Shown here: piece after piece, positions 1-64,000 of the stretch
Position numbering within the stretch: position 1 is the stretch's first letter
How the letters are laid out: every line of letters starts with the position of its first letter
DNA from: Planctomycetota bacterium
GTDB lineage: Bacteria > Planctomycetota > Phycisphaerae > UBA1845
NCBI GenBank assembly: GCA_030616775.1
Contig: JAUWWQ010000016.1
Span: 1-64,000 of the forward strand
Reading direction: 5' to 3'
DNA length: 64,000 nucleotides
Made by a program: the position numbers and the translations under genes
Notes under the pieces: model-generated
Told to the model about the DNA's origin: nothing
Databases searched by the model: none
What the model saw: the letters and a program-made list of their open reading frames with translations, nothing else

Positions 1-291
1 GCTTGGATGGTTACGCGCCTGGCGCGGGTGGCAAGCGTTCCAATGGATTATGTTGGGCGCAAGCCTTCCACCGCCAGCCACCACCGCGAGATGTGGGTAA
101 TAGCAAGGCTTTAGCCCGCGCGGACGTCCGCGTCCCGGCGCGCCGGGAAAGCCTGCGGCTCAGATAGTCGCGAGACTTGCGAAACACGGCACTTCCGCGC
201 GATTCAATGCCTCAGCCAAACTCACGCTCGGGACTTCGGGCAATCGAAGAGCACTTGTTTCCGCCCGACATGAACGTCGCACAAGAGTGAA
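1..291. other. Leading intergenic region
   Basis: Mostly non-coding. Frame 1 on the plus strand is open from base 1 to a TAG at 112-114 (about 37 codons), which could be the tail of a gene cut by the window edge, but I recognise nothing in it and its stop lies inside a palindromic repeat. The rest is the repeat at 104-193 and roughly 100 bases before the pseudopilin start. Confidence 0.3.
104..193 (+). repeat. Palindromic element, degenerate copy of module 1
   Basis: The sequence carries GGCTTTAGCCCGCGCGG, a GC-rich centre, AAGCCTGCGGCTCAGATAG and then a right end reading ACTTGCGAAACACGGCACT. This matches the right half of the complete element at 22346-22475 (GCGGCTCAGATAGTAGC, then ACTTATGAAACACAGTACTA). 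The left terminal repeat is absent and the central part differs, so I read it as an old or recombined copy. Confidence 0.7.
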
Positions 292-1134
292 ATGAAAGAA
301 CAGGCAGTCCAACGTCGACATGCACCAGCGGCCGGAAGCACGCCTTGCAGTATCAGGCGAGGCTTTACGATTGTCGAGCTGATGGTCACGATTGCGATCA
401 TCGGTCTTTTAATCAGCATTGCGTTGCCGGTCTTATACAAGGCGCGGCAGAACGGTAAGCTCAGTGCCTGCCGGGCGCACCTGAGCCAGCTCGGCTTGGC
501 GATCATCGTCTACGCCGACCAGAACTATGAGCTGATTCCCCGAGGACCTGCGTGTGTTGGGCCATTTGACTTTGCCTGCGCCAACGTGGCCACTAATCAG
601 CTTTGGATCGGCGCCGAGAACGAACTTCACCCAAACGAGCCCAACGGGCTGGGCGTGCTGATCAAGAGCCACAACATTAACACGAAGATCTACTTCTGCC
701 CGGCGGACGACAGCAATAACCTGGAGGAAGAGCTGCCCAGAATCGGATCCGATCTTGACGCCTATGGTTCGTACACCTACCGCCAACTGGATCAACTACC
801 GGGTAGGAAACAAGGCAAGCTATCCAACCTTGGTGCGAATGTCGTTGACGACGTGCAGGTACCCGTCGAAGCTCTGGCACTGGACACCAATAGTCTTGGT
901 CCCGGACCTTTCCGGCATACCAACCACCGCGCGAAAAAGGTCAACGTGCTTTACCGGGACCGGTCGGTGCAGACGTTTCCCAACAAACTGGGAACCTTTT
1001 CAATCCCGCTGGAGACGTTCGAGTCACCGGGAAAGATATTCACCCGCCTGGACCAAATTCTCGTCAATGCCGACTACGGCTATCGCCACAATCCGGAGAG
1101 CGCTCCGCAAATCGAAGCCGAAGAGGACCCTTAG
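292..1134 (+). CDS. Type II secretion/DUF1559-like pseudopilin
   Basis: The 280-residue product has a prepilin N-terminal methylation signal at about residues 24-48: GFTIVELMVTIAIIGLL, with the cleavable Gly-Phe bond, the conserved Glu at mature position 5, and one hydrophobic helix. Such proteins are exported, cleaved by the prepilin peptidase and built into type II secretion or pilus-like fibres. Near residues 204-225 there is RHTNHRAKKVNVLYRDRSV, a loose match to the H-x9-DG-type motif (RH..G.N.LF.DGSV) common in the planctomycete DUF1559 pseudopilins. No secretion genes are adjacent, so it looks like one of the dispersed pseudopilins. A start at ATG 292 gives a 23-residue basic leader, acceptable for this family. 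Confidence 0.8.
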   Translation: MKEQAVQRRHAPAAGSTPCSIRRGFTIVELMVTIAIIGLLISIALPVLYKARQNGKLSACRAHLSQLGLAIIVYADQNYELIPRGPACVGPFDFACANVATNQLWIGAENELHPNEPNGLGVLIKSHNINTKIYFCPADDSNNLEEELPRIGSDLDAYGSYTYRQLDQLPGRKQGKLSNLGANVVDDVQVPVEALALDTNSLGPGPFRHTNHRAKKVNVLYRDRSVQTFPNKLGTFSIPLETFESPGKIFTRLDQILVNADYGYRHNPESAPQIEAEEDP

Positions 1135-1628
1135 GCTCAACAATACTACCTCGGCAACCACCAGCGCCGGTAAGGCGATTTGCCGGTTTATAAAAGACCT
1201 CGCGGTTGCAGGTGTCCTTCGGGCAGATAGTGGCTGGGCTTACCGCGGTTTCGTTCTTTCCCCCGGGTGCTGGCACGTTTCGCTCAACCACGTCAAATCG
1301 GCCGGCTGGTCTTGGGGCATGATCTACGCGCTTGCTGCCCGAGACTTTCGTTAATCTTCTTAACTAGATAAGTTTAGGCACCGACGCCGGCAGGGACTAC
1401 CCGCCATACAGCCCGGCGGCATATGTGTGCACTAAAGAAGCCCCGCTCCCCACCCACAGGCTTCTGCGAGGCTTCTTCCGTAGTATGAGTCCCGAGCAAT
1501 TCTCGAGACAAGGTCGAAGGACCTTCACCTATATTATGCGCCATAATCCTCCGAGACGCAAATCAAAAATGTCATCGCCGGCCTGGGACCGCTGTACCAG
1601 CCTTGCAGGTGGGGCGGCAATCGCCCCT
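1135..1628. other. Intergenic region without a recognised gene
   Basis: About 490 bases between the convergent pseudopilin and lipoprotein genes. Short open frames exist on both strands but none has a recognisable domain or a convincing ribosome binding site. The only structure noted is the hairpin at 1435-1477. Confidence 0.4.
1435..1477 (-). terminator. Candidate hairpin terminator between convergent genes
   Basis: AAGAAGCCCCGC pairs with GCGAGGCTTCTT with one mismatch around a loop of about 19 bases. On the minus strand the stem is followed by a short T-containing stretch, so it may end transcription of the lipoprotein gene; it lies about 150 bases past that stop codon. Confidence 0.4.
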
Positions 1629-2228
1629 CTACTCGGGGTCTGGAGCGTTCGGTTGCCCGGGAAGCTCCTGCGAATCGCCGTCGACACGCTCCTTGATCCA
1701 GGTGCGCATCTTTTTCGGCGCCCGGGCCAGCCGCCAGGTATCGTGCTCACGGACCAGCATAAGCACCACTTCACGGTTGGCCTCTCGCTGCCCGGCCCGG
1801 TGGGTCGGATCGAGCGAGACATTGGCAAGTATCACATAAACGGTTTCGTCTTCATCGCGGCCGCGCGTCGGGTCCGCTGAGAGCATGACCTTTTCCAGTG
1901 CACGGATTCTGATCTCTCGAGCGGCCTGCCAGCCTTGCTCATACTCGCCGCGCGGCAGCGGATCTTCGCGAGCGCTCCACAGGAGACGGAACACATCGTA
2001 ATCACCGCCTGCGCAGTCCATCATTGCACGCTTGACAAAAGCATTCACCGATACGTCTTCGGTCTGTAGCGCCGACGGAAAGACCAGCAGGTCGGCCGGC
2101 TTCTTCTGGACATTGCCGGCCGGGGCACCTTTTTGCACGACATCCTCATCGCGCCGGCATGCGGGGCCCAAGCAAAGCAAAGTAATGCAGGTACATGAAC
2201 AGAGCGTCAACTGGGCCGGTCTCGACAT
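1629..2228 (-). CDS. Putative lipoprotein of unknown function
   Basis: The frame continues upstream to a GTG at 2255, but the ATG at 2228 (MSRPAQLTLC...) gives a compact lipoprotein-type leader: short N-region, hydrophobic stretch ending LCLGPAC, then Cys followed by charged residues. The mature part (about 175 residues) has a segment with the feel of a small alpha+beta domain (VYVILANVSLDPTHRAG, REVVLMLVREHDTWRLARAP), reminiscent of periplasmic NTF2-like or DUF-type domains in which a Trp-Lys/Arg strand closes the fold. I do not recognise the family. It would sit in the membrane facing the periplasm. No operon partners: the cupin gene lies about 200 bases upstream on the same strand. Confidence 0.6.
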   Translation of the reverse strand: MSRPAQLTLCSCTCITLLCLGPACRRDEDVVQKGAPAGNVQKKPADLLVFPSALQTEDVSVNAFVKRAMMDCAGGDYDVFRLLWSAREDPLPRGEYEQGWQAAREIRIRALEKVMLSADPTRGRDEDETVYVILANVSLDPTHRAGQREANREVVLMLVREHDTWRLARAPKKMRTWIKERVDGDSQELPGQPNAPDPE

Positions 2229-2426
2229 GGTATGTGTCGTCCCGATGAAAATCACGCGTCAAGATGCTACCGGCCCATCGCTTCTGCGCCAATACATGTG
2301 TGTGCGCTTCCCGTCAGGCCGCTTGGCCGGATCGGTGCAGCCGCAACCATCCGCGTCAACCTCCGGTCTTCTCGGTATTAGTCAAGCCACTCCGCGCCCC
2401 TACCTTCGGTGAACGAGACCTTCCCG

Positions 2427-2735
2427 CTAGACATCTTCGACCAGAATCAGTCGCACGGTGTCGGTAAGCACCTTGACCATGTGCTTCCCTGCGTCCCCCG
2501 GGGGAATGAACACACCATCCCCTTGGGTAAACTTCGTGGTTTGATCGGCGAACGTGAGTTCGAGCTCTCCCTCGAGGACATATCCGATATGCCCTTTAGT
2601 GCACCAATCGGGCTCGACGAAGTCGTGGGAGAACTCGACCAGTCGAAGCTGCCGCCCGCCTTCTGCGAAGGTCTTGGCTCGAGCGTTGGGAATCGACGAC
2701 TTCCAGGGAATCGTCTCGAAATCGACCCTGTTCAT
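2427..2735 (-). CDS. Small cupin-domain protein
   Basis: A 102-residue single-domain cupin. GHIGYVLEGELELTF corresponds to the first cupin motif and GDGVFIPPGDAGKHMV to the second, with the terminal His present; this is the beta-barrel fold that often binds a metal through His/Glu. The ATG at 2735 is preferred over the one at 2759 because GGTGGAGAAAG lies just before it. Substrate is not predictable from sequence. It stands alone downstream of ychF on the same strand, about 100 bases away. Confidence 0.75.
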   Translation of the reverse strand: MNRVDFETIPWKSSIPNARAKTFAEGGRQLRLVEFSHDFVEPDWCTKGHIGYVLEGELELTFADQTTKFTQGDGVFIPPGDAGKHMVKVLTDTVRLILVEDV

Positions 2736-2832
2736 ATCTTTCTCCACCCGATGGGCCATGCGGAACTCATGATTGTGTACCGCTTACATCAGTAATCGGC
2801 TTTGCTCTTGGCGCTGGCACGCTTACTACGGG

Positions 2833-3897
2833 TTACGTGCTCGCCAGGATCTGAAGCAGGTCACCGTCTTCCACTACGTAGTTCTTACCTTCTTTCCGCA
2901 CCCGGCCGGCCGCCTTGGCACCTTTCATGTCCTTATGAGCCATGAGGTCCTGATACGACACCGTCTCCGCCCGAATGAACCCGCGGGCCAGGTCGGTATG
3001 GACCTTGGCGGCCGCCTCCACCGCGGTGCTACCTTTGGGAATCGTCCAAGCCCGGGCTTCCTCGGCGTTCATCGTGAAAAAGCAGATCACACCGCCGGCA
3101 CGGTAGCACGTGTGGATCAGCCGATCTCCAGCCGGCGCTTTCAGACCCAGATCCGCCAGAAAAGCCGGGCGATCCTGCGGATCGAGCATGGCGATCTCCG
3201 CCTCCATCGACGCGCAGAGGCTGATCGTCTCTTGTACGTGCGGAATATCCCAGCTTTCTGTGGCGGCTGCCCGATCATCGGACACATTGCGCACGCCAAC
3301 CAACGGCTTCTCGGTCAGGAAGGCGAAACTCGAAACCTGTCGATGTTCGTCGTCCGCGGTGATCACGGACGAGAGCGGTGCCTCGGATTCCAACGCTTCG
3401 CGGCAACGCGTCAGCAAAGCCAGTTCGCGTTTCTCAACGTCATGTGTCTTGGTCGGTTTCTTGAGAGCCTTCTCAATCCGCTCGATACGTGTCGTGACGG
3501 CATCTAGATCGGCGAAGATCATCTCTTCCCGTACAGCCTCGAAATCGGCGTTGGCATCGACGCGATCCTTGTAGGCCGGTACGGCCGGGTTCTCAAAGTC
3601 CCGCACCACAACCACGAGCAAATCCGCCTGACGTACCACCGGCAACAGTCGCCGCCACTCTTCCTGCCCTTTGGCGTCATCCAGTAAGCAGCCGGGCACG
3701 TCGACGAATTCGATGGTCGCCTCGGTGACTTTCTTGGGTCTGCCGAGTTCGGCGATATGAGCCAGCCGAGGATCGGGTACGTGCACCGTCTTGGAGTGCG
3801 CCTCCGGTGGCGCATAAGGATCGATGACAACGCCGGTAACTGCCGAAAACAGGGCTGACTTACCGGATTTGGGTAAGCCTATGATCGCAGCTTCCAT
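2833..3897 (-). CDS. ychF: YchF/Ola1-family ATP/GTP-binding protein
   Basis: 354 residues, near the usual 360. The N-terminus reads AAIIGLPKSGKSALFSAVTG, the P-loop of the Obg-related YchF family, followed by switch region FVDVPG. The central coiled-coil segment holds many Glu/Lys (RIERIEKALKKPTKTHDVEKRE), and the C-terminal TGS-like domain includes FFTMNAEEARAWTIPKGSTA and ends DLMAHKDMKGAKAAGRVRKE...YVVEDGDLL, all hallmarks of the family. YchF proteins bind ribosomes and hydrolyse ATP rather than GTP in studied cases. The G4 region does not show a clean NKxD, as expected. The gene precedes nothing obviously related; greA-fusion lies 80 bases upstream on the same strand. Confidence 0.95.
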   Translation of the reverse strand: MEAAIIGLPKSGKSALFSAVTGVVIDPYAPPEAHSKTVHVPDPRLAHIAELGRPKKVTEATIEFVDVPGCLLDDAKGQEEWRRLLPVVRQADLLVVVVRDFENPAVPAYKDRVDANADFEAVREEMIFADLDAVTTRIERIEKALKKPTKTHDVEKRELALLTRCREALESEAPLSSVITADDEHRQVSSFAFLTEKPLVGVRNVSDDRAAATESWDIPHVQETISLCASMEAEIAMLDPQDRPAFLADLGLKAPAGDRLIHTCYRAGGVICFFTMNAEEARAWTIPKGSTAVEAAAKVHTDLARGFIRAETVSYQDLMAHKDMKGAKAAGRVRKEGKNYVVEDGDLLQILAST

Positions 3898-3977
3898 AAT
3901 ATTGCTCTCTTACTGCGCAGACAGTAGCCTTTCGTAACGCCGTCCAAATCCCAAAGCCCGCCCGAGATACCGTAGCA

Positions 3978-6185
3978 TTACTCATCCACAGCCAGGGCAT
4001 TGTCCAAAGCGACGATCTCATAGCAACCTACCGCGCCGGTGTGGTCGAACTCCACAACATCGCCGACGCGTTTGCCCAACACCTTCTGAGCCAACGGAGC
4101 CTGGTAGTTGAACCAGGCCTTGTCCGGGTCCGCCTCCCACGGGCCCAGGAACGACACCTCATACGGCTCCCCGTCCGTGGTACGCCTGAAGATCACCTTC
4201 GTCCCAATACCCACATGGTCCGTCGGCACGTCGGCTGGGGAGAATACTCGCGCCGCCGCCACTTCGGCGTTCATCTGAGCGAGCCGAGCCCGAAGCAGAT
4301 CACGTTCCTCCAACGCGAACTTGTATTCGGCGTTTTCGCTGAGATCACCATGGCTGGCCGCCCGCCCGATCGCCTCGGCGTTTTCCTTCATCTTGACGTT
4401 GACATGATGGTCAATCTCGTCCTGCTTCCGGGCCAACCCGGCTTCGGTGACGTAGAGCACGTCGTCAAGGGCCCACGGCTGAATCCTCTTCCCCTTTTCA
4501 GCCGGTGGGAAGCGGCGGTTCAGACGGCTGAGCAAGTCCGCCTGTACTACTCGTCCGAGGTTGTCGAGGAGTCTGACCTGGTTGCGCAACGCACTGCCCA
4601 TGCCCGCCTCCAGGGTTTCAAGGCACCGGTCGAACGTTTCGTACTTGCGAGCCGAGAGAACCGCCCGGGCGCGGGAACCCAACTTCCGCGCCGTCTCACG
4701 CGGCACACTGTCGCTCCGGCGACACTCGTCCAACGCGCGAAGAATGCGCGACAAAAGCGTCACCGGCGCCGGGGCGGGAATGTGCCGTTCTTGCGAAGGG
4801 CCGCCCCACAACCACAGCAGGGCCTCGAAATGCTCGAGCGGCGAAGCCATGATCTCCTGCACGATTGGCTCAAAGTCAGCCAATCCACGACCGGCTTCGA
4901 TCAGCCGCCTTGCTGCTCGATCGCAGACCGCCGATGGAAAGGTGGGTAACAACGCCGCCAGGTGATCCTGCCAGTCGTCCGGCCGGGCCTGAATCAAGAT
5001 GCCGCACGCACGTTCGAGCAGTTCTTCGCCCTCGATCTGCCCGAAGACCGCGCTTAAGTCGGTCGCGATGCTGAATAGATCGGTCACTTCTTTGGGCATG
5101 GTTTCGATGCCGGCGGCCTGCCCGATACGGCATGCGATCACCCAAAACAGGCCAGCCTGGACCGCGCCCTCTTCGGTGAGTCGTTTGGCCCGTTCGACAA
5201 AACTGACAAAGCACTGTCGCAGCGCGGGCTCGGAAGGTTGTTGTCCACGGGCCTTGCATTCTCGAAGGTACTTATTCACCAGCTCGAGCTGTCCCAGCGG
5301 ATCGTACAGGCTTTCAAACGTCTCCAGCACTTCCTCTTCCAGCGCAGCCGGTGTCTCAACATACGTCAGCTCATACGGCGACCGTCCCTTGATCTTGACA
5401 TTCGGACACTTCCGCAGTGCCGTCCGGGCACGTGTCCACCATTTCGACCAGTCGGACTCGAACAGCAACCCCGGCACTAGGATGGTTTCCAGTTTGTCGC
5501 TGTCGATGTGATCGTCGTACTGCCTGCAGATGTCGATAACGATCGGCACCGGGTCGTCCCAAAGTCGCTTGCCAAGTTGATCGGGAGAAAAGTGCCGGGC
5601 CACCCTGAACTCCGTCGATGCAGCCGGCTGGTAGCGGTCCGCGAGATGAACAGCTCCGAGCGCCTCAGTACCGTCGCGCCCCGTTATGGTGTACTTCCAA
5701 CAGGACGCATCGATCTTGTCCACCCGGGCGGCCTCGTCCTCGTGGCGGGCTACAAGGAAGTCGCCTTCCTTAAGCGCTAAACAGACCTCGAGGGTCCTTA
5801 GAGCACGTCTTACAGGCCGACCTCCACCAAGGCCGGATTCGGCGAGCAGCCCATCGAGTCCTTCACGATCGCCATAAGCAGATTGGTAAAGTCCCACGAT
5901 CTGAACCCGGAGCTCTTCACTCTCCCCAACGGCAAGCAGAAACGGACCCGCTACGGTCAATACCTCTTCCGGCGTATAACGGGCAGCCAGCATCTCAACG
6001 GCCGTCCAGGCAAGCTCTTCCGCTTTAGAGGTCTCGCCCACCCGGCACAGCTCAGCCAGTACGCTCTGATAGACCGCAAGACGCGCCAGCGGAGTGTCCG
6101 GGGCCTCGACAAGGCGCATCCACTCTTCTTCAACCGTGGAGATGTTGCCGCTGGCAATCAGTTGGGCCAGGGATTCCGGCTTCAT
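3978..6185 (-). CDS. greA: GreA/GreB transcription elongation factor fused to a large N-terminal helical region
   Basis: The last 157 residues (from about 579; bases 4451 to 3978) are a full-length GreA: an antiparallel coiled coil with the tip motif HGDLSENAEYKFALEERD, whose acidic residues reach into the RNA polymerase secondary channel to stimulate transcript cleavage, followed by the FKBP-like domain (GIGTKVIFRRTTDGEPYEVSF ... VLGKRVGDVVEF). Ahead of it are about 578 residues with no domain I recognise, rich in Leu/Ala/Glu helices and looking like a helical repeat array. Ordinary GreA is about 158 residues. The start at 6185 (MKPESLAQLIASGN) is the first ATG after the upstream stop; nearby sequence reads AAGGAGAGTC, a good ribosome binding site. 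No frameshift is visible, so the fusion is genuine in this sequence. Confidence 0.85.
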   Translation of the reverse strand: MKPESLAQLIASGNISTVEEEWMRLVEAPDTPLARLAVYQSVLAELCRVGETSKAEELAWTAVEMLAARYTPEEVLTVAGPFLLAVGESEELRVQIVGLYQSAYGDREGLDGLLAESGLGGGRPVRRALRTLEVCLALKEGDFLVARHEDEAARVDKIDASCWKYTITGRDGTEALGAVHLADRYQPAASTEFRVARHFSPDQLGKRLWDDPVPIVIDICRQYDDHIDSDKLETILVPGLLFESDWSKWWTRARTALRKCPNVKIKGRSPYELTYVETPAALEEEVLETFESLYDPLGQLELVNKYLRECKARGQQPSEPALRQCFVSFVERAKRLTEEGAVQAGLFWVIACRIGQAAGIETMPKEVTDLFSIATDLSAVFGQIEGEELLERACGILIQARPDDWQDHLAALLPTFPSAVCDRAARRLIEAGRGLADFEPIVQEIMASPLEHFEALLWLWGGPSQERHIPAPAPVTLLSRILRALDECRRSDSVPRETARKLGSRARAVLSARKYETFDRCLETLEAGMGSALRNQVRLLDNLGRVVQADLLSRLNRRFPPAEKGKRIQPWALDDVLYVTEAGLARKQDEIDHHVNVKMKENAEAIGRAASHGDLSENAEYKFALEERDLLRARLAQMNAEVAAARVFSPADVPTDHVGIGTKVIFRRTTDGEPYEVSFLGPWEADPDKAWFNYQAPLAQKVLGKRVGDVVEFDHTGAVGCYEIVALDNALAVDE

Positions 6186-6289
6186 GGAACGGTCACACTG
6201 ATCGGGACTCTCCTTAGGATCAATGCCTTAGTATGGCAACTTCGGAGATGTTTGTCGAGGTGCGCAGTTTACAGGTGGTGAGGCGGGGA

Positions 6290-7480
6290 TTATGCGACCG
6301 TATGCCCCAGCGAAGCGGGTTCCCTGACATGATCTGGCGGAGCGAAAGACTGGTCGGTCTCCCCAAGCACCCGTTCGTATACCGCCCGCATCTGCGAGGC
6401 TGTCGCCTTCCAACTGAACGTCCGAGCACGCTGCCGACCACGGTGCACATACTTGGCCCGGAGGTCCGGATTGGCAATCAGCATCCGCATGGCGCCGGAT
6501 ATCTCATCGGCGTTCTCGGGATCCACCAACAGGCCGGCATCGCCCACAACCTCGGGCAAGGCCGCTCTCGCGGCTGCGACCACAGGGCAGCCGTGGGCCA
6601 TGGCTTCGAGCACCGGCAAGCCAAAGCCCTCATCACGCGAGAGCATCAGCAGCAATTGCGCCGACCCATATTGCCGCTCCAGCTCTTGGTCATTGATGTC
6701 CCCGAGAAAACGCACCGGTGCATCGCCGGGAAGATTTCGGTATGCCGTAGCCGCGGCACCCCGGAGTGATCCAACGAAACCCGTCAACCGAAGCTCCAAT
6801 GCGCGGTCGTATCGCTCCCAATAGCGCCGCATCGCGGCAAACACGGCGGCTATGTTCTTCCGGGCTTCGTAACCGCCGACGTAGAGCACGTACGGCGGAC
6901 CAGGAGGATCGGGTTCAACCGTTCGACTGTCTGGTACAACTACACCGTTCGGAACGGTCAGCACGCGCCGCGGATTCAGGTATAATATGTCAAGAGCCTG
7001 ACGCTTGATGTGTTCACTAACGGTAGTGACGTAGGACGCTCGTCTTGCCGATGCACGGACCGCATAGCGGTAACATGACCGCTGCCTGACCGTAGCGAAG
7101 TGCTCTTTGGGGTTCTTCCACGGAATCAGGTCATGGATGGTCAAGACACTGGGAACGGGGCACAGCGCCGGAACACCGGAATTCCACGTTGAGTGGAATA
7201 CATCGGCACCGGCGCGGCGAATGATACGCGGCAGCACTGTCTCCTCCCACAAGGCCCTGCGACAGGGCGTCCGATGGGTGCGTCGGAAGCTCGATGTGAC
7301 GATCTCGATGTCCTTCCGCCCGGTCCACGGTGAATACACCTCGCACCCGCACAAGGCGATAACCTTGATTCCATCCTGTTCAACCAGCGCATCCACCAGT
7401 CGGGTAACGACACGGCCCACACCGGAAAACCGTCCGATGAGCATCCGTGCGTCGACCATTACACGAATAGGAGACTGCAT
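6290..7480 (-). CDS. Glycosyltransferase family 4 (GT-B)
   Basis: 396 residues starting MQSPIRVMVDARML...GVGRVV, with the Gly-rich donor fold start, the VGGYEARKNIAAVF motif of the second Rossmann domain and DEGFGLPVLEAMAHGCPVVAA, which contains the E-x7-E catalytic/donor-binding motif of retaining GT4 enzymes. An in-frame extension to 7684 exists, but the ATG at 7480 shares its A with the TGA of the upstream methyltransferase (TGATG), so the two are translationally coupled. It is the last gene of the polysaccharide operon and would act on the cytoplasmic side, adding a sugar to the growing chain. Donor sugar unknown. Confidence 0.88.
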   Translation of the reverse strand: MQSPIRVMVDARMLIGRFSGVGRVVTRLVDALVEQDGIKVIALCGCEVYSPWTGRKDIEIVTSSFRRTHRTPCRRALWEETVLPRIIRRAGADVFHSTWNSGVPALCPVPSVLTIHDLIPWKNPKEHFATVRQRSCYRYAVRASARRASYVTTVSEHIKRQALDILYLNPRRVLTVPNGVVVPDSRTVEPDPPGPPYVLYVGGYEARKNIAAVFAAMRRYWERYDRALELRLTGFVGSLRGAAATAYRNLPGDAPVRFLGDINDQELERQYGSAQLLLMLSRDEGFGLPVLEAMAHGCPVVAAARAALPEVVGDAGLLVDPENADEISGAMRMLIANPDLRAKYVHRGRQRARTFSWKATASQMRAVYERVLGETDQSFAPPDHVREPASLGHTVA

Positions 7481-8205
7481 CAGCACATTGGTCTCCGCGC
7501 GGCACAACAAAGCGTCTGCCCTCGCCAACGCCACGGCGGCAGCGTCGACAACCACCGCAACCGGCGCGTTACAAGCCGGCGCAAACGCCACCCCGCCGGG
7601 ATTCCCCGGTAACCACGAAACCAGGGCAAGCCGATGGTTCGCAGGTCGTTGATCGCAAAGCCCGCGTCCGTCAGGACGGCGCAAAGGTCACGGGGGTCGA
7701 ACAGGCGCACGTGTGTCTTGTCATCGTAGACCGCGGGGTCGCAAAAAGCCGGATTGGGCGTTAACAACAACAGCTTTCCACCGGGCCGTAACACCCTCCA
7801 CCACTCCCGGCATGCTTGCTTATACGCGGGGATGTGCTCTACAACGTGTTGCGCGGTGATGGCGTCCAGTTGGTCGTCAGAAAACGGCAATGACGCAGCG
7901 TCGGCACACAATAGTGGAACCGAGGGGAACCGGGCACTGGTGTGCGTAAGCCCCTCCGCACAATAATCAACGCCCAAAGCACGATCTATCCCGATGACTG
8001 GAAACAGAGATCCGTTTCCGCAGCCAATGTCTGCGACCAGGCCTGATTTTGGGGGAAGGTGAAAGCGGACCCAATCCGCCTCCATCTCAAACTCTATACC
8101 ATGCCCCCGACGATGAAAGTGCCTGTCACCCAAGCCGCTTCCAATGTCCGATGGCCGGTTCAATTCCAGTTCTGGGCAAGCTTTCGTGCTCAGTGTCCCA
8201 CTCAT
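7480..8205 (-). CDS. Class I SAM-dependent methyltransferase
   Basis: About 241 residues with a type-11 methyltransferase core: LVADIGCGNGSLFPVIG (SAM-binding motif I), ALGVDYCAEGL (acidic residue after beta 2), DAITAQHVVEHI and WRVLRPGGKLLLLTPNP (motif post III). An ATG at 8217 is possible, but the ATG at 8205 overlaps the previous stop as ATGA, fitting the coupling seen across this operon. Within a glycan cluster it probably O-methylates a sugar or the end of the chain; this is inference from context. The next gene starts on its stop codon. Confidence 0.85.
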   Translation of the reverse strand: MSGTLSTKACPELELNRPSDIGSGLGDRHFHRRGHGIEFEMEADWVRFHLPPKSGLVADIGCGNGSLFPVIGIDRALGVDYCAEGLTHTSARFPSVPLLCADAASLPFSDDQLDAITAQHVVEHIPAYKQACREWWRVLRPGGKLLLLTPNPAFCDPAVYDDKTHVRLFDPRDLCAVLTDAGFAINDLRTIGLPWFRGYRGIPAGWRLRRLVTRRLRWLSTLPPWRWRGQTLCCAARRPMC

Positions 8206-8996
8206 GGCGAGCGCCATGCAAACAGCAGTAAAACCAGACCCATCGTTCCATCCATAAACGACCTGCGATCCACCCAGTCAGGTCCCCAACCAAGCAGGTT
8301 CCTTCCCAACTGGTCGCCTACGGACTGCCAGAACCCCATGCAGCTCCCCTCGATTCGCTTGAAGCCGACGCGTCTGGCCCGCTCCATGAGTTCCCGTTTG
8401 CTGTACGGGAGTTCCAAGCCGTAAGGCCACCTACCCCGCAGTTCCAGATAGAGCTTCCAGACGCGGTATGGAATGCACCGCGCGTTGGGGACGCTGATGA
8501 TCGCCATCCCCTTGGGTGCAAGAACCTCGTAGTGAGCCTGCACAGCTCGCGTGCGGTCATTATCTTTGAAATGCTCAATAACACCCGAGGAAAGGGCGAC
8601 GTCGAATCGGCCGCGAAAGGACTGAAGTGTCGTTAGTATGTCATCACGTTGGTAGCCGGCCTCCAGCCCCAGACGATCGAAGCGATGCCGCGCCTGCCCC
8701 AGCGCTTTGTCGCTGGAATCGAGCAAGGTCACCTTCGCACCGCTTTTGGCCAGAAGGGCGGAGAGATCCCCGCGCCCGCTCCCCAGCTCGATGGTCTTCA
8801 GTCCTTTGATGGATCCAAAAGTAATCTCGAGCTTGTTGACGATCGACACCCAGCGCGGTGAGCGTCGCTCGCGTGCCAGGAGTGAGTCATCTTTGGTGTC
8901 GGACGGAGTGTGGCGCCACAACCGGTCCCAGACAACCGGGCGCGCCGCAGGCGAAGACAGTGTTGATGCCTCTACGCTGTACGGGCCGCAGCACAT
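8202..8996 (-). CDS. Class I SAM-dependent methyltransferase
   Basis: Core motifs are TIELGSGRGDLSALLAKSGAKVTLLDSS (motif I and the acidic motif II residue) and FDVALSSGVIEHF, EVLAPKGMAIISVPN. The C-terminus has a hydrophobic tail (TMGLVLLLFAW) that could touch the membrane. The frame is open far upstream into the preceding glycosyltransferase gene, so the start is uncertain: ATG 8996 gives 264 residues, while GTG codons at 9050 and 9044 lie just after the upstream TAA at 9055-9057. The stop overlaps the next methyltransferase start (ATGA). Two consecutive methyltransferases in an ABC-type glycan operon suggest a methylated repeat or methylated chain terminus. Confidence 0.8.
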   Translation of the reverse strand: MCCGPYSVEASTLSSPAARPVVWDRLWRHTPSDTKDDSLLARERRSPRWVSIVNKLEITFGSIKGLKTIELGSGRGDLSALLAKSGAKVTLLDSSDKALGQARHRFDRLGLEAGYQRDDILTTLQSFRGRFDVALSSGVIEHFKDNDRTRAVQAHYEVLAPKGMAIISVPNARCIPYRVWKLYLELRGRWPYGLELPYSKRELMERARRVGFKRIEGSCMGFWQSVGDQLGRNLLGWGPDWVDRRSFMDGTMGLVLLLFAWRSP

Positions 8997-9054
8997 AAGC
9001 GGGTGTTCCGTGTTCCATTGGGTGGCGGCTGACTCGCAAACCACCGGCACCCGC

Positions 9055-10062
9055 TTATCGGACGGCCGGGCGCGCCCCTTGAGATTCGTATGCTGTCCCG
9101 CTGGCGTTGCCTGCCACCAGCCTTCGTATGGCTGCTTCAAGCATATGGTATAACGTCCGTACGCCAGGCTCGTACCGGAAGGACTCCGCAAAGTGAGCAA
9201 GCGCATCGGCGTAGCGGCCGGCGCGATATGCACTGCAACCGAGCTGCCGACCCAACCGCCCGAGATTCCGCCTGACCGCCCGGCGCTGTTCGCCCGACAG
9301 ATCGTCAAAAGTGTCATGGATTGCGTGCAGCAGATTCTGATAACACCGGGCGTTGCGACGTTTGTCGGTCCGGCTCAGGCTTCCGCGCTGATAGTGGTAA
9401 ATCGACAAGGGCTCATCCACGAAGCCCGCCCGGCATGCCTTAGCGACCATTAAATAGAACAACCACTCCTCGCCGAACATCTGGTCGACCGGGAACCGAA
9501 TCGAAGTTCCGAGAACCTCGCGACGAACCATCCCGACAATGGTTGAGATGAAGTATGCCCGGATTAGCACATCAAACAGATTCCCTTTGCACACACATAA
9601 ACCGGGTCCAACAGTCTCGTAAGGGACCGCGCGAGCTATGGGGTGGGTCGCGTCGAATGCACTCTCATGCCATATGCCGTCAAGATCCACGAACGCATAG
9701 TCACTATAGACAAGCCCGAGATCCGGTCTGAGGTCGAACAGTGCCAGTTGACGCTCCAGCTTGGCTGGCAGAAACTCATCGTCCGAGTCAAGGAAAGCCA
9801 CGAAACGCCCACTGCATACGTCGACGCCGCGGTTTCGCGCACTACTGCTCCCCTGGTTTGGCTGACGGATATAGATGAATCGCTCCTTCAGTCGCTCCCG
9901 GTAGCGTGCTGTCACATCTTCAGTTCCGTCGGTGGAGCCGTCGTCGACAAGGACGATCTCCCAATCGTCAACCGTTTGAGCCACAACAGAGTCCAGCGCA
10001 CGAGGCAGCAGCGCCTGGCGGTTATAGGTTGGCACGATGACCGAGACTGCCGGGCTACTCAT
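9055..10062 (-). CDS. Glycosyltransferase family 2 (GT-A)
   Basis: 335 residues beginning VSVIVPTYNRQALLPRALDSV, with the nucleotide-sugar motif VLVDDGSTDGTEDV and the metal-binding FLDSDDEFLPAKL (DxD) typical of inverting GT2 enzymes. The acceptor region carries GEEWLFYLMVAKACR, an ED-like catalytic pattern. The C-terminal 90 residues are helical and TPR-like (AYRAGRYADALAHFAESFRYEPG), a common tail in planctomycete GT2 proteins. The ATG overlaps the upstream stop by four bases (ATGA). Probably adds one sugar of the exported glycan. Confidence 0.88.
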   Translation of the reverse strand: MSSPAVSVIVPTYNRQALLPRALDSVVAQTVDDWEIVLVDDGSTDGTEDVTARYRERLKERFIYIRQPNQGSSSARNRGVDVCSGRFVAFLDSDDEFLPAKLERQLALFDLRPDLGLVYSDYAFVDLDGIWHESAFDATHPIARAVPYETVGPGLCVCKGNLFDVLIRAYFISTIVGMVRREVLGTSIRFPVDQMFGEEWLFYLMVAKACRAGFVDEPLSIYHYQRGSLSRTDKRRNARCYQNLLHAIHDTFDDLSGEQRRAVRRNLGRLGRQLGCSAYRAGRYADALAHFAESFRYEPGVRTLYHMLEAAIRRLVAGNASGTAYESQGARPAVR

Positions 10063-11438
10063 CGCATACCTGCTTCAACCAGTGAGGCGACCCTTCGATC
10101 CAATTCGCTGTCCCGTCTCACCAATTGATCGAGCACCGCAGCGAGCTTGCCGGTTAAGGTGATCCGGCTATATGGTTCAAGCCGGTCTCTGGGACAGCCG
10201 GGCACAGGCCTTTCCGTTCGCCATGCTTCGTACAGTTCGCTCAGCGCGCCAGCGATGGCCCGCTCATCGAAGCCTACTGACAGCCCGGCTTTGCACGACC
10301 GCACGATGGCTTCACACTCACCGCCGGCCGGGCCCACAACGAGAATAGGCCGCTGCGCGGCTAGATACTCAAACAGCTTCGCCGGAATCACCGATGCCGC
10401 ATTGCGACCTTCAGGAACGTTCAACAGAAGTGCGTCGGCGGACCGCATCTCGCGCACTGCTTCCTCATGCGATACATATCCCGTGAACGCAAACTCGACA
10501 CCGGTCGCCCGGATCTTCTCGCGAGTCACGCTGCTGACATGACCGACGAGACGCAGCACGAATTGCTCCCGGTCAAGTCCAAGCTGCGTGACGAACCGTC
10601 GCAGCCCGGCGAACCAGTCGTCATTGGCACGCCAGTGGTCGAATCTGCCGACATGGGCGAGCACGAACCGCTTTTGGCCCTGAGACGACCCGGTATCCGC
10701 GGAGGAAAAATCCGACGGATCGAACCCGTTGGTGATGGTCAAGAACCTGTGTCGTCGCTTTGGCACATGCCCGGCCAGGATGGCCGTCTGACGATGGCTG
10801 ACGCCTACAACGGCATCCGCCGTCTCGAGAATTTGCTGCTCCAGCCGACGGTGAGCGGCTTGCCGCTTGGGAGAAGTCTCGCAATAGCGATAGTCGTCGG
10901 TCCAAAGATCACGGAAGTCGGCCACCCACGGCAGATTCGTTTTCTTCCTGAGCAGCAGCCCCAGCAAATGGTTGGACGCCGGGCTGAACGTCGAATATAT
11001 CGCGTCGATCCGCTGATCGTGTATCAAACGGCAGAGCGGCCGGAGGCTCGCCCGCGCCCAAGACGAGTATTGATCCGGCATACCGGCCCTGGCAAGCCGG
11101 GCTTCCAGGCGCCAGTCGATGGCCCGGCCGAGATTCGACGCAATGCCGTCACCATCGCTCACGCCGCGCAGCCAGCTTCGCACTCCGCGAAACCTGCCGC
11201 CATCTTGCCGGGCGTGGACCGTCACCTCTTCCGGCAGATCAGACAGCAATGTCGGGTCTTGCGGCATGCCCTCAAGCCCGTCAACCGTCCAGACCGTCGG
11301 CAACCACCCGGACCGGGGCAGATACTTGGCAAACTGCGCCGAGCGCTGCACCCCTGAGCCGCCCGTCGGCGGAAACGCGCAGGCCACCATCAAGACTCGT
11401 CGCTGCCGTTGTTGTGACGTAATCGTGTCGGTAGCCAT
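10059..11438 (-). CDS. Glycosyltransferase family 4
   Basis: About 459 residues from ATG 11438 (MATDTITSQQRQRR). VLMVACAFPPTGGSGVQRSAQFAKYLP is the usual acceptor-side start of the sub-family of GT4 proteins found in exopolysaccharide loci, WVADFRDLWTDDY is a strongly conserved segment of the same group, and PAKLFEYLAAQRPILVVGP forms the donor-binding end. A longer frame to 11525 would overlap the preceding gene by 52 bases and is less likely. Located mid-operon; substrate unknown. Confidence 0.85.
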   Translation of the reverse strand: MATDTITSQQRQRRVLMVACAFPPTGGSGVQRSAQFAKYLPRSGWLPTVWTVDGLEGMPQDPTLLSDLPEEVTVHARQDGGRFRGVRSWLRGVSDGDGIASNLGRAIDWRLEARLARAGMPDQYSSWARASLRPLCRLIHDQRIDAIYSTFSPASNHLLGLLLRKKTNLPWVADFRDLWTDDYRYCETSPKRQAAHRRLEQQILETADAVVGVSHRQTAILAGHVPKRRHRFLTITNGFDPSDFSSADTGSSQGQKRFVLAHVGRFDHWRANDDWFAGLRRFVTQLGLDREQFVLRLVGHVSSVTREKIRATGVEFAFTGYVSHEEAVREMRSADALLLNVPEGRNAASVIPAKLFEYLAAQRPILVVGPAGGECEAIVRSCKAGLSVGFDERAIAGALSELYEAWRTERPVPGCPRDRLEPYSRITLTGKLAAVLDQLVRRDSELDRRVASLVEAGMR

Positions 11439-11473
11439 GCTCAAGGCAAGTCTTCCACAGACGACCAACAGAG

Positions 11474-12571
11474 TCACACCCAAACCGAAGCACGGTCGAG
11501 GGCTCGGTGATACGTGTGCACCCATTGATCGAGGACACGCCGCCGGTCAAAGTGCTCTCGCACCCATTCCCGGCCAGCCTGGCCCATCTGCAGACGTCGC
11601 GGGCCGTCGCGCAACAGCGTAACTAATGCATCCGCCAGCGCTTCAACCGATTTCGCAGGTATAAGTAACCCCGTCTCCTCGTGGCAGACCGTATCCCGCA
11701 GCCCGCCGACATCCGTCGCCACCACCGGCACGCCCATCGCCGACGATTCCAAAGCCGCCACTCCGAAGGCCTCATAGACTGAGGCAATCACCGTCAGATC
11801 CCATTGGGCCAACAATTTCGGAATGTCGTTATGGGGCTGGCGTGGAATCCATTGAATAGATGAATCCACTCCAAGCTTCTTGGCCAGTGTCTGACATTCT
11901 GTAAGCTGCGGCCCATCACCTACGAGATCGAACCGGGTGTCCGGCAGCTCGTCGAGCACGAGCGGTATCGCCCGCACCAGGACCGTCGGGCCATACACCT
12001 GGCGGAAACCTTTGAAGAAGCCTACACGGTACGAACCAAGGGACTGCTTAACAGCAGCTTCGTCGGGTCGAAACAGTTCCAGGTCAACGCCAAATGGGAC
12101 AACGTCTATACACTCAAGGTCGATCCGGGCGAACTTGGCGACCGCAGCGGCAAATGTCGGGCCGCATGTGGTGACCGCACCGGCATGGCGAAGCAGCATG
12201 ACGCGCGACGCGGTTAGCTCCGGTGACGGCGGCCCCTCGCCCGGTGGAGGCACAATGTCCGAGCCCCATGCTGACGCAATGAGGCAACCGTCGCTCATAA
12301 TCTCGGGCGTGAAGCCCCAATCGGAGAGAAAGTGGATGTTGACGATGTCAAACCCGCGCAAAAACCCGCGCAGATACTGCTCCCATCGTGTGTGCCATCT
12401 CCGGGGGTTGGCAAGTGATGGCCCGGGAATGCGGAAACGCTCCACGCTCACACCGGGAACGACCGCCGGTTTGTGAGTCACGATGTGCACATTTTGGCCG
12501 CATCCTGCCAGACCCTGAGCTAGACCCTGGAGGTGAGCGGACCTTGCATCACCGAAGAGGCATACTCTCAC
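11474..12571 (-). CDS. Glycosyltransferase family 4
   Basis: A GT-B fold enzyme: VRVCLFGDARSAHLQGLAQGL at the N-terminus, FDIVNIHFLSDWG, ASAWGSDIV, GVDLELFRPD, and the E-x7-E motif in YEAFGVAALESSAMGVPVVATDVGG near residue 285. The GTG at 12571 is preferred: GTGAGGAAGG lies six bases before it, while the ATG at 12592 has a weak site. It overlaps the end of the transporter ATPase gene either way. Placed directly after the exporter genes, it is likely one of the first chain-building enzymes, which is inference. Confidence 0.85.
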   Translation of the reverse strand: MRVCLFGDARSAHLQGLAQGLAGCGQNVHIVTHKPAVVPGVSVERFRIPGPSLANPRRWHTRWEQYLRGFLRGFDIVNIHFLSDWGFTPEIMSDGCLIASAWGSDIVPPPGEGPPSPELTASRVMLLRHAGAVTTCGPTFAAAVAKFARIDLECIDVVPFGVDLELFRPDEAAVKQSLGSYRVGFFKGFRQVYGPTVLVRAIPLVLDELPDTRFDLVGDGPQLTECQTLAKKLGVDSSIQWIPRQPHNDIPKLLAQWDLTVIASVYEAFGVAALESSAMGVPVVATDVGGLRDTVCHEETGLLIPAKSVEALADALVTLLRDGPRRLQMGQAGREWVREHFDRRRVLDQWVHTYHRALDRASVWV

Positions 12572-13862
12572 GCTGGCCTTCCTCACCGACATAGGTCAAT
12601 TCCGCAGGTTGGGCCGGGGCGAATGCCGCAGCCCCCGGTGGCTGCTCAGCAATAGACCATTCGTGCTCGAGACAAAGTGCTCCCGTCTTGCGGCCTTCAT
12701 CGTCGATCACCAACGGGAAGCGAAAAGGCGTGTCGACCTCGGCGGCCCCACTGTCCGCATCCCACATCCGTACGTTCCAGAAGTATTGCCCGCCGGACAG
12801 CGGAAGCCTCGGAAACACCAGCGACACAGTGTGCTGACCGACCGTACCGTCGAACACCAGGTCATCACGACCGGAATTGATACTCAGCAAGTTTTCGCTC
12901 AGCGAGGCGCGCATGTTCAATTCGACAATCAGCCGCGGAATCGGGCGGCGCACCCGAAACGTCAGCTCGGCGCGCACTTGTTCTTGCGACCGGATCCACA
13001 CCGCCTCATCACCGCCGCCATTCACGAAACGGAGATTGATGACTTCGATGCCATCCCCCTGACGCTGGTCGCCCTCGATCAAGTCCGGAGGCCTGTGTAC
13101 GTATGCCCGGGACATCGCTCCAAGATAGTATCCGATGGCATCGCGGGCCGGGCCGCCGTAAGACACGCTTCCCCGCTCCAGAACCAGAGCGCGTCCACAG
13201 ATGGACCGCATCTGATCCATGTCATGCGTAACGAAGACCAGCGTCGTTCCCCTCCCCACCAGCTCGCGCATTCGCTCCAGGCACCGGAGCCTGAACACGG
13301 CGTCGCCGACCGAAAGAACCTCATCGACCAGAAGAACATCCGGGTCCACATGCGCCGCGATGCTGAACCCTAATCGGGCGTACATGCCCGAGCTGTACCG
13401 CTTGACCGGCATGTCCAGAAACCGCTCCAGACCTGCAAAACTGACGATGGCGTCGAGCTTGCGCCTAATCTCCTCCCGGGTCATGCCCAGAATTGCGCCG
13501 TTTAGAAAAACGTTTTCCCGGCCGGTCAGGTCGCCGTGAAACCCGGCACCCACCTCAATCAGTGCCGCCGTTCGCCCTTTGACGACAACTTCGCCGCCAT
13601 CCGGTCGCAGGATGCCCGCCAGCAGCCGAAGCACCGTGCTCTTGCCTGCTCCGTTGGGGCCGATGATGCCCAGGGCGTCACCGCGGCGCACTGCAAAGTT
13701 CAGGTCGCGAAGGGCCCAAAAGACGGACTGCCCGTTTTGCTCGCTGGGACCACCGAATATGCGGCGGATTCCGCCGGCAAGAAGATCGCGTAGTGAATCA
13801 TGGGTTGCGCCGAGGCGGAAACGCTTGGATACCTTTGACAGACTCACCACGGTGTCGCACAT
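12549..13862 (-). CDS. wzt: Polysaccharide ABC exporter ATPase with C-terminal glycan-binding domain (Wzt-like)
   Basis: 437 residues. Residues 1-250 are the nucleotide-binding domain with Walker A GPNGAGKS (68-75), signature YSSGM (156-160), Walker B VLLVDE (176-181) and the switch His in FVTHDM. The signature YSSGMYARLGF and the VGAGFHGDLTGRENV loop are specific to the O-antigen/teichoic-acid exporter group. Residues about 270-437 form an extra beta-rich domain like the Wzt C-terminal module, which in E. coli O8/O9a recognises the modified chain end. Together with the two methyltransferases downstream this supports a chain-termination/recognition scheme. ATG 13862 shares its A with the permease TGA (TGATG). 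Confidence 0.92.
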   Translation of the reverse strand: MCDTVVSLSKVSKRFRLGATHDSLRDLLAGGIRRIFGGPSEQNGQSVFWALRDLNFAVRRGDALGIIGPNGAGKSTVLRLLAGILRPDGGEVVVKGRTAALIEVGAGFHGDLTGRENVFLNGAILGMTREEIRRKLDAIVSFAGLERFLDMPVKRYSSGMYARLGFSIAAHVDPDVLLVDEVLSVGDAVFRLRCLERMRELVGRGTTLVFVTHDMDQMRSICGRALVLERGSVSYGGPARDAIGYYLGAMSRAYVHRPPDLIEGDQRQGDGIEVINLRFVNGGGDEAVWIRSQEQVRAELTFRVRRPIPRLIVELNMRASLSENLLSINSGRDDLVFDGTVGQHTVSLVFPRLPLSGGQYFWNVRMWDADSGAAEVDTPFRFPLVIDDEGRKTGALCLEHEWSIAEQPPGAAAFAPAQPAELTYVGEEGQRESMPLR

Positions 13863-14689
13863 CAGATGCTCTCCGCGAACTTAAACGACGCCCGCCGGAA
13901 ACAGACCCATCCGCCGATCAGCACAATCACTGCCACGACCGTGGCATAGAGCATTGGACCGGCCTGGGGCCATCGCCCGTAGATCACGCAATCGCGATAG
14001 GCACCGATAAGCGGAACCAGGGGATTAACCGATATGATCCGGGCCAGCAGCGATCCGTCTTGCGGAACGGGAACCACCACTGCCGACACGAACATCCAAA
14101 GCTGGATCAACACGCTGAAGACCTGCCGGACGTCCCGATAGAACAGATTGGCCATGGCCAGCAGCATTCCGATCCCGATAGTCAGAGCGATCTGCACCGT
14201 AACGAGCACCGGGATAAACGCGAGCGTCCAGTGCGGTGTGAAAGCCCACTTGCCGGAAAGGTGAAAGTAGGCCACCAGACCCACCAGCACCGTCATGGCA
14301 ATGGCGAAGTCCGCAAATGAACTGGCGATGCATGATAACGGAAAGACTTCACGCGGAAAGTAGACCTTGGTGACCAGGTTGCGGTTGGCCACCAACGAGT
14401 TCACACAGCCGCTCAGGCTCACCGCAAAGAACGTCCACGGTACGATCCCGATATACGCATACAGGGCGTAGGGCATGCGCACGTTCAGCACCGAGGATGC
14501 ATCGATGGCCCGCGTGAAGACGAAGGTAAAGACGAGCATCATGGACAGCGGCAGGAGGACGGCCCAGCCCACACCCAACACCGACTGCTTGTACCTGACG
14601 CGAATGTCTCGCCAGGTGAGGCTTACAAGCAGCGAACGGTAGCGCAGCAACTCGGTAAGGCTACCGCTGATTCCCAAGGCGCGCACCAC
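13862..14689 (-). CDS. wzm: Polysaccharide ABC exporter permease (Wzm-like)
   Basis: 275 residues with about six membrane helices. The N-terminus (ELLRYRSLLVSLTWRDIRVRYKQSVLGVGWAVLLP) is the amphipathic gate-helix/first-helix signature of ABC-2 exporters of O-antigen, capsule or teichoic acid; LFYRDVRQVFSVLIQLWMFVSAVVVPV and SVNPLVPLIGAYRDCVIYGRWP are the matching C-terminal half motifs. It forms the inner-membrane pore with the downstream ATPase. First gene of the operon, 113 bases after gpsA on the same strand. Confidence 0.92.
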   Translation of the reverse strand: MVRALGISGSLTELLRYRSLLVSLTWRDIRVRYKQSVLGVGWAVLLPLSMMLVFTFVFTRAIDASSVLNVRMPYALYAYIGIVPWTFFAVSLSGCVNSLVANRNLVTKVYFPREVFPLSCIASSFADFAIAMTVLVGLVAYFHLSGKWAFTPHWTLAFIPVLVTVQIALTIGIGMLLAMANLFYRDVRQVFSVLIQLWMFVSAVVVPVPQDGSLLARIISVNPLVPLIGAYRDCVIYGRWPQAGPMLYATVVAVIVLIGGWVCFRRASFKFAESI

Positions 14690-14802
14690 TTATGGGCCCT
14701 CCAGTCACGGCCGATCCGTACATTCGTCCCGGTTTTATCGGCTGTTTGTTGACGTGCCTTTTGATGTGCCTGGAGCAGTGGTCTGAGACCTTGCCGGCCT
14801 CG

Positions 14803-15804
14803 TTACTCGCCGTGCAATCGGCGGGTCATAAGCTCATTAATGGCGTCGGCAGGTCGACGCCCCTCGAACAGGACCGAGGCCACGCCTGAGACGATCGGCA
14901 TTTCCACATTATGCCGCCGGGCCAATTCCAGCACGCTACGCGTGGTCGGTATTCCTTCGATGACCGATGGGGTGGAGGCAATGACCTCGTCCGCCGTAGC
15001 CCCCCGGCCGATGCGCTCCCCGGCACTGCGGTTTCGACCGATCTTCGAGACGCACGTGGTAATCAAATCGCCGACGCCGGCCAACCCCCGGTAAGTGTCC
15101 GGAGACGCTCCCAGTGCCACGCCGAGCCGGGTGATCTCCACCAGCCCGCGCGTGACCAGGGCGGCCTTTGCGTTGTCGCCGGCCTCGATGCCGTCGCCTA
15201 TGCCGGCGGCAAGGGCGATCACATTCTTGACCGCACCGGCCAGCTCGACCCCGACCAGATCGCGGCTTGTGTATACCCGAAAGTAGCTCGTGCTAAACCC
15301 GCTCTGAACCAGCTTCGCCAGGGCCTCGTCTTCGGAGGCCGCGACCACGCTGGTGGGCTTCATCATCGCAACTTCGGGCCCGATGCTCGGTCCGGAAAGA
15401 CAGACCAGTGGCACTTCGCCGATACAGTCTGCGATAATAGCCGTTGGACGAAGGAGCGTCCCGACTTCGATCCCTTTGGCCACACTGACAATCGGAACCG
15501 CGCGCGGCACACACTCCGTGAAACGTTGCCACACGGAACGAATGTATTGACAGGGCACAGCCGAGACGATCAGCGTGGGGTCATCGAAGGCCAGCGACGG
15601 CTCACTGACCAGCTTGATCGACTCGGGCAACGGATGACCGGGAAGAAAGCGCTTGTTCTCCCGATCCTTCTGAAGCGTGGTGATGTGCTCCGGAAACGCT
15701 CCCCAAAGCGTGACCGAGGTGCCGCGACGTGCCAACAGCAGCGCACAAACTGTCCCCATGGCCCCGTCGCCAATGATGCTCACGTGTGCCAAGGGTGGAG
15801 GCAT
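14803..15804 (-). CDS. gpsA: Glycerol-3-phosphate dehydrogenase [NAD(P)+]
   Basis: 333 residues from ATG 15804 (MPPPLAHVSIIGDG). The dinucleotide motif is GDGAMGTVCALLLARRG; SAVPCQYIRSV, SVAKGIEVGTL, LSGPSIGPEVA and ELAGAVKNVIALAAGIGDGI (with the catalytic Lys) are diagnostic for GpsA, as are GLAGVGDLITTCVSKIGRN and VIEGIPTTRSVLELARR. The enzyme interconverts DHAP and sn-glycerol 3-phosphate, the entry to phospholipid synthesis. The longer frame to 15918 adds a non-conserved basic leader and is rejected. Confidence 0.95.
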   Translation of the reverse strand: MPPPLAHVSIIGDGAMGTVCALLLARRGTSVTLWGAFPEHITTLQKDRENKRFLPGHPLPESIKLVSEPSLAFDDPTLIVSAVPCQYIRSVWQRFTECVPRAVPIVSVAKGIEVGTLLRPTAIIADCIGEVPLVCLSGPSIGPEVAMMKPTSVVAASEDEALAKLVQSGFSTSYFRVYTSRDLVGVELAGAVKNVIALAAGIGDGIEAGDNAKAALVTRGLVEITRLGVALGASPDTYRGLAGVGDLITTCVSKIGRNRSAGERIGRGATADEVIASTPSVIEGIPTTRSVLELARRHNVEMPIVSGVASVLFEGRRPADAINELMTRRLHGE

Positions 15805-15877
15805 CGGACGGCTCTTGTGCACCTGAAGGCAGCACCTCGACCATCGTGGATCTCGGTGAGCCTCCCGATCGAGCGCC

Positions 15878-16066
15878 TTAAAAGCCTGAGAGCGGTATGT
15901 TAAAGAGGCCGAATACAACGCTGCTGATCAGATTGGTCGCAATCGAGTTCAGCAGCCCTTGACCGATGGCGCTCAGATCGACGCTGCATCCGCCGGCTTG
16001 CAGCAACAGCCCCGCGCCCAGGATCGGCGCCATCTTCCGCACGATCGAATTCCAATGTCTCACCAT
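15878..16066 (-). CDS. Small exported/lipoprotein-like protein
   Basis: A 62-residue product from ATG 16066 (MVRHWNSIVRKMAP). It has a basic N-region, a hydrophobic core ILGAGLLLQAGGC that could be a lipobox or signal-peptide end, and a mature tail with a second apolar stretch (NLISSVVFGLFNIPLSGF). Short proteins of this shape are frequent in planctomycetes and have no assigned role. It precedes gpsA by about 75 bases but is unlikely to be functionally linked. Confidence 0.5.
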   Translation of the reverse strand: MVRHWNSIVRKMAPILGAGLLLQAGGCSVDLSAIGQGLLNSIATNLISSVVFGLFNIPLSGF

Positions 16067-16146
16067 TGCGTTATCCCTGTCGAAAAGTAGTCGTTCTTGG
16101 CCCCCTCCGTCGTCTAACATCCAATACAGCCACAAAGAGCTGGCCT

Positions 16147-16202
16147 GAGAATCCCTTCTCGGTCCTGACGTACGTGCCAAGATAGGATTCTCGGCACAGC
16201 GG
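16147..16202 (-). repeat. Module 2 palindromic pair (CCGAGAA type)
   Basis: Two hairpins: GAGAATCCCTTCTCGGTCC at 16147 onward, with its outer left arm eroded, and GTGCCAAGATAGGATTCTCGGCAC at 16174-16197. The same pair, in the same order and with the same linker type, occurs at 31015-31093 (same orientation) and 35717-35775 (opposite orientation). Here it directly abuts the truncated module 1 element at 16204. Confidence 0.75.
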
Positions 16203-16203
16203 C

Positions 16204-16319
16204 ATAAGTCCTGCTACTATCTGAGCCGCGGGCTTTAGCCCGCGCGGTGCTCCGCGCAGGCTAAAGCCTGCGGCTCGGCGCGTAATCTATAGTCGTAGTA
16301 TTTGTGAAACACGGTACTA
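16204..16319 (-). repeat. Module 1 palindromic element, one end truncated
   Basis: Read on the minus strand it starts TAGTACCGTGTTTCACAAAT at 16319 and runs through the GCCGCAGGCTTTAGCCTGC palindrome to CAGGACTTAT. It matches the complete element at 22346-22475 at nearly every position but lacks the last 13 or so bases of the far terminal repeat, where module 2 begins instead. Its first three bases (16319-16317) are the TAG stop codon of the SH3-domain gene. Confidence 0.85.
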
Positions 16320-17585
16320 GTCCTGCGGCGACAAATCGCTCGGAACCGCCGGGGGCTCCAGGAGAATCAGGTCGCCGGCCACGTAGATCGGCACAGGATT
16401 CACTCCGCCGGACTGCAACCGCTTGGCCACCGCTCGAACACCGATATACCGACCGAGAAAGCCGTCCACGTCGATGGTCGATCCCTGCGGAATCTCCACA
16501 TAGCCGATGGTCCGTTCACGACCTCCGCCGGCATCAATCAGCCGGTATCGGCATGGCAGTTTTCCAGGGGGATACAAGGCGCTGACGCGCAGCTCACCTT
16601 GTGCATCGAGCCCTTGCGGAATCGAGGGCAACTCCTCACGGATTCTCGCCCGGTCCTCCAGGAATCCACGGCGTTTCCAGCCCGTTTCCTCTTCGAGTTT
16701 CCGCAGCTTCCGAACGGTGTCGATCAACGCCTCCATGTCACTTAGTTGGTCGATGCGGATCTGTGCAAATTGCCGGGCGGCATCGTCCTTCGCACGTTCC
16801 GCAATCGCCTTGTAGCGATCGATCAACGGCTGGAAGTCTCTCTCGGGCACAGGCTTGGCCAACACTGCCCTTACCGCCGCATCAATATCCTCCAGTTCCT
16901 GCTGCTTCTTGGGCTGCTGGGACACGGCCGGCACAACCTCAGCCGCTGCAGGGGCGTCAGTTTCGACCTCGTCGTCGTCGGGTGTTCCCGTGTCTACAGG
17001 GCCCGCTTCGGGTGTTACGGCGCTGGGCGAAACCGTTTCACGGTCGGTCTGCTCCGCTGCAGCCAAGGCGTCAGGCACGGGTTCCACGTAACCGCGATTG
17101 ACCCAGACGGTCGTGCCGGCCGGGGGCTTGATCCGCAGGAATCCGTCGGCCTCACGACCAAGGATGGTGACTTCCGTTCCTTTGGGCAATTGCATCTGTA
17201 TTGTGTACTTGAGCTTGCTGAAGTCGGGCAACGTCGAGCCGGCACGAACACGGACGTTGTTGCCGTTTACCACGCCGGTTGTTCCGCCTGCTGTGTCAAC
17301 GTAGTCGCCCGAGATGAAGCTGAAGACCCCTTCAGGCGGCACGATCTCGTACCAGTCGCCGGTATCACCCACGATGGTTAGGCGATCCCCTGCATTCAGC
17401 TTGTAGACCGGGTAATGGTTCAGGCTGGGGCCGCTGCGCACGTACACATCATTGCCGATTACCTCGCCCTGACTGATCGCCGGCCTTGTCCGCTCCTGGC
17501 CGGTAGCGTCGATCACCACCGGCAGGAAGGCCAAAGCCCAGACAATCCACAGGGCCCTTCTTGCGAAACACAACTTTCGAAACAT
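16317..17585 (-). CDS. Exported protein with two bacterial SH3 domains
   Basis: 422 residues from ATG 17585 (MFRKLCFARRALWIVWALAFLPVVIDATG), a classic signal peptide. Residues about 38-90 (GEVIGNDVYVRSGPSLNHY ... WYEIVPPEGVFSFISGDYV) and 92-165 (GNNVRVRAGSTLPDF ... DGFLRIKPPAGTTVWVNRGYV) are two SH3b domains, which usually bind peptidoglycan or other envelope polymers. A Pro/Ala/Glu-rich linker (about 170-230), a helical segment and a C-terminal small beta region (DVDGFLGRYIGVRAVAK) follow. Likely periplasmic. The TAG stop is the terminal triplet of the palindromic element, so the original 3' end may have been changed by that insertion. Confidence 0.8.
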   Translation of the reverse strand: MFRKLCFARRALWIVWALAFLPVVIDATGQERTRPAISQGEVIGNDVYVRSGPSLNHYPVYKLNAGDRLTIVGDTGDWYEIVPPEGVFSFISGDYVDTAGGTTGVVNGNNVRVRAGSTLPDFSKLKYTIQMQLPKGTEVTILGREADGFLRIKPPAGTTVWVNRGYVEPVPDALAAAEQTDRETVSPSAVTPEAGPVDTGTPDDDEVETDAPAAAEVVPAVSQQPKKQQELEDIDAAVRAVLAKPVPERDFQPLIDRYKAIAERAKDDAARQFAQIRIDQLSDMEALIDTVRKLRKLEEETGWKRRGFLEDRARIREELPSIPQGLDAQGELRVSALYPPGKLPCRYRLIDAGGGRERTIGYVEIPQGSTIDVDGFLGRYIGVRAVAKRLQSGGVNPVPIYVAGDLILLEPPAVPSDLSPQD

Positions 17586-17734
17586 GGTGGGCGATCCCCT
17601 GACTGGCGTCCTCCGGTTGTTCGCGGCACACACCGCGGCAGCCAAAACTACCTCGCCCATAGGTACCTGTCAACGCACGCCTGTCGTCCCGCGGCTAACC
17701 AGGCCCGCGAACCTCTGGTATACTTCCCGCCCTT

Positions 17735-19168
17735 ATGAGCGTCCCACAGCAGCCACCAGCCAAAGTTGTTGTGGAACCGGTCGATTCACGAAGCTCTGTC
17801 GAGTCCGTGGCTGTGAGTTTTTCTTATTCAACATCCCCGTCTATTCTCGCAAGCTCTCTTCAGAACGGACGTTACGGGCGTTTTTCGATCTTCGCCAGCC
17901 ACCCTCTCGAGGTGTTTTCCATTCGCCGGCTCGGGCCGACATGCCCGCTAACCGCTCTGGCCAAACGAGCGTCCAGCTACCCGGGCCTGTCCGAACCAGT
18001 CCCCGACCTCCCGTTTGCGGGCGGCTGGATAGGGTTTATCGCCTATGAGGGCGGTCTCGTGACCGAACGAATCGAGCCCACAACGGTTCGCGATGTGCCG
18101 CTTCCGGTACTGCGGTTCTGCCTGTACGACGCGGCTGCAGTCTACGACCATCAGGCCCGACAGTGGTATCTCACAGCCGTTGACTGGCCACGGCCCCTGG
18201 CGGGTCGGCGACCGCCTGTGTCGACACGTCTGGCCGCCCTCCGGAACCGCCTGGAAAGCGCACCAACCCTCGATCCAACCGATCCGCCACCGAGGCCGGC
18301 CACCTCGCCACCGACGCCCAACATGTCCCACGAGGAGTACCTTGCCAAAGTGGATCGGGCCAAACGGTATATCACTGCCGGCGATATCTATCAGGTCAAT
18401 CTGACACAACGGTTCACGGTCCGAACCGATGCGTCACCAGCGGCTATTTGGCAACGGCTGTGCCGGTCGAGCCCCTCGCCGTATTCCGCCCTTCTTATGT
18501 GGGATGACGCTGCCATCCTTTCCTCATCGCCGGAACTTTTTCTGGAACTTCGCGACCGGCACGTTGTGACCCGACCTATCAAGGGGACCCGCCCACGGGT
18601 GGGCGATGCGCGAATCGACAAGGCCAACCGGCGCGAACTGGCCGAAAGCGAGAAGGACCGGGCGGAGCTTACCATGATCATCGATCTGCTCCGCAACGAC
18701 CTGGGTCGAGTGTGCTCTTTCGGAACCGTGGGCGTCACCTGCGCCGGCGAAATCGAGGAGCACCCCACAGTCTTTCACCGCGTCGCTACAATCGAAGGCG
18801 ACCTGGCGCCTCAACGCGGCTGGCTCGATCTGTTGCGGGCTGCGTTTCCCGGCGGGTCAGTGACCGGTGCCCCGAAAATCCGGGCGATTCAGATCATCGA
18901 CGAGCTCGAACCGACAACGCGAGGCGTGTACTGCGGCTCGATCGGGCTGATCGGTCTGGACGGCTCGATGTCGCTGAACATCGCGATCCGGACGATGGTC
19001 CAGTTGGATGGCGTCGTTCACATGTATGCTGGCGGGGCCATCGTAGCCGACAGCACGCCCGAGGATGAATACGACGAGATTATCGCCAAGGCTACCGGCA
19101 TGTTCCGAGCGCTGGATTGCCAGGCTCCCTCCATATCAAGATTGCCCGAGGAGGTGACAATACCTTGA
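17735..19168 (+). CDS. pabB: Aminodeoxychorismate synthase component I
   Basis: 477 residues of the chorismate-utilising family. YLAKVDRAKRYITAGDIYQVNLTQRF, SSSPELFLELRDRHVVTRPIKGTRPR, ESEKDRAELTMIIDLLRNDLGRVC, EEHPTVFHRVATIEG, FPGGSVTGAPKIRAIQIIDELEPTTRG and YAGGAIVADSTPEDEYDEI are in the expected order. The PIKGT motif carries the Lys that distinguishes PabB from TrpE-like anthranilate synthases. It makes 4-amino-4-deoxychorismate for folate, using ammonia from a PabA glutaminase not seen here. It overlaps pabC by four bases, consistent with one pathway. Confidence 0.93.
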   Translation: MSVPQQPPAKVVVEPVDSRSSVESVAVSFSYSTSPSILASSLQNGRYGRFSIFASHPLEVFSIRRLGPTCPLTALAKRASSYPGLSEPVPDLPFAGGWIGFIAYEGGLVTERIEPTTVRDVPLPVLRFCLYDAAAVYDHQARQWYLTAVDWPRPLAGRRPPVSTRLAALRNRLESAPTLDPTDPPPRPATSPPTPNMSHEEYLAKVDRAKRYITAGDIYQVNLTQRFTVRTDASPAAIWQRLCRSSPSPYSALLMWDDAAILSSSPELFLELRDRHVVTRPIKGTRPRVGDARIDKANRRELAESEKDRAELTMIIDLLRNDLGRVCSFGTVGVTCAGEIEEHPTVFHRVATIEGDLAPQRGWLDLLRAAFPGGSVTGAPKIRAIQIIDELEPTTRGVYCGSIGLIGLDGSMSLNIAIRTMVQLDGVVHMYAGGAIVADSTPEDEYDEIIAKATGMFRALDCQAPSISRLPEEVTIP

Positions 19169-20031
19169 CAGGAATTGTTTACCTTAACGACCGGTTCGTC
19201 AGTGAGCCCGATGCCAGGATAAGCGTGTACGACGGCGGCTGGCTCCACGGAGCCGGTCTGTTCGAGACAATGCGGGCCGAAAACGGCTGTGTCTTTCGTC
19301 TGGAGTCACACATCGAGCGGTTGCGCCGATCGGCCTCAAAGCTGTTGATGGCAATCGAGCCCGAGGCGCTGCCGGACCGTAATGTCTTCGCCGAATTGCT
19401 GGAGCGAAACAGCCTCAAAGCTGCCCGGGTACGGCTAATGGTCACCGCCGGATCCATGCGCGGCCATAGAACGACAGACAATTCTGACTTTACGGTCTGT
19501 GCCACGGTCGCTGACTTATCCCCGTATCCCGCGGATTTCTATGAAAAAGGTGTCCCCGTGATCATCTGTGATTTTCGAATATCACCGAGCGATCCGCTTG
19601 CCGGCCACAAGACCACGTGTTATTTGCCGCGTCTTCTGGGTCTCCGCCAGGCGCAGCAAGGGAAATGCGTAGAAGCGCTGTGGTTTACAACGGCAAACCG
19701 TCTGGCCGAAGGCTCCATCAGCAATGTCTTCATCATAAAGAACGGCGTCTTGAATACCCCGCCGCTGGACACGCCGGTGCTCCCGGGAATAACCCGGGGG
19801 ATCGTCTTGGAGATTGCCCGCCAGATCGGAATCGAAGTTCAGGAGTGCCCATTGACGGTCAATGACCTGCTCGATGCCGATGAAGTCCTGCTCACCAATG
19901 CCATCATGCAGGTTATGCCCGTCATCCGGGTCGAGAAACATGATATCCACAACGGCCGGGCAGGCCCGCTCGGAAAGAGGTTGCTGCAGGAGTATCGCAC
20001 ACGCGTGAAAGAGGAGTGCATGAGCAAGTGA
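19165..20031 (+). CDS. pabC: Aminotransferase class IV, probable 4-amino-4-deoxychorismate lyase
   Basis: 288 residues. The fold-type IV PLP signature is visible: SVYDGGWLHGAGLFETMR at the start, the catalytic Lys in LAGHKTTCYLPRLLG, and EALWFTTANRLAEGSISNVFII. Members are either PabC or branched-chain/D-amino acid aminotransferases; the four-base overlap with pabB favours PabC, which releases pyruvate to give p-aminobenzoate. The start is chosen as TTG 19165, which overlaps the pabB TGA (TTGA) and has a near-perfect GAGGAGG at 19149-19155 ten bases upstream; an ATG at 19117 lies inside pabB and lacks such a site. Confidence 0.88.
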   Translation: MTGIVYLNDRFVSEPDARISVYDGGWLHGAGLFETMRAENGCVFRLESHIERLRRSASKLLMAIEPEALPDRNVFAELLERNSLKAARVRLMVTAGSMRGHRTTDNSDFTVCATVADLSPYPADFYEKGVPVIICDFRISPSDPLAGHKTTCYLPRLLGLRQAQQGKCVEALWFTTANRLAEGSISNVFIIKNGVLNTPPLDTPVLPGITRGIVLEIARQIGIEVQECPLTVNDLLDADEVLLTNAIMQVMPVIRVEKHDIHNGRAGPLGKRLLQEYRTRVKEECMSK

Positions 20032-21164
20032 ATGGACAATCTCAGACAAACGCCAAGTGCACCATAGCCGGATTTTGCGCGACAATGGAGTCAATTGTAC
20101 CGACCGTGCTGGCCCAGAGCTGGGACAACGTTGGTCTGCTCGCCGGCGACCGCCAGGGGCCGGTCGACCGCGTGCTCACGTGCATCGATCTCACTCCGGC
20201 AGTGGTTGAGGAGGCCCTGGGCGAGAAGATCGATGTCATCCTGGCCTACCATCCGCCGATCTTCAAGCCCGTCTCCTCCCTTTGTGCGGACGGCACCGGC
20301 ACGGAAGCAGTTGTGTTTCAATGTATCCGAAACGGCATTGCCATTTACGCCGTGCACACGGCCCTGGACACCGCCGACGGCGGAACAAATGACGTGATTG
20401 CGTCACTCTGCGGCATCGACGACACCGAACCGCTGGAATACGTCGATGATCCTACGGTCGAAGTGTGCAAGTTTGTCGTCTTTGTCCCGCCGAACGCTAT
20501 CAAGAAGGTCTCCAATGCAATGTTCACCGCCGGCGCCGGGCATATCGGGGACTACAGCCGGTGCAGCTACCGGACTTCCGGCCAGGGTACCTTCTTCGGC
20601 GGGGAGGCAACGCAACCGATCATAGGCGAGCCGGGTCGTATGGAGTATGTAGACGAGATCCGCCTCGAAACAGTGGTTCCATTGAAATCGCTCCCGGCCG
20701 TCGTGACCGCGATGGTCCAAGCCCATCCTTATGAGGAGCCGGCCTTCGACGTCTACCCGCTCAAGCCCCCACCCCTGCGCGGCATCGGGCGGATTGGCAG
20801 GTTGCCGCGTCCAGTGCACTTGGCGAGTCTCGCCCGAAAACTGAAGCGCGCTACGGACGCAGCCCATGTCCAGATTGTCGGTCCGCCGGATCGCACGATA
20901 GACCGCGCCGTCATCGTCGTCGGGGCTGCAGGCAGCCTCCCGTTTCGCACCTCACTCACGCTGAACGACGTCATCATCACCGGGGAAATCCGCCACCATG
21001 ACGCTTTGACTATCCAGCGTCGCGGTTGCAGTGCCATCGCACTGGGCCATTGGACAAGCGAACGACCTGTTCTCGCGCCGCTGACACAGCGGCTCCAAGG
21101 GGCGCTCCCAGGTGTCACGGTCCAGATAAGCCAATCCGATGAGAATCCCTTCAATTCGTTATGA
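20028..21164 (+). CDS. Nif3-like dinuclear metal centre protein (YqfO/YbgI family)
   Basis: About 378 residues, the longer Nif3 form with an inserted PII-like domain. Metal-ligand segments: SWDNVGLLAGD, AYHPPIFKPV, YAVHTALDTADGGTND near the N-terminal half and GEIRHHDALTIQRRGCSAIALGHWTSERP at the C-terminus. The middle (about residues 140-250: KFVVFVPPNAIKKVSNAMFTAGAGHIGDY ... AHPYEEPAFDVYPL) is the insert domain. Proposed roles for relatives include GTP cyclohydrolase-type activity, but none is firmly established. GTG 20028 overlaps the pabC stop as GTGA with GAGGAG at 20011-20016; GTG 20016 is an alternative. Confidence 0.9.
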   Translation: MNGQSQTNAKCTIAGFCATMESIVPTVLAQSWDNVGLLAGDRQGPVDRVLTCIDLTPAVVEEALGEKIDVILAYHPPIFKPVSSLCADGTGTEAVVFQCIRNGIAIYAVHTALDTADGGTNDVIASLCGIDDTEPLEYVDDPTVEVCKFVVFVPPNAIKKVSNAMFTAGAGHIGDYSRCSYRTSGQGTFFGGEATQPIIGEPGRMEYVDEIRLETVVPLKSLPAVVTAMVQAHPYEEPAFDVYPLKPPPLRGIGRIGRLPRPVHLASLARKLKRATDAAHVQIVGPPDRTIDRAVIVVGAAGSLPFRTSLTLNDVIITGEIRHHDALTIQRRGCSAIALGHWTSERPVLAPLTQRLQGALPGVTVQISQSDENPFNSL

Positions 21165-21176
21165 TGGAAATGCCAC

Positions 21177-22166
21177 TCAGGCAAGCACGATGAGCTGGTC
21201 GGGGGCGGCGTCTTGCCGGGCACGGGCGGTGCGTTGTTCTTTGAACAGCTTGGCGCACTTCTCCCGTCTGGCCGGGTCGTGGCTGTAACGCCAATGATCG
21301 ACCAGGCCCAGGGCATCGGCGCAGTTGAGCGCGCTGGCCGGATATTGGCGCCAATGTTCGGCGCCCAAGGCCCTATGGAATGCGGCCGGTCCGCATGCCG
21401 GCAGACCTGAGCTGGCACGCAGGACGAAGTTGTAGGCAATCCCGATCGCCGCCACTACGCTGTCGATCACATCCCGGCCATAGCGCCCGCTCAGCACTGT
21501 CAGGTGTTCAAGGATTTGCTCGTCCGGGATGGGCAGGAGCTCGTAACGGATGAAGGCCTCCAGGGTTTGGCCCAATCGAGCAGTCCAGCCGTCGATCTGG
21601 CGTGAGGCGGCAGCACCGGCACGGTGGGCGAAGGCCTCCAGCGCCGGTTGGCCGTACTGTTCCGTCTCAGCCAGCCAGCGGAGCGTCGTGGTGAGCCTGC
21701 GTTTCGGGGAGTAGGTGCAGAAGACGGCTTCGGTGTGGGAACTCTCCCACCCTTTGATCGCCTCGGTCAGCAACCGACGTCCCAACCCGCCCCAGGGCCG
21801 CTCGGGAGTGGCCGTGATTTCATAGGCGCAGACATACCCGGCAGGCGGTGCGGAGAGCAACGAGGGTTGTGCGGGGTCTGATAACTTATCGCGGCTCAGG
21901 TGAAACTTCTCTGTTGCCTTCCACTTCACGTACGCCAGCAACGCCTCATGCTTCCCGTAGTCGTTGGCATAGAGGACATCGACGTGGTCGCTCTCCAGCT
22001 CGGCGATGAAGCGGTCCCGGCTCAGCCGGCCTTCCCACGGTGTGGACCAGGCCCGGCAGTGCAGCTCATAAGCGGCGTCATGCCAATAGACGGGGAACTC
22101 CCCCGGGCCGAACCCCACGTGCTGGACTACTTCAACTTGCCTCAGAGCATCGAGCATTCCAGTCAA
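21177..22166 (-). CDS. Unrecognised protein, weakly like malonyl-CoA decarboxylase/GNAT fold
   Basis: 329 residues, convergent with the Nif3 gene and 360 bases from the methylmalonyl-CoA epimerase. A segment in the N-terminal half (YEITATPERPWGGLGRRLLTEAIKGW followed by EAVFCTYSPKRRL) resembles the acyl-CoA-binding turn and the phenylalanine-valine-Thr-Leu-Ser-Pro-type strand of malonyl-CoA decarboxylase, a GNAT-fold enzyme. The C-terminal part is helical, ending ALGLVDHWRYSHDPARREKCAKLF. The catalytic Ser/His of true malonyl-CoA decarboxylases could not be placed, so I do not assign activity. ATG 22166 or 22157 may be the start. Confidence 0.6.
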   Translation of the reverse strand: MTGMLDALRQVEVVQHVGFGPGEFPVYWHDAAYELHCRAWSTPWEGRLSRDRFIAELESDHVDVLYANDYGKHEALLAYVKWKATEKFHLSRDKLSDPAQPSLLSAPPAGYVCAYEITATPERPWGGLGRRLLTEAIKGWESSHTEAVFCTYSPKRRLTTTLRWLAETEQYGQPALEAFAHRAGAAASRQIDGWTARLGQTLEAFIRYELLPIPDEQILEHLTVLSGRYGRDVIDSVVAAIGIAYNFVLRASSGLPACGPAAFHRALGAEHWRQYPASALNCADALGLVDHWRYSHDPARREKCAKLFKEQRTARARQDAAPDQLIVLA

Positions 22167-22304
22167 TTATAGGCCCCCAAGAAGCGCGTACGGTGTTCCC
22201 CCTCTGCAAATCGGCGGGCCGCGGTGGGCGGTTCAGGAGAATCCGGCGCGTTGCTCCGGGCGTTTCGGACCTTCGCCGGCAGTTCCTTGAAGAAGTTTGT
22301 TAGG

Positions 22305-22320
22305 CAGGCTCTCCAGCCTG
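22305..22320. repeat. Short palindrome
   Basis: CAGGCT-CTCC-AGCCTG, a perfect 6-bp stem. It is one of three adjacent, sequence-unrelated palindromes in this intergenic region (with 22346-22475 and 22477-22494). Confidence 0.7.
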
Positions 22321-22345
22321 TCAGAGCGGCCTTTGTGGTTGGAGC

Positions 22346-22475
22346 TAGTACCGTGTTTCACAAATACTACGACTATAGATCACGCGCCGAGCCGCAGGCT
22401 TTAGCCTGCGCGGAGCACCGCGCGGGCTGAAGCCCGCGGCTCAGATAGTAGCAGGACTTATGAAACACAGTACTA
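22346..22475 (+). repeat. Complete module 1 palindromic element (MITE-like)
   Basis: 130 bases bounded by imperfect inverted repeats: left TAGTACCGTGTTTCACAAAT, right (reverse complement) TAGTACTGTGTTTCATAAGT. Inside, 22389-22442 is a long palindrome starting GAGCCGCAGGCTTTAGCC and ending GGGCTGAAGCCCGCGGCTC. It encodes no protein. This is the reference copy against which the copies at 104-193 and 16204-16319 and the left end at 35681 are compared. No target-site duplication is apparent, though both outer edges read CTAG. Confidence 0.88.
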
Positions 22476-22476
22476 G

Positions 22477-22494
22477 ACCGACTGGAAAGTCGGT
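22477..22494. terminator. Hairpin, possible terminator of the epimerase gene
   Basis: ACCGACT-GGAA-AGTCGGT, a perfect 7-bp stem 33 bases beyond the minus-strand epimerase stop. No T-run follows, so it may instead be another repeat of the palindrome type that fills this region. Confidence 0.4.
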
Positions 22495-22526
22495 TCCACA
22501 TACAGGCTCCATCTGCCGGCGGGGTG

Positions 22527-22937
22527 TCAGCGTGCGTGCTGACAGAATTCAGTCAGTACGCCGTTGGTGCTTTGGGGATGGGCGAAGGCGATTTTCATTC
22601 CGTGAGCGCCGTCGCGAGGGGCTTCATCAATGAGCCTGACGCCTGCTGACTTTAGTGCCGCCAGCGTGGCGGGCAGATCGTCGACGCGATAGGCAATGTG
22701 GTGCAGACCGGGGCCCCTTTTGTCCAGGAACCGTGCTATGGGGCTGTCATCGGCGGTCGGTTCGAGCAGCTCGATGCGAACTTCGCCCAGTTGAAAGAAA
22801 ACGACGCGAACCTTCTGATCGGGGATCTCTTCGCTTCCCCCACAGTCCAACCCCAATACGTCGCGGTAGAAGCGGCTGGCCTCTTCGAGGGATCGGACAG
22901 CGATTCCAATGTGGTCAATCTGCGATGGCACCTGCAT
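22527..22937 (-). CDS. mce: Methylmalonyl-CoA epimerase
   Basis: 136 residues, one VOC/glyoxalase-type domain made of two beta-alpha-beta-beta-beta modules. Metal ligands expected in this family are seen: His in QIDHIGIAV, Gln/Glu region VFFQLGEVRIELLEP, His in GLHHIAYRVDDL and Glu in GVLTEFCQ. Active-site ending HPQSTNGVLTEF is specific to methylmalonyl-CoA epimerases. It interconverts (2S)- and (2R)-methylmalonyl-CoA, feeding the mutase encoded directly upstream on the same strand, 126 bases away across an iterated hairpin. Confidence 0.93.
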   Translation of the reverse strand: MQVPSQIDHIGIAVRSLEEASRFYRDVLGLDCGGSEEIPDQKVRVVFFQLGEVRIELLEPTADDSPIARFLDKRGPGLHHIAYRVDDLPATLAALKSAGVRLIDEAPRDGAHGMKIAFAHPQSTNGVLTEFCQHAR

Positions 22938-22947
22938 GACACAATCC

Positions 22948-23064
22948 TAAAAGTCAAAACGTCTAAAAGTCTAAAAGTCAAAACGGGGAGTTGGCGAGAC
23001 TTCTCCTCTTTATTTCGACTTTTTGACGTTTCGACGTTTCGATGTTTCGATGTTTTGACATTTC
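22948..23064. repeat. Iterated 8-bp hairpin next to the mutase stop codon
   Basis: Left arm 22948-22987 is five 8-bp units (TAAAAGTC, AAAACGTC, TAAAAGTC, TAAAAGTC, AAAACGGG). Right arm 23017-23064 is six units in the opposite sense (GACTTTTT, GACGTTTC twice, GATGTTTC, GATGTTTT, GACATTTC). The arms can fold into a stem of about 40 bp. The right arm shares its last base with the TAG of the mutase gene, so the array begins exactly at the end of the coding region. Confidence 0.85.
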
Positions 23065-24728
23065 TAATCTTCGTACTCCCCGAACACCTTCCGCAATCGG
23101 TCGCATATCTCACCTACCGAAGCGTAGGCCTCCACGGCGCTGAGGATCAAGGGCATGAGGTTATCATCGCCGCGGGCTCCCGTTTCGAGAGCGTCGAGTG
23201 CACGGCCAACGGCGGTCGCGTCGCGCTGGGCGCGGACTGTATTTAACCGATCGATCTGTCGCTGCGTGGTCTCCTCGCTGATTGTCACAATCTCCGGTCG
23301 CGACTGCTCATCCGCAGTGTAGCGATTGACACCGACAATGACGCGCTCACCGCGCTCGATCTCCTGCTGATACCGGTATGCGGACTGTTCGATCTCCCCC
23401 TGGGGGTAGCGTTGTTCGATGGCTGGCACCATCCCACCCATTTCGTCAATCTTCTTGATGTATGCTTCCGCCTCGGCCTCAATCTCATCGGTGAGCTTCT
23501 CGACAAAGTAGCTTCCGGCAAGCGGATCGACGGTATGGGCCACCCCGGATTCGTGGGCGATGATCTGCTGGGTCCTAAGTGCGATCTGGACCGCCTCTTC
23601 CGCAGGCAGGGCCAGGGCTTCGTCCCGGCTGCAAGTGTGCAGCGATTGGGTTCCACCGAGCACGGCGGACAGGGCCTGCAGTGTCACCCTGACAACATTA
23701 TTGTCAATCTGCTGAGCCGTAAGCGTCGCCCCGCAGGTCTGGGTATGGAAGCGCAGCATGCAGCTTCGCGGGTCCTTGGCCCCGAACCGCTCTTTCATGA
23801 TCCGGGCCCATAGCCGGCGGGCGGCGCGGAACTTGGCCACCTCCTCCAGCACGTCCGTCATGGCCCCGAAGAAAAAGGCCACCCGCGGGGCAAACCGGTC
23901 CACGTCCAGCCCGGCATTGCGGGCAGCTTCGACGTATGCGACTCCGTCGGCAAGCGTGAAGCCGACCTCCTGGGCTGCGGTGGAGCCCGCTTCACGAATG
24001 TGATACCCGCTGACGCTGATGATGTTGAAGAGGGGCAGGTGCTCGGCAGCATAACCGAAGATATTGGTAATCAGCCGCAGCGACGGAGCGGGCGGAAAGA
24101 TGTATGTACCCCGGGCAATGTACTCTTTGAGCACATCATTTTGGATCGTACCGGTCAGCTTATCAGCGGGCACACCCTGCTTAGCCCCCACGGCGATATA
24201 CATTGCCAGCAGCACGGCTGCAGGGGCGTTGATGGTCATCGACGTTGAGACCTTGTCCAGCGGGATGGAGTCGAAAAGGATCTCCATGTCAGCCAGCGTG
24301 TCGATGGCTACGCCCACCTTGCCGACTTCACCTGCTGCCAGCGGGTGGTCACTGTCGTAACCGATTTGGGTCGGTAGATCGAAGGCCACGCTCAGCCCGG
24401 TCTGCCCGCTTTCAAGCAGGAAACGATAGCGCTCATTGGTCTTTTCCGCCGTAGCGAAGCCGGCATACTGGCGCATGGTCCACAATCGCGAGCGATACAT
24501 GGTCGGCTGCACACCGCGCGTGAATGGATACTCCCCAGGAAAGCCGAGCTGGTCGAGGTATCTCTCGCAGGCCAACCGGTCTTGCGTATAGCCAGGCAGA
24601 TAGACCGTATCCACCGGCCGACCGGACACGGTGACTGTCCGTTCCGCCTGCTCCGGCATCTTGGCGACGGACTTCGCCAGCGTTTCGGACTTCCACCGCT
24701 CGAAGCGTTCTTCCAGAAGACTATCCAT
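23064..24728 (-). CDS. mutA: Methylmalonyl-CoA mutase, catalytic (large) subunit
   Basis: 554 residues, the size of the catalytic chain in split-type mutases (the cobalamin domain is a separate gene, as in many archaea and thermophiles). [25 protein letters not shown]-type substrate-channel sequence is present as [24 protein letters not shown], followed by [62 protein letters not shown] and [13 protein letters not shown]. It rearranges (R)-methylmalonyl-CoA to succinyl-CoA. ATG 24728 is followed by [15 protein letters not shown]. The 7-bp iterated hairpin sits in its 5' leader, starting 19 bases upstream of the ATG. Confidence 0.95.
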
Positions 24729-24746
24729 AGTCGGGTTCTCACGAAT

Positions 24747-24875
24747 TCAGTTGTCAGTTATCAGTTATCAGTTCTCAGTTGTCAGTCATCAGTTTTCAGT
24801 CGCAAGACTCTGGCGGTCCCTCCTCTACTGATAACTGACGACTGATGACTGATGACTGATGACCGATGACTGACA
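24747..24875. repeat. Iterated 7-bp hairpin between meaB remnant and mutA
   Basis: Left arm 24747-24802 holds eight 7-bp units of the form TCAGTTN/TCAGTCN; right arm 24827-24875 holds seven units of the form ACTGATG/ACTGACN, the inverse complement. A 24-base loop separates them. The stem of about 49 bp overlaps the last 27 or so codons of the minus-strand meaB-like frame, whose normal C-terminus it has replaced. Confidence 0.88.
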
Positions 24876-25242
24876 ACTCCCTTGCCACTTGATCCAGCGA
24901 GAGCTCGCCCCGCTCGAGTCTTGCAATCAACTCCTTCGTCGCGGGTGCAGCCAGCCTGTCCTCCAACGCCTGCTTACAGACGAGCATCGTACTGTGCCTG
25001 ATCTCGCCCAGCACCTGCCTTTGTCTGTGACGCTGTCGTTGCTGGGGCTGGCGGGCAGCACGATCCAACTCCAGCAGCTTATCGAGCAACTGATCCACAC
25101 CCTTCCCGGACTTCGCTTCGACTCCGACGACTTCGGGAGGCACGCCTTCTTGCCCCGCCTCATCCACGAGCGACATAGCGTAAGCCAGTGACCGCCGATC
25201 GCCCCGGCGTATCTTGTCAATGAGTGCGTCGAGTGCGTCCAT
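24796..25242 (-). CDS. meaB: MeaB-like protein lacking the GTPase core (decayed meaB)
   Basis: MeaB is normally a P-loop GTPase of about 320 residues that protects and reloads methylmalonyl-CoA mutase. Here residues 1-28 (IRRGDRRSLAYAMSLVDEAG) match the N-terminal helix of MeaB, and residues 33 onward (VPPEVVGVEAKSGKGVDQLLDKL, then a basic helix and LEDRLAAPATKELIARLERG) match its C-terminal part. The roughly 200 residues between, including Walker A, switch regions and NKAD, are missing in frame. The last 27 or so residues (SVIGHQSSVISRQLS...) are translated 7-bp hairpin repeat. It lies five bases after the cobalamin-subunit gene. It can neither bind GTP nor look intact; I regard it as a remnant, though it is still an open frame. 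Confidence 0.7.
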   Translation of the reverse strand: MDALDALIDKIRRGDRRSLAYAMSLVDEAGQEGVPPEVVGVEAKSGKGVDQLLDKLLELDRAARQPQQRQRHRQRQVLGEIRHSTMLVCKQALEDRLAAPATKELIARLERGELSLDQVARELSVIGHQSSVISRQLSVEEGPPESCD

Positions 25243-25247
25243 GTGGA

Positions 25248-25679
25248 TTAGGTCGTTACGGCGCTGCCCGCGGACTGGCTATTGGTCAGCGCTTCCTCCA
25301 AAGCGGAGAGGATTTCCGACAGAGCAGCGCCGGGCGTGAACACCCAATTAAAGCCGAGAGACCTCAGATACGGAATGTCCTGGTCGGGAATCGTTCCACC
25401 GGCGAAGAGGACGATGTTCTCAGCGCCTTCCTCTTTGAGCAGCTCGGCCACGCGGGCGAAAAGCTCTTTGTGAGCTCCGCTCAAGAGGCTCAAGCCGATG
25501 GCCTCAACGTCTTCGTCGATGGCCGTGCGAACGATCTGCTCCGGCGTTTTGCGGATGCCGGTGTAGATGACTTCATATCCGGCATTGCGCAGGGCCCGGA
25601 CGATGAACTTGGCCCCTCGGTCGTGTCCGTCGAGGCCGACCTTACCGATGAGAATCCGTTTCGGTCTTCTGGCATTCAC
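25248..25679 (-). CDS. mutB: Methylmalonyl-CoA mutase cobalamin-binding subunit
   Basis: A B12-binding Rossmann-like domain: RILIGKVGLDGHDRGAKFIVRAL contains the DxHxxG motif whose His replaces the lower ligand of cobalamin, followed by GYEVIYTGIRKTPEQIVRTA, IGLSLLSGAHKELF and the phosphate-tail loop VLFAGGTIPDQD. GTG 25679 gives 144 residues, the usual size, with GAAGAG seven bases before it; ATG 25763 (172 residues) or the frame to 25886 are alternatives whose extra residues are not conserved. It pairs with the 554-residue catalytic chain. Gene order mutB-meaB-mutA-mce on one strand indicates an operon. Confidence 0.9.
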   Translation of the reverse strand: MNARRPKRILIGKVGLDGHDRGAKFIVRALRNAGYEVIYTGIRKTPEQIVRTAIDEDVEAIGLSLLSGAHKELFARVAELLKEEGAENIVLFAGGTIPDQDIPYLRSLGFNWVFTPGAALSEILSALEEALTNSQSAGSAVTT

Positions 25680-25958
25680 AGCGCGGCTCTTCGCTACCAC
25701 CTGAGATTGTATGCACGGGTCGTGAGGCTGTATGTCAATCTTCAGCAACAGCTTATACCCCATTGTCCCGCAGGCGTCGAGAGACGGTAAGGCGCCTGGA
25801 CGCACCCGGCACTGTCGACCGGCGGCCCACTTTGCACATCGCGGGCGAACCGGGCAAACGCCCCGGCCACTCGTCGGGCCGTTCAAGAGGGTCCCGTTTG
25901 CCGCCGCTTTCCGGTAGACTACCTCCGCGGATCAGACCTTTTTGCAGAGGAGCGCGTT

Positions 25959-26546
25959 ATGAGAATACTTGCCTTGCAGGGCAGCCCCAGGCCCAACGGC
26001 AATACCCAGGCTGTTTTGGATATCGTACTGGCTTCAGCCAAGCAGGCCGGTGCTGAAACCGAAACCATACAACTGATCGACCTGAAGAATCTGAAGGGTT
26101 GCATGGAATGTCTGGCATGCAACAAGAACCTGGACGAACCTGCTTGTGCCGTTGACGACGATATGCAGGCAATCCTGGAAAGGGCGATAAAGGCCGACGT
26201 AATCGTCTGGGCGACGCCGGTTTTCTGCTGGTCACCCTCGTGGCTGCTCAAGATGGCCATGGACCGCTTCTACTGTATGTTCAAGTTCGACGAGAGCGGC
26301 GACTACAGGTGCCTCCTCGCGGGGCGGAAGATGGCGGCGGTCATTAGCGCCGGCGGAGGGGAGAATGACGGAGCCGATTTGATCCAGGAGACCTGTCGGC
26401 GCATGGCTCAGTTTGCCGAGGCAGAATGGCTCGGCGCGTTTATAGCCGGCAAGGTGACGGACCCGGATTCCATCCGCGCCGATACCGCCCTCGTCGAGCG
26501 GGCCCGTGCCTTCGGCCGGCAGTTGGCAGCGCAGGGTACCGTGTGA
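25959..26546 (+). CDS. NADPH-dependent FMN reductase/flavodoxin-fold protein
   Basis: 195 residues. RILALQGSPRPNGNTQAVLDIVL is the FMN phosphate-binding loop of the iron-sulfur-flavoprotein/WrbA-like group; GCMECLACNKNLDEPACAVDDDMQ has the Cys cluster (C-x2-C-x2-C...C) found in that group, although the spacing is not the full 4Fe-4S form; VIVWATPVFCWSPSWLLKMAMDRFY is the second conserved segment. It likely transfers electrons from NAD(P)H. GAGGAGCGCGTT precedes the ATG. A nitroreductase gene follows 95 bases downstream on the same strand, so the pair may act together. Confidence 0.88.
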   Translation: MRILALQGSPRPNGNTQAVLDIVLASAKQAGAETETIQLIDLKNLKGCMECLACNKNLDEPACAVDDDMQAILERAIKADVIVWATPVFCWSPSWLLKMAMDRFYCMFKFDESGDYRCLLAGRKMAAVISAGGGENDGADLIQETCRRMAQFAEAEWLGAFIAGKVTDPDSIRADTALVERARAFGRQLAAQGTV

Positions 26547-26641
26547 CATGGGCCGGCCTTTAGGAGACTTGCCCGTATTCTTTATCTCATCAGGCGTCCT
26601 GCTGATGCCCTCACGGATAGGACAACATGTGGAGATCAAAC

Positions 26642-27175
26642 ATGAACGTACTCGAAGCCATCAAGACAAGACGTAGTGTGCGGTCGTATTCGTCCCAGCC
26701 GATTCCGGAAGAAGTTCTCGATCGCATGCGCCAGGCGTTGCGCTACGCACCCTCGGCCTGCAATCTCCAGCCGTGGCGCTTCATCTTCGTGGTCGACCCG
26801 GAGCTTCGCCGGAAGGTGGCCCAGGCCGCCTACGATCAATTGTGGATAGCCGAGGCCCCGGTGATTGTCATCGGCTGCGGCCTACCCGAACAGGCGTTTA
26901 AGGGCATGGGTGGTTACGGCAGCAGCGCCGACATCGACGTGACCATCGCCCTGGACCACCTCACCCTGGCCGCGGTGGCCGAGGGCCTGGGAACCTGCTG
27001 GATCGGGGCTTTCGATGAGGAGAAGGTCAAGCGTTTGCTGGAGGTTCCACGGCAGGCGAAGGTTGTCGCAATAATACCTCTGGGCTACCCGGCCTCACCG
27101 GGCTTGAACGCGCCGCTGGAGGAATCCCAGCGCAAACCGACCGCCGAGGTCTTCAGTACCGACCGCTATGGATAG
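26642..27175 (+). CDS. Nitroreductase-family flavoprotein
   Basis: 177 residues from ATG 26642 (MNVLEAIKTRRSVRSYSSQPI), preceded by GTGGAGATCAA. RRSVRSY binds the FMN phosphate, RYAPSACNLQPWRFIFV is the family's P-S-x-x-N-x-Q-P-W motif, and GTCWIGAFDEEKVKRLLEVP plus IPLGYPA complete the fold. A slightly longer frame begins at 26627. The protein probably forms a homodimer and reduces quinone- or nitro-type substrates; the true substrate is unknown. Confidence 0.9.
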   Translation: MNVLEAIKTRRSVRSYSSQPIPEEVLDRMRQALRYAPSACNLQPWRFIFVVDPELRRKVAQAAYDQLWIAEAPVIVIGCGLPEQAFKGMGGYGSSADIDVTIALDHLTLAAVAEGLGTCWIGAFDEEKVKRLLEVPRQAKVVAIIPLGYPASPGLNAPLEESQRKPTAEVFSTDRYG

Positions 27176-27261
27176 GGTTAATCGAAAGAGCAGCGATGGA
27201 CGACAGTCCGTGGTGTGAAGGACTGACGCCTGCGGCGGGTCTTCAATACCGAGCAGGACGG

Positions 27262-28398
27262 TCAATCCCCCTCTGGCGCGGGATCAGGGGCAGCGCCATC
27301 CTCATCGGGCGGGCTGGCAATGATGGGAATCGCGGGTGTCAATCGCAGCACGGTGTTGCCGTCCTCGCCAAAATCCTCGCTTATTAGTGTCTGAATGCTT
27401 TCCGCGCACCACTTGCGTTCGGAAGCGGCGTTTGATCCGGTAAGACGACCATACCAGTCGGCCATGATCTGGATTCTGACCAACTGAGCTGAGCGTAGGG
27501 CGTCACCTCGCTCCGTATCAGTCGTCAGCCATTCGTTGCAACGTTCTTCGATCTGCATCAACAGGGCCAGTGCCGCGGCGGGGTGGCCACGATCAGTCAG
27601 CAGTCGGCACCGCAATAACCTGGCGAAGAAGGCGTAAGGCATCGACTCAGGCACCGGATCGGAAAGCGCCAGGTCAAGCGCCGCCAACGCAGGACCCTGA
27701 TCGCTCTCCAGGTTCCGCAGACATGCTTGCCACAAAGACGCGGCTGATGCCACCGGCTGGTTCCTATCCTCCCGCAACGGCGCTAGTCCCGAGGCAGCTC
27801 GTCGGGCGCTGCGGACCGCTTCGGCCCCTTTCTCCGGCGACAGAAAGGCGCGCAGCCCCGCAGCAAAGGCCGCAAGCGTCTCTAGTCGATGTGTGGACTC
27901 CTGCAATCCGTCAGCCGGTTGATCCTCCCGGTTGTGTAATTCCTTCAGCGCAGCTCCGGCTCGTTCGATCAATCCGTCAGCGCGACCAAGCGCGCCACGA
28001 AGGTCCGCTTCGCCGTGCTCATCAACGTTGCCGTTAACGTGCAGGAGCTTCCTCGTACAAGTCGGTTCGAGCTGATGAGCGAGAATCAGATTAGCTGCAG
28101 CCAGCGCGGACTCGGCCTGTTTCATCGGGTTGCCCGCTTCCCCGGCCTGGGCCTCGAGTTCCGTCACCCGGGCGGCGATTGACCGCAGGTAGGCGGCATC
28201 ATCCTCAAAACCCGGCATTGGTCTAAGGCGCACCTGTGGCGAATCCGGAAGCGGTGGGACCGCTGCTGGGACGGTCTTGGGGGTACCGGGCACATCTACC
28301 TGCACCTCGTCTGTGATTTCCTGCCACATACCGGCGCACACTGGCATCGCAGCCAGTGCAAGCACCACCAGACTCAGGACATATTGCCTTGGGATCAC
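27262..28398 (-). CDS. Exported helical protein of unknown function
   Basis: 378 residues with a clear signal peptide (MIPRQYVLSLVVLALAAMPVCA, cleavage after CA). The mature chain is almost wholly helical and Ala/Leu/Arg rich: a Pro-rich linker to about residue 55, then helices such as SIAARVTELEAQAGEAGN and repeated pairs suggestive of TPR-like packing (PYAFFARLLRCRLLTDRGHPAAALALLMQIEER). The tail is acidic and Pro-rich. I recognise no family. It faces the VWA operon divergently, with 277 bases between them. Confidence 0.65.
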   Translation of the reverse strand: MIPRQYVLSLVVLALAAMPVCAGMWQEITDEVQVDVPGTPKTVPAAVPPLPDSPQVRLRPMPGFEDDAAYLRSIAARVTELEAQAGEAGNPMKQAESALAAANLILAHQLEPTCTRKLLHVNGNVDEHGEADLRGALGRADGLIERAGAALKELHNREDQPADGLQESTHRLETLAAFAAGLRAFLSPEKGAEAVRSARRAASGLAPLREDRNQPVASAASLWQACLRNLESDQGPALAALDLALSDPVPESMPYAFFARLLRCRLLTDRGHPAAALALLMQIEERCNEWLTTDTERGDALRSAQLVRIQIMADWYGRLTGSNAASERKWCAESIQTLISEDFGEDGNTVLRLTPAIPIIASPPDEDGAAPDPAPEGD

Positions 28399-28675
28399 GA
28401 CCAGCTCCCCAGCGTCAAACGCATTTTTCGAGTATATTGAACATATCTGTAATCTGATACAGCCCGTATCGATTAAACGCGATTCTACCTACACAGTTTG
28501 GCGTCATACAGGGCGTGGGGCTGCGTCGCGTTGACCCGTGTGCCTTAGGTGGCTAGAGTATGTTGAGTACTCATCGGAGGGCACGCTGGGTGTGACGTTA
28601 TCCGATGATTTTCCGCCTGCCCACTGCTCCGACTTACCGCGGAATCCTCCTTGACCGGTTTGCAGGGCAGACCCA
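28399..28675. other. Divergent promoter region
   Basis: 277 bases between the divergent exported protein and VWA genes. It is AT-richer than its surroundings near 28420-28500 (GAGTATATTGAACATAT), as expected for promoters in both directions, but I cannot assign a start site. Confidence 0.3.
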
Positions 28676-29629
28676 ATGACGCAGCCCAACACTCCTGAAC
28701 ATTATAATGCCCCGCAGCCTCTATCGGGGCACACGGGATCAGCGTCCTTCAATCTTTCCGGGCGGGCGGTGCTGGCGGCGTGGATGGTCTCCGTGGCCGT
28801 ACACGCCACCCTTTTTTCCGGCATGCTGGTGCTGGTGTTTCCATTTGCCCCCGGCGAGAAGAAGGATCTGCCGGTGGTCTTTGCTGAAATCGTCGGGTCG
28901 GCGGAGGCGGCGTCGTTGGTGCCCTCTCCGCTGCCGGATCTGGCCAAGCACATCAAGGTTCCCGACCCACGGCAGATGCATCTGACGCCTAAAGAATCTT
29001 CCGAACTCTCAGAACTCACCGCCATGAAGAAACCCGAGCTGTCGATCATCGGCATAGGCGCCGGGGGCGGTGATTTCGACAAATACAGGCTGCCCATGGA
29101 CATCGGAGTCAGCACGGAATTCTTCGGGCTGGGGAGTTCCGCCCGCGGCGCCAGGAAGATCGTTTATGTCGTAGATCGAAGCGGCTCCATGATCGACAGC
29201 TTCATCTACGTTCAGGCAGAGCTGAAACGGTCAGTCTCGGCACTTCGCCGCAACCAGAAGTTTCACGTGCTGTTTTTCAACTCCGGTCCGCCGTTGGAGA
29301 ATCCACCCAAGCGACTGGTCAGTGCTATCGAGGCCCACAAGGTGCAGTTCTACGAGTTTCTCGATAAGGTGCTCCCCAGGGGAGACACCAAACCGGAACG
29401 GGCCATGCATCGGGCGCTATCCCTGGAACCCGACCTGATATATCTTCTCTCAGATGGGATCGACTTCCAGCCGAGCCTGCTTCGCAGACTTAACGAATGG
29501 AATAGGGACCGGCGATCCAGAGTCTATACGATCGCGTACCTCGACCAGACCGGCAGCGGACTGTTGGAACGGATCGCCCGCGAACACAACGGCGAGTTCA
29601 AGTTTGTTACCGAAGATGACCTGCCCTGA
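28676..29629 (+). CDS. Membrane-anchored von Willebrand factor A domain protein with TonB-like N-terminus
   Basis: 317 residues. A short cytoplasmic tail, a membrane helix at about 30-56 (AVLAAWMVSVAVHATLFSGM), then a Pro/Lys-containing linker (VPSPLPDLAKHIKVPDP) and a VWA domain from about 160. The MIDAS motif is intact: VVDRSGSMIDS (DxSxS), Thr in RGDTKPERAMHRAL and Asp in LLSDGIDF. The N-terminal layout, one helix with a small His near its middle followed by a proline-rich periplasmic stretch, is like TonB/TolA. It heads an operon with ExbB- and ExbD-type genes, so an ion-motive-force-driven envelope role is plausible by context. Confidence 0.8.
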   Translation: MTQPNTPEHYNAPQPLSGHTGSASFNLSGRAVLAAWMVSVAVHATLFSGMLVLVFPFAPGEKKDLPVVFAEIVGSAEAASLVPSPLPDLAKHIKVPDPRQMHLTPKESSELSELTAMKKPELSIIGIGAGGGDFDKYRLPMDIGVSTEFFGLGSSARGARKIVYVVDRSGSMIDSFIYVQAELKRSVSALRRNQKFHVLFFNSGPPLENPPKRLVSAIEAHKVQFYEFLDKVLPRGDTKPERAMHRALSLEPDLIYLLSDGIDFQPSLLRRLNEWNRDRRSRVYTIAYLDQTGSGLLERIAREHNGEFKFVTEDDLP

Positions 29630-29673
29630 TAATCCTCCCGTGCATACATCCGGGGCGTACCACGATCCTGGAT

Positions 29674-29862
29674 CCCGAGCCGCAGGCTTCAGCCTGCGCG
29701 GAGAATCCCGAGCCGCAGGCTTCAGCCTGCGCGGAGAATCCCGAGCCGCAGGCTTCAGCCTGCGCGGAGAATACCCAGCCGCAGACTTCAGCCTGCGCGG
29801 AGAATCCCGAGCCGCAGACTTCAGCCTGCGCGGAGTTCCGCGCGGGCTAAAGCCCGCGGCTC
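29674..29862 (+). repeat. Tandem 33-bp array ending in a module 1-type palindrome
   Basis: Five 33-bp units starting CCCGAGCCGCAGGCTTCAGC begin at 29674, 29707, 29740, 29773 and 29806; unit 4 starts ACCCAGCC and units 4-5 carry GCAGACTT. The last unit runs into CCGCGCGGGCTAAAGCCCGC GGCTC, completing the palindrome core seen in module 1 elements. The array lies between two genes; though 33 bp is a whole number of codons and the frame stays open across it, the start of the next gene is downstream. Confidence 0.9.
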
Positions 29863-29870
29863 TGAGGGTC

Positions 29871-30932
29871 ATGGTGCGGTCTACGATGATCGCGTGCATG
29901 CTCGGGCTCGCCCCCACGACATCGGTTCGGGCCGATCAAATTGTCATGAACAAGACCAATTATCCCGGCGCCAAGATCGTTGGCCTTCAAGAGGGGCGGC
30001 TACAATTCCGCAGCGCCGACGGGAACCTACAGACCGCTTGGCTCCACGACCTTAAGCTGATCAACGTTGATCGTGGGGGCATCTTCGACGACTTCAACCA
30101 GGCCGAGCGCTTCTTTGCCGGTGACGAACCCGACCGGGCCATACTGCGCTATCGTCGCACACTGCGGTTGAGCGAGGACTTCTGGACCGACTTGATCGCA
30201 GCCCGATTGACACTGGCCTGTGATGCGGCCAAACAGCTTGACACGGCTGTGCTGAACTTGACTCGCGTAGCCAATGGGCGTTTTGCGGGTCCGCCCGCTG
30301 CCGCCCGGCTAATCCCGAAGGAGATTCCGGCCAAGGGCGGCAAAAGGGTGGTGCGGGCCCTGGAGCAACTCCATGCCGCGCTCGCTAAAGACCCCGATGC
30401 CCCCCAACAGGCCTTGCTGAAGCTGGTCCGCTATGAAATCCTGCAGCGCACCGGCGACAGGCGGGCGATCCAGGCCGCGCCGGAAATCGCCGCAATGTCG
30501 ATACCGCCAAGCGCCAGGTCACAACGTGTCTACGCGATTCAGCTCCCTGCTCTTCAGGAAGTGCTTTCCGACGACGTCGAACCGGCGGAGCTTTCCAGCC
30601 TGGATCACGCCATCAGGGATTGTCCGGACGAGGTTCTGCCGAGTTTCCTATTGCTAAAGGGGCAAACGCTCCTGCGGACGGCTGCCACGCGAGAGGAGAT
30701 CATTCGTGCCTCGTGGCCGTTCCTGCGCGTGGCCATCCATTTCCGCAACGATTCCCGGGCTGCAAAAGGCCTGTATGGTGCCGCACTGGCTCTCGAGCGA
30801 CTGGGGCGCCCGGACAAAGCCGTGGAGTTGCTCCAAGAGTGTCTGGGGCACAAGTTGTTGACGCCACAGACCCAGTCGTTGGCGGAGACTGCCCGGGCGC
30901 GATTGCATGCAGCCGGAGCATCGCCGGACTAG
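29871..30932 (+). CDS. Exported helical protein of unknown function
   Basis: 353 residues from ATG 29871, which starts a signal-like sequence (MVRSTMIACMLGLAPTTSVRA). The frame is open further up through the 33-bp repeat, but those codons are repeat DNA and are not treated as coding. After an N-terminal beta segment (MNKTNYPGAKIVGLQEGRLQFR), the rest is helical with TPR-like pairs: FFAGDEPDRAILRYRRTLRLSEDFWTDLIAARL and ALALERLGRPDKAVELLQECLGH. It lies in the VWA/ExbBD operon. Its last eight codons (AAGASPD then TAG) are the start of a 106-bp duplication. ATG 29886 is an alternative start. Confidence 0.7.
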   Translation: MVRSTMIACMLGLAPTTSVRADQIVMNKTNYPGAKIVGLQEGRLQFRSADGNLQTAWLHDLKLINVDRGGIFDDFNQAERFFAGDEPDRAILRYRRTLRLSEDFWTDLIAARLTLACDAAKQLDTAVLNLTRVANGRFAGPPAAARLIPKEIPAKGGKRVVRALEQLHAALAKDPDAPQQALLKLVRYEILQRTGDRRAIQAAPEIAAMSIPPSARSQRVYAIQLPALQEVLSDDVEPAELSSLDHAIRDCPDEVLPSFLLLKGQTLLRTAATREEIIRASWPFLRVAIHFRNDSRAAKGLYGAALALERLGRPDKAVELLQECLGHKLLTPQTQSLAETARARLHAAGASPD

Positions 30933-31014
30933 ATCAGGAGGGCTGCCTTGCGGAGCTTTTACGTCTCGAATAGGAGGATCGGGCCTTGACACGAGTAGTC
31001 TGTCTTGTCGGTTT
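30909..31014 (+). repeat. Direct duplication, copy 1 (3' end of gene plus start of exbB)
   Basis: 106 bases containing the last codons of the upstream gene, the intergenic AGGAGG site and a TTG-led copy of the first nine exbB codons. It matches 31094-31199 with one difference (A at 30989, G at 31174). The TTG at 30986 here opens a 43-codon frame that crosses the palindrome and ends on the second copy's TAG. Confidence 0.92.
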
Positions 31015-31093
31015 CGCTGGACCGAGAATCCCTTCTCGGTCCTCTGGCAGGTGCCGAGAATCCCGATGTACATCGGGACTCGGCACAGCGTAC
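31015..31093 (-). repeat. Module 2 palindromic element between duplicated flanks
   Basis: 79 bases made of hairpin ACCGAGAATCCCTTCTCGGT (31021-31040), a linker CCTCTGGCAG, and a second hairpin 31051-31086 (GTGCCGAG ... CTCGGCAC with inner CCCGATGTACATCGGG). CGCTG and CAGCG at the edges extend the symmetry. Read on the minus strand it has the same order and linker as 35717-35775. Confidence 0.88.
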
Positions 31094-31199
31094 GCAGCCG
31101 GAGCATCGCCGGACTAGATCAGGAGGGCTGCCTTGCGGAGCTTTTACGTCTCGAATAGGAGGATCGGGCCTTGGCACGAGTAGTCTGTCTTGTCGGTTT
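31094..31199 (+). repeat. Direct duplication, copy 2
   Basis: Second copy of the 106-bp segment; offset from copy 1 is 185 bases throughout. It supplies the ribosome binding site AGGAGG at 31155-31160 and the initiation codon of the functional exbB frame. Confidence 0.92.
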
Positions 31200-31947
31200 T
31201 TTGATCGTTATTGGGGCGATGATGGCTGTACTGCCGGCATTGGCCCAGACGGAATCCACTGTTGATAGCGGACCTGCCGCGGAGGTCAAGTATTTTGACT
31301 TCTTTGTGGTTAAGGGCGGGCCGATCGCGTTCGGCCTGATCATCCTGTCGATCGTGACGATCGCCCTGACCATCGAGCACTGCCTCTCAATCCGTCGGGC
31401 CACTGTGGTTCCATCGGAGGCCGCTCAGCATGCCAAGGCTCTGATCGAAGAGAAGAACTACCTCGAAGCCATCAGGTTCACCGCCGAGGACCCGAGCATG
31501 CTCGGGTACGTGCTCAATGCCTGTCTGGTCGAGGCGTCCAACGGCTTCGTCGCCATGGAGCGAGCCTTGGAGGAGACCCTGGAGGAGCGCTCCGCAAGAC
31601 TGTTTCGCAAAACGGAGTACCTCAACATCATCGGCAATATCTCCCCGATGATAGGTCTGTTGGGAACGGTAACCGGGATGATCCTGCTGTTTGCGGAGAT
31701 TCATGCCGCGGATACGTTCCCCGGCGCGCGGATCGTGGCCGATCGAATCGCCGTCGCCCTGATCACCACGTTCTGGGGACTGGCCGTCGCCATTCCTGCG
31801 CTTAGTATCTCCGCGATCTTCCGGAACCGGATAGACGTATTGACTGCCGAGTGCGCCCTGGGAGCAGAGCATATCCTGTCGGTGTTCAAGCCGGGCGGGG
31901 CTTCGCAGGCGGACGAACCAACACAGACCACCCGGCAAGAAACGTAA
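31171..31947 (+). CDS. exbB: MotA/TolQ/ExbB proton channel family protein
   Basis: 258 residues, start TTG 31171 ten bases after TAGGAGGATC. A signal-like hydrophobic N-terminus (VVCLVGFLIVIGAMMAVLPALA) is followed by three membrane helices: GPIAFGLIILSIVTIALTIEH near 50-70, and the pair from about 148 to 210 with NIIGNISPMIGLLGTVTGMILLF and ADRIAVALITTFWGLAVAIPALSI, the conserved TolQ/ExbB channel motifs. It would form the pentameric stator that works with the ExbD proteins below. Its start region exists twice (see duplication). Confidence 0.92.
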   Translation: MARVVCLVGFLIVIGAMMAVLPALAQTESTVDSGPAAEVKYFDFFVVKGGPIAFGLIILSIVTIALTIEHCLSIRRATVVPSEAAQHAKALIEEKNYLEAIRFTAEDPSMLGYVLNACLVEASNGFVAMERALEETLEERSARLFRKTEYLNIIGNISPMIGLLGTVTGMILLFAEIHAADTFPGARIVADRIAVALITTFWGLAVAIPALSISAIFRNRIDVLTAECALGAEHILSVFKPGGASQADEPTQTTRQET

Positions 31948-31958
31948 GAAAGGACGCA

Positions 31959-32414
31959 ATGCGATACGGACGTGATCATCGCCGAGCGTCGGGCGCGATG
32001 GGCTTCAATGCCACGCCTCTGGTCGACGTGTTCTTTCTATTAACCATCTTCTTCATGTTAGTGGCCCGCTTCTCATCCGCGGAGCAGGTGGCGATGGAGC
32101 TGCCCAAGCCGGAGGACAGCCGGGCGGAAGTCACCAGGATTCCGCAGCGGGTGGTGATAAACTGCCGCTTGGCCGACCCCGACGATCCGTTGGGGCGGTC
32201 GGTGCTGTATCACATCGGGCCCAACCTTCCGGAGCCGCTCGCGGTGATTTCCGATCGCCTGGCGACGATGAAGCGCGAAACCCCCAAGTTGATGGCGTTG
32301 GTGCGGGCGGATCGTCGGCTCCGCTATGCGGACGTGCGGGTGGTGATGCGTATAATCGCGGAAAACGGCATCAAGATGTTGAATGTTGCAGCCCATGTCG
32401 CGGAGGAGGAGTGA
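31959..32414 (+). CDS. exbD: ExbD/TolR family protein 1
   Basis: 151 residues from ATG 31959 with AAGAAAGGACGC upstream. ATPLVDVFFLLTIFFMLVARF is the single membrane helix with the critical Asp that carries protons in ExbD/TolR. The rest is a small periplasmic domain (KLMALVRADRRLRYADVRVVMRIIAENGIKMLNVA) of the TolR type. Starts 11 bases after exbB and ends one base before exbD2. Confidence 0.92.
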   Translation: MRYGRDHRRASGAMGFNATPLVDVFFLLTIFFMLVARFSSAEQVAMELPKPEDSRAEVTRIPQRVVINCRLADPDDPLGRSVLYHIGPNLPEPLAVISDRLATMKRETPKLMALVRADRRLRYADVRVVMRIIAENGIKMLNVAAHVAEEE

Positions 32415-32415
32415 C

Positions 32416-32931
32416 ATGCTGTTGACACGAAGATCCCAAGGTAAGAAGCGGCGTTTCGCAGATGATAAGGAGACCCGATACTCCCAGCGGCGCAGGCGCC
32501 GTTACGCCGCAAGGGGCCTCCCGATCGCGGTGAACATCGCCCCAATGATCGACGTAAGCTTCCTTCTGCTCATCTTTTTTCTAGTTACGACCACCTTTGA
32601 GCGGGCCGAGGGGATTCTCGCTTCGGATCTTCCCCAGTTAGGGGCCGTGCCGGCGGTCCCCTTGCCGGTCAGCCCGATCGTCGTCCGCCTTACCCAGACA
32701 GGCCCCGGCCACGCCGACTACACGATCGCCGTAGATCGCTTTCAGAACGTGCCGCAAGACTTCGGCGCATTGCCGGATTTTCTTCAACAAATTCACCAGC
32801 AGCCCGGCTTCGACAAGCAAACGCCGGTCGTAATCGTTGCGGAAAACAACGTCCGCTGGGACCATGTGGTTAATTGCTGGAATGCAGCATTGCGGGCAGG
32901 GTGTGAGCGCATTGCCTTTGGGGAACCGTAG
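32416..32931 (+). CDS. exbD: ExbD/TolR family protein 2 with long basic N-terminus
   Basis: 171 residues from ATG 32416, preceded by GGAGGAGGAGTGAC. NIAPMIDVSFLLLIFFLVTTTF is the ExbD helix with the conserved Asp. The cytoplasmic N-tail before it is about 40 residues and extremely basic (RRSQGKKRRFADDKETRY, then RRRRR), longer than normal ExbD. The periplasmic part ends VVIVAENNVRWDHVVNCWNAALRAGCERI. Two non-identical ExbD with one ExbB would give a heteromeric TolR-like dimer. Confidence 0.9.
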   Translation: MLLTRRSQGKKRRFADDKETRYSQRRRRRYAARGLPIAVNIAPMIDVSFLLLIFFLVTTTFERAEGILASDLPQLGAVPAVPLPVSPIVVRLTQTGPGHADYTIAVDRFQNVPQDFGALPDFLQQIHQQPGFDKQTPVVIVAENNVRWDHVVNCWNAALRAGCERIAFGEP

Positions 32932-35683
32932 TATCCGATTGTCCTTTTCGGCACTGGCCCTTGTCGTTGCGATAGCCGTTGGGACTTCCGCCGATCCGCC
33001 CCCTGCGGGTGCACGGGAAAGGCACCCGGAGGAATCGCGTCTGAGCACGGCGGTGTTCCGGGCGGGTTTGAAAAGGCGTGGCCTCACCGAGCTACTCGAA
33101 CTGCATCTACGTGACTTCCCGCCGACCAGCGAAACCGAGCGGCTGATCATGATGCGCGAGGTGAAGCTGGCAGAGTTCGCCGACCCGACCCTCCCGCTGG
33201 AACAACAACGGGCTGCAATCGCTGAAGCCAATCGCATACTGGGACAGTTGATCGAGGCAAGCTTTGGCGACCTGCGGCGGTTCGAGTGGCGATTCTCTCT
33301 GGCCCACTCGCTTGTCTACGATGAGGCGGAACCCTTCCTGACAAGCATTTTGTATAGAGGTGGCAGCAAAGAAGACCGCCAGCGGTTGCGTTCGCTGTCG
33401 ACCCGGGCGGTGGCCGCTTTGACCGTGCTTGTAAAAGAGCTTGCCGAGGAATACGACCGCATCGATAGGATGTCCATCCGTGAATTCGAGAAGCTTGAGG
33501 CTGCCGGCTACATCGAGCAGCTTGATCGCCTCGCTCCTCGATCGGAGTATCTGCTGCTTTGGGCGCTATTCTATAATTCGCTGCCCCGCGAGGACATCGA
33601 TCCCACCCGGGCCCGTCAGCTTAACGAAATCCTCGAGCGAGTAGCCGGGAATCCCACGCTCGTCAACACGCCTCATACGACTAGCCAGGTCCAGGTTCAG
33701 GCCCTGCTGCTGACCGGCATGACCCACCGTTTGCTAAACAACCACCAACCCGCCCGCGAGCACCTGGATCGTGCCTTTGCTGTCGCCGCGGGCCTTAACG
33801 ACCCCGCCGAGCGGCGGCGCATTGACTGGTCGGTGACCTTGGCCTGGCTGGAGGCCATCCGCAACGAGGCAGATGACGGCCGGTTCGACGACGCCTTGCG
33901 CCGGCTTACTCAGTTTCGCACTACGTTCACCTCAAAGGGCAGCAACGAGTTTGGCTTAAAGGTTGCGGCTGCCCTGCTGGAGCGGTCGGTGCTGAAGCGT
34001 CGTGCGACCGCTGCGGGCCGGGCCGGGCGGGCGGACGACGCTCAACGATACCGCCAAGAGGCATGGCAACCGCTCGCTCGATTGGCCCGGCAAGAACCCG
34101 ACCGTCGTGATGAACTCTACGCGACGCTTTACGACATGATCGGGCCGGAGGCCGACCCTGCGCAGCTTGATCCGTTTGAGCGATGCGCGTTGATCGCGGG
34201 GCTGTTGTTTGACGCCGACCAGTTAACCGAGACTTCGGATGTGCTCCTGGATCGGGCCATTGCGGTGGGCGGGCGCTTTGTTGCTGACATCACCCCGACC
34301 GCCGAATCGCTGCTTCCCGAGGTGCTCTACAACGTCGCCGTTGCCCAGTATCGTCGTGGTCGCACGGCCCCTGCCGCCCAGCGGTTCCTTGAAGTGGCAA
34401 GGGATCACGCCGCATTCGGCAATGCCCGGCAAGCCGCCACATTCGCCGTGCAACTGGCTGCTGAGCTGTACGGCGATACATCAGCAGGTTCTCATCCCGA
34501 CGTACAACGGCTCTATCGGGACGCCCTCGAGGTTCTTGAAACCCGCTATCGCGACACGGCTGCGGCACGCTATTGGCGGTTCTACTATGCCCAGTTGCTG
34601 GATGAGCTTGGGGAGTACGCCGGCGCCGCCGCCCGGTATGCCTTGGTTGATCGTGCCCACGAGCACTACCTTGAAAGTGTGTTTTTCCGGGCCCGCTGCC
34701 TCGTATTGGACTTGCAGCAGCGGGCGGCCGAAGACCCGCCGCATCGGCTTTATCTCCTGCACCGGACTGACGACTTTCTTGCGGTTCAACAGGAGTTTGT
34801 TGCCCTGGCCACCAGCGAGCTGAACCGCCAGAGGGACACGCAGCGTGTCTCCACAGTGCGAGACCTGCTGGCCCGGGCCCGTCTGCTTGCCGCTGAAGTG
34901 TACGTGCTACCGCATGCGGCTAAACCCGCCAAGGCCCTCGAGACGCTCACCGGTTTTGAGGATGACTATCCCGGTAAGGAAGCACTGGCCGGCCGTGTGT
35001 GGCGCGTACGCCTGCTGGCCTACGAGAAGCTGGGACGGATCGAGGACGCCAGGCGGGTAATTCCCACCTACATCGCCGCGGACCCGGAAAATGCCGCTCC
35101 GGTCCTGCAATCACTCTATCACAGCGTGGTCGAAGACTTCCAAGACCTCCAAAAAGGGCGTGACAATACCTCGGCACAGCGAAAAGCCGAGATGGCCTTG
35201 GTGATCGCCCGGCAGATCCACGAATGGGCAATCCGCTCCGATGCCGTCTCGCCCCTGCCTGATCACCGGACGTCCGTCCAGCTTGCCGAGGCCAACTTAC
35301 GTGCCGGTCACTACCAGCGCGCTCGTGAGCTGTTTGAACCCCTGCTTACAGCGAACGATGGTTCGGCGGCGCCCCAGTCTTCGACCGATGTCCGCGTTGT
35401 GCTGGGGCACGCGGAGGCCTTGTTTCAGCTTGGCGAATTCGTCTCAGCCCTGCCCGGGTTCAACCGGCTGGCGATGGGGCTGCCTCCGACTGATCCGATT
35501 CGCTGGAAGGCCTTGCTCCGAGACCTTCAATGCCGCACCGCCTTGGGACACGCACCGCAGGGCATCATCAAAGTGATTCAACAACACAAGCAGTTGTATC
35601 CCGAGCTGGGCGGTCCTGCTCTCGCCCCGCAATTTGAAAAGCTGCAACGCGAAAACGAACGCCGCCTCGATCAGGGATCATAG
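32903..35683 (+). CDS. Large exported TPR-like helical repeat protein
   Basis: About 926 residues. The GTG at 32903 overlaps the end of exbD2 and leads to a signal peptide (SIRLSFSALALVVAIAVGTSA); the frame is open from 32837 but the extra residues lack sense. The mature chain is helix after helix in TPR-like pairs, for example LLTGMTHRLLNNHQPAREHLDRAFAV, LYNVAVAQYRRGRTAPAAQRFLEVARD, YYAQLLDELGEYAGAAARYALV and LGHAEALFQLGEFVSALPGFNRLA. Likely a periplasmic scaffold operating with the VWA and ExbB/D proteins; function inferred from operon only. Its stop TAG (35681-35683) is the first triplet of a palindromic element. Confidence 0.78.
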   Translation: MSALPLGNRSIRLSFSALALVVAIAVGTSADPPPAGARERHPEESRLSTAVFRAGLKRRGLTELLELHLRDFPPTSETERLIMMREVKLAEFADPTLPLEQQRAAIAEANRILGQLIEASFGDLRRFEWRFSLAHSLVYDEAEPFLTSILYRGGSKEDRQRLRSLSTRAVAALTVLVKELAEEYDRIDRMSIREFEKLEAAGYIEQLDRLAPRSEYLLLWALFYNSLPREDIDPTRARQLNEILERVAGNPTLVNTPHTTSQVQVQALLLTGMTHRLLNNHQPAREHLDRAFAVAAGLNDPAERRRIDWSVTLAWLEAIRNEADDGRFDDALRRLTQFRTTFTSKGSNEFGLKVAAALLERSVLKRRATAAGRAGRADDAQRYRQEAWQPLARLARQEPDRRDELYATLYDMIGPEADPAQLDPFERCALIAGLLFDADQLTETSDVLLDRAIAVGGRFVADITPTAESLLPEVLYNVAVAQYRRGRTAPAAQRFLEVARDHAAFGNARQAATFAVQLAAELYGDTSAGSHPDVQRLYRDALEVLETRYRDTAAARYWRFYYAQLLDELGEYAGAAARYALVDRAHEHYLESVFFRARCLVLDLQQRAAEDPPHRLYLLHRTDDFLAVQQEFVALATSELNRQRDTQRVSTVRDLLARARLLAAEVYVLPHAAKPAKALETLTGFEDDYPGKEALAGRVWRVRLLAYEKLGRIEDARRVIPTYIAADPENAAPVLQSLYHSVVEDFQDLQKGRDNTSAQRKAEMALVIARQIHEWAIRSDAVSPLPDHRTSVQLAEANLRAGHYQRARELFEPLLTANDGSAAPQSSTDVRVVLGHAEALFQLGEFVSALPGFNRLAMGLPPTDPIRWKALLRDLQCRTALGHAPQGIIKVIQQHKQLYPELGGPALAPQFEKLQRENERRLDQGS
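35654..35682 (+). repeat. 29-bp direct duplication, copy 1 (end of TPR gene)
   Basis: The last nine codons of the TPR gene and the first bases of its stop. Identical over 29 bases to 35785-35813, offset 131. Confidence 0.88.
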
Positions 35684-35784
35684 TACCGTGTTTCGCAAGT
35701 AATACGAATATATGCTGTGCCGAGAATCCCTTCTCGGCACACCACGCCAGAGGACCGAGAAGGGATTCTCGGTCCAGCAAGGAC
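35681..35784 (+). repeat. Composite palindromic element (module 1 end plus module 2)
   Basis: Begins TAGTACCGTGTTTCGCAAGT, the module 1 terminal repeat, runs about 34 bases, then changes to module 2: GTGCCGAGAATCCCTTCTCGGCAC-type hairpin at 35717-35740, linker, and the GGACCGAGAAGG-type hairpin at 35752-35775. It has no module 1 right end. Flanked by the 29-bp duplication. Confidence 0.85.
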
Positions 35785-35813
35785 AACGAACGCCGCCTCG
35801 ATCAGGGATCATA
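35785..35813 (+). repeat. 29-bp direct duplication, copy 2
   Basis: Repeats the gene's last codons and continues GGATCATAAGC, so this copy keeps an in-frame TAA where copy 1 has TAG from the element. It is probably the ancestral 3' end. Confidence 0.85.
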
Positions 35814-35903
35814 AGCTAACTCATTGCCAAGCCCGGAGCACAGGTTCGCCGTTGACCCGGTGACTACGTGTTCGTAGACTCCGCTAGACCTTTGGAGTAA
35901 ACT

Positions 35904-36488
35904 GTGATCTTGCGTGCCAACCAGCTCGATGTTGACCGCGCGTTTGTGCTGGTGGTCGATCTTCAAGAAAAGCTCGTGCCGTTGGTTCGTCACCGCGAGC
36001 GGGTGATCGCAGCCGGTCGAAAGCTGCTCGAGGGTACGCGCATCTTCAAGCTGCCCGTACTGGCCACGGAACAGTATCCCCAAGGCCTCGGGCCAACCCA
36101 TGAGACGATCAGGCATTGCCTGGAACTAAACGGGGCTACTATCCTGGAAAAGCCCACGTTTAGCGCTTGGGCACAAGCCGCCGTGCGTGAGGCGATCCTG
36201 GGGATCGACCGGCACCAGGTTATCATGGTCGGCGTCGAAGCCCACGTGTGCATCCAACAAACTGCGCTCGATTTGATCAGCCGCGATTATGACGTCTTCG
36301 TGTGCGCCGACGGTGTAAGCTCGCGTAGCCGGTTTGACTATGAACGGTCGCTGGAGCGCATGCGGCAGGAGGGTGCGTTTGTCACCACCGTCGAAAGTGT
36401 GCTGTTCGAGCTGTGCCACCGCTGCGACACGCCGGAGTTCAAGGCCATGCTCGAAGTGGTCAAGGAGACGCCACCAGCCGACGATTGA
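35904..36488 (+). CDS. Isochorismatase-family cysteine hydrolase
   Basis: 194 residues; GTG 35904 follows TTTGGAGTAAAC. The catalytic triad of the family is readable: Asp in LVVDLQEKLVP, Lys in ILEKPTFSAW and Cys in VGVEAHVCIQQTALDL. The YcaC/nicotinamidase-like arrangement with a bound metal is not apparent, so the closest type is the YcaC-like hydrolases of unknown substrate. Starts 90 bases after the repeat, followed by a small zinc-ribbon gene. Confidence 0.9.
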   Translation: MILRANQLDVDRAFVLVVDLQEKLVPLVRHRERVIAAGRKLLEGTRIFKLPVLATEQYPQGLGPTHETIRHCLELNGATILEKPTFSAWAQAAVREAILGIDRHQVIMVGVEAHVCIQQTALDLISRDYDVFVCADGVSSRSRFDYERSLERMRQEGAFVTTVESVLFELCHRCDTPEFKAMLEVVKETPPADD

Positions 36489-36548
36489 CCTGCACACCGA
36501 CCGATTCTGTGCAATCGAACGTTTGCTTGGGCGGGTTGAATCACCGCC

Positions 36549-36785
36549 ATGCAATATGACGATGACTATGTGGATGAAGAATGGGTCGACGACGAGGGCG
36601 ATACCGAAGACGACCTTCTGGTCTGCCCATCCTGCAAACAGGCGGTGCATGAGGATGCGCAGCAATGCCCTCACTGCGGTGATTGGATCACTCCTGTATG
36701 GCCCAAAGGGCGCTCCAAACGGCTGATTTGGATCGTGGCCGCCGTGCTGGCCATCCTGGGCCTGCTTATGATCACATTGCGCTAA
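36549..36785 (+). CDS. Small zinc-ribbon membrane protein
   Basis: 78 residues: an acidic N-terminus (DDDYVDEEWVDDEGDTEDD), a zinc ribbon CPSCKQAVHEDAQQCPHCG (CxxC-x10-CxxC), and a C-terminal helix RLIWIVAAVLAILGLLMI. A single-pass protein with the ribbon on the cytoplasmic side is the simplest reading. Function unknown; a similar layout occurs at 60479-60706. Confidence 0.8.
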   Translation: MQYDDDYVDEEWVDDEGDTEDDLLVCPSCKQAVHEDAQQCPHCGDWITPVWPKGRSKRLIWIVAAVLAILGLLMITLR

Positions 36786-36851
36786 GACGAATCCCAACCG
36801 GCGGTGAAACCGGCCGCTTATCCGCCAGTGCTTCCGCAAGGCAAGACCTGT

Positions 36852-37712
36852 TCAGATCGATGAGAAAACCCGGCTGGTGGGCCGATCCAAGTCGACCGTC
36901 ACCACCACGGCTGCATACACTTCCGCGGCGCCGCCCCGTCGCAGGACCTTGGCGCACTCGTTGATCGTCGCGCCCGTTGTCTTGACGTCGTCAATCAGAA
37001 GCAAGCGAGCATCGTTCAAGGTCGCCCCGCGGCGGATAGCAAACGCACCGCGAACATTATCGGACCGGTCCGTGTAGCTTAGCCCCATCTGATGACGGCC
37101 GGCCTTCACACGCGTCAGGACCTGTGCTTGGGGCAGACCCGTTCGCTTCACCACGATAGCGGTGAGAGTCTCGGCTGCGTACAATGGTCGGGTCAGCCGA
37201 TGCTTCCAATGAGTCGGCACAGCCACGATTGCCTCAACGCGATCAAGCCAGGGTGCGCCGGCCACGACCTGCGCCAACCAACCTCCCAGGATGGGGCCGG
37301 ATTCTTCACGCCCGGAGTATTTGTACGATCGAAGCAGTCTTCCGAGAGTGGACACATTGTCGCGTTCACGGTCTCCATTATTCGCCTCAACGCGGTAGGG
37401 GCCCACGCGGACCGTCTTTGCGATCCACGGTCGGCGGTTGCGACACTTCCGGCATCGTTCGTCCGATATTTCGAATGGTCCGACGGTCGCCGCGCAGGTG
37501 GGGCAGGCGGGCTGCCGGCGCTCGCGCTCGAGGAGGGTCGCACAGCCCGGGCAAAAGGGTGCCGTTTCACCCTCGGGCAATCCGCCGCATAGGATGCAGC
37601 GCGGTGGAAACAGCAGATCGACCGTGGTCCGTACGAGACGCCTGACGGTCTGCACAGGGGTAGATACCGGTGCCCCTACGGTGCGAAATGGCTTCCTATT
37701 CAAAATAGTCAT
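36852..37712 (-). CDS. comF: ComF-family phosphoribosyltransferase-like protein
   Basis: 286 residues from ATG 37712 (MTILNRKPFRTVG). A Cys-rich N-terminal zinc region (RCILCGGLPEG, FCPGCATLL, CPTCAATVG, CRKCRNRRP) precedes the PRTase domain with AVPTHWKHRLTRPLYAAETLTAIV, KAGRHQMGLSYTDRSDNVRGAF and the PRPP-binding loop LLLIDDVKTTGATI. ComF relatives support uptake of transforming DNA. No other competence genes are near. A longer frame to 37883 is rejected because it crosses the promoter of the divergent efflux operon. Confidence 0.9.
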   Translation of the reverse strand: MTILNRKPFRTVGAPVSTPVQTVRRLVRTTVDLLFPPRCILCGGLPEGETAPFCPGCATLLERERRQPACPTCAATVGPFEISDERCRKCRNRRPWIAKTVRVGPYRVEANNGDRERDNVSTLGRLLRSYKYSGREESGPILGGWLAQVVAGAPWLDRVEAIVAVPTHWKHRLTRPLYAAETLTAIVVKRTGLPQAQVLTRVKAGRHQMGLSYTDRSDNVRGAFAIRRGATLNDARLLLIDDVKTTGATINECAKVLRRGGAAEVYAAVVVTVDLDRPTSRVFSSI

Positions 37713-37726
37713 CGGATAGGTATAAT
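37699..37726 (+). promoter_or_regulatory. Candidate sigma-70-type promoter for the RND operon
   Basis: A perfect TATAAT at 37721-37726 with TTCAAA at 37699-37704, a 16-base spacer. It would start transcripts about 65 bases before the membrane-fusion gene. The comF start lies inside it on the other strand. Confidence 0.35.
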
Positions 37727-37799
37727 ACACCGATCGAAACGTTTTTTGCGTTCCGCCGGATGTGAATTGTCGCGTTGCCGTCGTTTTTTCTGGGTTTAT

Positions 37800-39104
37800 A
37801 TGATAAGAACAATGCTCCGCACAATCCTGGTTGCATCGACCCTGGTCGCACTGGCGGCTCGGGACACACAGACTTTCGGGCAAATGCCAGTCACAAAGGT
37901 AGTTGTGGCCGAGGCCCGGGAGGTAGAGGCCCCGCGCACCATCACCGTGGTGGGTACCGTCGAACCGGCACGGCGAAGCCGGGTCTGCTCGGAAATACCG
38001 GGTCTGGTCGCGGAGATGCCCGGGCGAGAGGGTGACCTCATTCCGACACGAGGCAGAATCTGCGTGCTCGACACCGACACGTTGACCCTACAGCTCGCGG
38101 AGGAGCAGGCGAAACTGGCAGCTTTACAGGCATACCACCAGGAGCTGCTGGCCGGCACTCGCAAGGAAGAGTTGACTCGCCTGAAGGCCCTTATGGATGA
38201 AGCGGCGGCCCGCTACCAGCGGTGGGAATTCGAAATGGAGCGGATTGAGAAGCTCTACGCGGGCCGCGACTCCAACGACAAGGAGTACTACGACACCAGG
38301 GCGGAGTTTCTTGCCGCGGAACGGCGTAAGATCGCCGCTGAGGCTGCCTATAACCTCGGTGTGGAAGGACCCCGCAAAGAGACCATCGCCCGGGCCGCTC
38401 ACGAGGTAACCGAGCAGAAGGCCGCGGTCCTCCGCGTTGAAACGGCGATCAAGAAAGCGACCATTCGCGCCCCTTTTAACGGTTACATCGTCGAGCGGAT
38501 GGCGGAAGTCGGTGAGTGGATCCCCGTCGGCGGGCCGGTGGCGGAGATGGTCGACCTGAGTTCCGTGCTTGTCCGTGTCGACGTGCCGGAGTCGGCGCTG
38601 CCTTATCTTGTGGTCGGCGATCCCGTGCTTGTCAAAGTGGATGCCCTGAAACGGTCGTTTAGGGGTCGAGTCAAGCACATCATGCGGCAGGCAGACCCCA
38701 GTGCCCGAACGTTCCCGGTCGAGATCGAGGTCAACAACGCCGAGGGGCTCCTGGCCGGCGGCATGTTCGCTCGGGCAACGGTTGCATCCGGGCCCGCCGA
38801 ACGGGCTGTCGCGGTGCCCAAAGACGCAATCGTGGAAAAGCAAGGCGTCATCTATGTTGCCTTGGTCATGCCGGGTAACAACGGGGGAATGGCCGGTGTT
38901 CTGTCCCCGGTGACCGTCGGTGCCGACGTGGGTGACTGGATTGCGATCACATCAGCAAACATTCGCCCGGGCATGCAAGTGATCACACGGGGCACCGAAC
39001 GCTTTCTACCCTTCCCGACACCCATCCAGATTGTGGATGAGAAGGGCACGCCGGTGGCCATGCCGGCAGGCGGGAAATCAACGCAACGCAAGGAAGGCAC
39101 GTAG
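37800..39104 (+). CDS. RND efflux membrane-fusion (adaptor) protein
   Basis: About 434 residues from ATG 37800 (MIRTMLRTILVASTLVALAA), a signal peptide; ATG 37812 is an alternative. HlyD/AcrA layout: VVGTVEPARRSRVCSEIPGLVAEM (lipoyl half), an alpha-helical hairpin at about 100-215 (EEQAKLAALQAYHQELL ... AERRKIAAEAAYNLG), the second lipoyl half ATIRAPFNGYIVERMAEVGEWI, then the beta-barrel and AVPKDAIVEKQGVIYVAL. Works with the permease downstream; stop and next ATG are adjacent. The helical hairpin is shorter than in TolC-docking homologues. No outer-membrane channel gene is near. Confidence 0.92.
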   Translation: MIRTMLRTILVASTLVALAARDTQTFGQMPVTKVVVAEAREVEAPRTITVVGTVEPARRSRVCSEIPGLVAEMPGREGDLIPTRGRICVLDTDTLTLQLAEEQAKLAALQAYHQELLAGTRKEELTRLKALMDEAAARYQRWEFEMERIEKLYAGRDSNDKEYYDTRAEFLAAERRKIAAEAAYNLGVEGPRKETIARAAHEVTEQKAAVLRVETAIKKATIRAPFNGYIVERMAEVGEWIPVGGPVAEMVDLSSVLVRVDVPESALPYLVVGDPVLVKVDALKRSFRGRVKHIMRQADPSARTFPVEIEVNNAEGLLAGGMFARATVASGPAERAVAVPKDAIVEKQGVIYVALVMPGNNGGMAGVLSPVTVGADVGDWIAITSANIRPGMQVITRGTERFLPFPTPIQIVDEKGTPVAMPAGGKSTQRKEGT

Positions 39105-42100
39105 ATGGGAATAATCCGCTTCGCCATCAACAATCCCGTCAAGGTCACTGTCGGCGTGATCCTATTGGTGCTGTTCGGGTTGCTGAGCGTCTTCCAGATT
39201 CGAGTCCAACTGACCCCCGAGGTGGACCGGCCGGTCATCACCGTGAGCACTCACTGGACCGGGGCCAGCCCCCAGGAAATCGAAACCGAGATCGTCGACC
39301 GCCAGGAACAGAAGCTCAAGAACGTCAGCAGTTTGAAGAAGATGCTCTCCACCTGCTCGCAGAATCGAGGGGAGATCCGGCTGGAGTTCCCGGTGGGTGT
39401 CAATAAGGACACCGCATTTCGCGACGTATCCGACAAGCTGCGTCAGGTCACCGGATATCCCGAAGAGGTTGATGAGCCGGTGGTCACCGCAACTGACAGC
39501 AACATGGAACACACGATCGCCTGGCTGATTCTCTATTCGCAGGCCGGGGAGGACGTTTCCCGTCTCAAGACGTTCATCGAGGATAACGTCAAACCGATTC
39601 TGGAGCGTGCCGAGGGCATTAGCGACGTGGCCGTCTACGGCGGCCGCGAACGTGAGGTCCAGATCGAAATCGACCCGTACCTGCTCGCTGCCAGAGGCCT
39701 GACCTATCGGGATGTGGAGCGCGCCTTGCGGGGGCAAAACAAGAACATATCAGCCGGCACGATCACCCAGAGCAAGCTCGATTACAGCTACCGCACGATC
39801 GGTGAATACCGCACGGTGGAAGACGTGGAGAGCACCATTATCGCCTACCAGCCGGGTGGTCCGGTGTTGGTGCGGGACGTCGCCACCGTGATCGACGGCT
39901 TCAAAAAGACCCTCAGCTTCGTCCGCAGCAAGGGGCGACCCGTCATGGCGCTTCCCGCCCGACGTGAGACCGGCGCCAATGTCCTTGTGGCCATGGCCAA
40001 CCTCAAGAAGCAGATCGAACTGGTCAATCGCGAGATTCTCGCGCCGCGCGGGCTGGGGTTGGAGCTGACCCAGGTCTACGACGAGACGACTTACATCAAA
40101 AGTGCCATTTGGCTGGTGGTCAAGAACCTCTTTATTGGCGGGTCTTTGGCCATTCTGGCGCTGGTCATCTTCCTGCGGAGCAGCAGCGCCGTGGGCATCA
40201 TCGCCGCAGCCATCCCCATCTCGGTTATCGGTACGTTCCTGGTTATCACCCTGCTCGGGCGTAGCCTCAACGTGGTGTTGCTGGCGGGGATGGCCTTTGC
40301 CGTTGGAATGGTGGTGGATAACGCCATCGTCGTTTTGGAGAACATCTACCGCCATCGTTCGATGGGCAAGAGCAAGGTCGAAGCGGCGTTGGATGGCGCC
40401 CGGGAAGTATGGGGTGCGGTGCTGGCCAGCACACTCACCACCATGGCTGTTTTCCTGCCGGTCATCACCATTCAGGAAGAGGCCGGGCAATTATTCAAGG
40501 ATATCGCGATCGCCATTGCCTCGGCTGTCGGTCTGTCGCTGATCGTTTCCGTGCTGGTGATTCCACCGCTCGCTTCTCGCTTCTTTCATGCCTCAAAGGC
40601 GGTCGAGGCCGGCGACAAACCGTGGCGATTCGCAGTCTGGGTGTCGTCCATGGTGGCGACAATCAACCAGCGAGTCAGCCGGCGGTTTGCGATTGTCGTG
40701 GGTCTTTCCGGAGCAGCCATTATCGGTAGCTTGCTGCTGATGCCGGCCGCCGAGTACCTTCCCGCCGGAAACAGGAACATGGTTTTCGGCTTCCTCTTCT
40801 CGCCGCCCGGCTATTCCATCGACGAGTTCCGCCGGATGGCGACCATCGTTGAGGAGGGCGACCCCGACGATCCCTACGACGGGGTCCGCCCGATGTGGGA
40901 GGCGGAATTAGGATCGCCTCTGGCCCAGAGCCTCCCTCCTGTGGAGATCAGGCTCGGCAGGGACGGCAGCACGATACGGACGGTCATACCACCGCCGCTC
41001 GAGAACTTCTTCTACGTGTCGTGGGGCGGAGGGGCGTTTATGGGTTCTACATCCAAGGTGCCGACGAATGTCCGCCCTCTGGAAGACGCTATGAATCGCG
41101 CCGGTGCGCGCATTCCGGGCGTGTTCCCAATGTTCAGCCAGGCTTCCCTGTTTCGCTCCGGCGGGCACCGCGGGGGCAACACCATTGACGTGGAGATACG
41201 GGGCGACGATCGCGAGGAAGTCGTCCGTGCAGCTAGCGCGATCCGCAGCCGGATTATGGAATTGGGTTACGATTGGCCCGCAGCCACGCCGGCGAACTTT
41301 GATCTAGGCCGGCCTGAGGTGCAGCTTGTTCCAGACCGTGCCAGAGCCGCCGACCTGGGCCTCGATGTGCGCGACGTTGGCTTCATACTCCGGGCCTGTA
41401 TCGACGGAGCCTTTGTGGGAGAGTTCAACGACAAGGGTGACAAGATCGACATGGCCCTCACCGTGGTCGGTACGAAAGGCGCAACCCTTCAGGAGATCGG
41501 TCAGATTCCGATCTATAGCCCTTCGGGGCATATTGTTCCGATTGCCTCCGCCGCCGAGTTCCGCCGCACCACCGCACCCCAGGAGATCACCCACATCGAA
41601 GAGATGGGTTCGGTCGCCATATCGGTCAAGCCCAAGACAGGCGTGCCCTTGCAGGAGACCATGCAGGAGCTGGAGGATCAAGTGATCGCCCCGCTTCGGG
41701 CAAACGGAATGATCCCACCGACGGTCATTACGGCGCTGGCCGGAACAGCAGACAAGCTCACCCAAACGCAACAGGCTCTGATCGGGGATTTCACAGGGAT
41801 CGTGCAGCGACCGCGGCTGTTCGGGCTGTCCGTACCGCTGTCGATCGCCGTGCTCGCTGGGATCGTGGTCTTGATCGTAGCGGCGGCCCGATTGGTCGCC
41901 GGACCTCGGATCGCGGTTTGGACTGCCGTCGTCGGTGTCATCCTGATTTTGCTTGGATTTATGGTTCTCAACCCAGAGTTGCCCCTTATGCTGTTTCAGT
42001 CCCGGGCGATCCTGGCCTTGCTGATTACGTACCTGTTGATGGCTGCCCTGTTTGAGTCGTTCGCCTATCCGTTTGTCATCATGCTCAGTGTGCCCCTGGC

Positions 42101-42605
42101 GGCGGTCGGCGGGTTCGTGGCCTTGCGCATCGTGCACGAGGTCAGCTTGTACGACATCACCTCCCCGATCCAGCAGCTTGACGTGCTGACCATGTTGGGA
42201 TTCGTGATCCTGATCGGAATAGTCGTAAACAACGCCATCCTGATCGTGCACCAGGCACTAAACAACATGCGCCGTGACGGGATGGAGCCGGCGGCGGCCG
42301 TAGCGTTATCTGTGCAAACGCGTACCCGGCCGATATTCATGAGCGCCATGACGTCGATCTTCGGTATGTGTCCGCTGGTCATCATGCCTGGTGCCGGCAG
42401 CGAACTATACCGCGGGCTGGGCAGTGTGGTTCTCGGCGGGCTCCTGGTCTCGACCGTCTTTACCCTCGTTGTCGTGCCGGCCATGTTTACACTCTTCCTC
42501 GATTTCCAGCGGTGGTTGTCTGCGGTGCTCCACTTAACGGAGGTCGCCGAACTCGGACCGGTCGCTGCCCCGGCCGCACCCGCTTCGCGAGGCTCGAAAC
42601 CGTAA
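39105..42605 (+). CDS. RND efflux permease with extra membrane segment
   Basis: 1,166 residues, against about 1,030-1,050 for typical HAE1 permeases. N-terminal helix RFAINNPVKVTVGVILLVLFG, then porter domains, then GMAFAVGMVVDNAIVVLENIYRHR (the proton-relay motif; the second of the usual DD pair is Asn), ASTLTTMAVFLPVI, and near the end VVNNAILIVHQALNNMRRDG and MSAMTSIFGMCPLVIMPGAGSELYRGLG. Residues about 904-962 form two additional apolar helices (PLSIAVLAGIVVLIVAAARL, then AVWTAVVGVILILLGFMVL) just before the usual helix 8 region. Exports unknown substrates by proton antiport. Confidence 0.93.
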   Translation: MGIIRFAINNPVKVTVGVILLVLFGLLSVFQIRVQLTPEVDRPVITVSTHWTGASPQEIETEIVDRQEQKLKNVSSLKKMLSTCSQNRGEIRLEFPVGVNKDTAFRDVSDKLRQVTGYPEEVDEPVVTATDSNMEHTIAWLILYSQAGEDVSRLKTFIEDNVKPILERAEGISDVAVYGGREREVQIEIDPYLLAARGLTYRDVERALRGQNKNISAGTITQSKLDYSYRTIGEYRTVEDVESTIIAYQPGGPVLVRDVATVIDGFKKTLSFVRSKGRPVMALPARRETGANVLVAMANLKKQIELVNREILAPRGLGLELTQVYDETTYIKSAIWLVVKNLFIGGSLAILALVIFLRSSSAVGIIAAAIPISVIGTFLVITLLGRSLNVVLLAGMAFAVGMVVDNAIVVLENIYRHRSMGKSKVEAALDGAREVWGAVLASTLTTMAVFLPVITIQEEAGQLFKDIAIAIASAVGLSLIVSVLVIPPLASRFFHASKAVEAGDKPWRFAVWVSSMVATINQRVSRRFAIVVGLSGAAIIGSLLLMPAAEYLPAGNRNMVFGFLFSPPGYSIDEFRRMATIVEEGDPDDPYDGVRPMWEAELGSPLAQSLPPVEIRLGRDGSTIRTVIPPPLENFFYVSWGGGAFMGSTSKVPTNVRPLEDAMNRAGARIPGVFPMFSQASLFRSGGHRGGNTIDVEIRGDDREEVVRAASAIRSRIMELGYDWPAATPANFDLGRPEVQLVPDRARAADLGLDVRDVGFILRACIDGAFVGEFNDKGDKIDMALTVVGTKGATLQEIGQIPIYSPSGHIVPIASAAEFRRTTAPQEITHIEEMGSVAISVKPKTGVPLQETMQELEDQVIAPLRANGMIPPTVITALAGTADKLTQTQQALIGDFTGIVQRPRLFGLSVPLSIAVLAGIVVLIVAAARLVAGPRIAVWTAVVGVILILLGFMVLNPELPLMLFQSRAILALLITYLLMAALFESFAYPFVIMLSVPLAAVGGFVALRIVHEVSLYDITSPIQQLDVLTMLGFVILIGIVVNNAILIVHQALNNMRRDGMEPAAAVALSVQTRTRPIFMSAMTSIFGMCPLVIMPGAGSELYRGLGSVVLGGLLVSTVFTLVVVPAMFTLFLDFQRWLSAVLHLTEVAELGPVAAPAAPASRGSKP

Positions 42606-42786
42606 TTAGCCCGCGCTAAAGATCAGCCAGCCTACCCCTCGAATGTGCGACCAGGATGATTCCCGCGCATAGGGCTAACCCAGAGCTTGCCCGGTTGTCT
42701 AGATCGGTGAAGATCTACATCCGGGCAAAGCGCGCCGCTCGTACGGCGGTGGGGATGCCGCTCGGAGCCGATTCGGAGGCAAAACT
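42606..42786. other. Intergenic region
   Basis: 180 bases between the permease and a small lipoprotein gene. No element or promoter was recognised. Confidence 0.25.
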
Positions 42787-43017
42787 ATGCGTAGGGTAGC
42801 CTTACTCGCGGTGCTGGCCGGCCTGGCACTGGCCAATCTTGGGTGTATCGTAGTCTTAGGTTCCTGGGACCTTCCGAAGTGCAAATATGTCGTCGAGATC
42901 GACGGAGAACTCTACACCGCCGACCTCAAGACCCACCGCCTGCAAAAGATCGACGCAGAGTGGATAACCGAGACCGAGTCAGTCACCGAAACCGAAACAG
43001 AAGCCGGCGGCGACTAG
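42787..43017 (+). CDS. Small lipoprotein
   Basis: 76 residues. MRRVALLAVLAGLALANLGC is a lipoprotein signal sequence with a Cys at 20; the mature peptide has a WDLPKCKYVVEIDGELYTADLKT segment and an acidic tail (ETESVTETETEAGG). GGAGGCAAAACT precedes the ATG. Function unknown. Confidence 0.75.
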   Translation: MRRVALLAVLAGLALANLGCIVVLGSWDLPKCKYVVEIDGELYTADLKTHRLQKIDAEWITETESVTETETEAGGD

Positions 43018-43150
43018 CGCCGATGGGCAACCGCTGACGCGGCGTCCTGCGACCGGGCAGCAGCCTGACCGCAGGGCCGCTCGACATCCTATGGCCGCAA
43101 CAGTAGTCTGGGGCCGAACGGGTACCCGGACTGCTTGAATTGACCGACCA

Positions 43151-43267
43151 ATGGATGACGCCAAAGACGCTGCCAAGGAAGCCAAAAAGGCCGCCAAGAC
43201 CCAGGCCAAGCTACAGAAGAAACTAGCTAATAAAGGTGCGGAGTCGGCACGCGCCGACGCACCCTAG
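43151..43267 (+). CDS. Putative Ala/Lys-rich small peptide
   Basis: 38 residues, MDDAKDAAKEAKKAAKTQAK and on to ANKGAESARADAP. The composition predicts one long charged helix. There is no strong ribosome binding site, so expression is uncertain. It sits between the lipoprotein gene and a small membrane-protein gene on the same strand. Confidence 0.35.
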   Translation: MDDAKDAAKEAKKAAKTQAKLQKKLANKGAESARADAP

Positions 43268-43279
43268 GTCCCGGCCTCA

Positions 43280-43498
43280 TTGGATGCCACCGTCGAGTCG
43301 GGGACAACGCCTGCCGAACGATCAGCGGCTGCCGCGGAGCGGCAGATCACCCTCCAACGGTACCGGGTATGGATCTCCCTGCTCATAGCCTTGCTTGCAC
43401 TGGTCACTTTCCTGGTTGCCGCCAAACCATGGACCCTCCTTGACGGCTCCACCCGCCATCCTGACGTCCCCACGACCGCTGCCAACGATTCCTCGTGA
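43280..43498 (+). CDS. Small single-pass membrane protein
   Basis: 72 residues if started at TTG 43280; no ATG is available in frame. RYRVWISLLIALLALVTFLVAA is a membrane helix between an Ala/Glu-rich cytoplasmic segment and a short polar tail. Unknown function. It follows the small peptide by 12 bases and precedes the dehydrogenase gene. Confidence 0.5.
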   Translation: MDATVESGTTPAERSAAAAERQITLQRYRVWISLLIALLALVTFLVAAKPWTLLDGSTRHPDVPTTAANDSS

Positions 43499-43576
43499 GC
43501 GAGATTGCCCGTATGGCTGGCGGCATACCACCAGCCACCATTGACCGACATCACCGGCAAGCTCAGGAGCATGAAT

Positions 43577-44461
43577 ATGATGGACTCGACGCTCGGCATC
43601 ATCGGAACCGGAATCATGGGCGAGCCGATGGCCCGCAATCTCTTGCGAGCCGGCTATACGGTGTGCGTGTACAACCGCACGCGGGCCAAGGCCGAGGCAC
43701 TGCTGACCGAGGGAGCCACCTGGAGGGACTGTCCCGCCGCCCTGGCGAAGGATGTTGACGTGGTGATCTCGATCGTGAGTGATTCACCGGACGTCGAGTC
43801 CGTCTATCTCGGACCCCACGGGGTGTGCGAGACCCTGCGCAACGGGATGTTGTGCATCGACATGTCCACGATTGCGCCGGAGGTCACGCGGACGATTGCG
43901 GATGAAGTCAGAAAACGCGGTAGCTCCTTCGTCGATGCTCCGGTCTCTGGAGGGAAGACCGGAGCTGAGGCGGGAACACTTTCGATCATGGTCGGCGGTG
44001 ACAGCCGCGATGTTGCGCGAGCCAAGGCGATCTTCGACGTGCTCGGAAAGTTGACGGTGCACTGCGGCCCGGTGGGCAACGGCCAGCTCACCAAGCTCTG
44101 CAACCAGCTACTGTGCGGGCTGAATCTTCTCGGCGTTTGTGAGGCCGTAATCTTTGCCAAACGGGTTGGACTTGATCCCGGCACGATGCTTGAAGCGGTG
44201 TCGAAAGGGGCGGCTGGTTCCTGGGCCCTGGATAACCTCGGTCCTCGAATGCTGGCCAGGGACTTTGCCCCCATGTTCATGATCGACTTGCAGCAGAAAG
44301 ATCTCCGGATTGCGCTTTTGACCGCCTTGGGAAACGGCATTCCCCTGCCGGGTACGTCCCTGGTCTCGCAACTCCTTACAGCGAACCAGGCGGCTGGCGA
44401 GGGACGCGAAGGAACCCAGGCAATGGTGAAGACTCTGGAACGCCTCGCCCGTCTCGAATGA
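43577..44461 (+). CDS. NAD(P)-dependent beta-hydroxyacid dehydrogenase
   Basis: About 295 residues. GIIGTGIMGEPMARNLLRAGYTVCVYNRT is the dinucleotide-binding site with the Arg/Asn-Arg-Thr pattern suggesting NADP preference; FVDAPVSGGKTGAEAGTLSIMVGG is the substrate-binding signature of 3-hydroxyisobutyrate/tartronate semialdehyde/glyoxylate-succinic semialdehyde reductases, and GNGQLTKLCNQLLCG holds the catalytic Lys. Start ATG 43577 has AGGAG at 43565-43569, seven bases away; ATG 43571 is too close to it. The precise substrate is not decided by sequence. Confidence 0.92.
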   Translation: MMDSTLGIIGTGIMGEPMARNLLRAGYTVCVYNRTRAKAEALLTEGATWRDCPAALAKDVDVVISIVSDSPDVESVYLGPHGVCETLRNGMLCIDMSTIAPEVTRTIADEVRKRGSSFVDAPVSGGKTGAEAGTLSIMVGGDSRDVARAKAIFDVLGKLTVHCGPVGNGQLTKLCNQLLCGLNLLGVCEAVIFAKRVGLDPGTMLEAVSKGAAGSWALDNLGPRMLARDFAPMFMIDLQQKDLRIALLTALGNGIPLPGTSLVSQLLTANQAAGEGREGTQAMVKTLERLARLE

Positions 44462-45380
44462 AGGCCCGGCGAGAACGCCACAATTCGGTCGGCGGCTTTT
44501 TCTGGGTTATTCACCCGGTCGGTATCGTGGCCGGTGACATTGCCACTCGAGACTGGTCGGTCACCAGTTAGATGGTTTGAGAGTTTTAACAGGTGTGATG
44601 CCGGATATATACAAACATCCGGCTCCGCCACCCCGGCCCAGGCGCGTCGCCGGATGTTTCTCCCCCTCCACAATATCTCACAGGCTCCTGGGTGTTCGCC
44701 ACGATTGATTGGCTTAACCAAGTCGCCCGGCAGGGAAAGTCTTGCCCTGCGCACACCCCGCACATATTAGATTCTTTCCCCTCCTAGCTTGTCCCCTCGT
44801 TATCCGGATCCGAATATGACAACTAGCTGACGCTCCGCCCGCGAACGGACTTCCTCAATCAGCCACTTGAACATCCCGCATATTACCCGGATACTCCGAT
44901 CATTGTCAAACCTATATTTCCCACATTCTCATTTTTTTCTAGTTGCTCATCTTGAACAACCCCGTGCTAAACGCGTCAACGGACTACGCTGAGGCAGCAA
45001 TACAAGAAACTCACAGGCGCCGCCGCGCAACCCAGAGTCCAGTCACAATGTCAACCAGCGCTTGCTAGGGCACTGATCCAGCGTTATTCTTGCCACCCGC
45101 CGAGCCATGGCCGTTGAACGCAAGGATTTGTGAGTTTCCGGATGCTGTGCTCCGAATGCGTCCAGTCCACTCTCGCCGCTGCCAAGCGGAACAATGCCGG
45201 CCTAGCCCTTCGACGGTCGTGATCGGCAGCTCTGTGACGAGCTCCACGTCCTATCTGGTAAAATAGTTAAACTAAGCCCATCTTCACCCTGGAGACGTGA
45301 GGGTGCAGCCTCCAGCCCGCGCTCGTTACGGTGCATTGCCGCCGGGCTGCCATTGGCTATGCAGAGCCCGATGTCCGTCC
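44462..45380. other. Long non-coding stretch
   Basis: About 920 bases between the dehydrogenase and the ClC gene. The hairpin GCCGGAT...ATCCGGC at about 44599-44622 and an AT-rich portion with a T7 run near 44930 are visible. A 60-codon GTG frame on the minus strand (45247-45065, VELVTELPITTVEGLG...) lacks a good ribosome binding site and I do not call it. No RNA gene was recognised. Confidence 0.4.
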
Positions 45381-47207
45381 TCACATGGTTTGGCGGTCCA
45401 GTTCCTCCTGGTAGCGGCGCATAACGGCCTGACGGGTGATCAGGCCTTCGACGTGCGTACTGTCGGTCGGATCAGCCACGGGCAGCGACTCGACGTCGCT
45501 GCGGGCGAACTTGTCCAGGACTACGTCGAGGGTCTCACGAGTCGTGACAGTGGGTACACCCGAACGGAGCAGCTCGCCAACGAGCAACAGCGAGACCGCC
45601 TCCGGCTGCAAAAGGGCCGTACGCACGTCCTGGCCCGTCACCATTCCCTGGTAGATGCCTCGTTCGTCGACGACCACGAAGTCGACGGCGTCGGTCTTCC
45701 CGGCCACCTCGATCAGAGTCTGCAGCGGATCCTCGGGATGGACGCACTGGGCACTTAGCCGTTCCACCTCATCGACCGTGATGCGCCGAAGGATGGTGAG
45801 GTCCGTAACCGTCCCTACACGTACGCCTCGGCGTCGCAGCTTCAGCGTGTAGATGCTGTCACGAAGCAGGAACTGCGCCCCTGCTGTCGCGATAATCGCG
45901 GCGAACATTACGGGTAGAATAACCTTTGGTTCGCGGGTCATCTCGTACAGCATGACGATGGCGGTCAGCGGGGCGTGCGTCGTGCCTGCCACCAGGGCTG
46001 CCGCTCCGACCAGCGCGTAGGCATTCGCGCTGGACACGTGGATCACACCCAGCTTGGCTAGCGTCAGACCGAAGGCGCCCCCCAAAGTGGCCCCCAAGAG
46101 CAACGACGGGGCGAAGACGCCGCCCGACCCTCCGCTGCCAAGCGTGAAGCAGGTGGCAAGAAGCTTCACGGCGAACAGCACCAGCAATCCGATTATGGTC
46201 ATCTGGAACAGGTCTCGACCGAGGGTGGCTTGAATCGCCGGATAGCCGTTACCGAAGAACCCCGGCATCTGATGGGAGCCGGCCGCCCACACGTACACCA
46301 TCCCGGTGATTCCCAGGCCGATCGCCCCAAGAGCCGGCTTGTACTGCTCGGGGAACTTGATCCGGTCAGCCAAGTCCTCGGTAAGGTAGAGCCCACGAAT
46401 GAACACGACCGCCGCCAAGGCACTGAGAACGCCCAGGATCAGGAACAATGGGAGCTCGACACCGACGAACTCATAACCGACGTCGCGCAGGACCTGGACC
46501 TCGAAGATAGCCGCATCTTCCAAGCGCAGGGCGTGCATGACCGAGCAACTGATCACGCTGCTGAAAACGACGGGTGAGAACGTCCGAAACGAGAAATCCT
46601 TGAGGAAAATCTCCAGCGCAAAAAGCACGCCGGCAATCGGAGCGTTGAAGATAGCGGCGATACCCGCAGAGACCCCGCAGGCCACCACGATGCCCCGCTG
46701 CCGCCGCTGGATTCGAAGGGCTTGCCCGACACTGCTCCCGATGGCCGCTCCGATTTGGATGATGGGCCCTTCCGTCCCCGCCGATCCCCCTGACCCGATG
46801 GTCAAGGCGCTGGCGACCGCCTTGGCCGCTGCCACTCGGGGGCGAATCTCGCCCCCCTTGCGATAAAGGGCGTCCATCACCTCGGGAACGCCGTGGCCTT
46901 TGGCCTCACGAGCGAAGAAGTAGGTGATGTGGCCAACCACAACGGCTCCGATCGTGGGCAGCAGAACGAGCATCCACGCCCGGCCCGCGTATAGCCCGCC
47001 GTATTCCCCGTGACCGTACGCATACTCCCGTGCGATCTCGATCAAGTAGAAAAACAGGTGGGCAAAGATCCCCGTTGCAGCCCCGATAAGGATCGAGACC
47101 AGGATCAGGAACGTCTCGTCGGCAACACCGATTCTCGTGATGGCCTGGCGGAAGCGGATACGAAGCCGCTGGCTGCGAACCGCAAATCTCTTCAACTGAC
47201 GGGTCAT
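45381..47207 (-). CDS. ClC-family chloride channel/transporter with CBS domains
   Basis: 608 residues from ATG 47207 (MTRQLKRFAVRSQRLRIRF). Selectivity-filter segments are GHGVPEVMDAL (first motif), IGSGGSAGTEGPIIQIGAAIG (GxEGP with the gating Glu) and LGSGGSGGVFAPSLLLGATLGG (GxFxP). About ten further helices surround them. Residues from about 465 form two CBS domains (DAVDFVVVDERGIYQGMVTGQDV, SVESLPVADPTDSTHVEGLITR), which usually bind adenine nucleotides. It transports chloride or a similar anion across the inner membrane. The longer frame to 47294 reaches into the divergent gene's region. Confidence 0.94.
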   Translation of the reverse strand: MTRQLKRFAVRSQRLRIRFRQAITRIGVADETFLILVSILIGAATGIFAHLFFYLIEIAREYAYGHGEYGGLYAGRAWMLVLLPTIGAVVVGHITYFFAREAKGHGVPEVMDALYRKGGEIRPRVAAAKAVASALTIGSGGSAGTEGPIIQIGAAIGSSVGQALRIQRRQRGIVVACGVSAGIAAIFNAPIAGVLFALEIFLKDFSFRTFSPVVFSSVISCSVMHALRLEDAAIFEVQVLRDVGYEFVGVELPLFLILGVLSALAAVVFIRGLYLTEDLADRIKFPEQYKPALGAIGLGITGMVYVWAAGSHQMPGFFGNGYPAIQATLGRDLFQMTIIGLLVLFAVKLLATCFTLGSGGSGGVFAPSLLLGATLGGAFGLTLAKLGVIHVSSANAYALVGAAALVAGTTHAPLTAIVMLYEMTREPKVILPVMFAAIIATAGAQFLLRDSIYTLKLRRRGVRVGTVTDLTILRRITVDEVERLSAQCVHPEDPLQTLIEVAGKTDAVDFVVVDERGIYQGMVTGQDVRTALLQPEAVSLLLVGELLRSGVPTVTTRETLDVVLDKFARSDVESLPVADPTDSTHVEGLITRQAVMRRYQEELDRQTM

Positions 47208-47347
47208 AGCACTTGGTATTGACTCTCGACCACAAACGAACCGAGCACCGTAACAACCGGCGTCTACCGCCGCAAGAAGACATGCAGGCATCAACGAGAT
47301 TTGTATTGCGACCCGCTCCTCTCACCTGGACCCGCGCTCGCTACGGC

Positions 47348-47911
47348 ATGGGGCTCGCCGTCCGGCTGTTGAACGTCTATAATGGCTTCGTGGGCCGGAT
47401 GATCCAACCGTCACAGGGGCGTGATGTCTACATCGCTCCGACTGCATACGTAGGCGGTGACGTGCGTTTGGGCGATCAATCAACAGTGATGCACTTCGTC
47501 GTCATCCGCGGTGATATTGCACCGATCCGTATCGGGGCGCGCGTCAACGTTCAGGACGGCGCCGTTCTGCACACCGCGGATGGGACTCCCTTGGACATTG
47601 CCGACGACGTCAGCATCGGTCACCGGGCCGTCGTGCATTGCCGAAAGGTCGGCCCGCGAACACTCATCGGGATCGGGGCGATCCTATTGGATGATTGCCA
47701 GATCGGCGCCTGCTGCATTATCGCCGCTGGGACCGTGGTAGCTCCGGGCACTACGATTCCAGACGGTTCGGTGGTGATGGGGGTGCCTGGCCAAATCGTC
47801 CGGGAGACCAGCGAAAGCGACCTGAACACGATCGACCAGGCCGTACAAAGCTATATCAAGATCGGCCGTGTTCATGGCACAGGGCGATACCCCAATATTG
47901 CCGCGTCGTGA
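47348..47911 (+). CDS. Gamma-carbonic-anhydrase-family hexapeptide protein
   Basis: A left-handed beta-helix: IAPTAYVGGDVRLGDQSTVMHFVVIRGDIAPIRIGARVNVQDGAVLHT and DDVSIGHRAVVHCRKVGPRTLIGIGAILLDDCQIGACCIIAAGTVV show the (I/V)GxxxxI repeats. His residues at the two GH/VH positions could bind the metal at subunit interfaces. Start uncertain: ATG 47348 (188 residues) or ATG 47282 (about 210). Whether it has carbonic anhydrase activity is not known; many relatives do not. Confidence 0.85.
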   Translation: MGLAVRLLNVYNGFVGRMIQPSQGRDVYIAPTAYVGGDVRLGDQSTVMHFVVIRGDIAPIRIGARVNVQDGAVLHTADGTPLDIADDVSIGHRAVVHCRKVGPRTLIGIGAILLDDCQIGACCIIAAGTVVAPGTTIPDGSVVMGVPGQIVRETSESDLNTIDQAVQSYIKIGRVHGTGRYPNIAAS

Positions 47912-48263
47912 CCGAATCCAGACCGGGTGGTGGTGTCGCCGTCCACTAGCGTCCCGTATAGCCCGCTGGGCGGACCGCAGCAGGTGATCCAGGGCCGGAT
48001 CTTGCCATAACCTTAGGTTCGCTGCGTGGTTATAAATAGCGGGTGAAATTGCAATGGCCGAGGCAACGCTTATGGGACACACTACACAGGGACGACCCAC
48101 CCCCGGGGATGGCGGGCCTCCCCGTACCGCCCTGTGTGAAACTCGGAGTTTATTGCAAACTCCATCCAGCCTGGAACGTCTGTAAAGATAGGCAGAAGGC
48201 GTAACTGCCAGTTCGTTGGAGGCCCTCGGGTGGGCGTCAGCCCGATAGGAAAAGCCGTCACCG
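47912..48263. other. Intergenic region with hairpins
   Basis: About 350 bases before the kinase gene. GGAGTTT-ATTGC-AAACTCC at 48145-48163 is a perfect stem, and ACACAGGG/CCCTGTGT arms at about 48083-48138 bound a GC-rich loop. The segment just before the kinase also folds (TGGGCGTCAGCCC). I cannot identify a known riboswitch. Confidence 0.35.
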
Positions 48264-50648
48264 GTGAGCCAGGGATCTGACAATCAATCTGCAGGCGACG
48301 GCGGGCATGCGCCGGACGCGTCGACGCCCCAGCCGACCATCCTGGGCGATTTCGAGCTTCGTGGGGAGATCGGCCGGGGCGGGATGGGTACGGTGTACGA
48401 GGCCTGGCAGCGGTCGCTCAAGCGCACCGTGGCCGTGAAAGTCCTGGGCCATCAGGTCAGCTCCTCACCTGCGGCTGTGCTGCGTTTTCAGCGTGAGGCG
48501 CAGGCGGCCGCCAGGCTACGTCACCCCAACATCATCCCGATCTTCGCCCTTGGTGAGGAGGAGGGAACCTACTATTACTCCATGGAGCTTATTGACGGGC
48601 GTGGCCTTAACGCGATCATCGCCGAGAGCCGCGATCGCCAGGTTGCTGATACCGCCACTTCCGATCTCGCCGAGACGCTTCCGCTGGGCACCGCTGCCAA
48701 AAGCGGGGACCGCGCCGTGGGGTCTACCGATGGGCAACCCGTGGCCGACCGCTCGGATCTCGAAAAGGATACGGAGGCTGCGCCGAGTTCCTATTCCGAG
48801 GCTCACACCTCGGAGGAATACTTCACTACCGTCGCGCAACACATCGCTGCGATTGCCGACGCGTTGGGTTATGCCCATCAACAGGGCGTGATCCATCGTG
48901 ACATCAAGCCGCACAATTTGATTCTAGGTAGTGACGGCAAAATGAGTATCTCTGATTTTGGCCTGGCGCGGCTCGCGGAGCAGCCCGGCGTCACGATCAC
49001 CGGTGAGCTGATCGGTTCGCCGCTCTACATGTCGCCGGAGCAGGTCAAGGGTGACCCCACCAAGGTGGATCATCGCACCGATATCTGCTCACTCGGTGCG
49101 ACAATGTACGAATGGCTTACGCTCACGCCGCCATACCCTGGAAAGACACGTGAGCAGGTCATCAGCAAGATCCTAACGTCGGAGCCCGCACCACTGCGGG
49201 CGCACAACCCAACTATCCCTATAGACCTGGAGACCATCTGCCTGAAGGCGATTGAGCGGGATCGTCACCGGCGCTACCAGAAGGCCGAGGAGCTGCGTGA
49301 CGATCTTACGCGGTTCATTGGCAACCAACCCATCAGGGCAAGACGGGCCGGCCTGGGGACAAGGGTGACGAGGTTCATCGCCCGTCATCAACTCGCGTCA
49401 CTCGGTACGGCAGCGGCACTAGTTGCGCTGACCCTCGGGTTGGCGTTGTTGTCCAAACATCGTGAGGTTGCGTCGCAGACGGCAGCCGCCGAACAGGCCG
49501 ATAGAGTCCTCGATGTGTTCAGCAAGCTCCCGCTCGAGATCGGCGGTCCCCTTCGCGTAGCGGAGGCCGCCGTTCCAATGCTTGAAGGCGTCATTCAAAG
49601 CAGGCAGGACATGCTGGGCCCAGAAGGCGAGGCTCAGCCCGAAGGGGCCAACCCTGCCGCCGTGAGTACGCCGCTGGGGATTGCCCGACGGGCTGTGGGC
49701 GAGTTCTACCGGGCCGTTGCCCCCGAGGGTTGGCCGGCCTCGGCCGGGGGTCAGCCGGCCGAATCTTCGGCCCTCGTGAGGCTGGCGGTCGAACGTTGGG
49801 AGGCAGAGCCCGCTGTGGCTGCCGAGCTTTTGGATGCCCATTTGGAGCGGCAGCCGATCGATTTTCCGGCTAGGCAACTGCGTACGGCCCTGCGTGGCCG
49901 GCTCGGGCGGTACCAGGAGATGCTGGAGGATGCAGAGGGCCTGGTTCGGCTACGACCCGATCAGCCAAATGCCTTTGCGTGGCGGGGGCTCGCCAATCTG
50001 CTCCTCAGGCACAACACACAAAGCCTGTCCGACCTGGACCGAGCAGCTGAGCTTGGCGGATTCCCGCCCTGGACCGCGACACTTCAAGGGCTTACCCTGG
50101 CTCAGGCCAACCGGTGGATCGAAGCCATTTCGGCTTTCGACGACGCTCTGGAGGCTGAGCCTGATCTTGTCGTGGCACTTCTTGGGCGGGCGAGCGCCCG
50201 AGCGAGCCTGGGCAATACAGTCGGAGCCGTAACCGACCTCACGCGCGTCATCGAACTCGAGCCCGAAAACGCCGACACGTTGGCACTGCGCGGCGATCGT
50301 AACGTCGAGCTGCAAGACTATAAGGCTGCAGAACGCGACTACGAACGAGCCATGGAGATCGCCGGGCAGACCCCCTCGATGGTGGTCCGATATCTGTTCG
50401 CTCTCTCTCGCAGCAGGGACTTGATGCAACGAAGCGGGGAGGAGCCCCAGCCTCTCGGAGACCGCGATCTGGAGACCGAGCCGGTCGGGTCGCCCGACAG
50501 GTCATCCTCGGCCAGCCCGGTGTTTGACTGGTTGTCCCGCCTGTTGTCACCACATCATCCGTGGCAGCCGAGGGTAACGCAGACAGCGGCAGGATCGAGG
50601 CACATCAGCTTTCGCCTCGGCGGTCGCAGACCGCTGGCAGCACGGTGA
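48264..50648 (+). CDS. Membrane Ser/Thr protein kinase with periplasmic TPR region
   Basis: 794 residues, GTG start with AGGAAAA upstream. Kinase domain residues 28-350: GRGGMGTVYEA (37-47), VAVKV Lys 59, HRDIKPHNLIL (211-221), DFGLARL (231), GSPLYMSPEQ. Between the hinge (YYYSMELIDGRGL) and the catalytic loop is a low-complexity insert of about 60 residues. One membrane helix at 378-397. The outside part has TPR-like repeats, e.g. LEDAEGLVRLRPDQPNAFAWRGLANLLLRHN and RDYERAMEIAGQTPSMV. DICSLG has Cys where Tyr/Trp is normal. Likely an envelope-sensing kinase; substrates unknown. Confidence 0.93.
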   Translation: MSQGSDNQSAGDGGHAPDASTPQPTILGDFELRGEIGRGGMGTVYEAWQRSLKRTVAVKVLGHQVSSSPAAVLRFQREAQAAARLRHPNIIPIFALGEEEGTYYYSMELIDGRGLNAIIAESRDRQVADTATSDLAETLPLGTAAKSGDRAVGSTDGQPVADRSDLEKDTEAAPSSYSEAHTSEEYFTTVAQHIAAIADALGYAHQQGVIHRDIKPHNLILGSDGKMSISDFGLARLAEQPGVTITGELIGSPLYMSPEQVKGDPTKVDHRTDICSLGATMYEWLTLTPPYPGKTREQVISKILTSEPAPLRAHNPTIPIDLETICLKAIERDRHRRYQKAEELRDDLTRFIGNQPIRARRAGLGTRVTRFIARHQLASLGTAAALVALTLGLALLSKHREVASQTAAAEQADRVLDVFSKLPLEIGGPLRVAEAAVPMLEGVIQSRQDMLGPEGEAQPEGANPAAVSTPLGIARRAVGEFYRAVAPEGWPASAGGQPAESSALVRLAVERWEAEPAVAAELLDAHLERQPIDFPARQLRTALRGRLGRYQEMLEDAEGLVRLRPDQPNAFAWRGLANLLLRHNTQSLSDLDRAAELGGFPPWTATLQGLTLAQANRWIEAISAFDDALEAEPDLVVALLGRASARASLGNTVGAVTDLTRVIELEPENADTLALRGDRNVELQDYKAAERDYERAMEIAGQTPSMVVRYLFALSRSRDLMQRSGEEPQPLGDRDLETEPVGSPDRSSSASPVFDWLSRLLSPHHPWQPRVTQTAAGSRHISFRLGGRRPLAAR

Positions 50649-50652
50649 GTCC

Positions 50653-51111
50653 GTGGTCAGGCCAGAGAAAGAACCGTGCGGTCCGATAGACGCTCTCAGG
50701 CGGTGCATCCCCGTCGGACAGCTCTCGTTCCGGTTTGCGCGCAGCCGCGGCCCCGGCGGGCAAAACGTCAACAAGGTGAGCACTCGTGTTACCCTGCGAT
50801 TCGATCTTGCCGGAAGTGATGCACTGAGCGAGAGTGAAAAACGACGGATCCGCGCGAAGCTGTCCGGAAGGGTGACAAAGGACGGTCACCTTCGCGTCGT
50901 CTCCATGCGTCATCGCAGCCAAGGGGCTAATCGCCACGCCGCTATAGACCGGTTCTACGAGTTGCTTGCACAAGCCCTTTCCCGACCGAAACCCCGCAAG
51001 CCGACCCGAGTGCCACCCGCCGCTCGCCGGCGGCGTTTAAGCGACAAACGTCTTCGAAGTCGCCGTAAGCGGCAGCGCTCGGCCCGATCTGGCGACGATG
51101 CCGAAATGTGA
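50653..51111 (+). CDS. arfB: ArfB-like peptidyl-tRNA hydrolase (RF-1 domain)
   Basis: About 152 residues with the class-I release factor GGQ loop in SRGPGGQNVNKVSTRVTLRF and a helical C-terminal tail rich in Lys/Arg (RPKPRKPTRVPPAARRRRLSDKRLRSRRKRQR) that resembles the ArfB/YaeJ tail inserting in the mRNA channel. Such proteins free ribosomes stalled without a stop codon. GTG 50653 follows the kinase stop closely (five bases). Start could lie further in; conserved sequence begins near residue 22. Confidence 0.88.
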   Translation: MVRPEKEPCGPIDALRRCIPVGQLSFRFARSRGPGGQNVNKVSTRVTLRFDLAGSDALSESEKRRIRAKLSGRVTKDGHLRVVSMRHRSQGANRHAAIDRFYELLAQALSRPKPRKPTRVPPAARRRRLSDKRLRSRRKRQRSARSGDDAEM

Positions 51112-51176
51112 GGTGGTCGCCCTTTTACCACCGTACCTCGGCCCGCGGCAGCAAACGGTCACGAACCGGCTGTGGC

Positions 51177-51932
51177 TCAGAGTTGATCGCGGGCCTTAGG
51201 TGGCTGACTGGTGACGGCTTCTCTTCGCGGCGTTGTCCTGCGAATATCCTTGTGCAGAACGAACAGCTCCTTGAAAGCGCGGAGAATCACCCGGATATTC
51301 GCACCTGTCTGCTCACCGGCCGTGCGCGGATAGTGATGAACACCGATTTGCCCGATCGTGTACCCCAGCCGTTTGGCCCGCGCGAGAACCTCGGCGTCGA
51401 TCAGGGCGCTGCGCGATTTCATCTCGATCTCATCGAAGAGCTTGCCCGGGTAGATCTTGAAGGCGCAGTCAATGTCGCGAAGCCGCATTCCGAAGAGGAG
51501 ATTTACCAGCATCGTCCAACAGAAAGCGTTTACTTTCCGAATTAGCGGATCCTGGCGATTCAGGCGGTAGGCACTGACGATATCATACCGATCGAGCAGT
51601 GGGAACAACTTTTCAATTTCTTCGAGATCGAATTGCCCGTCCCCGTCGGTGTAGAACACCCAGGGTTTGCCCGCCTCACGAAAGCCCCGCTGTAAGGCGC
51701 CGCCGTAACCAAGGTTTGGGTGATTGTGGACGGCGCGCACTTCCGGGTGCCGGTCGGCAAGGACATCGGCTATTTCGCCCGTGCGATCGGTGCTGCCGTC
51801 GTCGACGATGATGATCTCGAAATCATCGCTGATCCGCCGGAGCACCCGCAAAGCCTTTTCGGTCAGCGCCTCGACAATGATCTCTTCGTTGTAGCACGGG
51901 AAGAAGACGCTGATTGATAGTGGTATTCGCAT
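51177..51932 (-). CDS. Glycosyltransferase family 2, polyprenol-phosphate-sugar synthase-like
   Basis: 251 residues from ATG 51932. SISVFFPCYNEEIIVEALTEKAL, IIIVDDGSTDRTGEI, GYGGALQRGFREAGKPWVFYTDGDGQFDLEEIEKL (DxD at DGDGQ), and the segment DIDCAFKIYPGKLF are typical of DPM1-like GT2 enzymes that make dolichyl/undecaprenyl-phosphate mannose or glucose. No membrane-anchor helices are attached. Stands alone between arfB (convergent) and the GGDEF gene. Confidence 0.9.
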   Translation of the reverse strand: MRIPLSISVFFPCYNEEIIVEALTEKALRVLRRISDDFEIIIVDDGSTDRTGEIADVLADRHPEVRAVHNHPNLGYGGALQRGFREAGKPWVFYTDGDGQFDLEEIEKLFPLLDRYDIVSAYRLNRQDPLIRKVNAFCWTMLVNLLFGMRLRDIDCAFKIYPGKLFDEIEMKSRSALIDAEVLARAKRLGYTIGQIGVHHYPRTAGEQTGANIRVILRAFKELFVLHKDIRRTTPRREAVTSQPPKARDQL

Positions 51933-52138
51933 CGACGGATCAACCAAAGGACACCGTCTCACCCATGCGTGGGTGGAAACCGAAAGCCGTCATGGGCGGG
52001 CTTGTCGGCCGTCAACATCCAGGCAGTCACACGCAAACGTCTTGCAATCGTAGCGATCGATCGCGGGCCCTTCAACTCATGGCGGATGCGATCGGTCCTG
52101 CGTGACTGTGCTACGGAAAGACCGCGATGTGGCGGCGT

Positions 52139-53455
52139 TCATGCCGCTTGGTGAGCTACGACGGCGCTTTTGCCTTTCTGTTTGGCCGCGTAGAGCGCCG
52201 CATCGGCCTTGGCGACCAGCTCGTGTCCGGTTTCGAAGTTTTCTGTTGCAAGGGATGCAACACCGGCACTGATGGAGACATTGTGATCTGGGCCCAGGCT
52301 TGCGGTGTGTTGGCCGAAGAGCTTCACCAACCGTTCGGCGATGGCCCCGGCCTGCTCCGGCGTCGTCTCGGCAAGCAGAAGCAGGAATTCATCGCCGCCG
52401 TAACGGATCGCACTATCGGTCGGTCGAATACCTCCGCGCAGGAGCCCGCCGAAAAACCGCAGTACAACGTCACCGGCCTGATGCCCCTTCGTGTCGTTGT
52501 ACCGCTTGAAGTTGTCGACATCGAACATGATCGCGGAGAGGTCCTTGCGCTTCCGCCGATGCCGCTGGAAAAGGGGTTCAAGGTCTTCATCAAGGAAGCT
52601 GCGGTTTCGCAACCCGGTAAGGGGGTCAATGGCGGCCTGGTCTTTTACACGTCGAAGCTCCCGGTCAAAGCCCAGCTCGCGGTTGCGGATCCGGCGCAAC
52701 GATTGACACTCGGTCGAACGGGCGAGCGCCTCCCTTTCAGCGACAGCTTCCAGAAGTCTGCGGAACTGGACCGCGATCTGTGTTGTCTCGTGCCACTCGC
52801 CGGGGTCCAGTTCCGGCACGCGGCCGGGCTCCCTTAGTGGATCTCGGACGGCGCCGGCCATGCTGCGCAGCGGCCCGGTGATCCGGTGATCGAACCATCG
52901 CCTTAATCGGTAAGTACTGAGCAAGATCATAAGCCCAAGTAGCAAGGCAAAGACCCCGGTCGCGTAGGCCCAGTCATTGCCGTATAGATCGTTGCGGAGA
53001 AGGATGATCACTTTTTGGGCGACCGGCGAAGGGATGCCATTGAGTGGCACTACGGCCCCTGAGACGGATATCAGCTCGCCCTCCGGCGCCGCGGGTGCCA
53101 AAACGGGATGGCGGTCACCCGCCAGAAAAGCTCGAACCGCCGTACGGTGTGAGGGGCGCTGGGGGTGGACGGTGTGCAAATGGCCGAGGGCGTCGAGCGT
53201 GGCCACCGCTATCAGTCTGTCGTAGCGGTCCTGTAAGCGGTCGACCGACTCAGACAAGTCACCATTTCGGCCCGGTACCAATGCCGCTGCACAGAGTCTG
53301 GCCTGCTCGACGAGCATGCGCCGGGTGCGCGAGTGCGAAACCTGCCGGGTCGCGATGATCAGCGCGAGCACCGCAACCGCGACGATTAGCAGATTGGCAC
53401 TGAACAGCCGGCGGGCAAACGTCGGCGTTAGCGGTCTTGGACAACCGGTCTGCAT
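52139..53455 (-). CDS. Membrane diguanylate cyclase
   Basis: 438 residues. Two membrane helices (about 17-38 and 163-182, TGVFALLLGLMILLSTYRLRRW) bracket a periplasmic sensing region of about 120 residues with DRYDRLIAVATLDALGHL; a HAMP-like segment follows, then a helical linker and the GGDEF domain. RYGGDEFLLLL holds the intact active site, and RPTD five residues earlier fits the inhibitory I-site (RxxD). It likely makes c-di-GMP in response to an envelope signal. No EAL domain. Confidence 0.92.
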   Translation of the reverse strand: MQTGCPRPLTPTFARRLFSANLLIVAVAVLALIIATRQVSHSRTRRMLVEQARLCAAALVPGRNGDLSESVDRLQDRYDRLIAVATLDALGHLHTVHPQRPSHRTAVRAFLAGDRHPVLAPAAPEGELISVSGAVVPLNGIPSPVAQKVIILLRNDLYGNDWAYATGVFALLLGLMILLSTYRLRRWFDHRITGPLRSMAGAVRDPLREPGRVPELDPGEWHETTQIAVQFRRLLEAVAEREALARSTECQSLRRIRNRELGFDRELRRVKDQAAIDPLTGLRNRSFLDEDLEPLFQRHRRKRKDLSAIMFDVDNFKRYNDTKGHQAGDVVLRFFGGLLRGGIRPTDSAIRYGGDEFLLLLAETTPEQAGAIAERLVKLFGQHTASLGPDHNVSISAGVASLATENFETGHELVAKADAALYAAKQKGKSAVVAHQAA

Positions 53456-53645
53456 GTCCTGGGTTCACTGATCCGGCTCACGGAAAGTCTACGATACCAC
53501 TGAATCGGGCCGACACTGGGTTATAAGACCGAGGGTGTTTAGCCCTGCTCGTTGCCGGTGTGCTCGGCGTTGATCTTGGGCGTTGCATTGTCTGCCGGCC
53601 CAACCGGTGCCGATATGTCGGCCGACGTTCACATTCCAGCGTCAG

Positions 53646-54389
53646 TCACTCCGCCTGCCCGGGAACTGTCACGACTCCGTGCATGGCCGCTGCCGCGCAC
53701 ACCGCCACCGCTGCCGTTTCGGTTCGTAAGACCATAGGGCCCAGCGTCGTGGGAACCGCGCCGGCTTTGACCGCCAGGTCACGTTCGATGTCGGACCAAC
53801 CTCCCTCCGGCCCGACCCAAACGAGCAATGAGGCCCCATCGATCTGAGCACTGAGGAATGTGTTGAAGGGTACCAGGGCGGAGTCCGCGTGGGTGATGCT
53901 CGAAGCGTTAAAGTCGCCGAGCCGTTTGAGGCATTCCGAAAACGTCCGCGGCGCGGTGATTGTGGGAACCCAGGATCGGTTGGACTGCTTGGCTGCCTCA
54001 ATAGCCCGACGTGACCACCTCTCGACAGCAGCTGCGTCAGGTCGGCTAACGCTGCGATCCGCGATGATTGGCCAGATCGCCGCAACGCCCAGCTCGGTGG
54101 ATTTCTCGATCAAATACCCCTGGCGGTGCGTCTTGGTCATGGCGACAGCCAGCGTGATTCTATGTCGAAGCTCGAAAGGCCGATGCGTTACCTGCGTCAC
54201 GTCAACGTATACACGCCGGCGCTCGATCCGAACAATCAATCCGACGCCCTCCCCTCCGACGCCGTCAAACAGAATGACCTCGTGCCCCACTTTGGCGCGC
54301 AGCGAGGCGATCACATGGTGTGATTCCTCCGGGGAGAGCATCACCGAACCCGTGGATAGTGCCGGGCAGAATAGGCGGTGCCGGCGCAT
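53646..54389 (-). CDS. rsmE: 16S rRNA (uracil1498-N3)-methyltransferase
   Basis: 247 residues. SPEESHHVIASLRAKVGHEVILFDG is the PUA-like N-terminal domain; the SPOUT knot is seen in SLLVWVGPEGGWSDIERD and LGPMVLRTETAAVAVCAA. The order and motifs are those of RsmE, which methylates U1498 on the 30S subunit using SAM. ATG 54389 begins MRRHRLFCPALSTGS. Confidence 0.93.
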   Translation of the reverse strand: MRRHRLFCPALSTGSVMLSPEESHHVIASLRAKVGHEVILFDGVGGEGVGLIVRIERRRVYVDVTQVTHRPFELRHRITLAVAMTKTHRQGYLIEKSTELGVAAIWPIIADRSVSRPDAAAVERWSRRAIEAAKQSNRSWVPTITAPRTFSECLKRLGDFNASSITHADSALVPFNTFLSAQIDGASLLVWVGPEGGWSDIERDLAVKAGAVPTTLGPMVLRTETAAVAVCAAAAMHGVVTVPGQAE

Positions 54390-54593
54390 GACGGGCGATT
54401 ATCAGCGCCGCGCTCTGGCCGGCAACCTTCAGGTCGTGGCTGAGACGGACCGATAAGAGACTGGCCCAGGTGTGATCCGCAGGCTGGCGGCGGAAGGCGG
54501 GTCTGCTGGTCTTGTCCAGCGTTGCCTCCTGGCGAACCGCACTGCATAGATTGGATCACGGACTGACACGTATCGGCATGCCAAGCGCACCAA

Positions 54594-55400
54594 ATGACTG
54601 ACGAGCAACGGCCAAACCATGCGTCACCGGAACCGCCGGAAGGCCCGGACTCGGGTGTCGCCTCCGAGAATGAACTCGACGAGGTTCTTGCGCAGGCCTC
54701 TTCACTGGCGGCTGAACTCTCTGAGGAGATCGGCGCTGCAGACGAGCCGACTGTCTCTAAAGACGCTCGCCGAGCGCCTGAGCAGGCTGGGAATCTTGCC
54801 ACGGCGGAGCTCGATGCGCAGCTAAACGAACTCGACCGGCTCGTGGCGGAAACAAATAGCGAGGTTGACGACGCATCGGGTAGTCCCGACGAACACGCCC
54901 TGCCACCCAGCGAGCCTCCCGCGTCCCCAAGTACACCTCCTGTTCCAGAGTTCATGGAGGAATTCACACGTTCGGAACGACCCGGCGATGCTGCTCAGCC
55001 CGGAGCGCAAGCTCCCGCTTCAGGTGCTTCGACCGGTGATGCCTGCCCGAAGCCCGGTGTGGTCGGCACCGGCATGCTGGGGGTGGTGGGCGCCGCCCCG
55101 CCGGCACCGGAAGAGGCCAAAAAGCCGCCACCTTCGGAAGCCGGTGAGTCCGGGAATGAGCTGCCGAAAGAGATGTCCGCGGCGTCGAAGACCGGGAAGC
55201 TTGCCGACCTGGTGCACTGGGCCGCTGCCCGATCTTCGCCCGTCGTCCTGGCTGTATGCGACCGCGCTTTGACGCTGCTCGAAGTGATCAACCGGCCGGT
55301 CGCCGACAAGCTGGGCGATTCTACTCTCCGTGTCATTGGATGGATCGCCCTGGCGACTTTGGGAACTTCCGTCATTGTCTACCTGTTCTCACTCCTCTAG
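54594..55400 (+). CDS. Acidic, Pro-rich protein with C-terminal membrane helix
   Basis: 268 residues. An acidic/Glu-rich N-terminal half with possible short coiled coil (ELDEVLAQASSLAAELSEEIG, LDAQLNELDRLVAE), a Pro/Ser linker, and a C-terminal helix IGWIALATLGTSVIVYLFSLL ending at the terminus, giving a tail-anchored layout. VLAVCDRALTLLEVINRPVADKLGDS before the helix recalls a helical hairpin. No recognised domain. Precedes yidD by 86 bases. Confidence 0.65.
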   Translation: MTDEQRPNHASPEPPEGPDSGVASENELDEVLAQASSLAAELSEEIGAADEPTVSKDARRAPEQAGNLATAELDAQLNELDRLVAETNSEVDDASGSPDEHALPPSEPPASPSTPPVPEFMEEFTRSERPGDAAQPGAQAPASGASTGDACPKPGVVGTGMLGVVGAAPPAPEEAKKPPPSEAGESGNELPKEMSAASKTGKLADLVHWAAARSSPVVLAVCDRALTLLEVINRPVADKLGDSTLRVIGWIALATLGTSVIVYLFSLL

Positions 55401-55486
55401 AATAAACTGAGTGTAGAGCGACGGTTTCGATATCTCCTTCAGGCACATATCGGCCGCGCTTCGGCGCAGGATATTGGCGAGCGGGG

Positions 55487-55798
55487 ATGGGTGGTTCCTT
55501 ACAGTCCGGGCAAGATCCCAGAACGAGTGTAGCCCAGTCAGTGCGCCGGTTTGTCATCTTTGTGCTGGTCTTTACGATTCGTTGTTACCAGGCTTCGTTG
55601 CGGCCGCTGTTGTTTGGCTCCTGCAAGTTCTATCCGACATGCAGCGAATACGCGATCGAGGCGTTTCAAACGCACGGCCTTTGGCGTGGGTTGGTACTGG
55701 CGGTGCGCCGGGTAGCTCGTTGCCATCCCTTCTCTCCCGGCGGTATCGATCCGGTCCCCGACCCGACTAAGCCGCCTTCGTCCAGCCGGCCGGATTAA
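55487..55798 (+). CDS. yidD: Membrane protein insertion efficiency factor
   Basis: 103 residues. RRFVIFVLVFTIRCYQASLRPLLFGSCKFYPTCSEYAIEAFQTHGLWRGLVLAVRRVARCHPFSPGGIDPVP matches YidD almost end to end, including the Cys of CKFYPTC and the RCHPF..GGxDPVP finish. The true start may be GTG 55541, since conserved sequence begins there. YidD assists YidC; yidC and rnpA are not adjacent. Confidence 0.92.
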   Translation: MGGSLQSGQDPRTSVAQSVRRFVIFVLVFTIRCYQASLRPLLFGSCKFYPTCSEYAIEAFQTHGLWRGLVLAVRRVARCHPFSPGGIDPVPDPTKPPSSSRPD

Positions 55799-55917
55799 CC
55801 TCACATCGCCCGTTTTAGCGTTCGATAAAAACACCGGAGGCTAGCTCTGAAGCGGCTTGTGCGGCTGTCTTGTGACGGCCCGTTTCGCTAACCCTGGCGG
55901 GCGCAGTAGCTAGAAAC

Positions 55918-57636
55918 GTGACTGACACAGCGGACGACACAGTTGGGATCGCGGTTGCGCATCCAAACATCGGATCGCCTGTGCCAGGTTTCGCGCAGCC
56001 GGCGGATCACCGAACCGACGCTCCATCCGCGTCTCCCGACAGATTGGTGTATTTCGACGCGGCCCGTGCTTTACTTCCCCGGTGGGTGAAGATCATCGGA
56101 CGCACGCCGTGGTTTCTTGATAGTGCGCCCTGGAGACCGCGCTCGCTGCGTTGTGCATCAGCGCTCTACCGGCAGCAGGCGGCCGCCCTGGCGATCGCAA
56201 TTCTGTGCGAACTCGACCGGCGGCGGCCGGATCGTTCTTACTTGCGTGAACATGTGCGGGCTTCGTTGATTCACTGGCAACTGTCTTTGCGTGGTGACGG
56301 TCGTCCCGGCCACAGGCGGTTGCTTCGAGGTCCGCTCCACGTGGCAACTGCGGGACATGTTGTCCAGCTTCTGAGCGAAACCGCCGGTTTTCAAACCATC
56401 ATGCTATTGGGTGACCTGGAACGGCATCTTCAGTGGCTGATCCACCGTCCCCCGCGGACTCCCTGGGTGGAAGCCGCCCTGGTCTGTGCCATTGCTGACG
56501 GTGGTGTGATTGTACGCGACACTGCGCTGCTGAAACATGCGCGGAGCCGGCTTGAAGCCTTGCTAGCCCGGCAGAACGAGGAGGGCTGGTTCCCGGAGCG
56601 CGGCGGTGCTGATGTCGGGAGGCTGTCACTCACCGTTGATGCTCTTGCTCGCTTGTACCGGCAGAACGAGTGGCAGGAGCTGAAGGAACCGCTGGGGCGG
56701 GCAGTGAGATTCCTCACTCACTTCGTGCACCCGGACGGCAGCGTCGGCGGATGTTACAGTTCATGTGACACGGAGTTTATCAGTCCTTACGGTGTGGAGT
56801 TGCTTGCCCCGACCTTTGCGGACGCAGCCGCTTTGGCCCTATTGTGTCGGCGGCGTTGGGCGGCGCCGGTTTTTGATGAGCATTACGGCGGCGATGACGA
56901 TCTGTGTGCCGTGCTCGGTGCAAGTGTGGCCTTGGCTGCTGCCAACGCCGCTCCACTTCCTATCGAACGATGCGCTTTGCCTTTCGAAACGCTGGGGCAA
57001 ACGCGATTTCCACGTGCTGGTTTGACCATCTTCTCTACCGAGGCATATCACGCGGTTGTGGCCGGCCGAAAGGGCGGCGCCTTGAAGGTCACATGGCGAA
57101 ATGGCGCCACCGGGATCGAGGACCCCGGCGTTGTTGTCGTCTATCCCCGTGGGACACGCACCGCCGCAGCGCCAAACGTCCGCGGACGTCAGCATGTAAG
57201 CGGATCGTCGGTGACTTGCGGTGGCATTCTTCAGCGTACCGGGCTAATGCGGGACCGTCCACGGCCTTGGATCAAGCGCTTGGCCCACAAGATAGGAGTG
57301 GGAAGGTGGACATCGACCGCGCTGTCAATGCCGGATCCAGCAGCGACGAACGGGCATCGGTCTCGTCACACCGATTACGGCCGACTCACCCGCGATCAAT
57401 ATAGCCGTCAGATCACTTTCGGTGAGGATTGGATCAGGATTCGTGACCGTGTTCATTGTCGCCTGCCCTGCGAGACGATCGTGTGTCAGTCACCGTCTCC
57501 GGTGCCGGTGAGACCTTTCGGCGACGGTTCCGTCAGCCGGAACGCCCGCCCTCCAATCTTTGTGAAGGGCGGCAGAAACGTGGAGATCATCCGCGTCTAT
57601 CGCAACGGCGAACTCGTCAATGAGCATCCCGCTTGA
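55918..57636 (+). CDS. Unknown protein, possible alpha/alpha-toroid fold
   Basis: 572 residues, GTG start. The N-terminal half is helical with repeated segments of the alpha/alpha-barrel type, including SRLEALLARQNEEGWFPERGGADVGRLSLTVDALARLYRQ and AVRFLTHFVHPDGSVGGCYSSCDTEFISPYGVELLAP; the C-terminal part looks beta-rich (TIFSTEAYHAVVAGRKGGALKVTW, EDWIRIRDRVHCRLPC). Helical toroid plus beta domain is the build of heparinase-II/III-type lyases, but no catalytic residues could be assigned. Monocistronic, between yidD and the convergent tsaD. Confidence 0.6.
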   Translation: MTDTADDTVGIAVAHPNIGSPVPGFAQPADHRTDAPSASPDRLVYFDAARALLPRWVKIIGRTPWFLDSAPWRPRSLRCASALYRQQAAALAIAILCELDRRRPDRSYLREHVRASLIHWQLSLRGDGRPGHRRLLRGPLHVATAGHVVQLLSETAGFQTIMLLGDLERHLQWLIHRPPRTPWVEAALVCAIADGGVIVRDTALLKHARSRLEALLARQNEEGWFPERGGADVGRLSLTVDALARLYRQNEWQELKEPLGRAVRFLTHFVHPDGSVGGCYSSCDTEFISPYGVELLAPTFADAAALALLCRRRWAAPVFDEHYGGDDDLCAVLGASVALAAANAAPLPIERCALPFETLGQTRFPRAGLTIFSTEAYHAVVAGRKGGALKVTWRNGATGIEDPGVVVVYPRGTRTAAAPNVRGRQHVSGSSVTCGGILQRTGLMRDRPRPWIKRLAHKIGVGRWTSTALSMPDPAATNGHRSRHTDYGRLTRDQYSRQITFGEDWIRIRDRVHCRLPCETIVCQSPSPVPVRPFGDGSVSRNARPPIFVKGGRNVEIIRVYRNGELVNEHPA

Positions 57637-57740
57637 CGGCGTGAATCCTGCCGTACAGCACCGGCCATCGGTTGAGGTGGAGCCTCAATTCGGAGCATCG
57701 AGCTTTTGAGGATGAAGACAAGCCGGGGATGGCGAACGAC

Positions 57741-58772
57741 CTATCGTCTCGGAACCGCGCCGGTGGCATAGGCGTCGAGATCAAGGCCGGCTACGTCACC
57801 GCTGACAAGCAGGTGGTAGCCCAGGGCGGCGATCATCGCGGCGTTGTCGGTACAATAGGCCATCTTGGCCGCATGGAAGTCAAGATCTCGCTCGCTGCAT
57901 GCGGTCGCCAGGGCACTGCGCAGCACGCGGTTGGCAGCCACACCTCCGCCGAGGACGACGGTCGGCAGACCGGTCTGGCAAATCGCCAGCATCGTCTTGC
58001 GCACCAGCACGTCGATAACCGCTCGCTGAAAGCTCGCCGCGATGTCCGCAATGTCTTGCGGCGATAGCTTCTCCAACCCACCGGTCGTCCGCCCCTGCCC
58101 ATGAACGTGATAGAGAACGGCCGTCTTGATCCCGGAGAACGAGAAGTCCAGCGAGTTAGGGGCGAGCATCGTTCGCGGAAAGTCGACTGCCATAGGATCG
58201 CCGTTTTGGGCAATTCGCTCGATCTCGGGTCCGCCTGGATAACTCAGGCCGAGAATGGCAGCCACCTTGTCGAACGCCTCGCCGGCAGCGTCGTCTGTGG
58301 TTGCACCGAGCAGGGTAATCGATGTGGGCTGATCAATGCGAAAAAGTGAGGTGTGCCCACCGGATACGATCAGCCCGACCGCCGGCCAGGGTGGCTGGTC
58401 GAGCCCCATCGCGGGGCTACAGGCGTGGGCTTCGATGTGGTCGACAGCGACCAGCGGCTTGCCCCAGACCCAGCTCAACGTTTTGGCAGCCGTAACGCCG
58501 ATCAGCAGTGCCCCGACCAGGCCGGGCCGGTTGGTTACCGCTATCGCATCGATGTGGCCGTGGGAGCAGCCAGCCGCGTCAAACGCTTCTTCGATGACCG
58601 CGTCAAGCCGCTCGATGTGGGCCCGCGAGGCGATCTCCGGCACCACGCCGCCGTACTTGCGGTGCAGGTCCACCTGTGACGCCACGATATTGCTGCGCAC
58701 ATCCTTCCCGTCGACGACAACAGCCGCCGCCGTTTCGTCACAGGATGTCTCGATGCCGAGGATGGTTGTCAT
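57741..58772 (-). CDS. tsaD: tRNA N6-adenosine threonylcarbamoyltransferase
   Basis: 343 residues from ATG 58772 (MTTILGIETSCDETAAAVV). The metal site DHIEAHACS (HxxxH), VGLIVSGGHTSLFRI, GEAFDKVAAILGLSYPGGPEIERIA, DFSFSGIKTAVLYHV, and LGGGVAANRVLRSAL define TsaD, which adds the threonylcarbamoyl group to A37 of ANN-decoding tRNAs with TsaB, TsaC and TsaE (not in the window). Confidence 0.96.
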   Translation of the reverse strand: MTTILGIETSCDETAAAVVVDGKDVRSNIVASQVDLHRKYGGVVPEIASRAHIERLDAVIEEAFDAAGCSHGHIDAIAVTNRPGLVGALLIGVTAAKTLSWVWGKPLVAVDHIEAHACSPAMGLDQPPWPAVGLIVSGGHTSLFRIDQPTSITLLGATTDDAAGEAFDKVAAILGLSYPGGPEIERIAQNGDPMAVDFPRTMLAPNSLDFSFSGIKTAVLYHVHGQGRTTGGLEKLSPQDIADIAASFQRAVIDVLVRKTMLAICQTGLPTVVLGGGVAANRVLRSALATACSERDLDFHAAKMAYCTDNAAMIAALGYHLLVSGDVAGLDLDAYATGAVPRR

Positions 58773-58889
58773 CTTCCACACAGGTGTATAGCAGTGTACC
58801 GGGCCAGGTTCAATATTGGGCGGTGTTCACAAATCGAATATGATGGGCTCTGTGACGTTGGAAAGGCCCTGAGTGATGGCCGCGAGCCC

Positions 58890-59483
58890 ATGAATCGATC
58901 AGCCGTTATTTTTGACATGGATGGGACGCTGACTGAGCCCTACCTGGATTTCGACGCCCTTCGCGCCGAGGTCGGAGTCGAGGGGCCGGTCCTTGAGGCG
59001 ATGGGTCAGATGGACCCAGCTTCCCGGGAACGGGCGGAGGCGGCCCTGCTGCGGTACGAGCGCGAGGCGGCTGAGAATGCCACATTGCAGGATGGGGCTG
59101 TCGAGGTCATCGATGCTTTGCGGGCCAAGGGACATCCGATTGCCATCCTGACGCGCAATGCCCGGGCGACCGTCGATCTTGTCCTGAAGAACCACGGCAT
59201 AACCGTGGATGCTCTGCGTACGCGAGAAGATGGTGCCATCAAGCCGTCACCAGAGCCGGTGCTTTCCATCTGCAAGGAGCTATGCGCCGACCCGCGGCGG
59301 AGCTGGATGGTCGGGGATTACCTGTTCGATATCATGTCCGGTCGGGCGGCCGGAACGGGCACCGTTTTGATGGTCGGGGACAAACCGATGCCGAAGTTCA
59401 CCGACCAGGCGGACTACGTCATCCGCCGACTGGCGGAGTTGCTTACGATCGTCGAGGAGAACCGAATTGTGAATGGCAAATAG
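58890..59483 (+). CDS. HAD-superfamily phosphatase, phosphoglycolate-phosphatase-like
   Basis: 197 residues from ATG 58890. AVIFDMDGTLTEP has the nucleophilic Asp (DxDGT), ILTRNAR is motif II (Thr), DGAIKPSPEPVL supplies the motif III Lys and SWMVGDYLFDIMSGRAAG is motif IV. Helical cap is short. Substrate unknown. Its last 30 or so codons (from PMPKFTDQADYVIRRLAELL) are repeated, diverged, beyond the RAYT element at 60158-60250, implying that the present 3' end may be a replacement. RAYT starts nine bases after TAG. Confidence 0.88.
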   Translation: MNRSAVIFDMDGTLTEPYLDFDALRAEVGVEGPVLEAMGQMDPASRERAEAALLRYEREAAENATLQDGAVEVIDALRAKGHPIAILTRNARATVDLVLKNHGITVDALRTREDGAIKPSPEPVLSICKELCADPRRSWMVGDYLFDIMSGRAAGTGTVLMVGDKPMPKFTDQADYVIRRLAELLTIVEENRIVNGK

Positions 59484-59492
59484 CTAATGGCG

Positions 59493-59517
59493 TGTGTGCC
59501 ACTGCTCTTGAGCAGTG
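59493..59517 (+). repeat. RAYT left inverted repeat
   Basis: 25 bases matching the reverse complement of 60096-60120 exactly; contains the hairpin CACTGCTC-TT-GAGCAGTG. Confidence 0.9.
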
Positions 59518-59531
59518 CTAAAATGCCCTCA

Positions 59532-60086
59532 ATGAAGAATCGCCCACGCAAGACGCGTCGAAGCTGGGATGAGCCGGGGCATGCTCACTATCTCACGTAT
59601 TCGTGCCACCGTCGGTTGCCTCTGCTGTCGCGCGACCGCGTTCGACGATGGGTGGTCGATGCGCTCGAGCGCACAAGGCAGGAGCTCAATGTTGCCCTCT
59701 GGGCTTACGTCGTCATGCCGGAACACGTGCACGTGCTCTTGCATCCGCGCGCACCTCACTACGAAATGCGGCGGATTCTGGCCATGCTCAAACAACCGGT
59801 CGCGAAAGCGGCTCGAAAATGGCTGGAGGATAATCGACAGACCACGTGGTTGGAGCGCCTAACCGTGGCGTACCCTTCGCGTAAGGTCTTCCGGTTCTGG
59901 CAGCCCGGCGGCGGATTCGATCACAATGTTTTTCGGGAGAAGACGGTGTCAGCAATAGTCGATTACATTCACGCGAACCCCGTTCGGCGCAAGCTTGTGG
60001 ATGAGCCGACACACTGGGAGTGGTCGAGCGCGCGCTTCTGGGAGGGGGACCCCAAGGTACCTCTCCAGATGGACGACCCGTTCTGA
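59532..60086 (+). CDS. REP-associated tyrosine transposase (RAYT, Y1_Tnp)
   Basis: 184 residues from ATG 59532 (MKNRPRKTRRSWDEPGH); ATG 59523 adds three residues. AHYLTYSCHRRLPLLSRD begins the Y1 fold; VVMPEHVHVLLHP contains the HUH pair (HVH), and the catalytic Tyr is in DYIHANPVRRKLVDEP. GGGFDHNVF and WEWSSARFW are RAYT-type motifs. RAYTs act on REP-like hairpins as single-strand DNA transposases. No TnpB or accessory gene. Confidence 0.93.
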   Translation: MKNRPRKTRRSWDEPGHAHYLTYSCHRRLPLLSRDRVRRWVVDALERTRQELNVALWAYVVMPEHVHVLLHPRAPHYEMRRILAMLKQPVAKAARKWLEDNRQTTWLERLTVAYPSRKVFRFWQPGGGFDHNVFREKTVSAIVDYIHANPVRRKLVDEPTHWEWSSARFWEGDPKVPLQMDDPF

Positions 60087-60095
60087 TTGAAGAAA

Positions 60096-60120
60096 CACTG
60101 CTCAAGAGCAGTGGCACACA
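60096..60120 (-). repeat. RAYT right inverted repeat
   Basis: Exact reverse complement of 59493-59517, with hairpin CACTGCTC-AA-GAGCAGTG. It starts nine bases after the transposase stop. Confidence 0.9.
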
Positions 60121-60157
60121 TTCAGGTCCCGTCACAACCCCAACAGTGCCACCCCGC

Positions 60158-60250
60158 CCGATGTCGAAGTTCGCCGACCAGGCGGATTTCGTCATTCGCC
60201 GACTGATGGAATTGCTGCCCATCATCGACCGATGCTCGAATGGCGAATGA
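60158..60250 (+). pseudogene. Duplicated, diverged 3' end of the HAD phosphatase gene
   Basis: The frame reads PMSKFADQADFVIRRLMELL ... then TGA, against PMPKFTDQADYVIRRLAELL in the intact gene. By eye 57 of the first 69 bases match (59385-59453 and 60158-60226); half of the changes are at third codon positions. Only the C-terminal 30 or so residues are present, so it is a fragment separated from its gene by the RAYT element. The differences suggest either an old duplication or a 3' end brought in from a related gene. Confidence 0.8.
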
Positions 60251-60478
60251 TGAATAGCGACTGAAGAATGGCGAGAAGCCAGTGCTTGATTCAGATACGG
60301 TCCCGCCCGGATGCTCTTGACCGCAATCGTCCTACTGGACGATTTCGTGGGTGATAACGTCCTTTATTTAGCACTAAACGGGGGAGCTGTAAAGCAGCGA
60401 ACAGACGTGTGACGACCGAGCGCTTACGGCTGCCAGCACATCGGACGAAGACCGCGATACCATCTATCCGTGTGATTA
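60251..60478. other. Intergenic region
   Basis: About 230 bases with GAATGGCGAATGATGAATAG-like short iterations at the left edge and no other recognisable signal. Confidence 0.25.
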
Positions 60479-60706
60479 CTACAACAATCCGGGCAGTAGG
60501 GAGCATGAATAGAACTGATACAGAACGAACAACGTGACTGCCGTACCAGCAACCCACACGATGATTGCACCAAGGCCGATAGCGGTCTTACCAACGGACT
60601 CCGCCAAGTAATCTCGCTCGTCGCCAAGATGAAGTCCGCAGCTGCCGCATTCCTCGGCGTCCGGTTCATTGGCGCATCCGCACTTCCGGCATTTCCTGGG
60701 GTGCAT
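60479..60706 (-). CDS. Small zinc-ribbon membrane protein
   Basis: 75 residues: MHPRKCRKCGCANEPDAEECGSCG, a CxxC-x12-CxxC zinc ribbon of the double-zinc-ribbon type, then an acidic linker and one membrane helix GLGAIIVWVAGTAVTLFVLY. Same plan as the gene at 36549-36785 though without obvious sequence identity. Function unknown. Confidence 0.78.
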   Translation of the reverse strand: MHPRKCRKCGCANEPDAEECGSCGLHLGDERDYLAESVGKTAIGLGAIIVWVAGTAVTLFVLYQFYSCSLLPGLL

Positions 60707-60947
60707 TGCTGACCTCCTGCTACTCCGAACAAGTCACGTCGATCTTCCCCGTTTCTTACGCGTCAATTGGTTAACGTACCCAGCCACCTGACTTGAGATT
60801 GCCAGTGGTGGTGCCTCCATCGCTACTCTGCGCGGCTTGCCGTCCTATTCTCTGATCAGGAGACCCGAACGATGACAACAAGAAAGCCATAGCACACGCA
60901 TCGAATCGCCCATTTTGGCTCAAGAAATTGGGTGTCCTTACCTCACC
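60707..60947. other. Intergenic region
   Basis: 240 bases between two minus-strand genes; no feature recognised. Confidence 0.25.
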
Positions 60948-62009
60948 TCAAGGGCGACGACCAGTACGACGAAGCATCACGTCAAGATTGTGTCGTGCTT
61001 CCGTTGAACCATTTGCAGCCGCTTTTCTGTACCATTCGATTGCCTTGGCATCGTCTCGCGGAACACCTCGGCCTTCACGATACATTGTTCCGAGGTTGTG
61101 CATCGCACGTGCATCGCCTTTGCTGGCGGCACGCTCGTACCAGATCATGGCTTGTTGAATATCCTTTGCGGTTCCCGGTCCACCATTCGCCAGCAGGACA
61201 CCATACGCATACATGGCACCTGGTACTTCCCCTTCGGCAGCCAATCGAATCCACTTATGTGCCGCAGAATGATTCTGGATGACACCTCGTCCAGCCGAGA
61301 ACATTAAGCCCAGTTTGTACATGGCTTCCGGATGGCCGTTTTCTGCGCTCTTTCGAATCAAATCGGCACCCTTTGATTCGTCCTTATGAATGCCACGTCC
61401 CGCGAAATACAGTTGCCCCAGATTGTACATACTCTGGGGATGGTCATTGGCAGCAGCTCTCTCGAACCAGTCAATAGCCTTCGAATAGTCCTGCGAAACG
61501 CCACGCCCTTCCAGGTGGAGAACGCCCATACGATTCATCGCGTCTGGATCGCCGAGCATCGCGGCCTTTTGATACCATTCTATTGCCTGTGTCATGCTCT
61601 GTGGAACACCTTGCCCATCGCGGTACATGTTTCCCAAATTGAACATTGCCTCTGGCACTTCGAGCTTTGCGGCTTTGCGAAACCAATCGACAGCCTGTCG
61701 AACATCCGGCTTAACAGAGAGGCCTTCACGGTAGATGAGTCCCAACGCAAGCATCGCCTCTGGGCTTTCTTGCTCGGCACCCTTCTCAAACCAGCTTCTT
61801 GCCTTGACATAGTCCTGTTGAAGGCCCCCCGCGCCAAAATAGAGAAAACCCAGGGCGGTCATTGCATCGACATTCCCGCTCGCGGCTTGTGCTTGCAATG
61901 CGCTTAGTGCATCCTCGCTTGGGTCGGCAAGAAGCGTCTGCAAGGACAAACATACGGCTACGAGACAAGTTAGGACTGATACACGTTTACCAATAGGATC
62001 GGCCTTCAT
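60948..62009 (-). CDS. Exported Sel1-repeat protein
   Basis: 353 residues. A signal peptide (VSVLTCLVAVCLSLQTLLA) is followed by about eight Sel1-like repeats of about 36 residues, each with the pattern A(M)xxLGxxYxxGxGVxxDxxKAxxWxxKAA, for instance AMFNLGNMYRDGQGVPQSMTQAIEWYQKAA and AMHNLGTMYREGRGVPRDDAKAIEWYRKAA. Sel1 solenoids bind protein partners, often in the periplasm. Start is ATG 62009. No operon neighbours. Confidence 0.92.
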   Translation of the reverse strand: MKADPIGKRVSVLTCLVAVCLSLQTLLADPSEDALSALQAQAASGNVDAMTALGFLYFGAGGLQQDYVKARSWFEKGAEQESPEAMLALGLIYREGLSVKPDVRQAVDWFRKAAKLEVPEAMFNLGNMYRDGQGVPQSMTQAIEWYQKAAMLGDPDAMNRMGVLHLEGRGVSQDYSKAIDWFERAAANDHPQSMYNLGQLYFAGRGIHKDESKGADLIRKSAENGHPEAMYKLGLMFSAGRGVIQNHSAAHKWIRLAAEGEVPGAMYAYGVLLANGGPGTAKDIQQAMIWYERAASKGDARAMHNLGTMYREGRGVPRDDAKAIEWYRKAAANGSTEARHNLDVMLRRTGRRP

Positions 62010-62511
62010 AATCTCTTCTCCGCTCGCTGATGTGCGGTCTTATTGAATTCGTAAAGTACGGGGCGGTTTCTTTTCGTCAAGTCTTGTGCTGGCCCTAGTC
62101 GGCCGGTCAAGCCGACAACCCGCATTCCCGGTGAATGACGGTCCCCGGAATCAATAAGCAGCGATCTGAGTTGTCATCATACCGCGGAACGCCCAACATG
62201 CAAGTGGCCAAGCCGGATCGAGCCGGGATCTTCCCCAGTGAATCCGAAGTCGAGCAGAGCGAATGCAAAGACGACCAGGGGGTGCGATGTTCGCCGCACC
62301 ACGTGCCAGTTCTCGCTGTCCGTCGTGTATTGTGACAGAGGAAGCCCGTGCCGCAAACGGTGGAACTGTCGGGAAAACTGAGTGCAACGCAATGCCCGGA
62401 TAGCGGGCCTGCCGGGCTGGTTCCGAAGGGCCCAACTCTCTGGCGCGCGGCGTTTGCGAGCGTGGTTTGCGCCTGCGCCCCGGGGACTTCTGAATTCGCC
62501 ATTCACCCGCG
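62010..62511. other. Intergenic region without a recognised gene
   Basis: 500 bases. Several overlapping open frames of 60-150 codons occur on both strands, as expected for high-GC DNA; none has homology-like motifs. The right edge carries GAATGGCGAATTC-like short iterations near the end of the next gene. Confidence 0.35.
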
Positions 62512-63534
62512 CTATTCATCCTTCGCCATTTGCTTTCCCGCTTCTGCTCGCTGTGTGGCCGTGGGGATCGGTTCGGCACGGCGCCTGAGTTCCTTGAACA
62601 TGTCATCTATCGGGCCGTAGAGCTCGGTGAGCTGTTTCTTGAGGTCGGCTAGATCTTCTTCGGCGCCGGTGAAGGTTTCGATGCGACGTTCGAGCCTCAC
62701 GATGTCATCCCGGTGACGGTCTCGGTGGGCGAGGGCACGTCCCTTTAACTCGGACAGAACCGACAAGACAGCCGTGCGTTGCCCTTCGTCGAGCTTGTAG
62801 ATGCGGATGAACTCTTTGACGTACTTGTCCCAGGCTTTAAGCTCGAGGGCAATCTGATCAGTCTCTTGCGACTGTGGTGCGCTCTCGGTGGTCTTTCGGG
62901 CCTGCTCCATCCGGCGGCGGCGTCTTTCGGCGCGGCGCTGACGGCGCTCGGCACCTGTCGGCTCCCAGAATTCGTATTTCTCGAATTCCCCCTTTTGCCA
63001 CTGCTTGAGCTTCTGCTCGGCGACTTGCATGCCAACGCCGAATTGCAAGGCCTCCAGTTCAAACTCCGCCCTCTGGAGAGGATTTAGTATCTCGCGAAAC
63101 TCGGAGGTTCCCTGGTTGACCTGCTGGCGAAACTGCCCGAACACCGGCATCGCCCGCTTGGCCCACGCCTGCACCTGCTCTTTCGCGGGCGGCTCCAACT
63201 CCATCCGCATCTCGACAAACTCGTTGGCCAGCGGCTGAATCGTTGAGCGATTCTCGTTGAGAAAGGTGCCCCAGCGTTCGACCACGGCCTGGCGCACCTT
63301 GGCCCGCTGGTTCTCTTCCAGATCGTACTTGCGACTGATCTGATCCGCCCACCGTGTGAGCATCAGGTTCATGAGCTTCTTGGAAGGCCAAAGCCCTTCG
63401 GGCAAAGTGGGGGGCTGAGCCTGTGTCTCCCGTCGAGCGGGCGCAGGAGTATCTTTCACCTCCGGGGGCACGGATTCGCCGGATCCCGGCGGGGAAATGA
63501 AAGCAACGAGGATGAGGGCTAGCTTGAACAACAT
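62512..63534 (-). CDS. Exported coiled-coil/helical protein of unknown function
   Basis: 340 residues from ATG 63534 (MLFKLALILVAFISPPGSGES), a signal peptide. The mature chain is strongly helical and highly charged: QISRKYDLEENQRAKVRQAVVERWG, QRRAERRRRRMEQARKTTE, YKLDEGQRTAVLSVLSELKGRALAHRDRHRDDIVRLERRIE. The two 'L(D/E)E(N/G)QR' segments recall the helix pairs of Spy/CpxP-like periplasmic proteins, an uncertain match. Upstream frame to 63735 is repeat-derived and excluded. Confidence 0.7.
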   Translation of the reverse strand: MLFKLALILVAFISPPGSGESVPPEVKDTPAPARRETQAQPPTLPEGLWPSKKLMNLMLTRWADQISRKYDLEENQRAKVRQAVVERWGTFLNENRSTIQPLANEFVEMRMELEPPAKEQVQAWAKRAMPVFGQFRQQVNQGTSEFREILNPLQRAEFELEALQFGVGMQVAEQKLKQWQKGEFEKYEFWEPTGAERRQRRAERRRRRMEQARKTTESAPQSQETDQIALELKAWDKYVKEFIRIYKLDEGQRTAVLSVLSELKGRALAHRDRHRDDIVRLERRIETFTGAEEDLADLKKQLTELYGPIDDMFKELRRRAEPIPTATQRAEAGKQMAKDE

Positions 63535-63563
63535 CGCGTTCTCCCCACTTGTGCGAATCGGAC

Positions 63564-63620
63564 ACCGGTTGAAAACCGGTGCCACTTTCCGGTTGAAAAC
63601 CGGTACCACATTCCGGTGCC
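63564..63620. repeat. Tandem palindromic doublet (ACCGGTT-GAA-AACCGGT)
   Basis: Two 24-bp units starting CCGGTTGAAAACCGGTGCCA at 63565 and 63589, with a third partial at 63613. Each holds a perfect stem CCGGTT/AACCGG. They lie in the shared 5' region of the divergent genes at 63534 and 63699. Confidence 0.8.
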
Positions 63621-63698
63621 ATACCTGGTAATGGGCCGCAGAGTCCGGCACCCACCGGCCGATAAAAGTCCCAGCGGCGGTCGATCGAGGAGGACCAG

Positions 63699-64000
63699 GT
63701 GGGTGCACCTCATATTGTCTCCATAGTTGTTCCAACGTTCAACCGCTTCGAGGGACTGAGACGCTGCATCGACGAAATCCGACACAACATTACACATCCC
63801 AATGAGGTCATTATCGTGGATGGCGGCTCCACCGACGGCACGCGCGAGTGGCTGGCCACGCGGGACGATCTACGAATCATCCTCGAATCGCAGCGTGAAG
63901 GGGCGGTCAAGGCCTTCAACAAGGGATTCCGGGCGGCGACCGGGCACTATGTGATGTGGCTTAACGACGACGCCTACCCTCTGCCTGGCAGCGTCGAGGC
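63699..64000 (+). CDS. Glycosyltransferase family 2, N-terminal part (runs off window)
   Basis: Open from GTG 63699 to the edge (100 codons seen). GAGGAGG at 63687-63693 is five bases upstream. IVSIVVPTFNRFEGLRRCIDEI and VIIVDGGSTDGTREW are the GT2 donor-site motifs, and MWLNDDAYPLPGS the DxD-type metal site (DDA). The 3' part lies outside the window, so substrate and full length are not known. Confidence 0.9.
   Translation, partial: MGAPHIVSIVVPTFNRFEGLRRCIDEIRHNITHPNEVIIVDGGSTDGTREWLATRDDLRIILESQREGAVKAFNKGFRAATGHYVMWLNDDAYPLPGSVE

Follow-up and report, generated by a model that had tools for sequence, protein, structure and literature searches.

How does the end of a gene come to stand twice, once on the gene itself and again beyond a transposase element lying behind its stop codon? 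The question is raised by a locus in the 64,000-nucleotide stretch of planctomycete DNA analyzed here (the window), where an intact HAD-superfamily phosphatase gene (58890–59483, + strand; Pfam PF00702/PF13419) is followed by such an element and then by a second, orphaned phosphatase 3′ end. The genomes compared include that of the window (G000), two of the same genus (G001 and G002), one of another genus (G004), and one of another family (G038). The phosphatase reading frame closes with TAG at 59483, and its orthologue in G002 is 97% identical in amino acid sequence at a dS of 0.29. Its neighbors, tsaD (57741–58781) and a gene at 62512–63735, likewise adjoin it in relatives, and in several members of the family the phosphatase and the next shared gene are directly adjacent. 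Where G002 has a 758-aa ankyrin-type gene, G000 carries a Sel1-type repeat gene and a small ORF that resembles a zinc ribbon (60479–62009).

The transposase gene (59523–60086, + strand) encodes a REP-associated tyrosine transposase (RAYT) of the HUH/Y1 type, as judged from matches to the profiles NF047646 (93.1 bits, cutoff 80) and PF01797, with an HVH motif at residue 68 and a candidate catalytic Tyr within DYIHANP at residue 148. As the first-pass annotation of this DNA had described, the gene is placed just after the phosphatase stop between perfect 25-bp inverted repeats, namely a left REP (59493–59517, + strand) and a right REP (60096–60120, − strand) that are complementary at 25 of 25 positions and each fold as a 7-bp hairpin. 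The REP foot is GTGTGCC and lacks the tag of the GTAG class. Only two further copies, both degenerate, occur in G000, and many are present in G012, G007, and G001.

The same annotation had closed the element at the right REP, which proved too early. A right terminal segment (60121–60158, + strand), common to G001 (at another locus), G002, and G038, carries the element 38 nt further to its true right end at a 15-bp terminal repeat, CAGTGCCACCCCGCC (60144–60158). G001 has, at a locus unrelated to this one, a RAYT of 82% identity whose homology to the window extends from 59494 to 60158, and the homology of a 97% identical RAYT situated after the same phosphatase in G002 ends at that same base, beyond which G002 has the 3′ end of an ankyrin-repeat gene instead of a tail copy. 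Because the homology of relatives stops there, the window element is delimited by the left REP and the right terminal repeat at 60158. A left terminal repeat is absent from the window element, so that the left REP, recognized by repeat analysis and from relatives, is also its left limit and faces the phosphatase stop. Full-length relatives measure 752 bp with a 15-bp terminal repeat at each end; the seven close copies in G038 carry this repeat on both sides (GGCGGGGTGGCACTG ... CAGTGCCACCCCGCC, altered at one or two positions in a few of them), at a distance of about 40–45 nt outward from the REPs. The REP–spacer–terminal-repeat pattern was found 28 times in 397 genomes, compared with 0 for the reversed control.

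Ends of this kind also occur away from any RAYT match (L264, L265, L266, L268, L270, and L271, in G064, G029, G004, and G038) and are possibly non-autonomous derivatives of the element. The G002 locus L111 has a tandem duplication (10856–10967) of the 56 bp with which the element begins, made up of the left REP and the RAYT leader. A further arrangement in G038, L210 (G038:C1:2610001–2624000, 4537–9535), consists of a tandem array of three units of ~1,578 bp, every one containing a RAYT element, and a fourth unit in inverted orientation; more copies of this unit lie elsewhere in that genome, one pair being 100% identical, and the L210 RAYT looks recently mobile.

One 752-bp copy in G038 sits inside an RHS-repeat gene, and its removal restores the reading frame (...GYDEDATSGEFGQPMKF...), with no target duplication seen at this copy. 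Given such a clean insertion, transposition alone need not produce a tail copy. The analogy with integration at tRNA genes that had been drawn for the window is likewise dispensable, and site-specific integration of that type was rejected, there being no tRNA nearby and no integrase needed.

The orphan tail (tail B; 60158–60250, + strand), delineated by repeat analysis, homology search, and codon comparison, begins exactly at the element end, the C at 60158 being assignable to either, and has its own stop, TGA (60250). Its counterpart, the attached tail (tail A; 59385–59493, + strand), takes in the phosphatase stop and the roughly 10 nt of 3′ flank that separate it from the REP end of the element, a stop-to-REP distance that is equal in G002. 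The in-frame copy reported earlier is genuine: the direct repeat (59385–59455/60158–60228) is 83% identical over 71 nt, the flanks align locally with a score of 54 against a shuffled maximum of 14, and the 197-aa phosphatase query retrieves the copy again at an E value of 3.5e-6. Over 24 codons the tails agree in 59 of 72 bases and 17 of 24 residues. These differences had been taken as biased toward synonymous changes; they in fact comprise 8 nonsynonymous and 5 synonymous ones (dN 0.16, dS 0.38, dN/dS 0.43).

Four of the six residue changes in tail B lead to residues common in 39 orthologues, with P between 0.001 and 0.004 under neutral decay modeled as random substitution without stops, the statistic having been picked after seeing the data; the changes thus appear, with moderate support, to suit functional orthologues better than decay. 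Tail B is probably a within-genus allele, since it has in common with G000 and G002, and not with the other genera inspected, the stretch PMxKF as well as an end formed by the dispersed repeat AATGGCRAAT. A dispersed repeat (AATGGCGAAT-type, AATGGCGAATAGCG-type), present many times over in several genomes of the family, has a copy at 60238–60270 (+ strand) and occurs again after the phosphatase stop (59470–59493); in both tails, the final codons and the region of the stop derive from it. For the DNA behind tail B, a search of 51 family genomes returned only dispersed repeats and an intergenic match of ~105 nt in G001. The latter (60318–60422, 75% identical to G001:C61:10371–10471), with a core at about 60349–60395 that is also present in G000:C73, G061, and G033, is a conserved intergenic element.

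Which of the two tails is native can be approached through divergence. Between G000 and G002 the phosphatase has a dS of 0.29, even along the gene, and the downstream gene (62512–63735) one of 0.28; most genes compared fall at 0.23–0.30, some higher. The RAYT differs by only 0.03, against 0.29 for the phosphatase (Fisher P 9e-7). Three of the ten bases from stop to REP differ, which fits the rate of the genome and not that of the element (P 0.0017). These values, with the change of divergence located at the REP, imply that element and gene have separate histories. Because the dS of the phosphatase equals the genome average and that of the RAYT is far lower, the attached tail was most simply inherited with the genome, the RAYT having arrived or been exchanged much later. 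Tail B is the outlier to both G000 and G002. We infer from these comparisons that in G000 the attached tail is native and that the RAYT and the orphan tail are foreign. Recent paralogy of the two tails within G000 was ruled out, as tail A is nearer to the G002 tail than to tail B; a recent transfer of phosphatase and RAYT as one block was ruled out by the genome-average dS of the phosphatase, and a composite element with a captured gene because no left terminal repeat was found in front of the phosphatase gene.

The check proposed at the outset, a search for other RAYT loci bearing gene-tail copies, was carried out as a screen for similarity between left and right flanks at forty-odd RAYT loci, from which arrays of palindromes, tandem copies of the element, and repeats belonging to a repetitive gene were removed. 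Two loci stood out, L222 and L121, both in G004 and both in genes unrelated to the phosphatase. At L222, the gene stop is followed after ~150 nt by the REP end of the element, and past the terminal repeat the final 540 bp of that gene recur; L121 has an equal arrangement at a TPR-like gene, with an orphan tail of about 100 bp. At all three loci, the window included, the orphan tail starts exactly at the terminal-repeat end and the intact gene lies on the side of the REP-only end, and the RAYT is oriented either way relative to the gene. Orphan tails are found at three of the seven RAYT loci with a single terminal repeat and at none of the G038 copies with both. Candidates rejected as tail copies were the direct repeats at L118, L214, and L215, which are REP arrays; L128 and L129, which look like palindromic repeat arrays as well; L141, accounted for by tandem element copies; and L223, accounted for by repeats of an RHS gene. 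At L135 (G036:C14), direct repeats of ~254 bp that are 88% identical (997–1249/2629–2881) flank a RAYT, though not at its ends.

The L222 tails can be compared over 178 codons and display 30 synonymous and 7 nonsynonymous differences (dS 0.304, dN 0.017, dN/dS about 0.055), together with an in-frame length difference and nonhomologous post-stop 3′ flanks. The low dN relative to dS and the unrelated flanks strongly support the reading that these tails are two alleles that selection kept as functional genes during almost all of the time after their divergence, not a decaying duplicate. The L121 tails (dN 0.17, dS 0.18 over about 100 bp) do not tell allelic origin from decay. Only one more orthologue of the L222 gene, 62% identical, is present in the family, and native and foreign tails are not distinguishable there. 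The core of the first-pass proposal, that the tail is not a transposition product and marks a meeting of two gene versions, is thus strongly backed at L222 and moderately so in the window.

On balance we favor the explanation that two alleles of the phosphatase gene were joined at a RAYT element to give the chimeric locus of the window. An element with a terminal repeat at each end would, in one lineage, have inserted into the phosphatase ~90 bp before its stop, with CGATGTCG as the proposed break point. Recombination would then have joined the inner REP to an intact allele that retained its stop codon and a few following bases, displacing the interrupted 5′ portion together with the terminal repeat on that side and leaving the order intact gene, REP, RAYT, REP, terminal repeat, and orphan tail of the other allele. 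The crossover would have used the short homology of a REP already present behind the stop of the intact gene; the REP is proposed as crossover point from the position of the junction at all three loci. All this suggests that the tails are scars of a swap between gene versions, one of them broken by the element, and not copies made by it. Direct support extends to the anatomy, the element ends, the clean insertion of a relative, the three like loci, and the two-allele origin at one of them; the window tail by itself (24–30 codons, dN/dS 0.43) is too short to prove allelic origin. Neither an element-broken allele nor a donor allele was found in the 51 family genomes, and G002, which has the same left junction and a different right flank, would call for a second similar exchange or a deletion.

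A simpler history would be a duplication of ~108 bp linked to insertion (a long target duplication or a duplication join) near the split of G000 and G002, with the downstream copy decaying in G000 and lost in G002. The repeat copies abut both element ends as a target duplication would, the 12 changes in tail B fit neutral decay since the split (about 10 expected from a dS of 0.28), and an IS at a duplication join without target duplication is on record (PMC11708052). We nevertheless consider this history unlikely: the G038 element in the RHS gene shows no duplication, the RAYT with its dS of 0.03 is far younger than the split, the residues of tail B suit functional orthologues, and at L222, the matching case, such a history is excluded, since both tails were under selection and their flanks are unrelated.

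The main technical worry is an assembly chimera, in which contigs of two strains, one with an intact phosphatase followed by the RAYT and one with the RAYT inside the phosphatase, were joined through the RAYT repeat. The G000 assembly consists of 108 contigs and that of G004 of about 210, the element exceeds short-read length, and most genomes compared are probably metagenome assemblies. Such a misjoin is nonetheless quite improbable, given that the single-contig G002 independently has the order phosphatase, REP, RAYT, terminal repeat (the left half of the structure), that a random join would not hit the same gene again as is seen at three loci in two genera, and that the gene at 62512–63735 shows the usual divergence from G002. 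Slightly less credible still is the direction given in the first-pass annotation, whereby the element brought in the now attached tail as foreign DNA and stranded the native one. Topologically this is the same chimera, and equal distances would be obtained from a donor about as far removed from G002 as G000 is; against it, dS between the attached gene and G002 is at the genome average over its entire length, the tail being no exception, and it is tail B that stands apart from both genomes. Nor did the element restore the gene with a foreign tail that it carried, for in G002 this RAYT likewise stands behind the phosphatase and a tail copy is missing.

RAYTs are usually portrayed as genes that mostly occur in single copy and are maintained close to REPs at the ends of genes. 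The relatives encountered here behave as mobile elements of the ordinary kind, which have definite outer boundaries and jump into genes; at some loci, the 3′ end of a second allele is retained. More tentatively than the allelic chimera itself, REPs may act as portable homology by which an incoming intact allele with a REP after its stop rescues genes broken by a RAYT. If so, the element and the old gene end together form a scar, REP–RAYT systems would have a recurrent role in allele exchange, and the resting of RAYT elements just behind stop codons would be partly explained. With the orphan tail as a readable scar, allele exchange at REP/RAYT loci becomes datable and countable, and comparing tails makes the role of REPs at gene ends testable.

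Components of this picture are known separately. REP-flanked RAYTs and terminal-repeat-flanked RAYT-like genes (TIRYTs) have been described (PMC3733652, PMC6006769), T6SS and Rhs genes provide examples of 3′ regions stranded after allele recombination (PMC5361080), and REPs are known recombination hot spots (PMC11708052, citing Shyamala 1990). Neither an element combining REPs with terminal repeats nor allele-tail scars at the terminal-repeat end of one were found in the literature searched, the coverage of which was incomplete. The window element resembles RAYT/TnpA-REP systems (REPtrons) in having a HUH/Y1 REP-family transposase between two inverted REP hairpins beside a gene end, and differs in its further outer terminal repeat, in REPs starting GTGTGCC instead of GTAG, and in belonging to a family that is multicopy and mobile in G038 and G004. 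IS200/IS605 elements similarly have a Y1 transposase, subterminal hairpins, and no target duplication (as in the G038 RHS-gene copy), but they lack terminal inverted repeats, whereas full-length relatives here have 15-bp ones, and the RAYT scores below the cutoff of the IS200/IS605 profile NF033573. TIRYTs/TIRtrons (PMC3733652; subclass 2.1 in PMC6006769) pair a RAYT-like transposase with terminal inverted repeats, and their motif GGGGWSAS (PMC3733652) is matched by GGGGTGGC at 7 of 8 positions by eye; the present element also has inner REPs, and the window copy has the repeat at its right end only, while G038 copies have both. The duplications associated with REPs or IS elements in PMC11708052, which cites Shyamala 1990, likewise involve REP hot spots and an IS between related copies without target duplication, although the copies there come from one genome and are initially identical, in contrast to the diverged alleles here. 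In the C-terminal displacement of Rhs and T6SS effectors (PMC5361080), older 3′ material is similarly stranded when a version of the gene carrying a new 3′ end becomes joined upstream; the anchor there is the gene's own 5′ part with an illegitimate junction, and the two tails have no transposase element between them.
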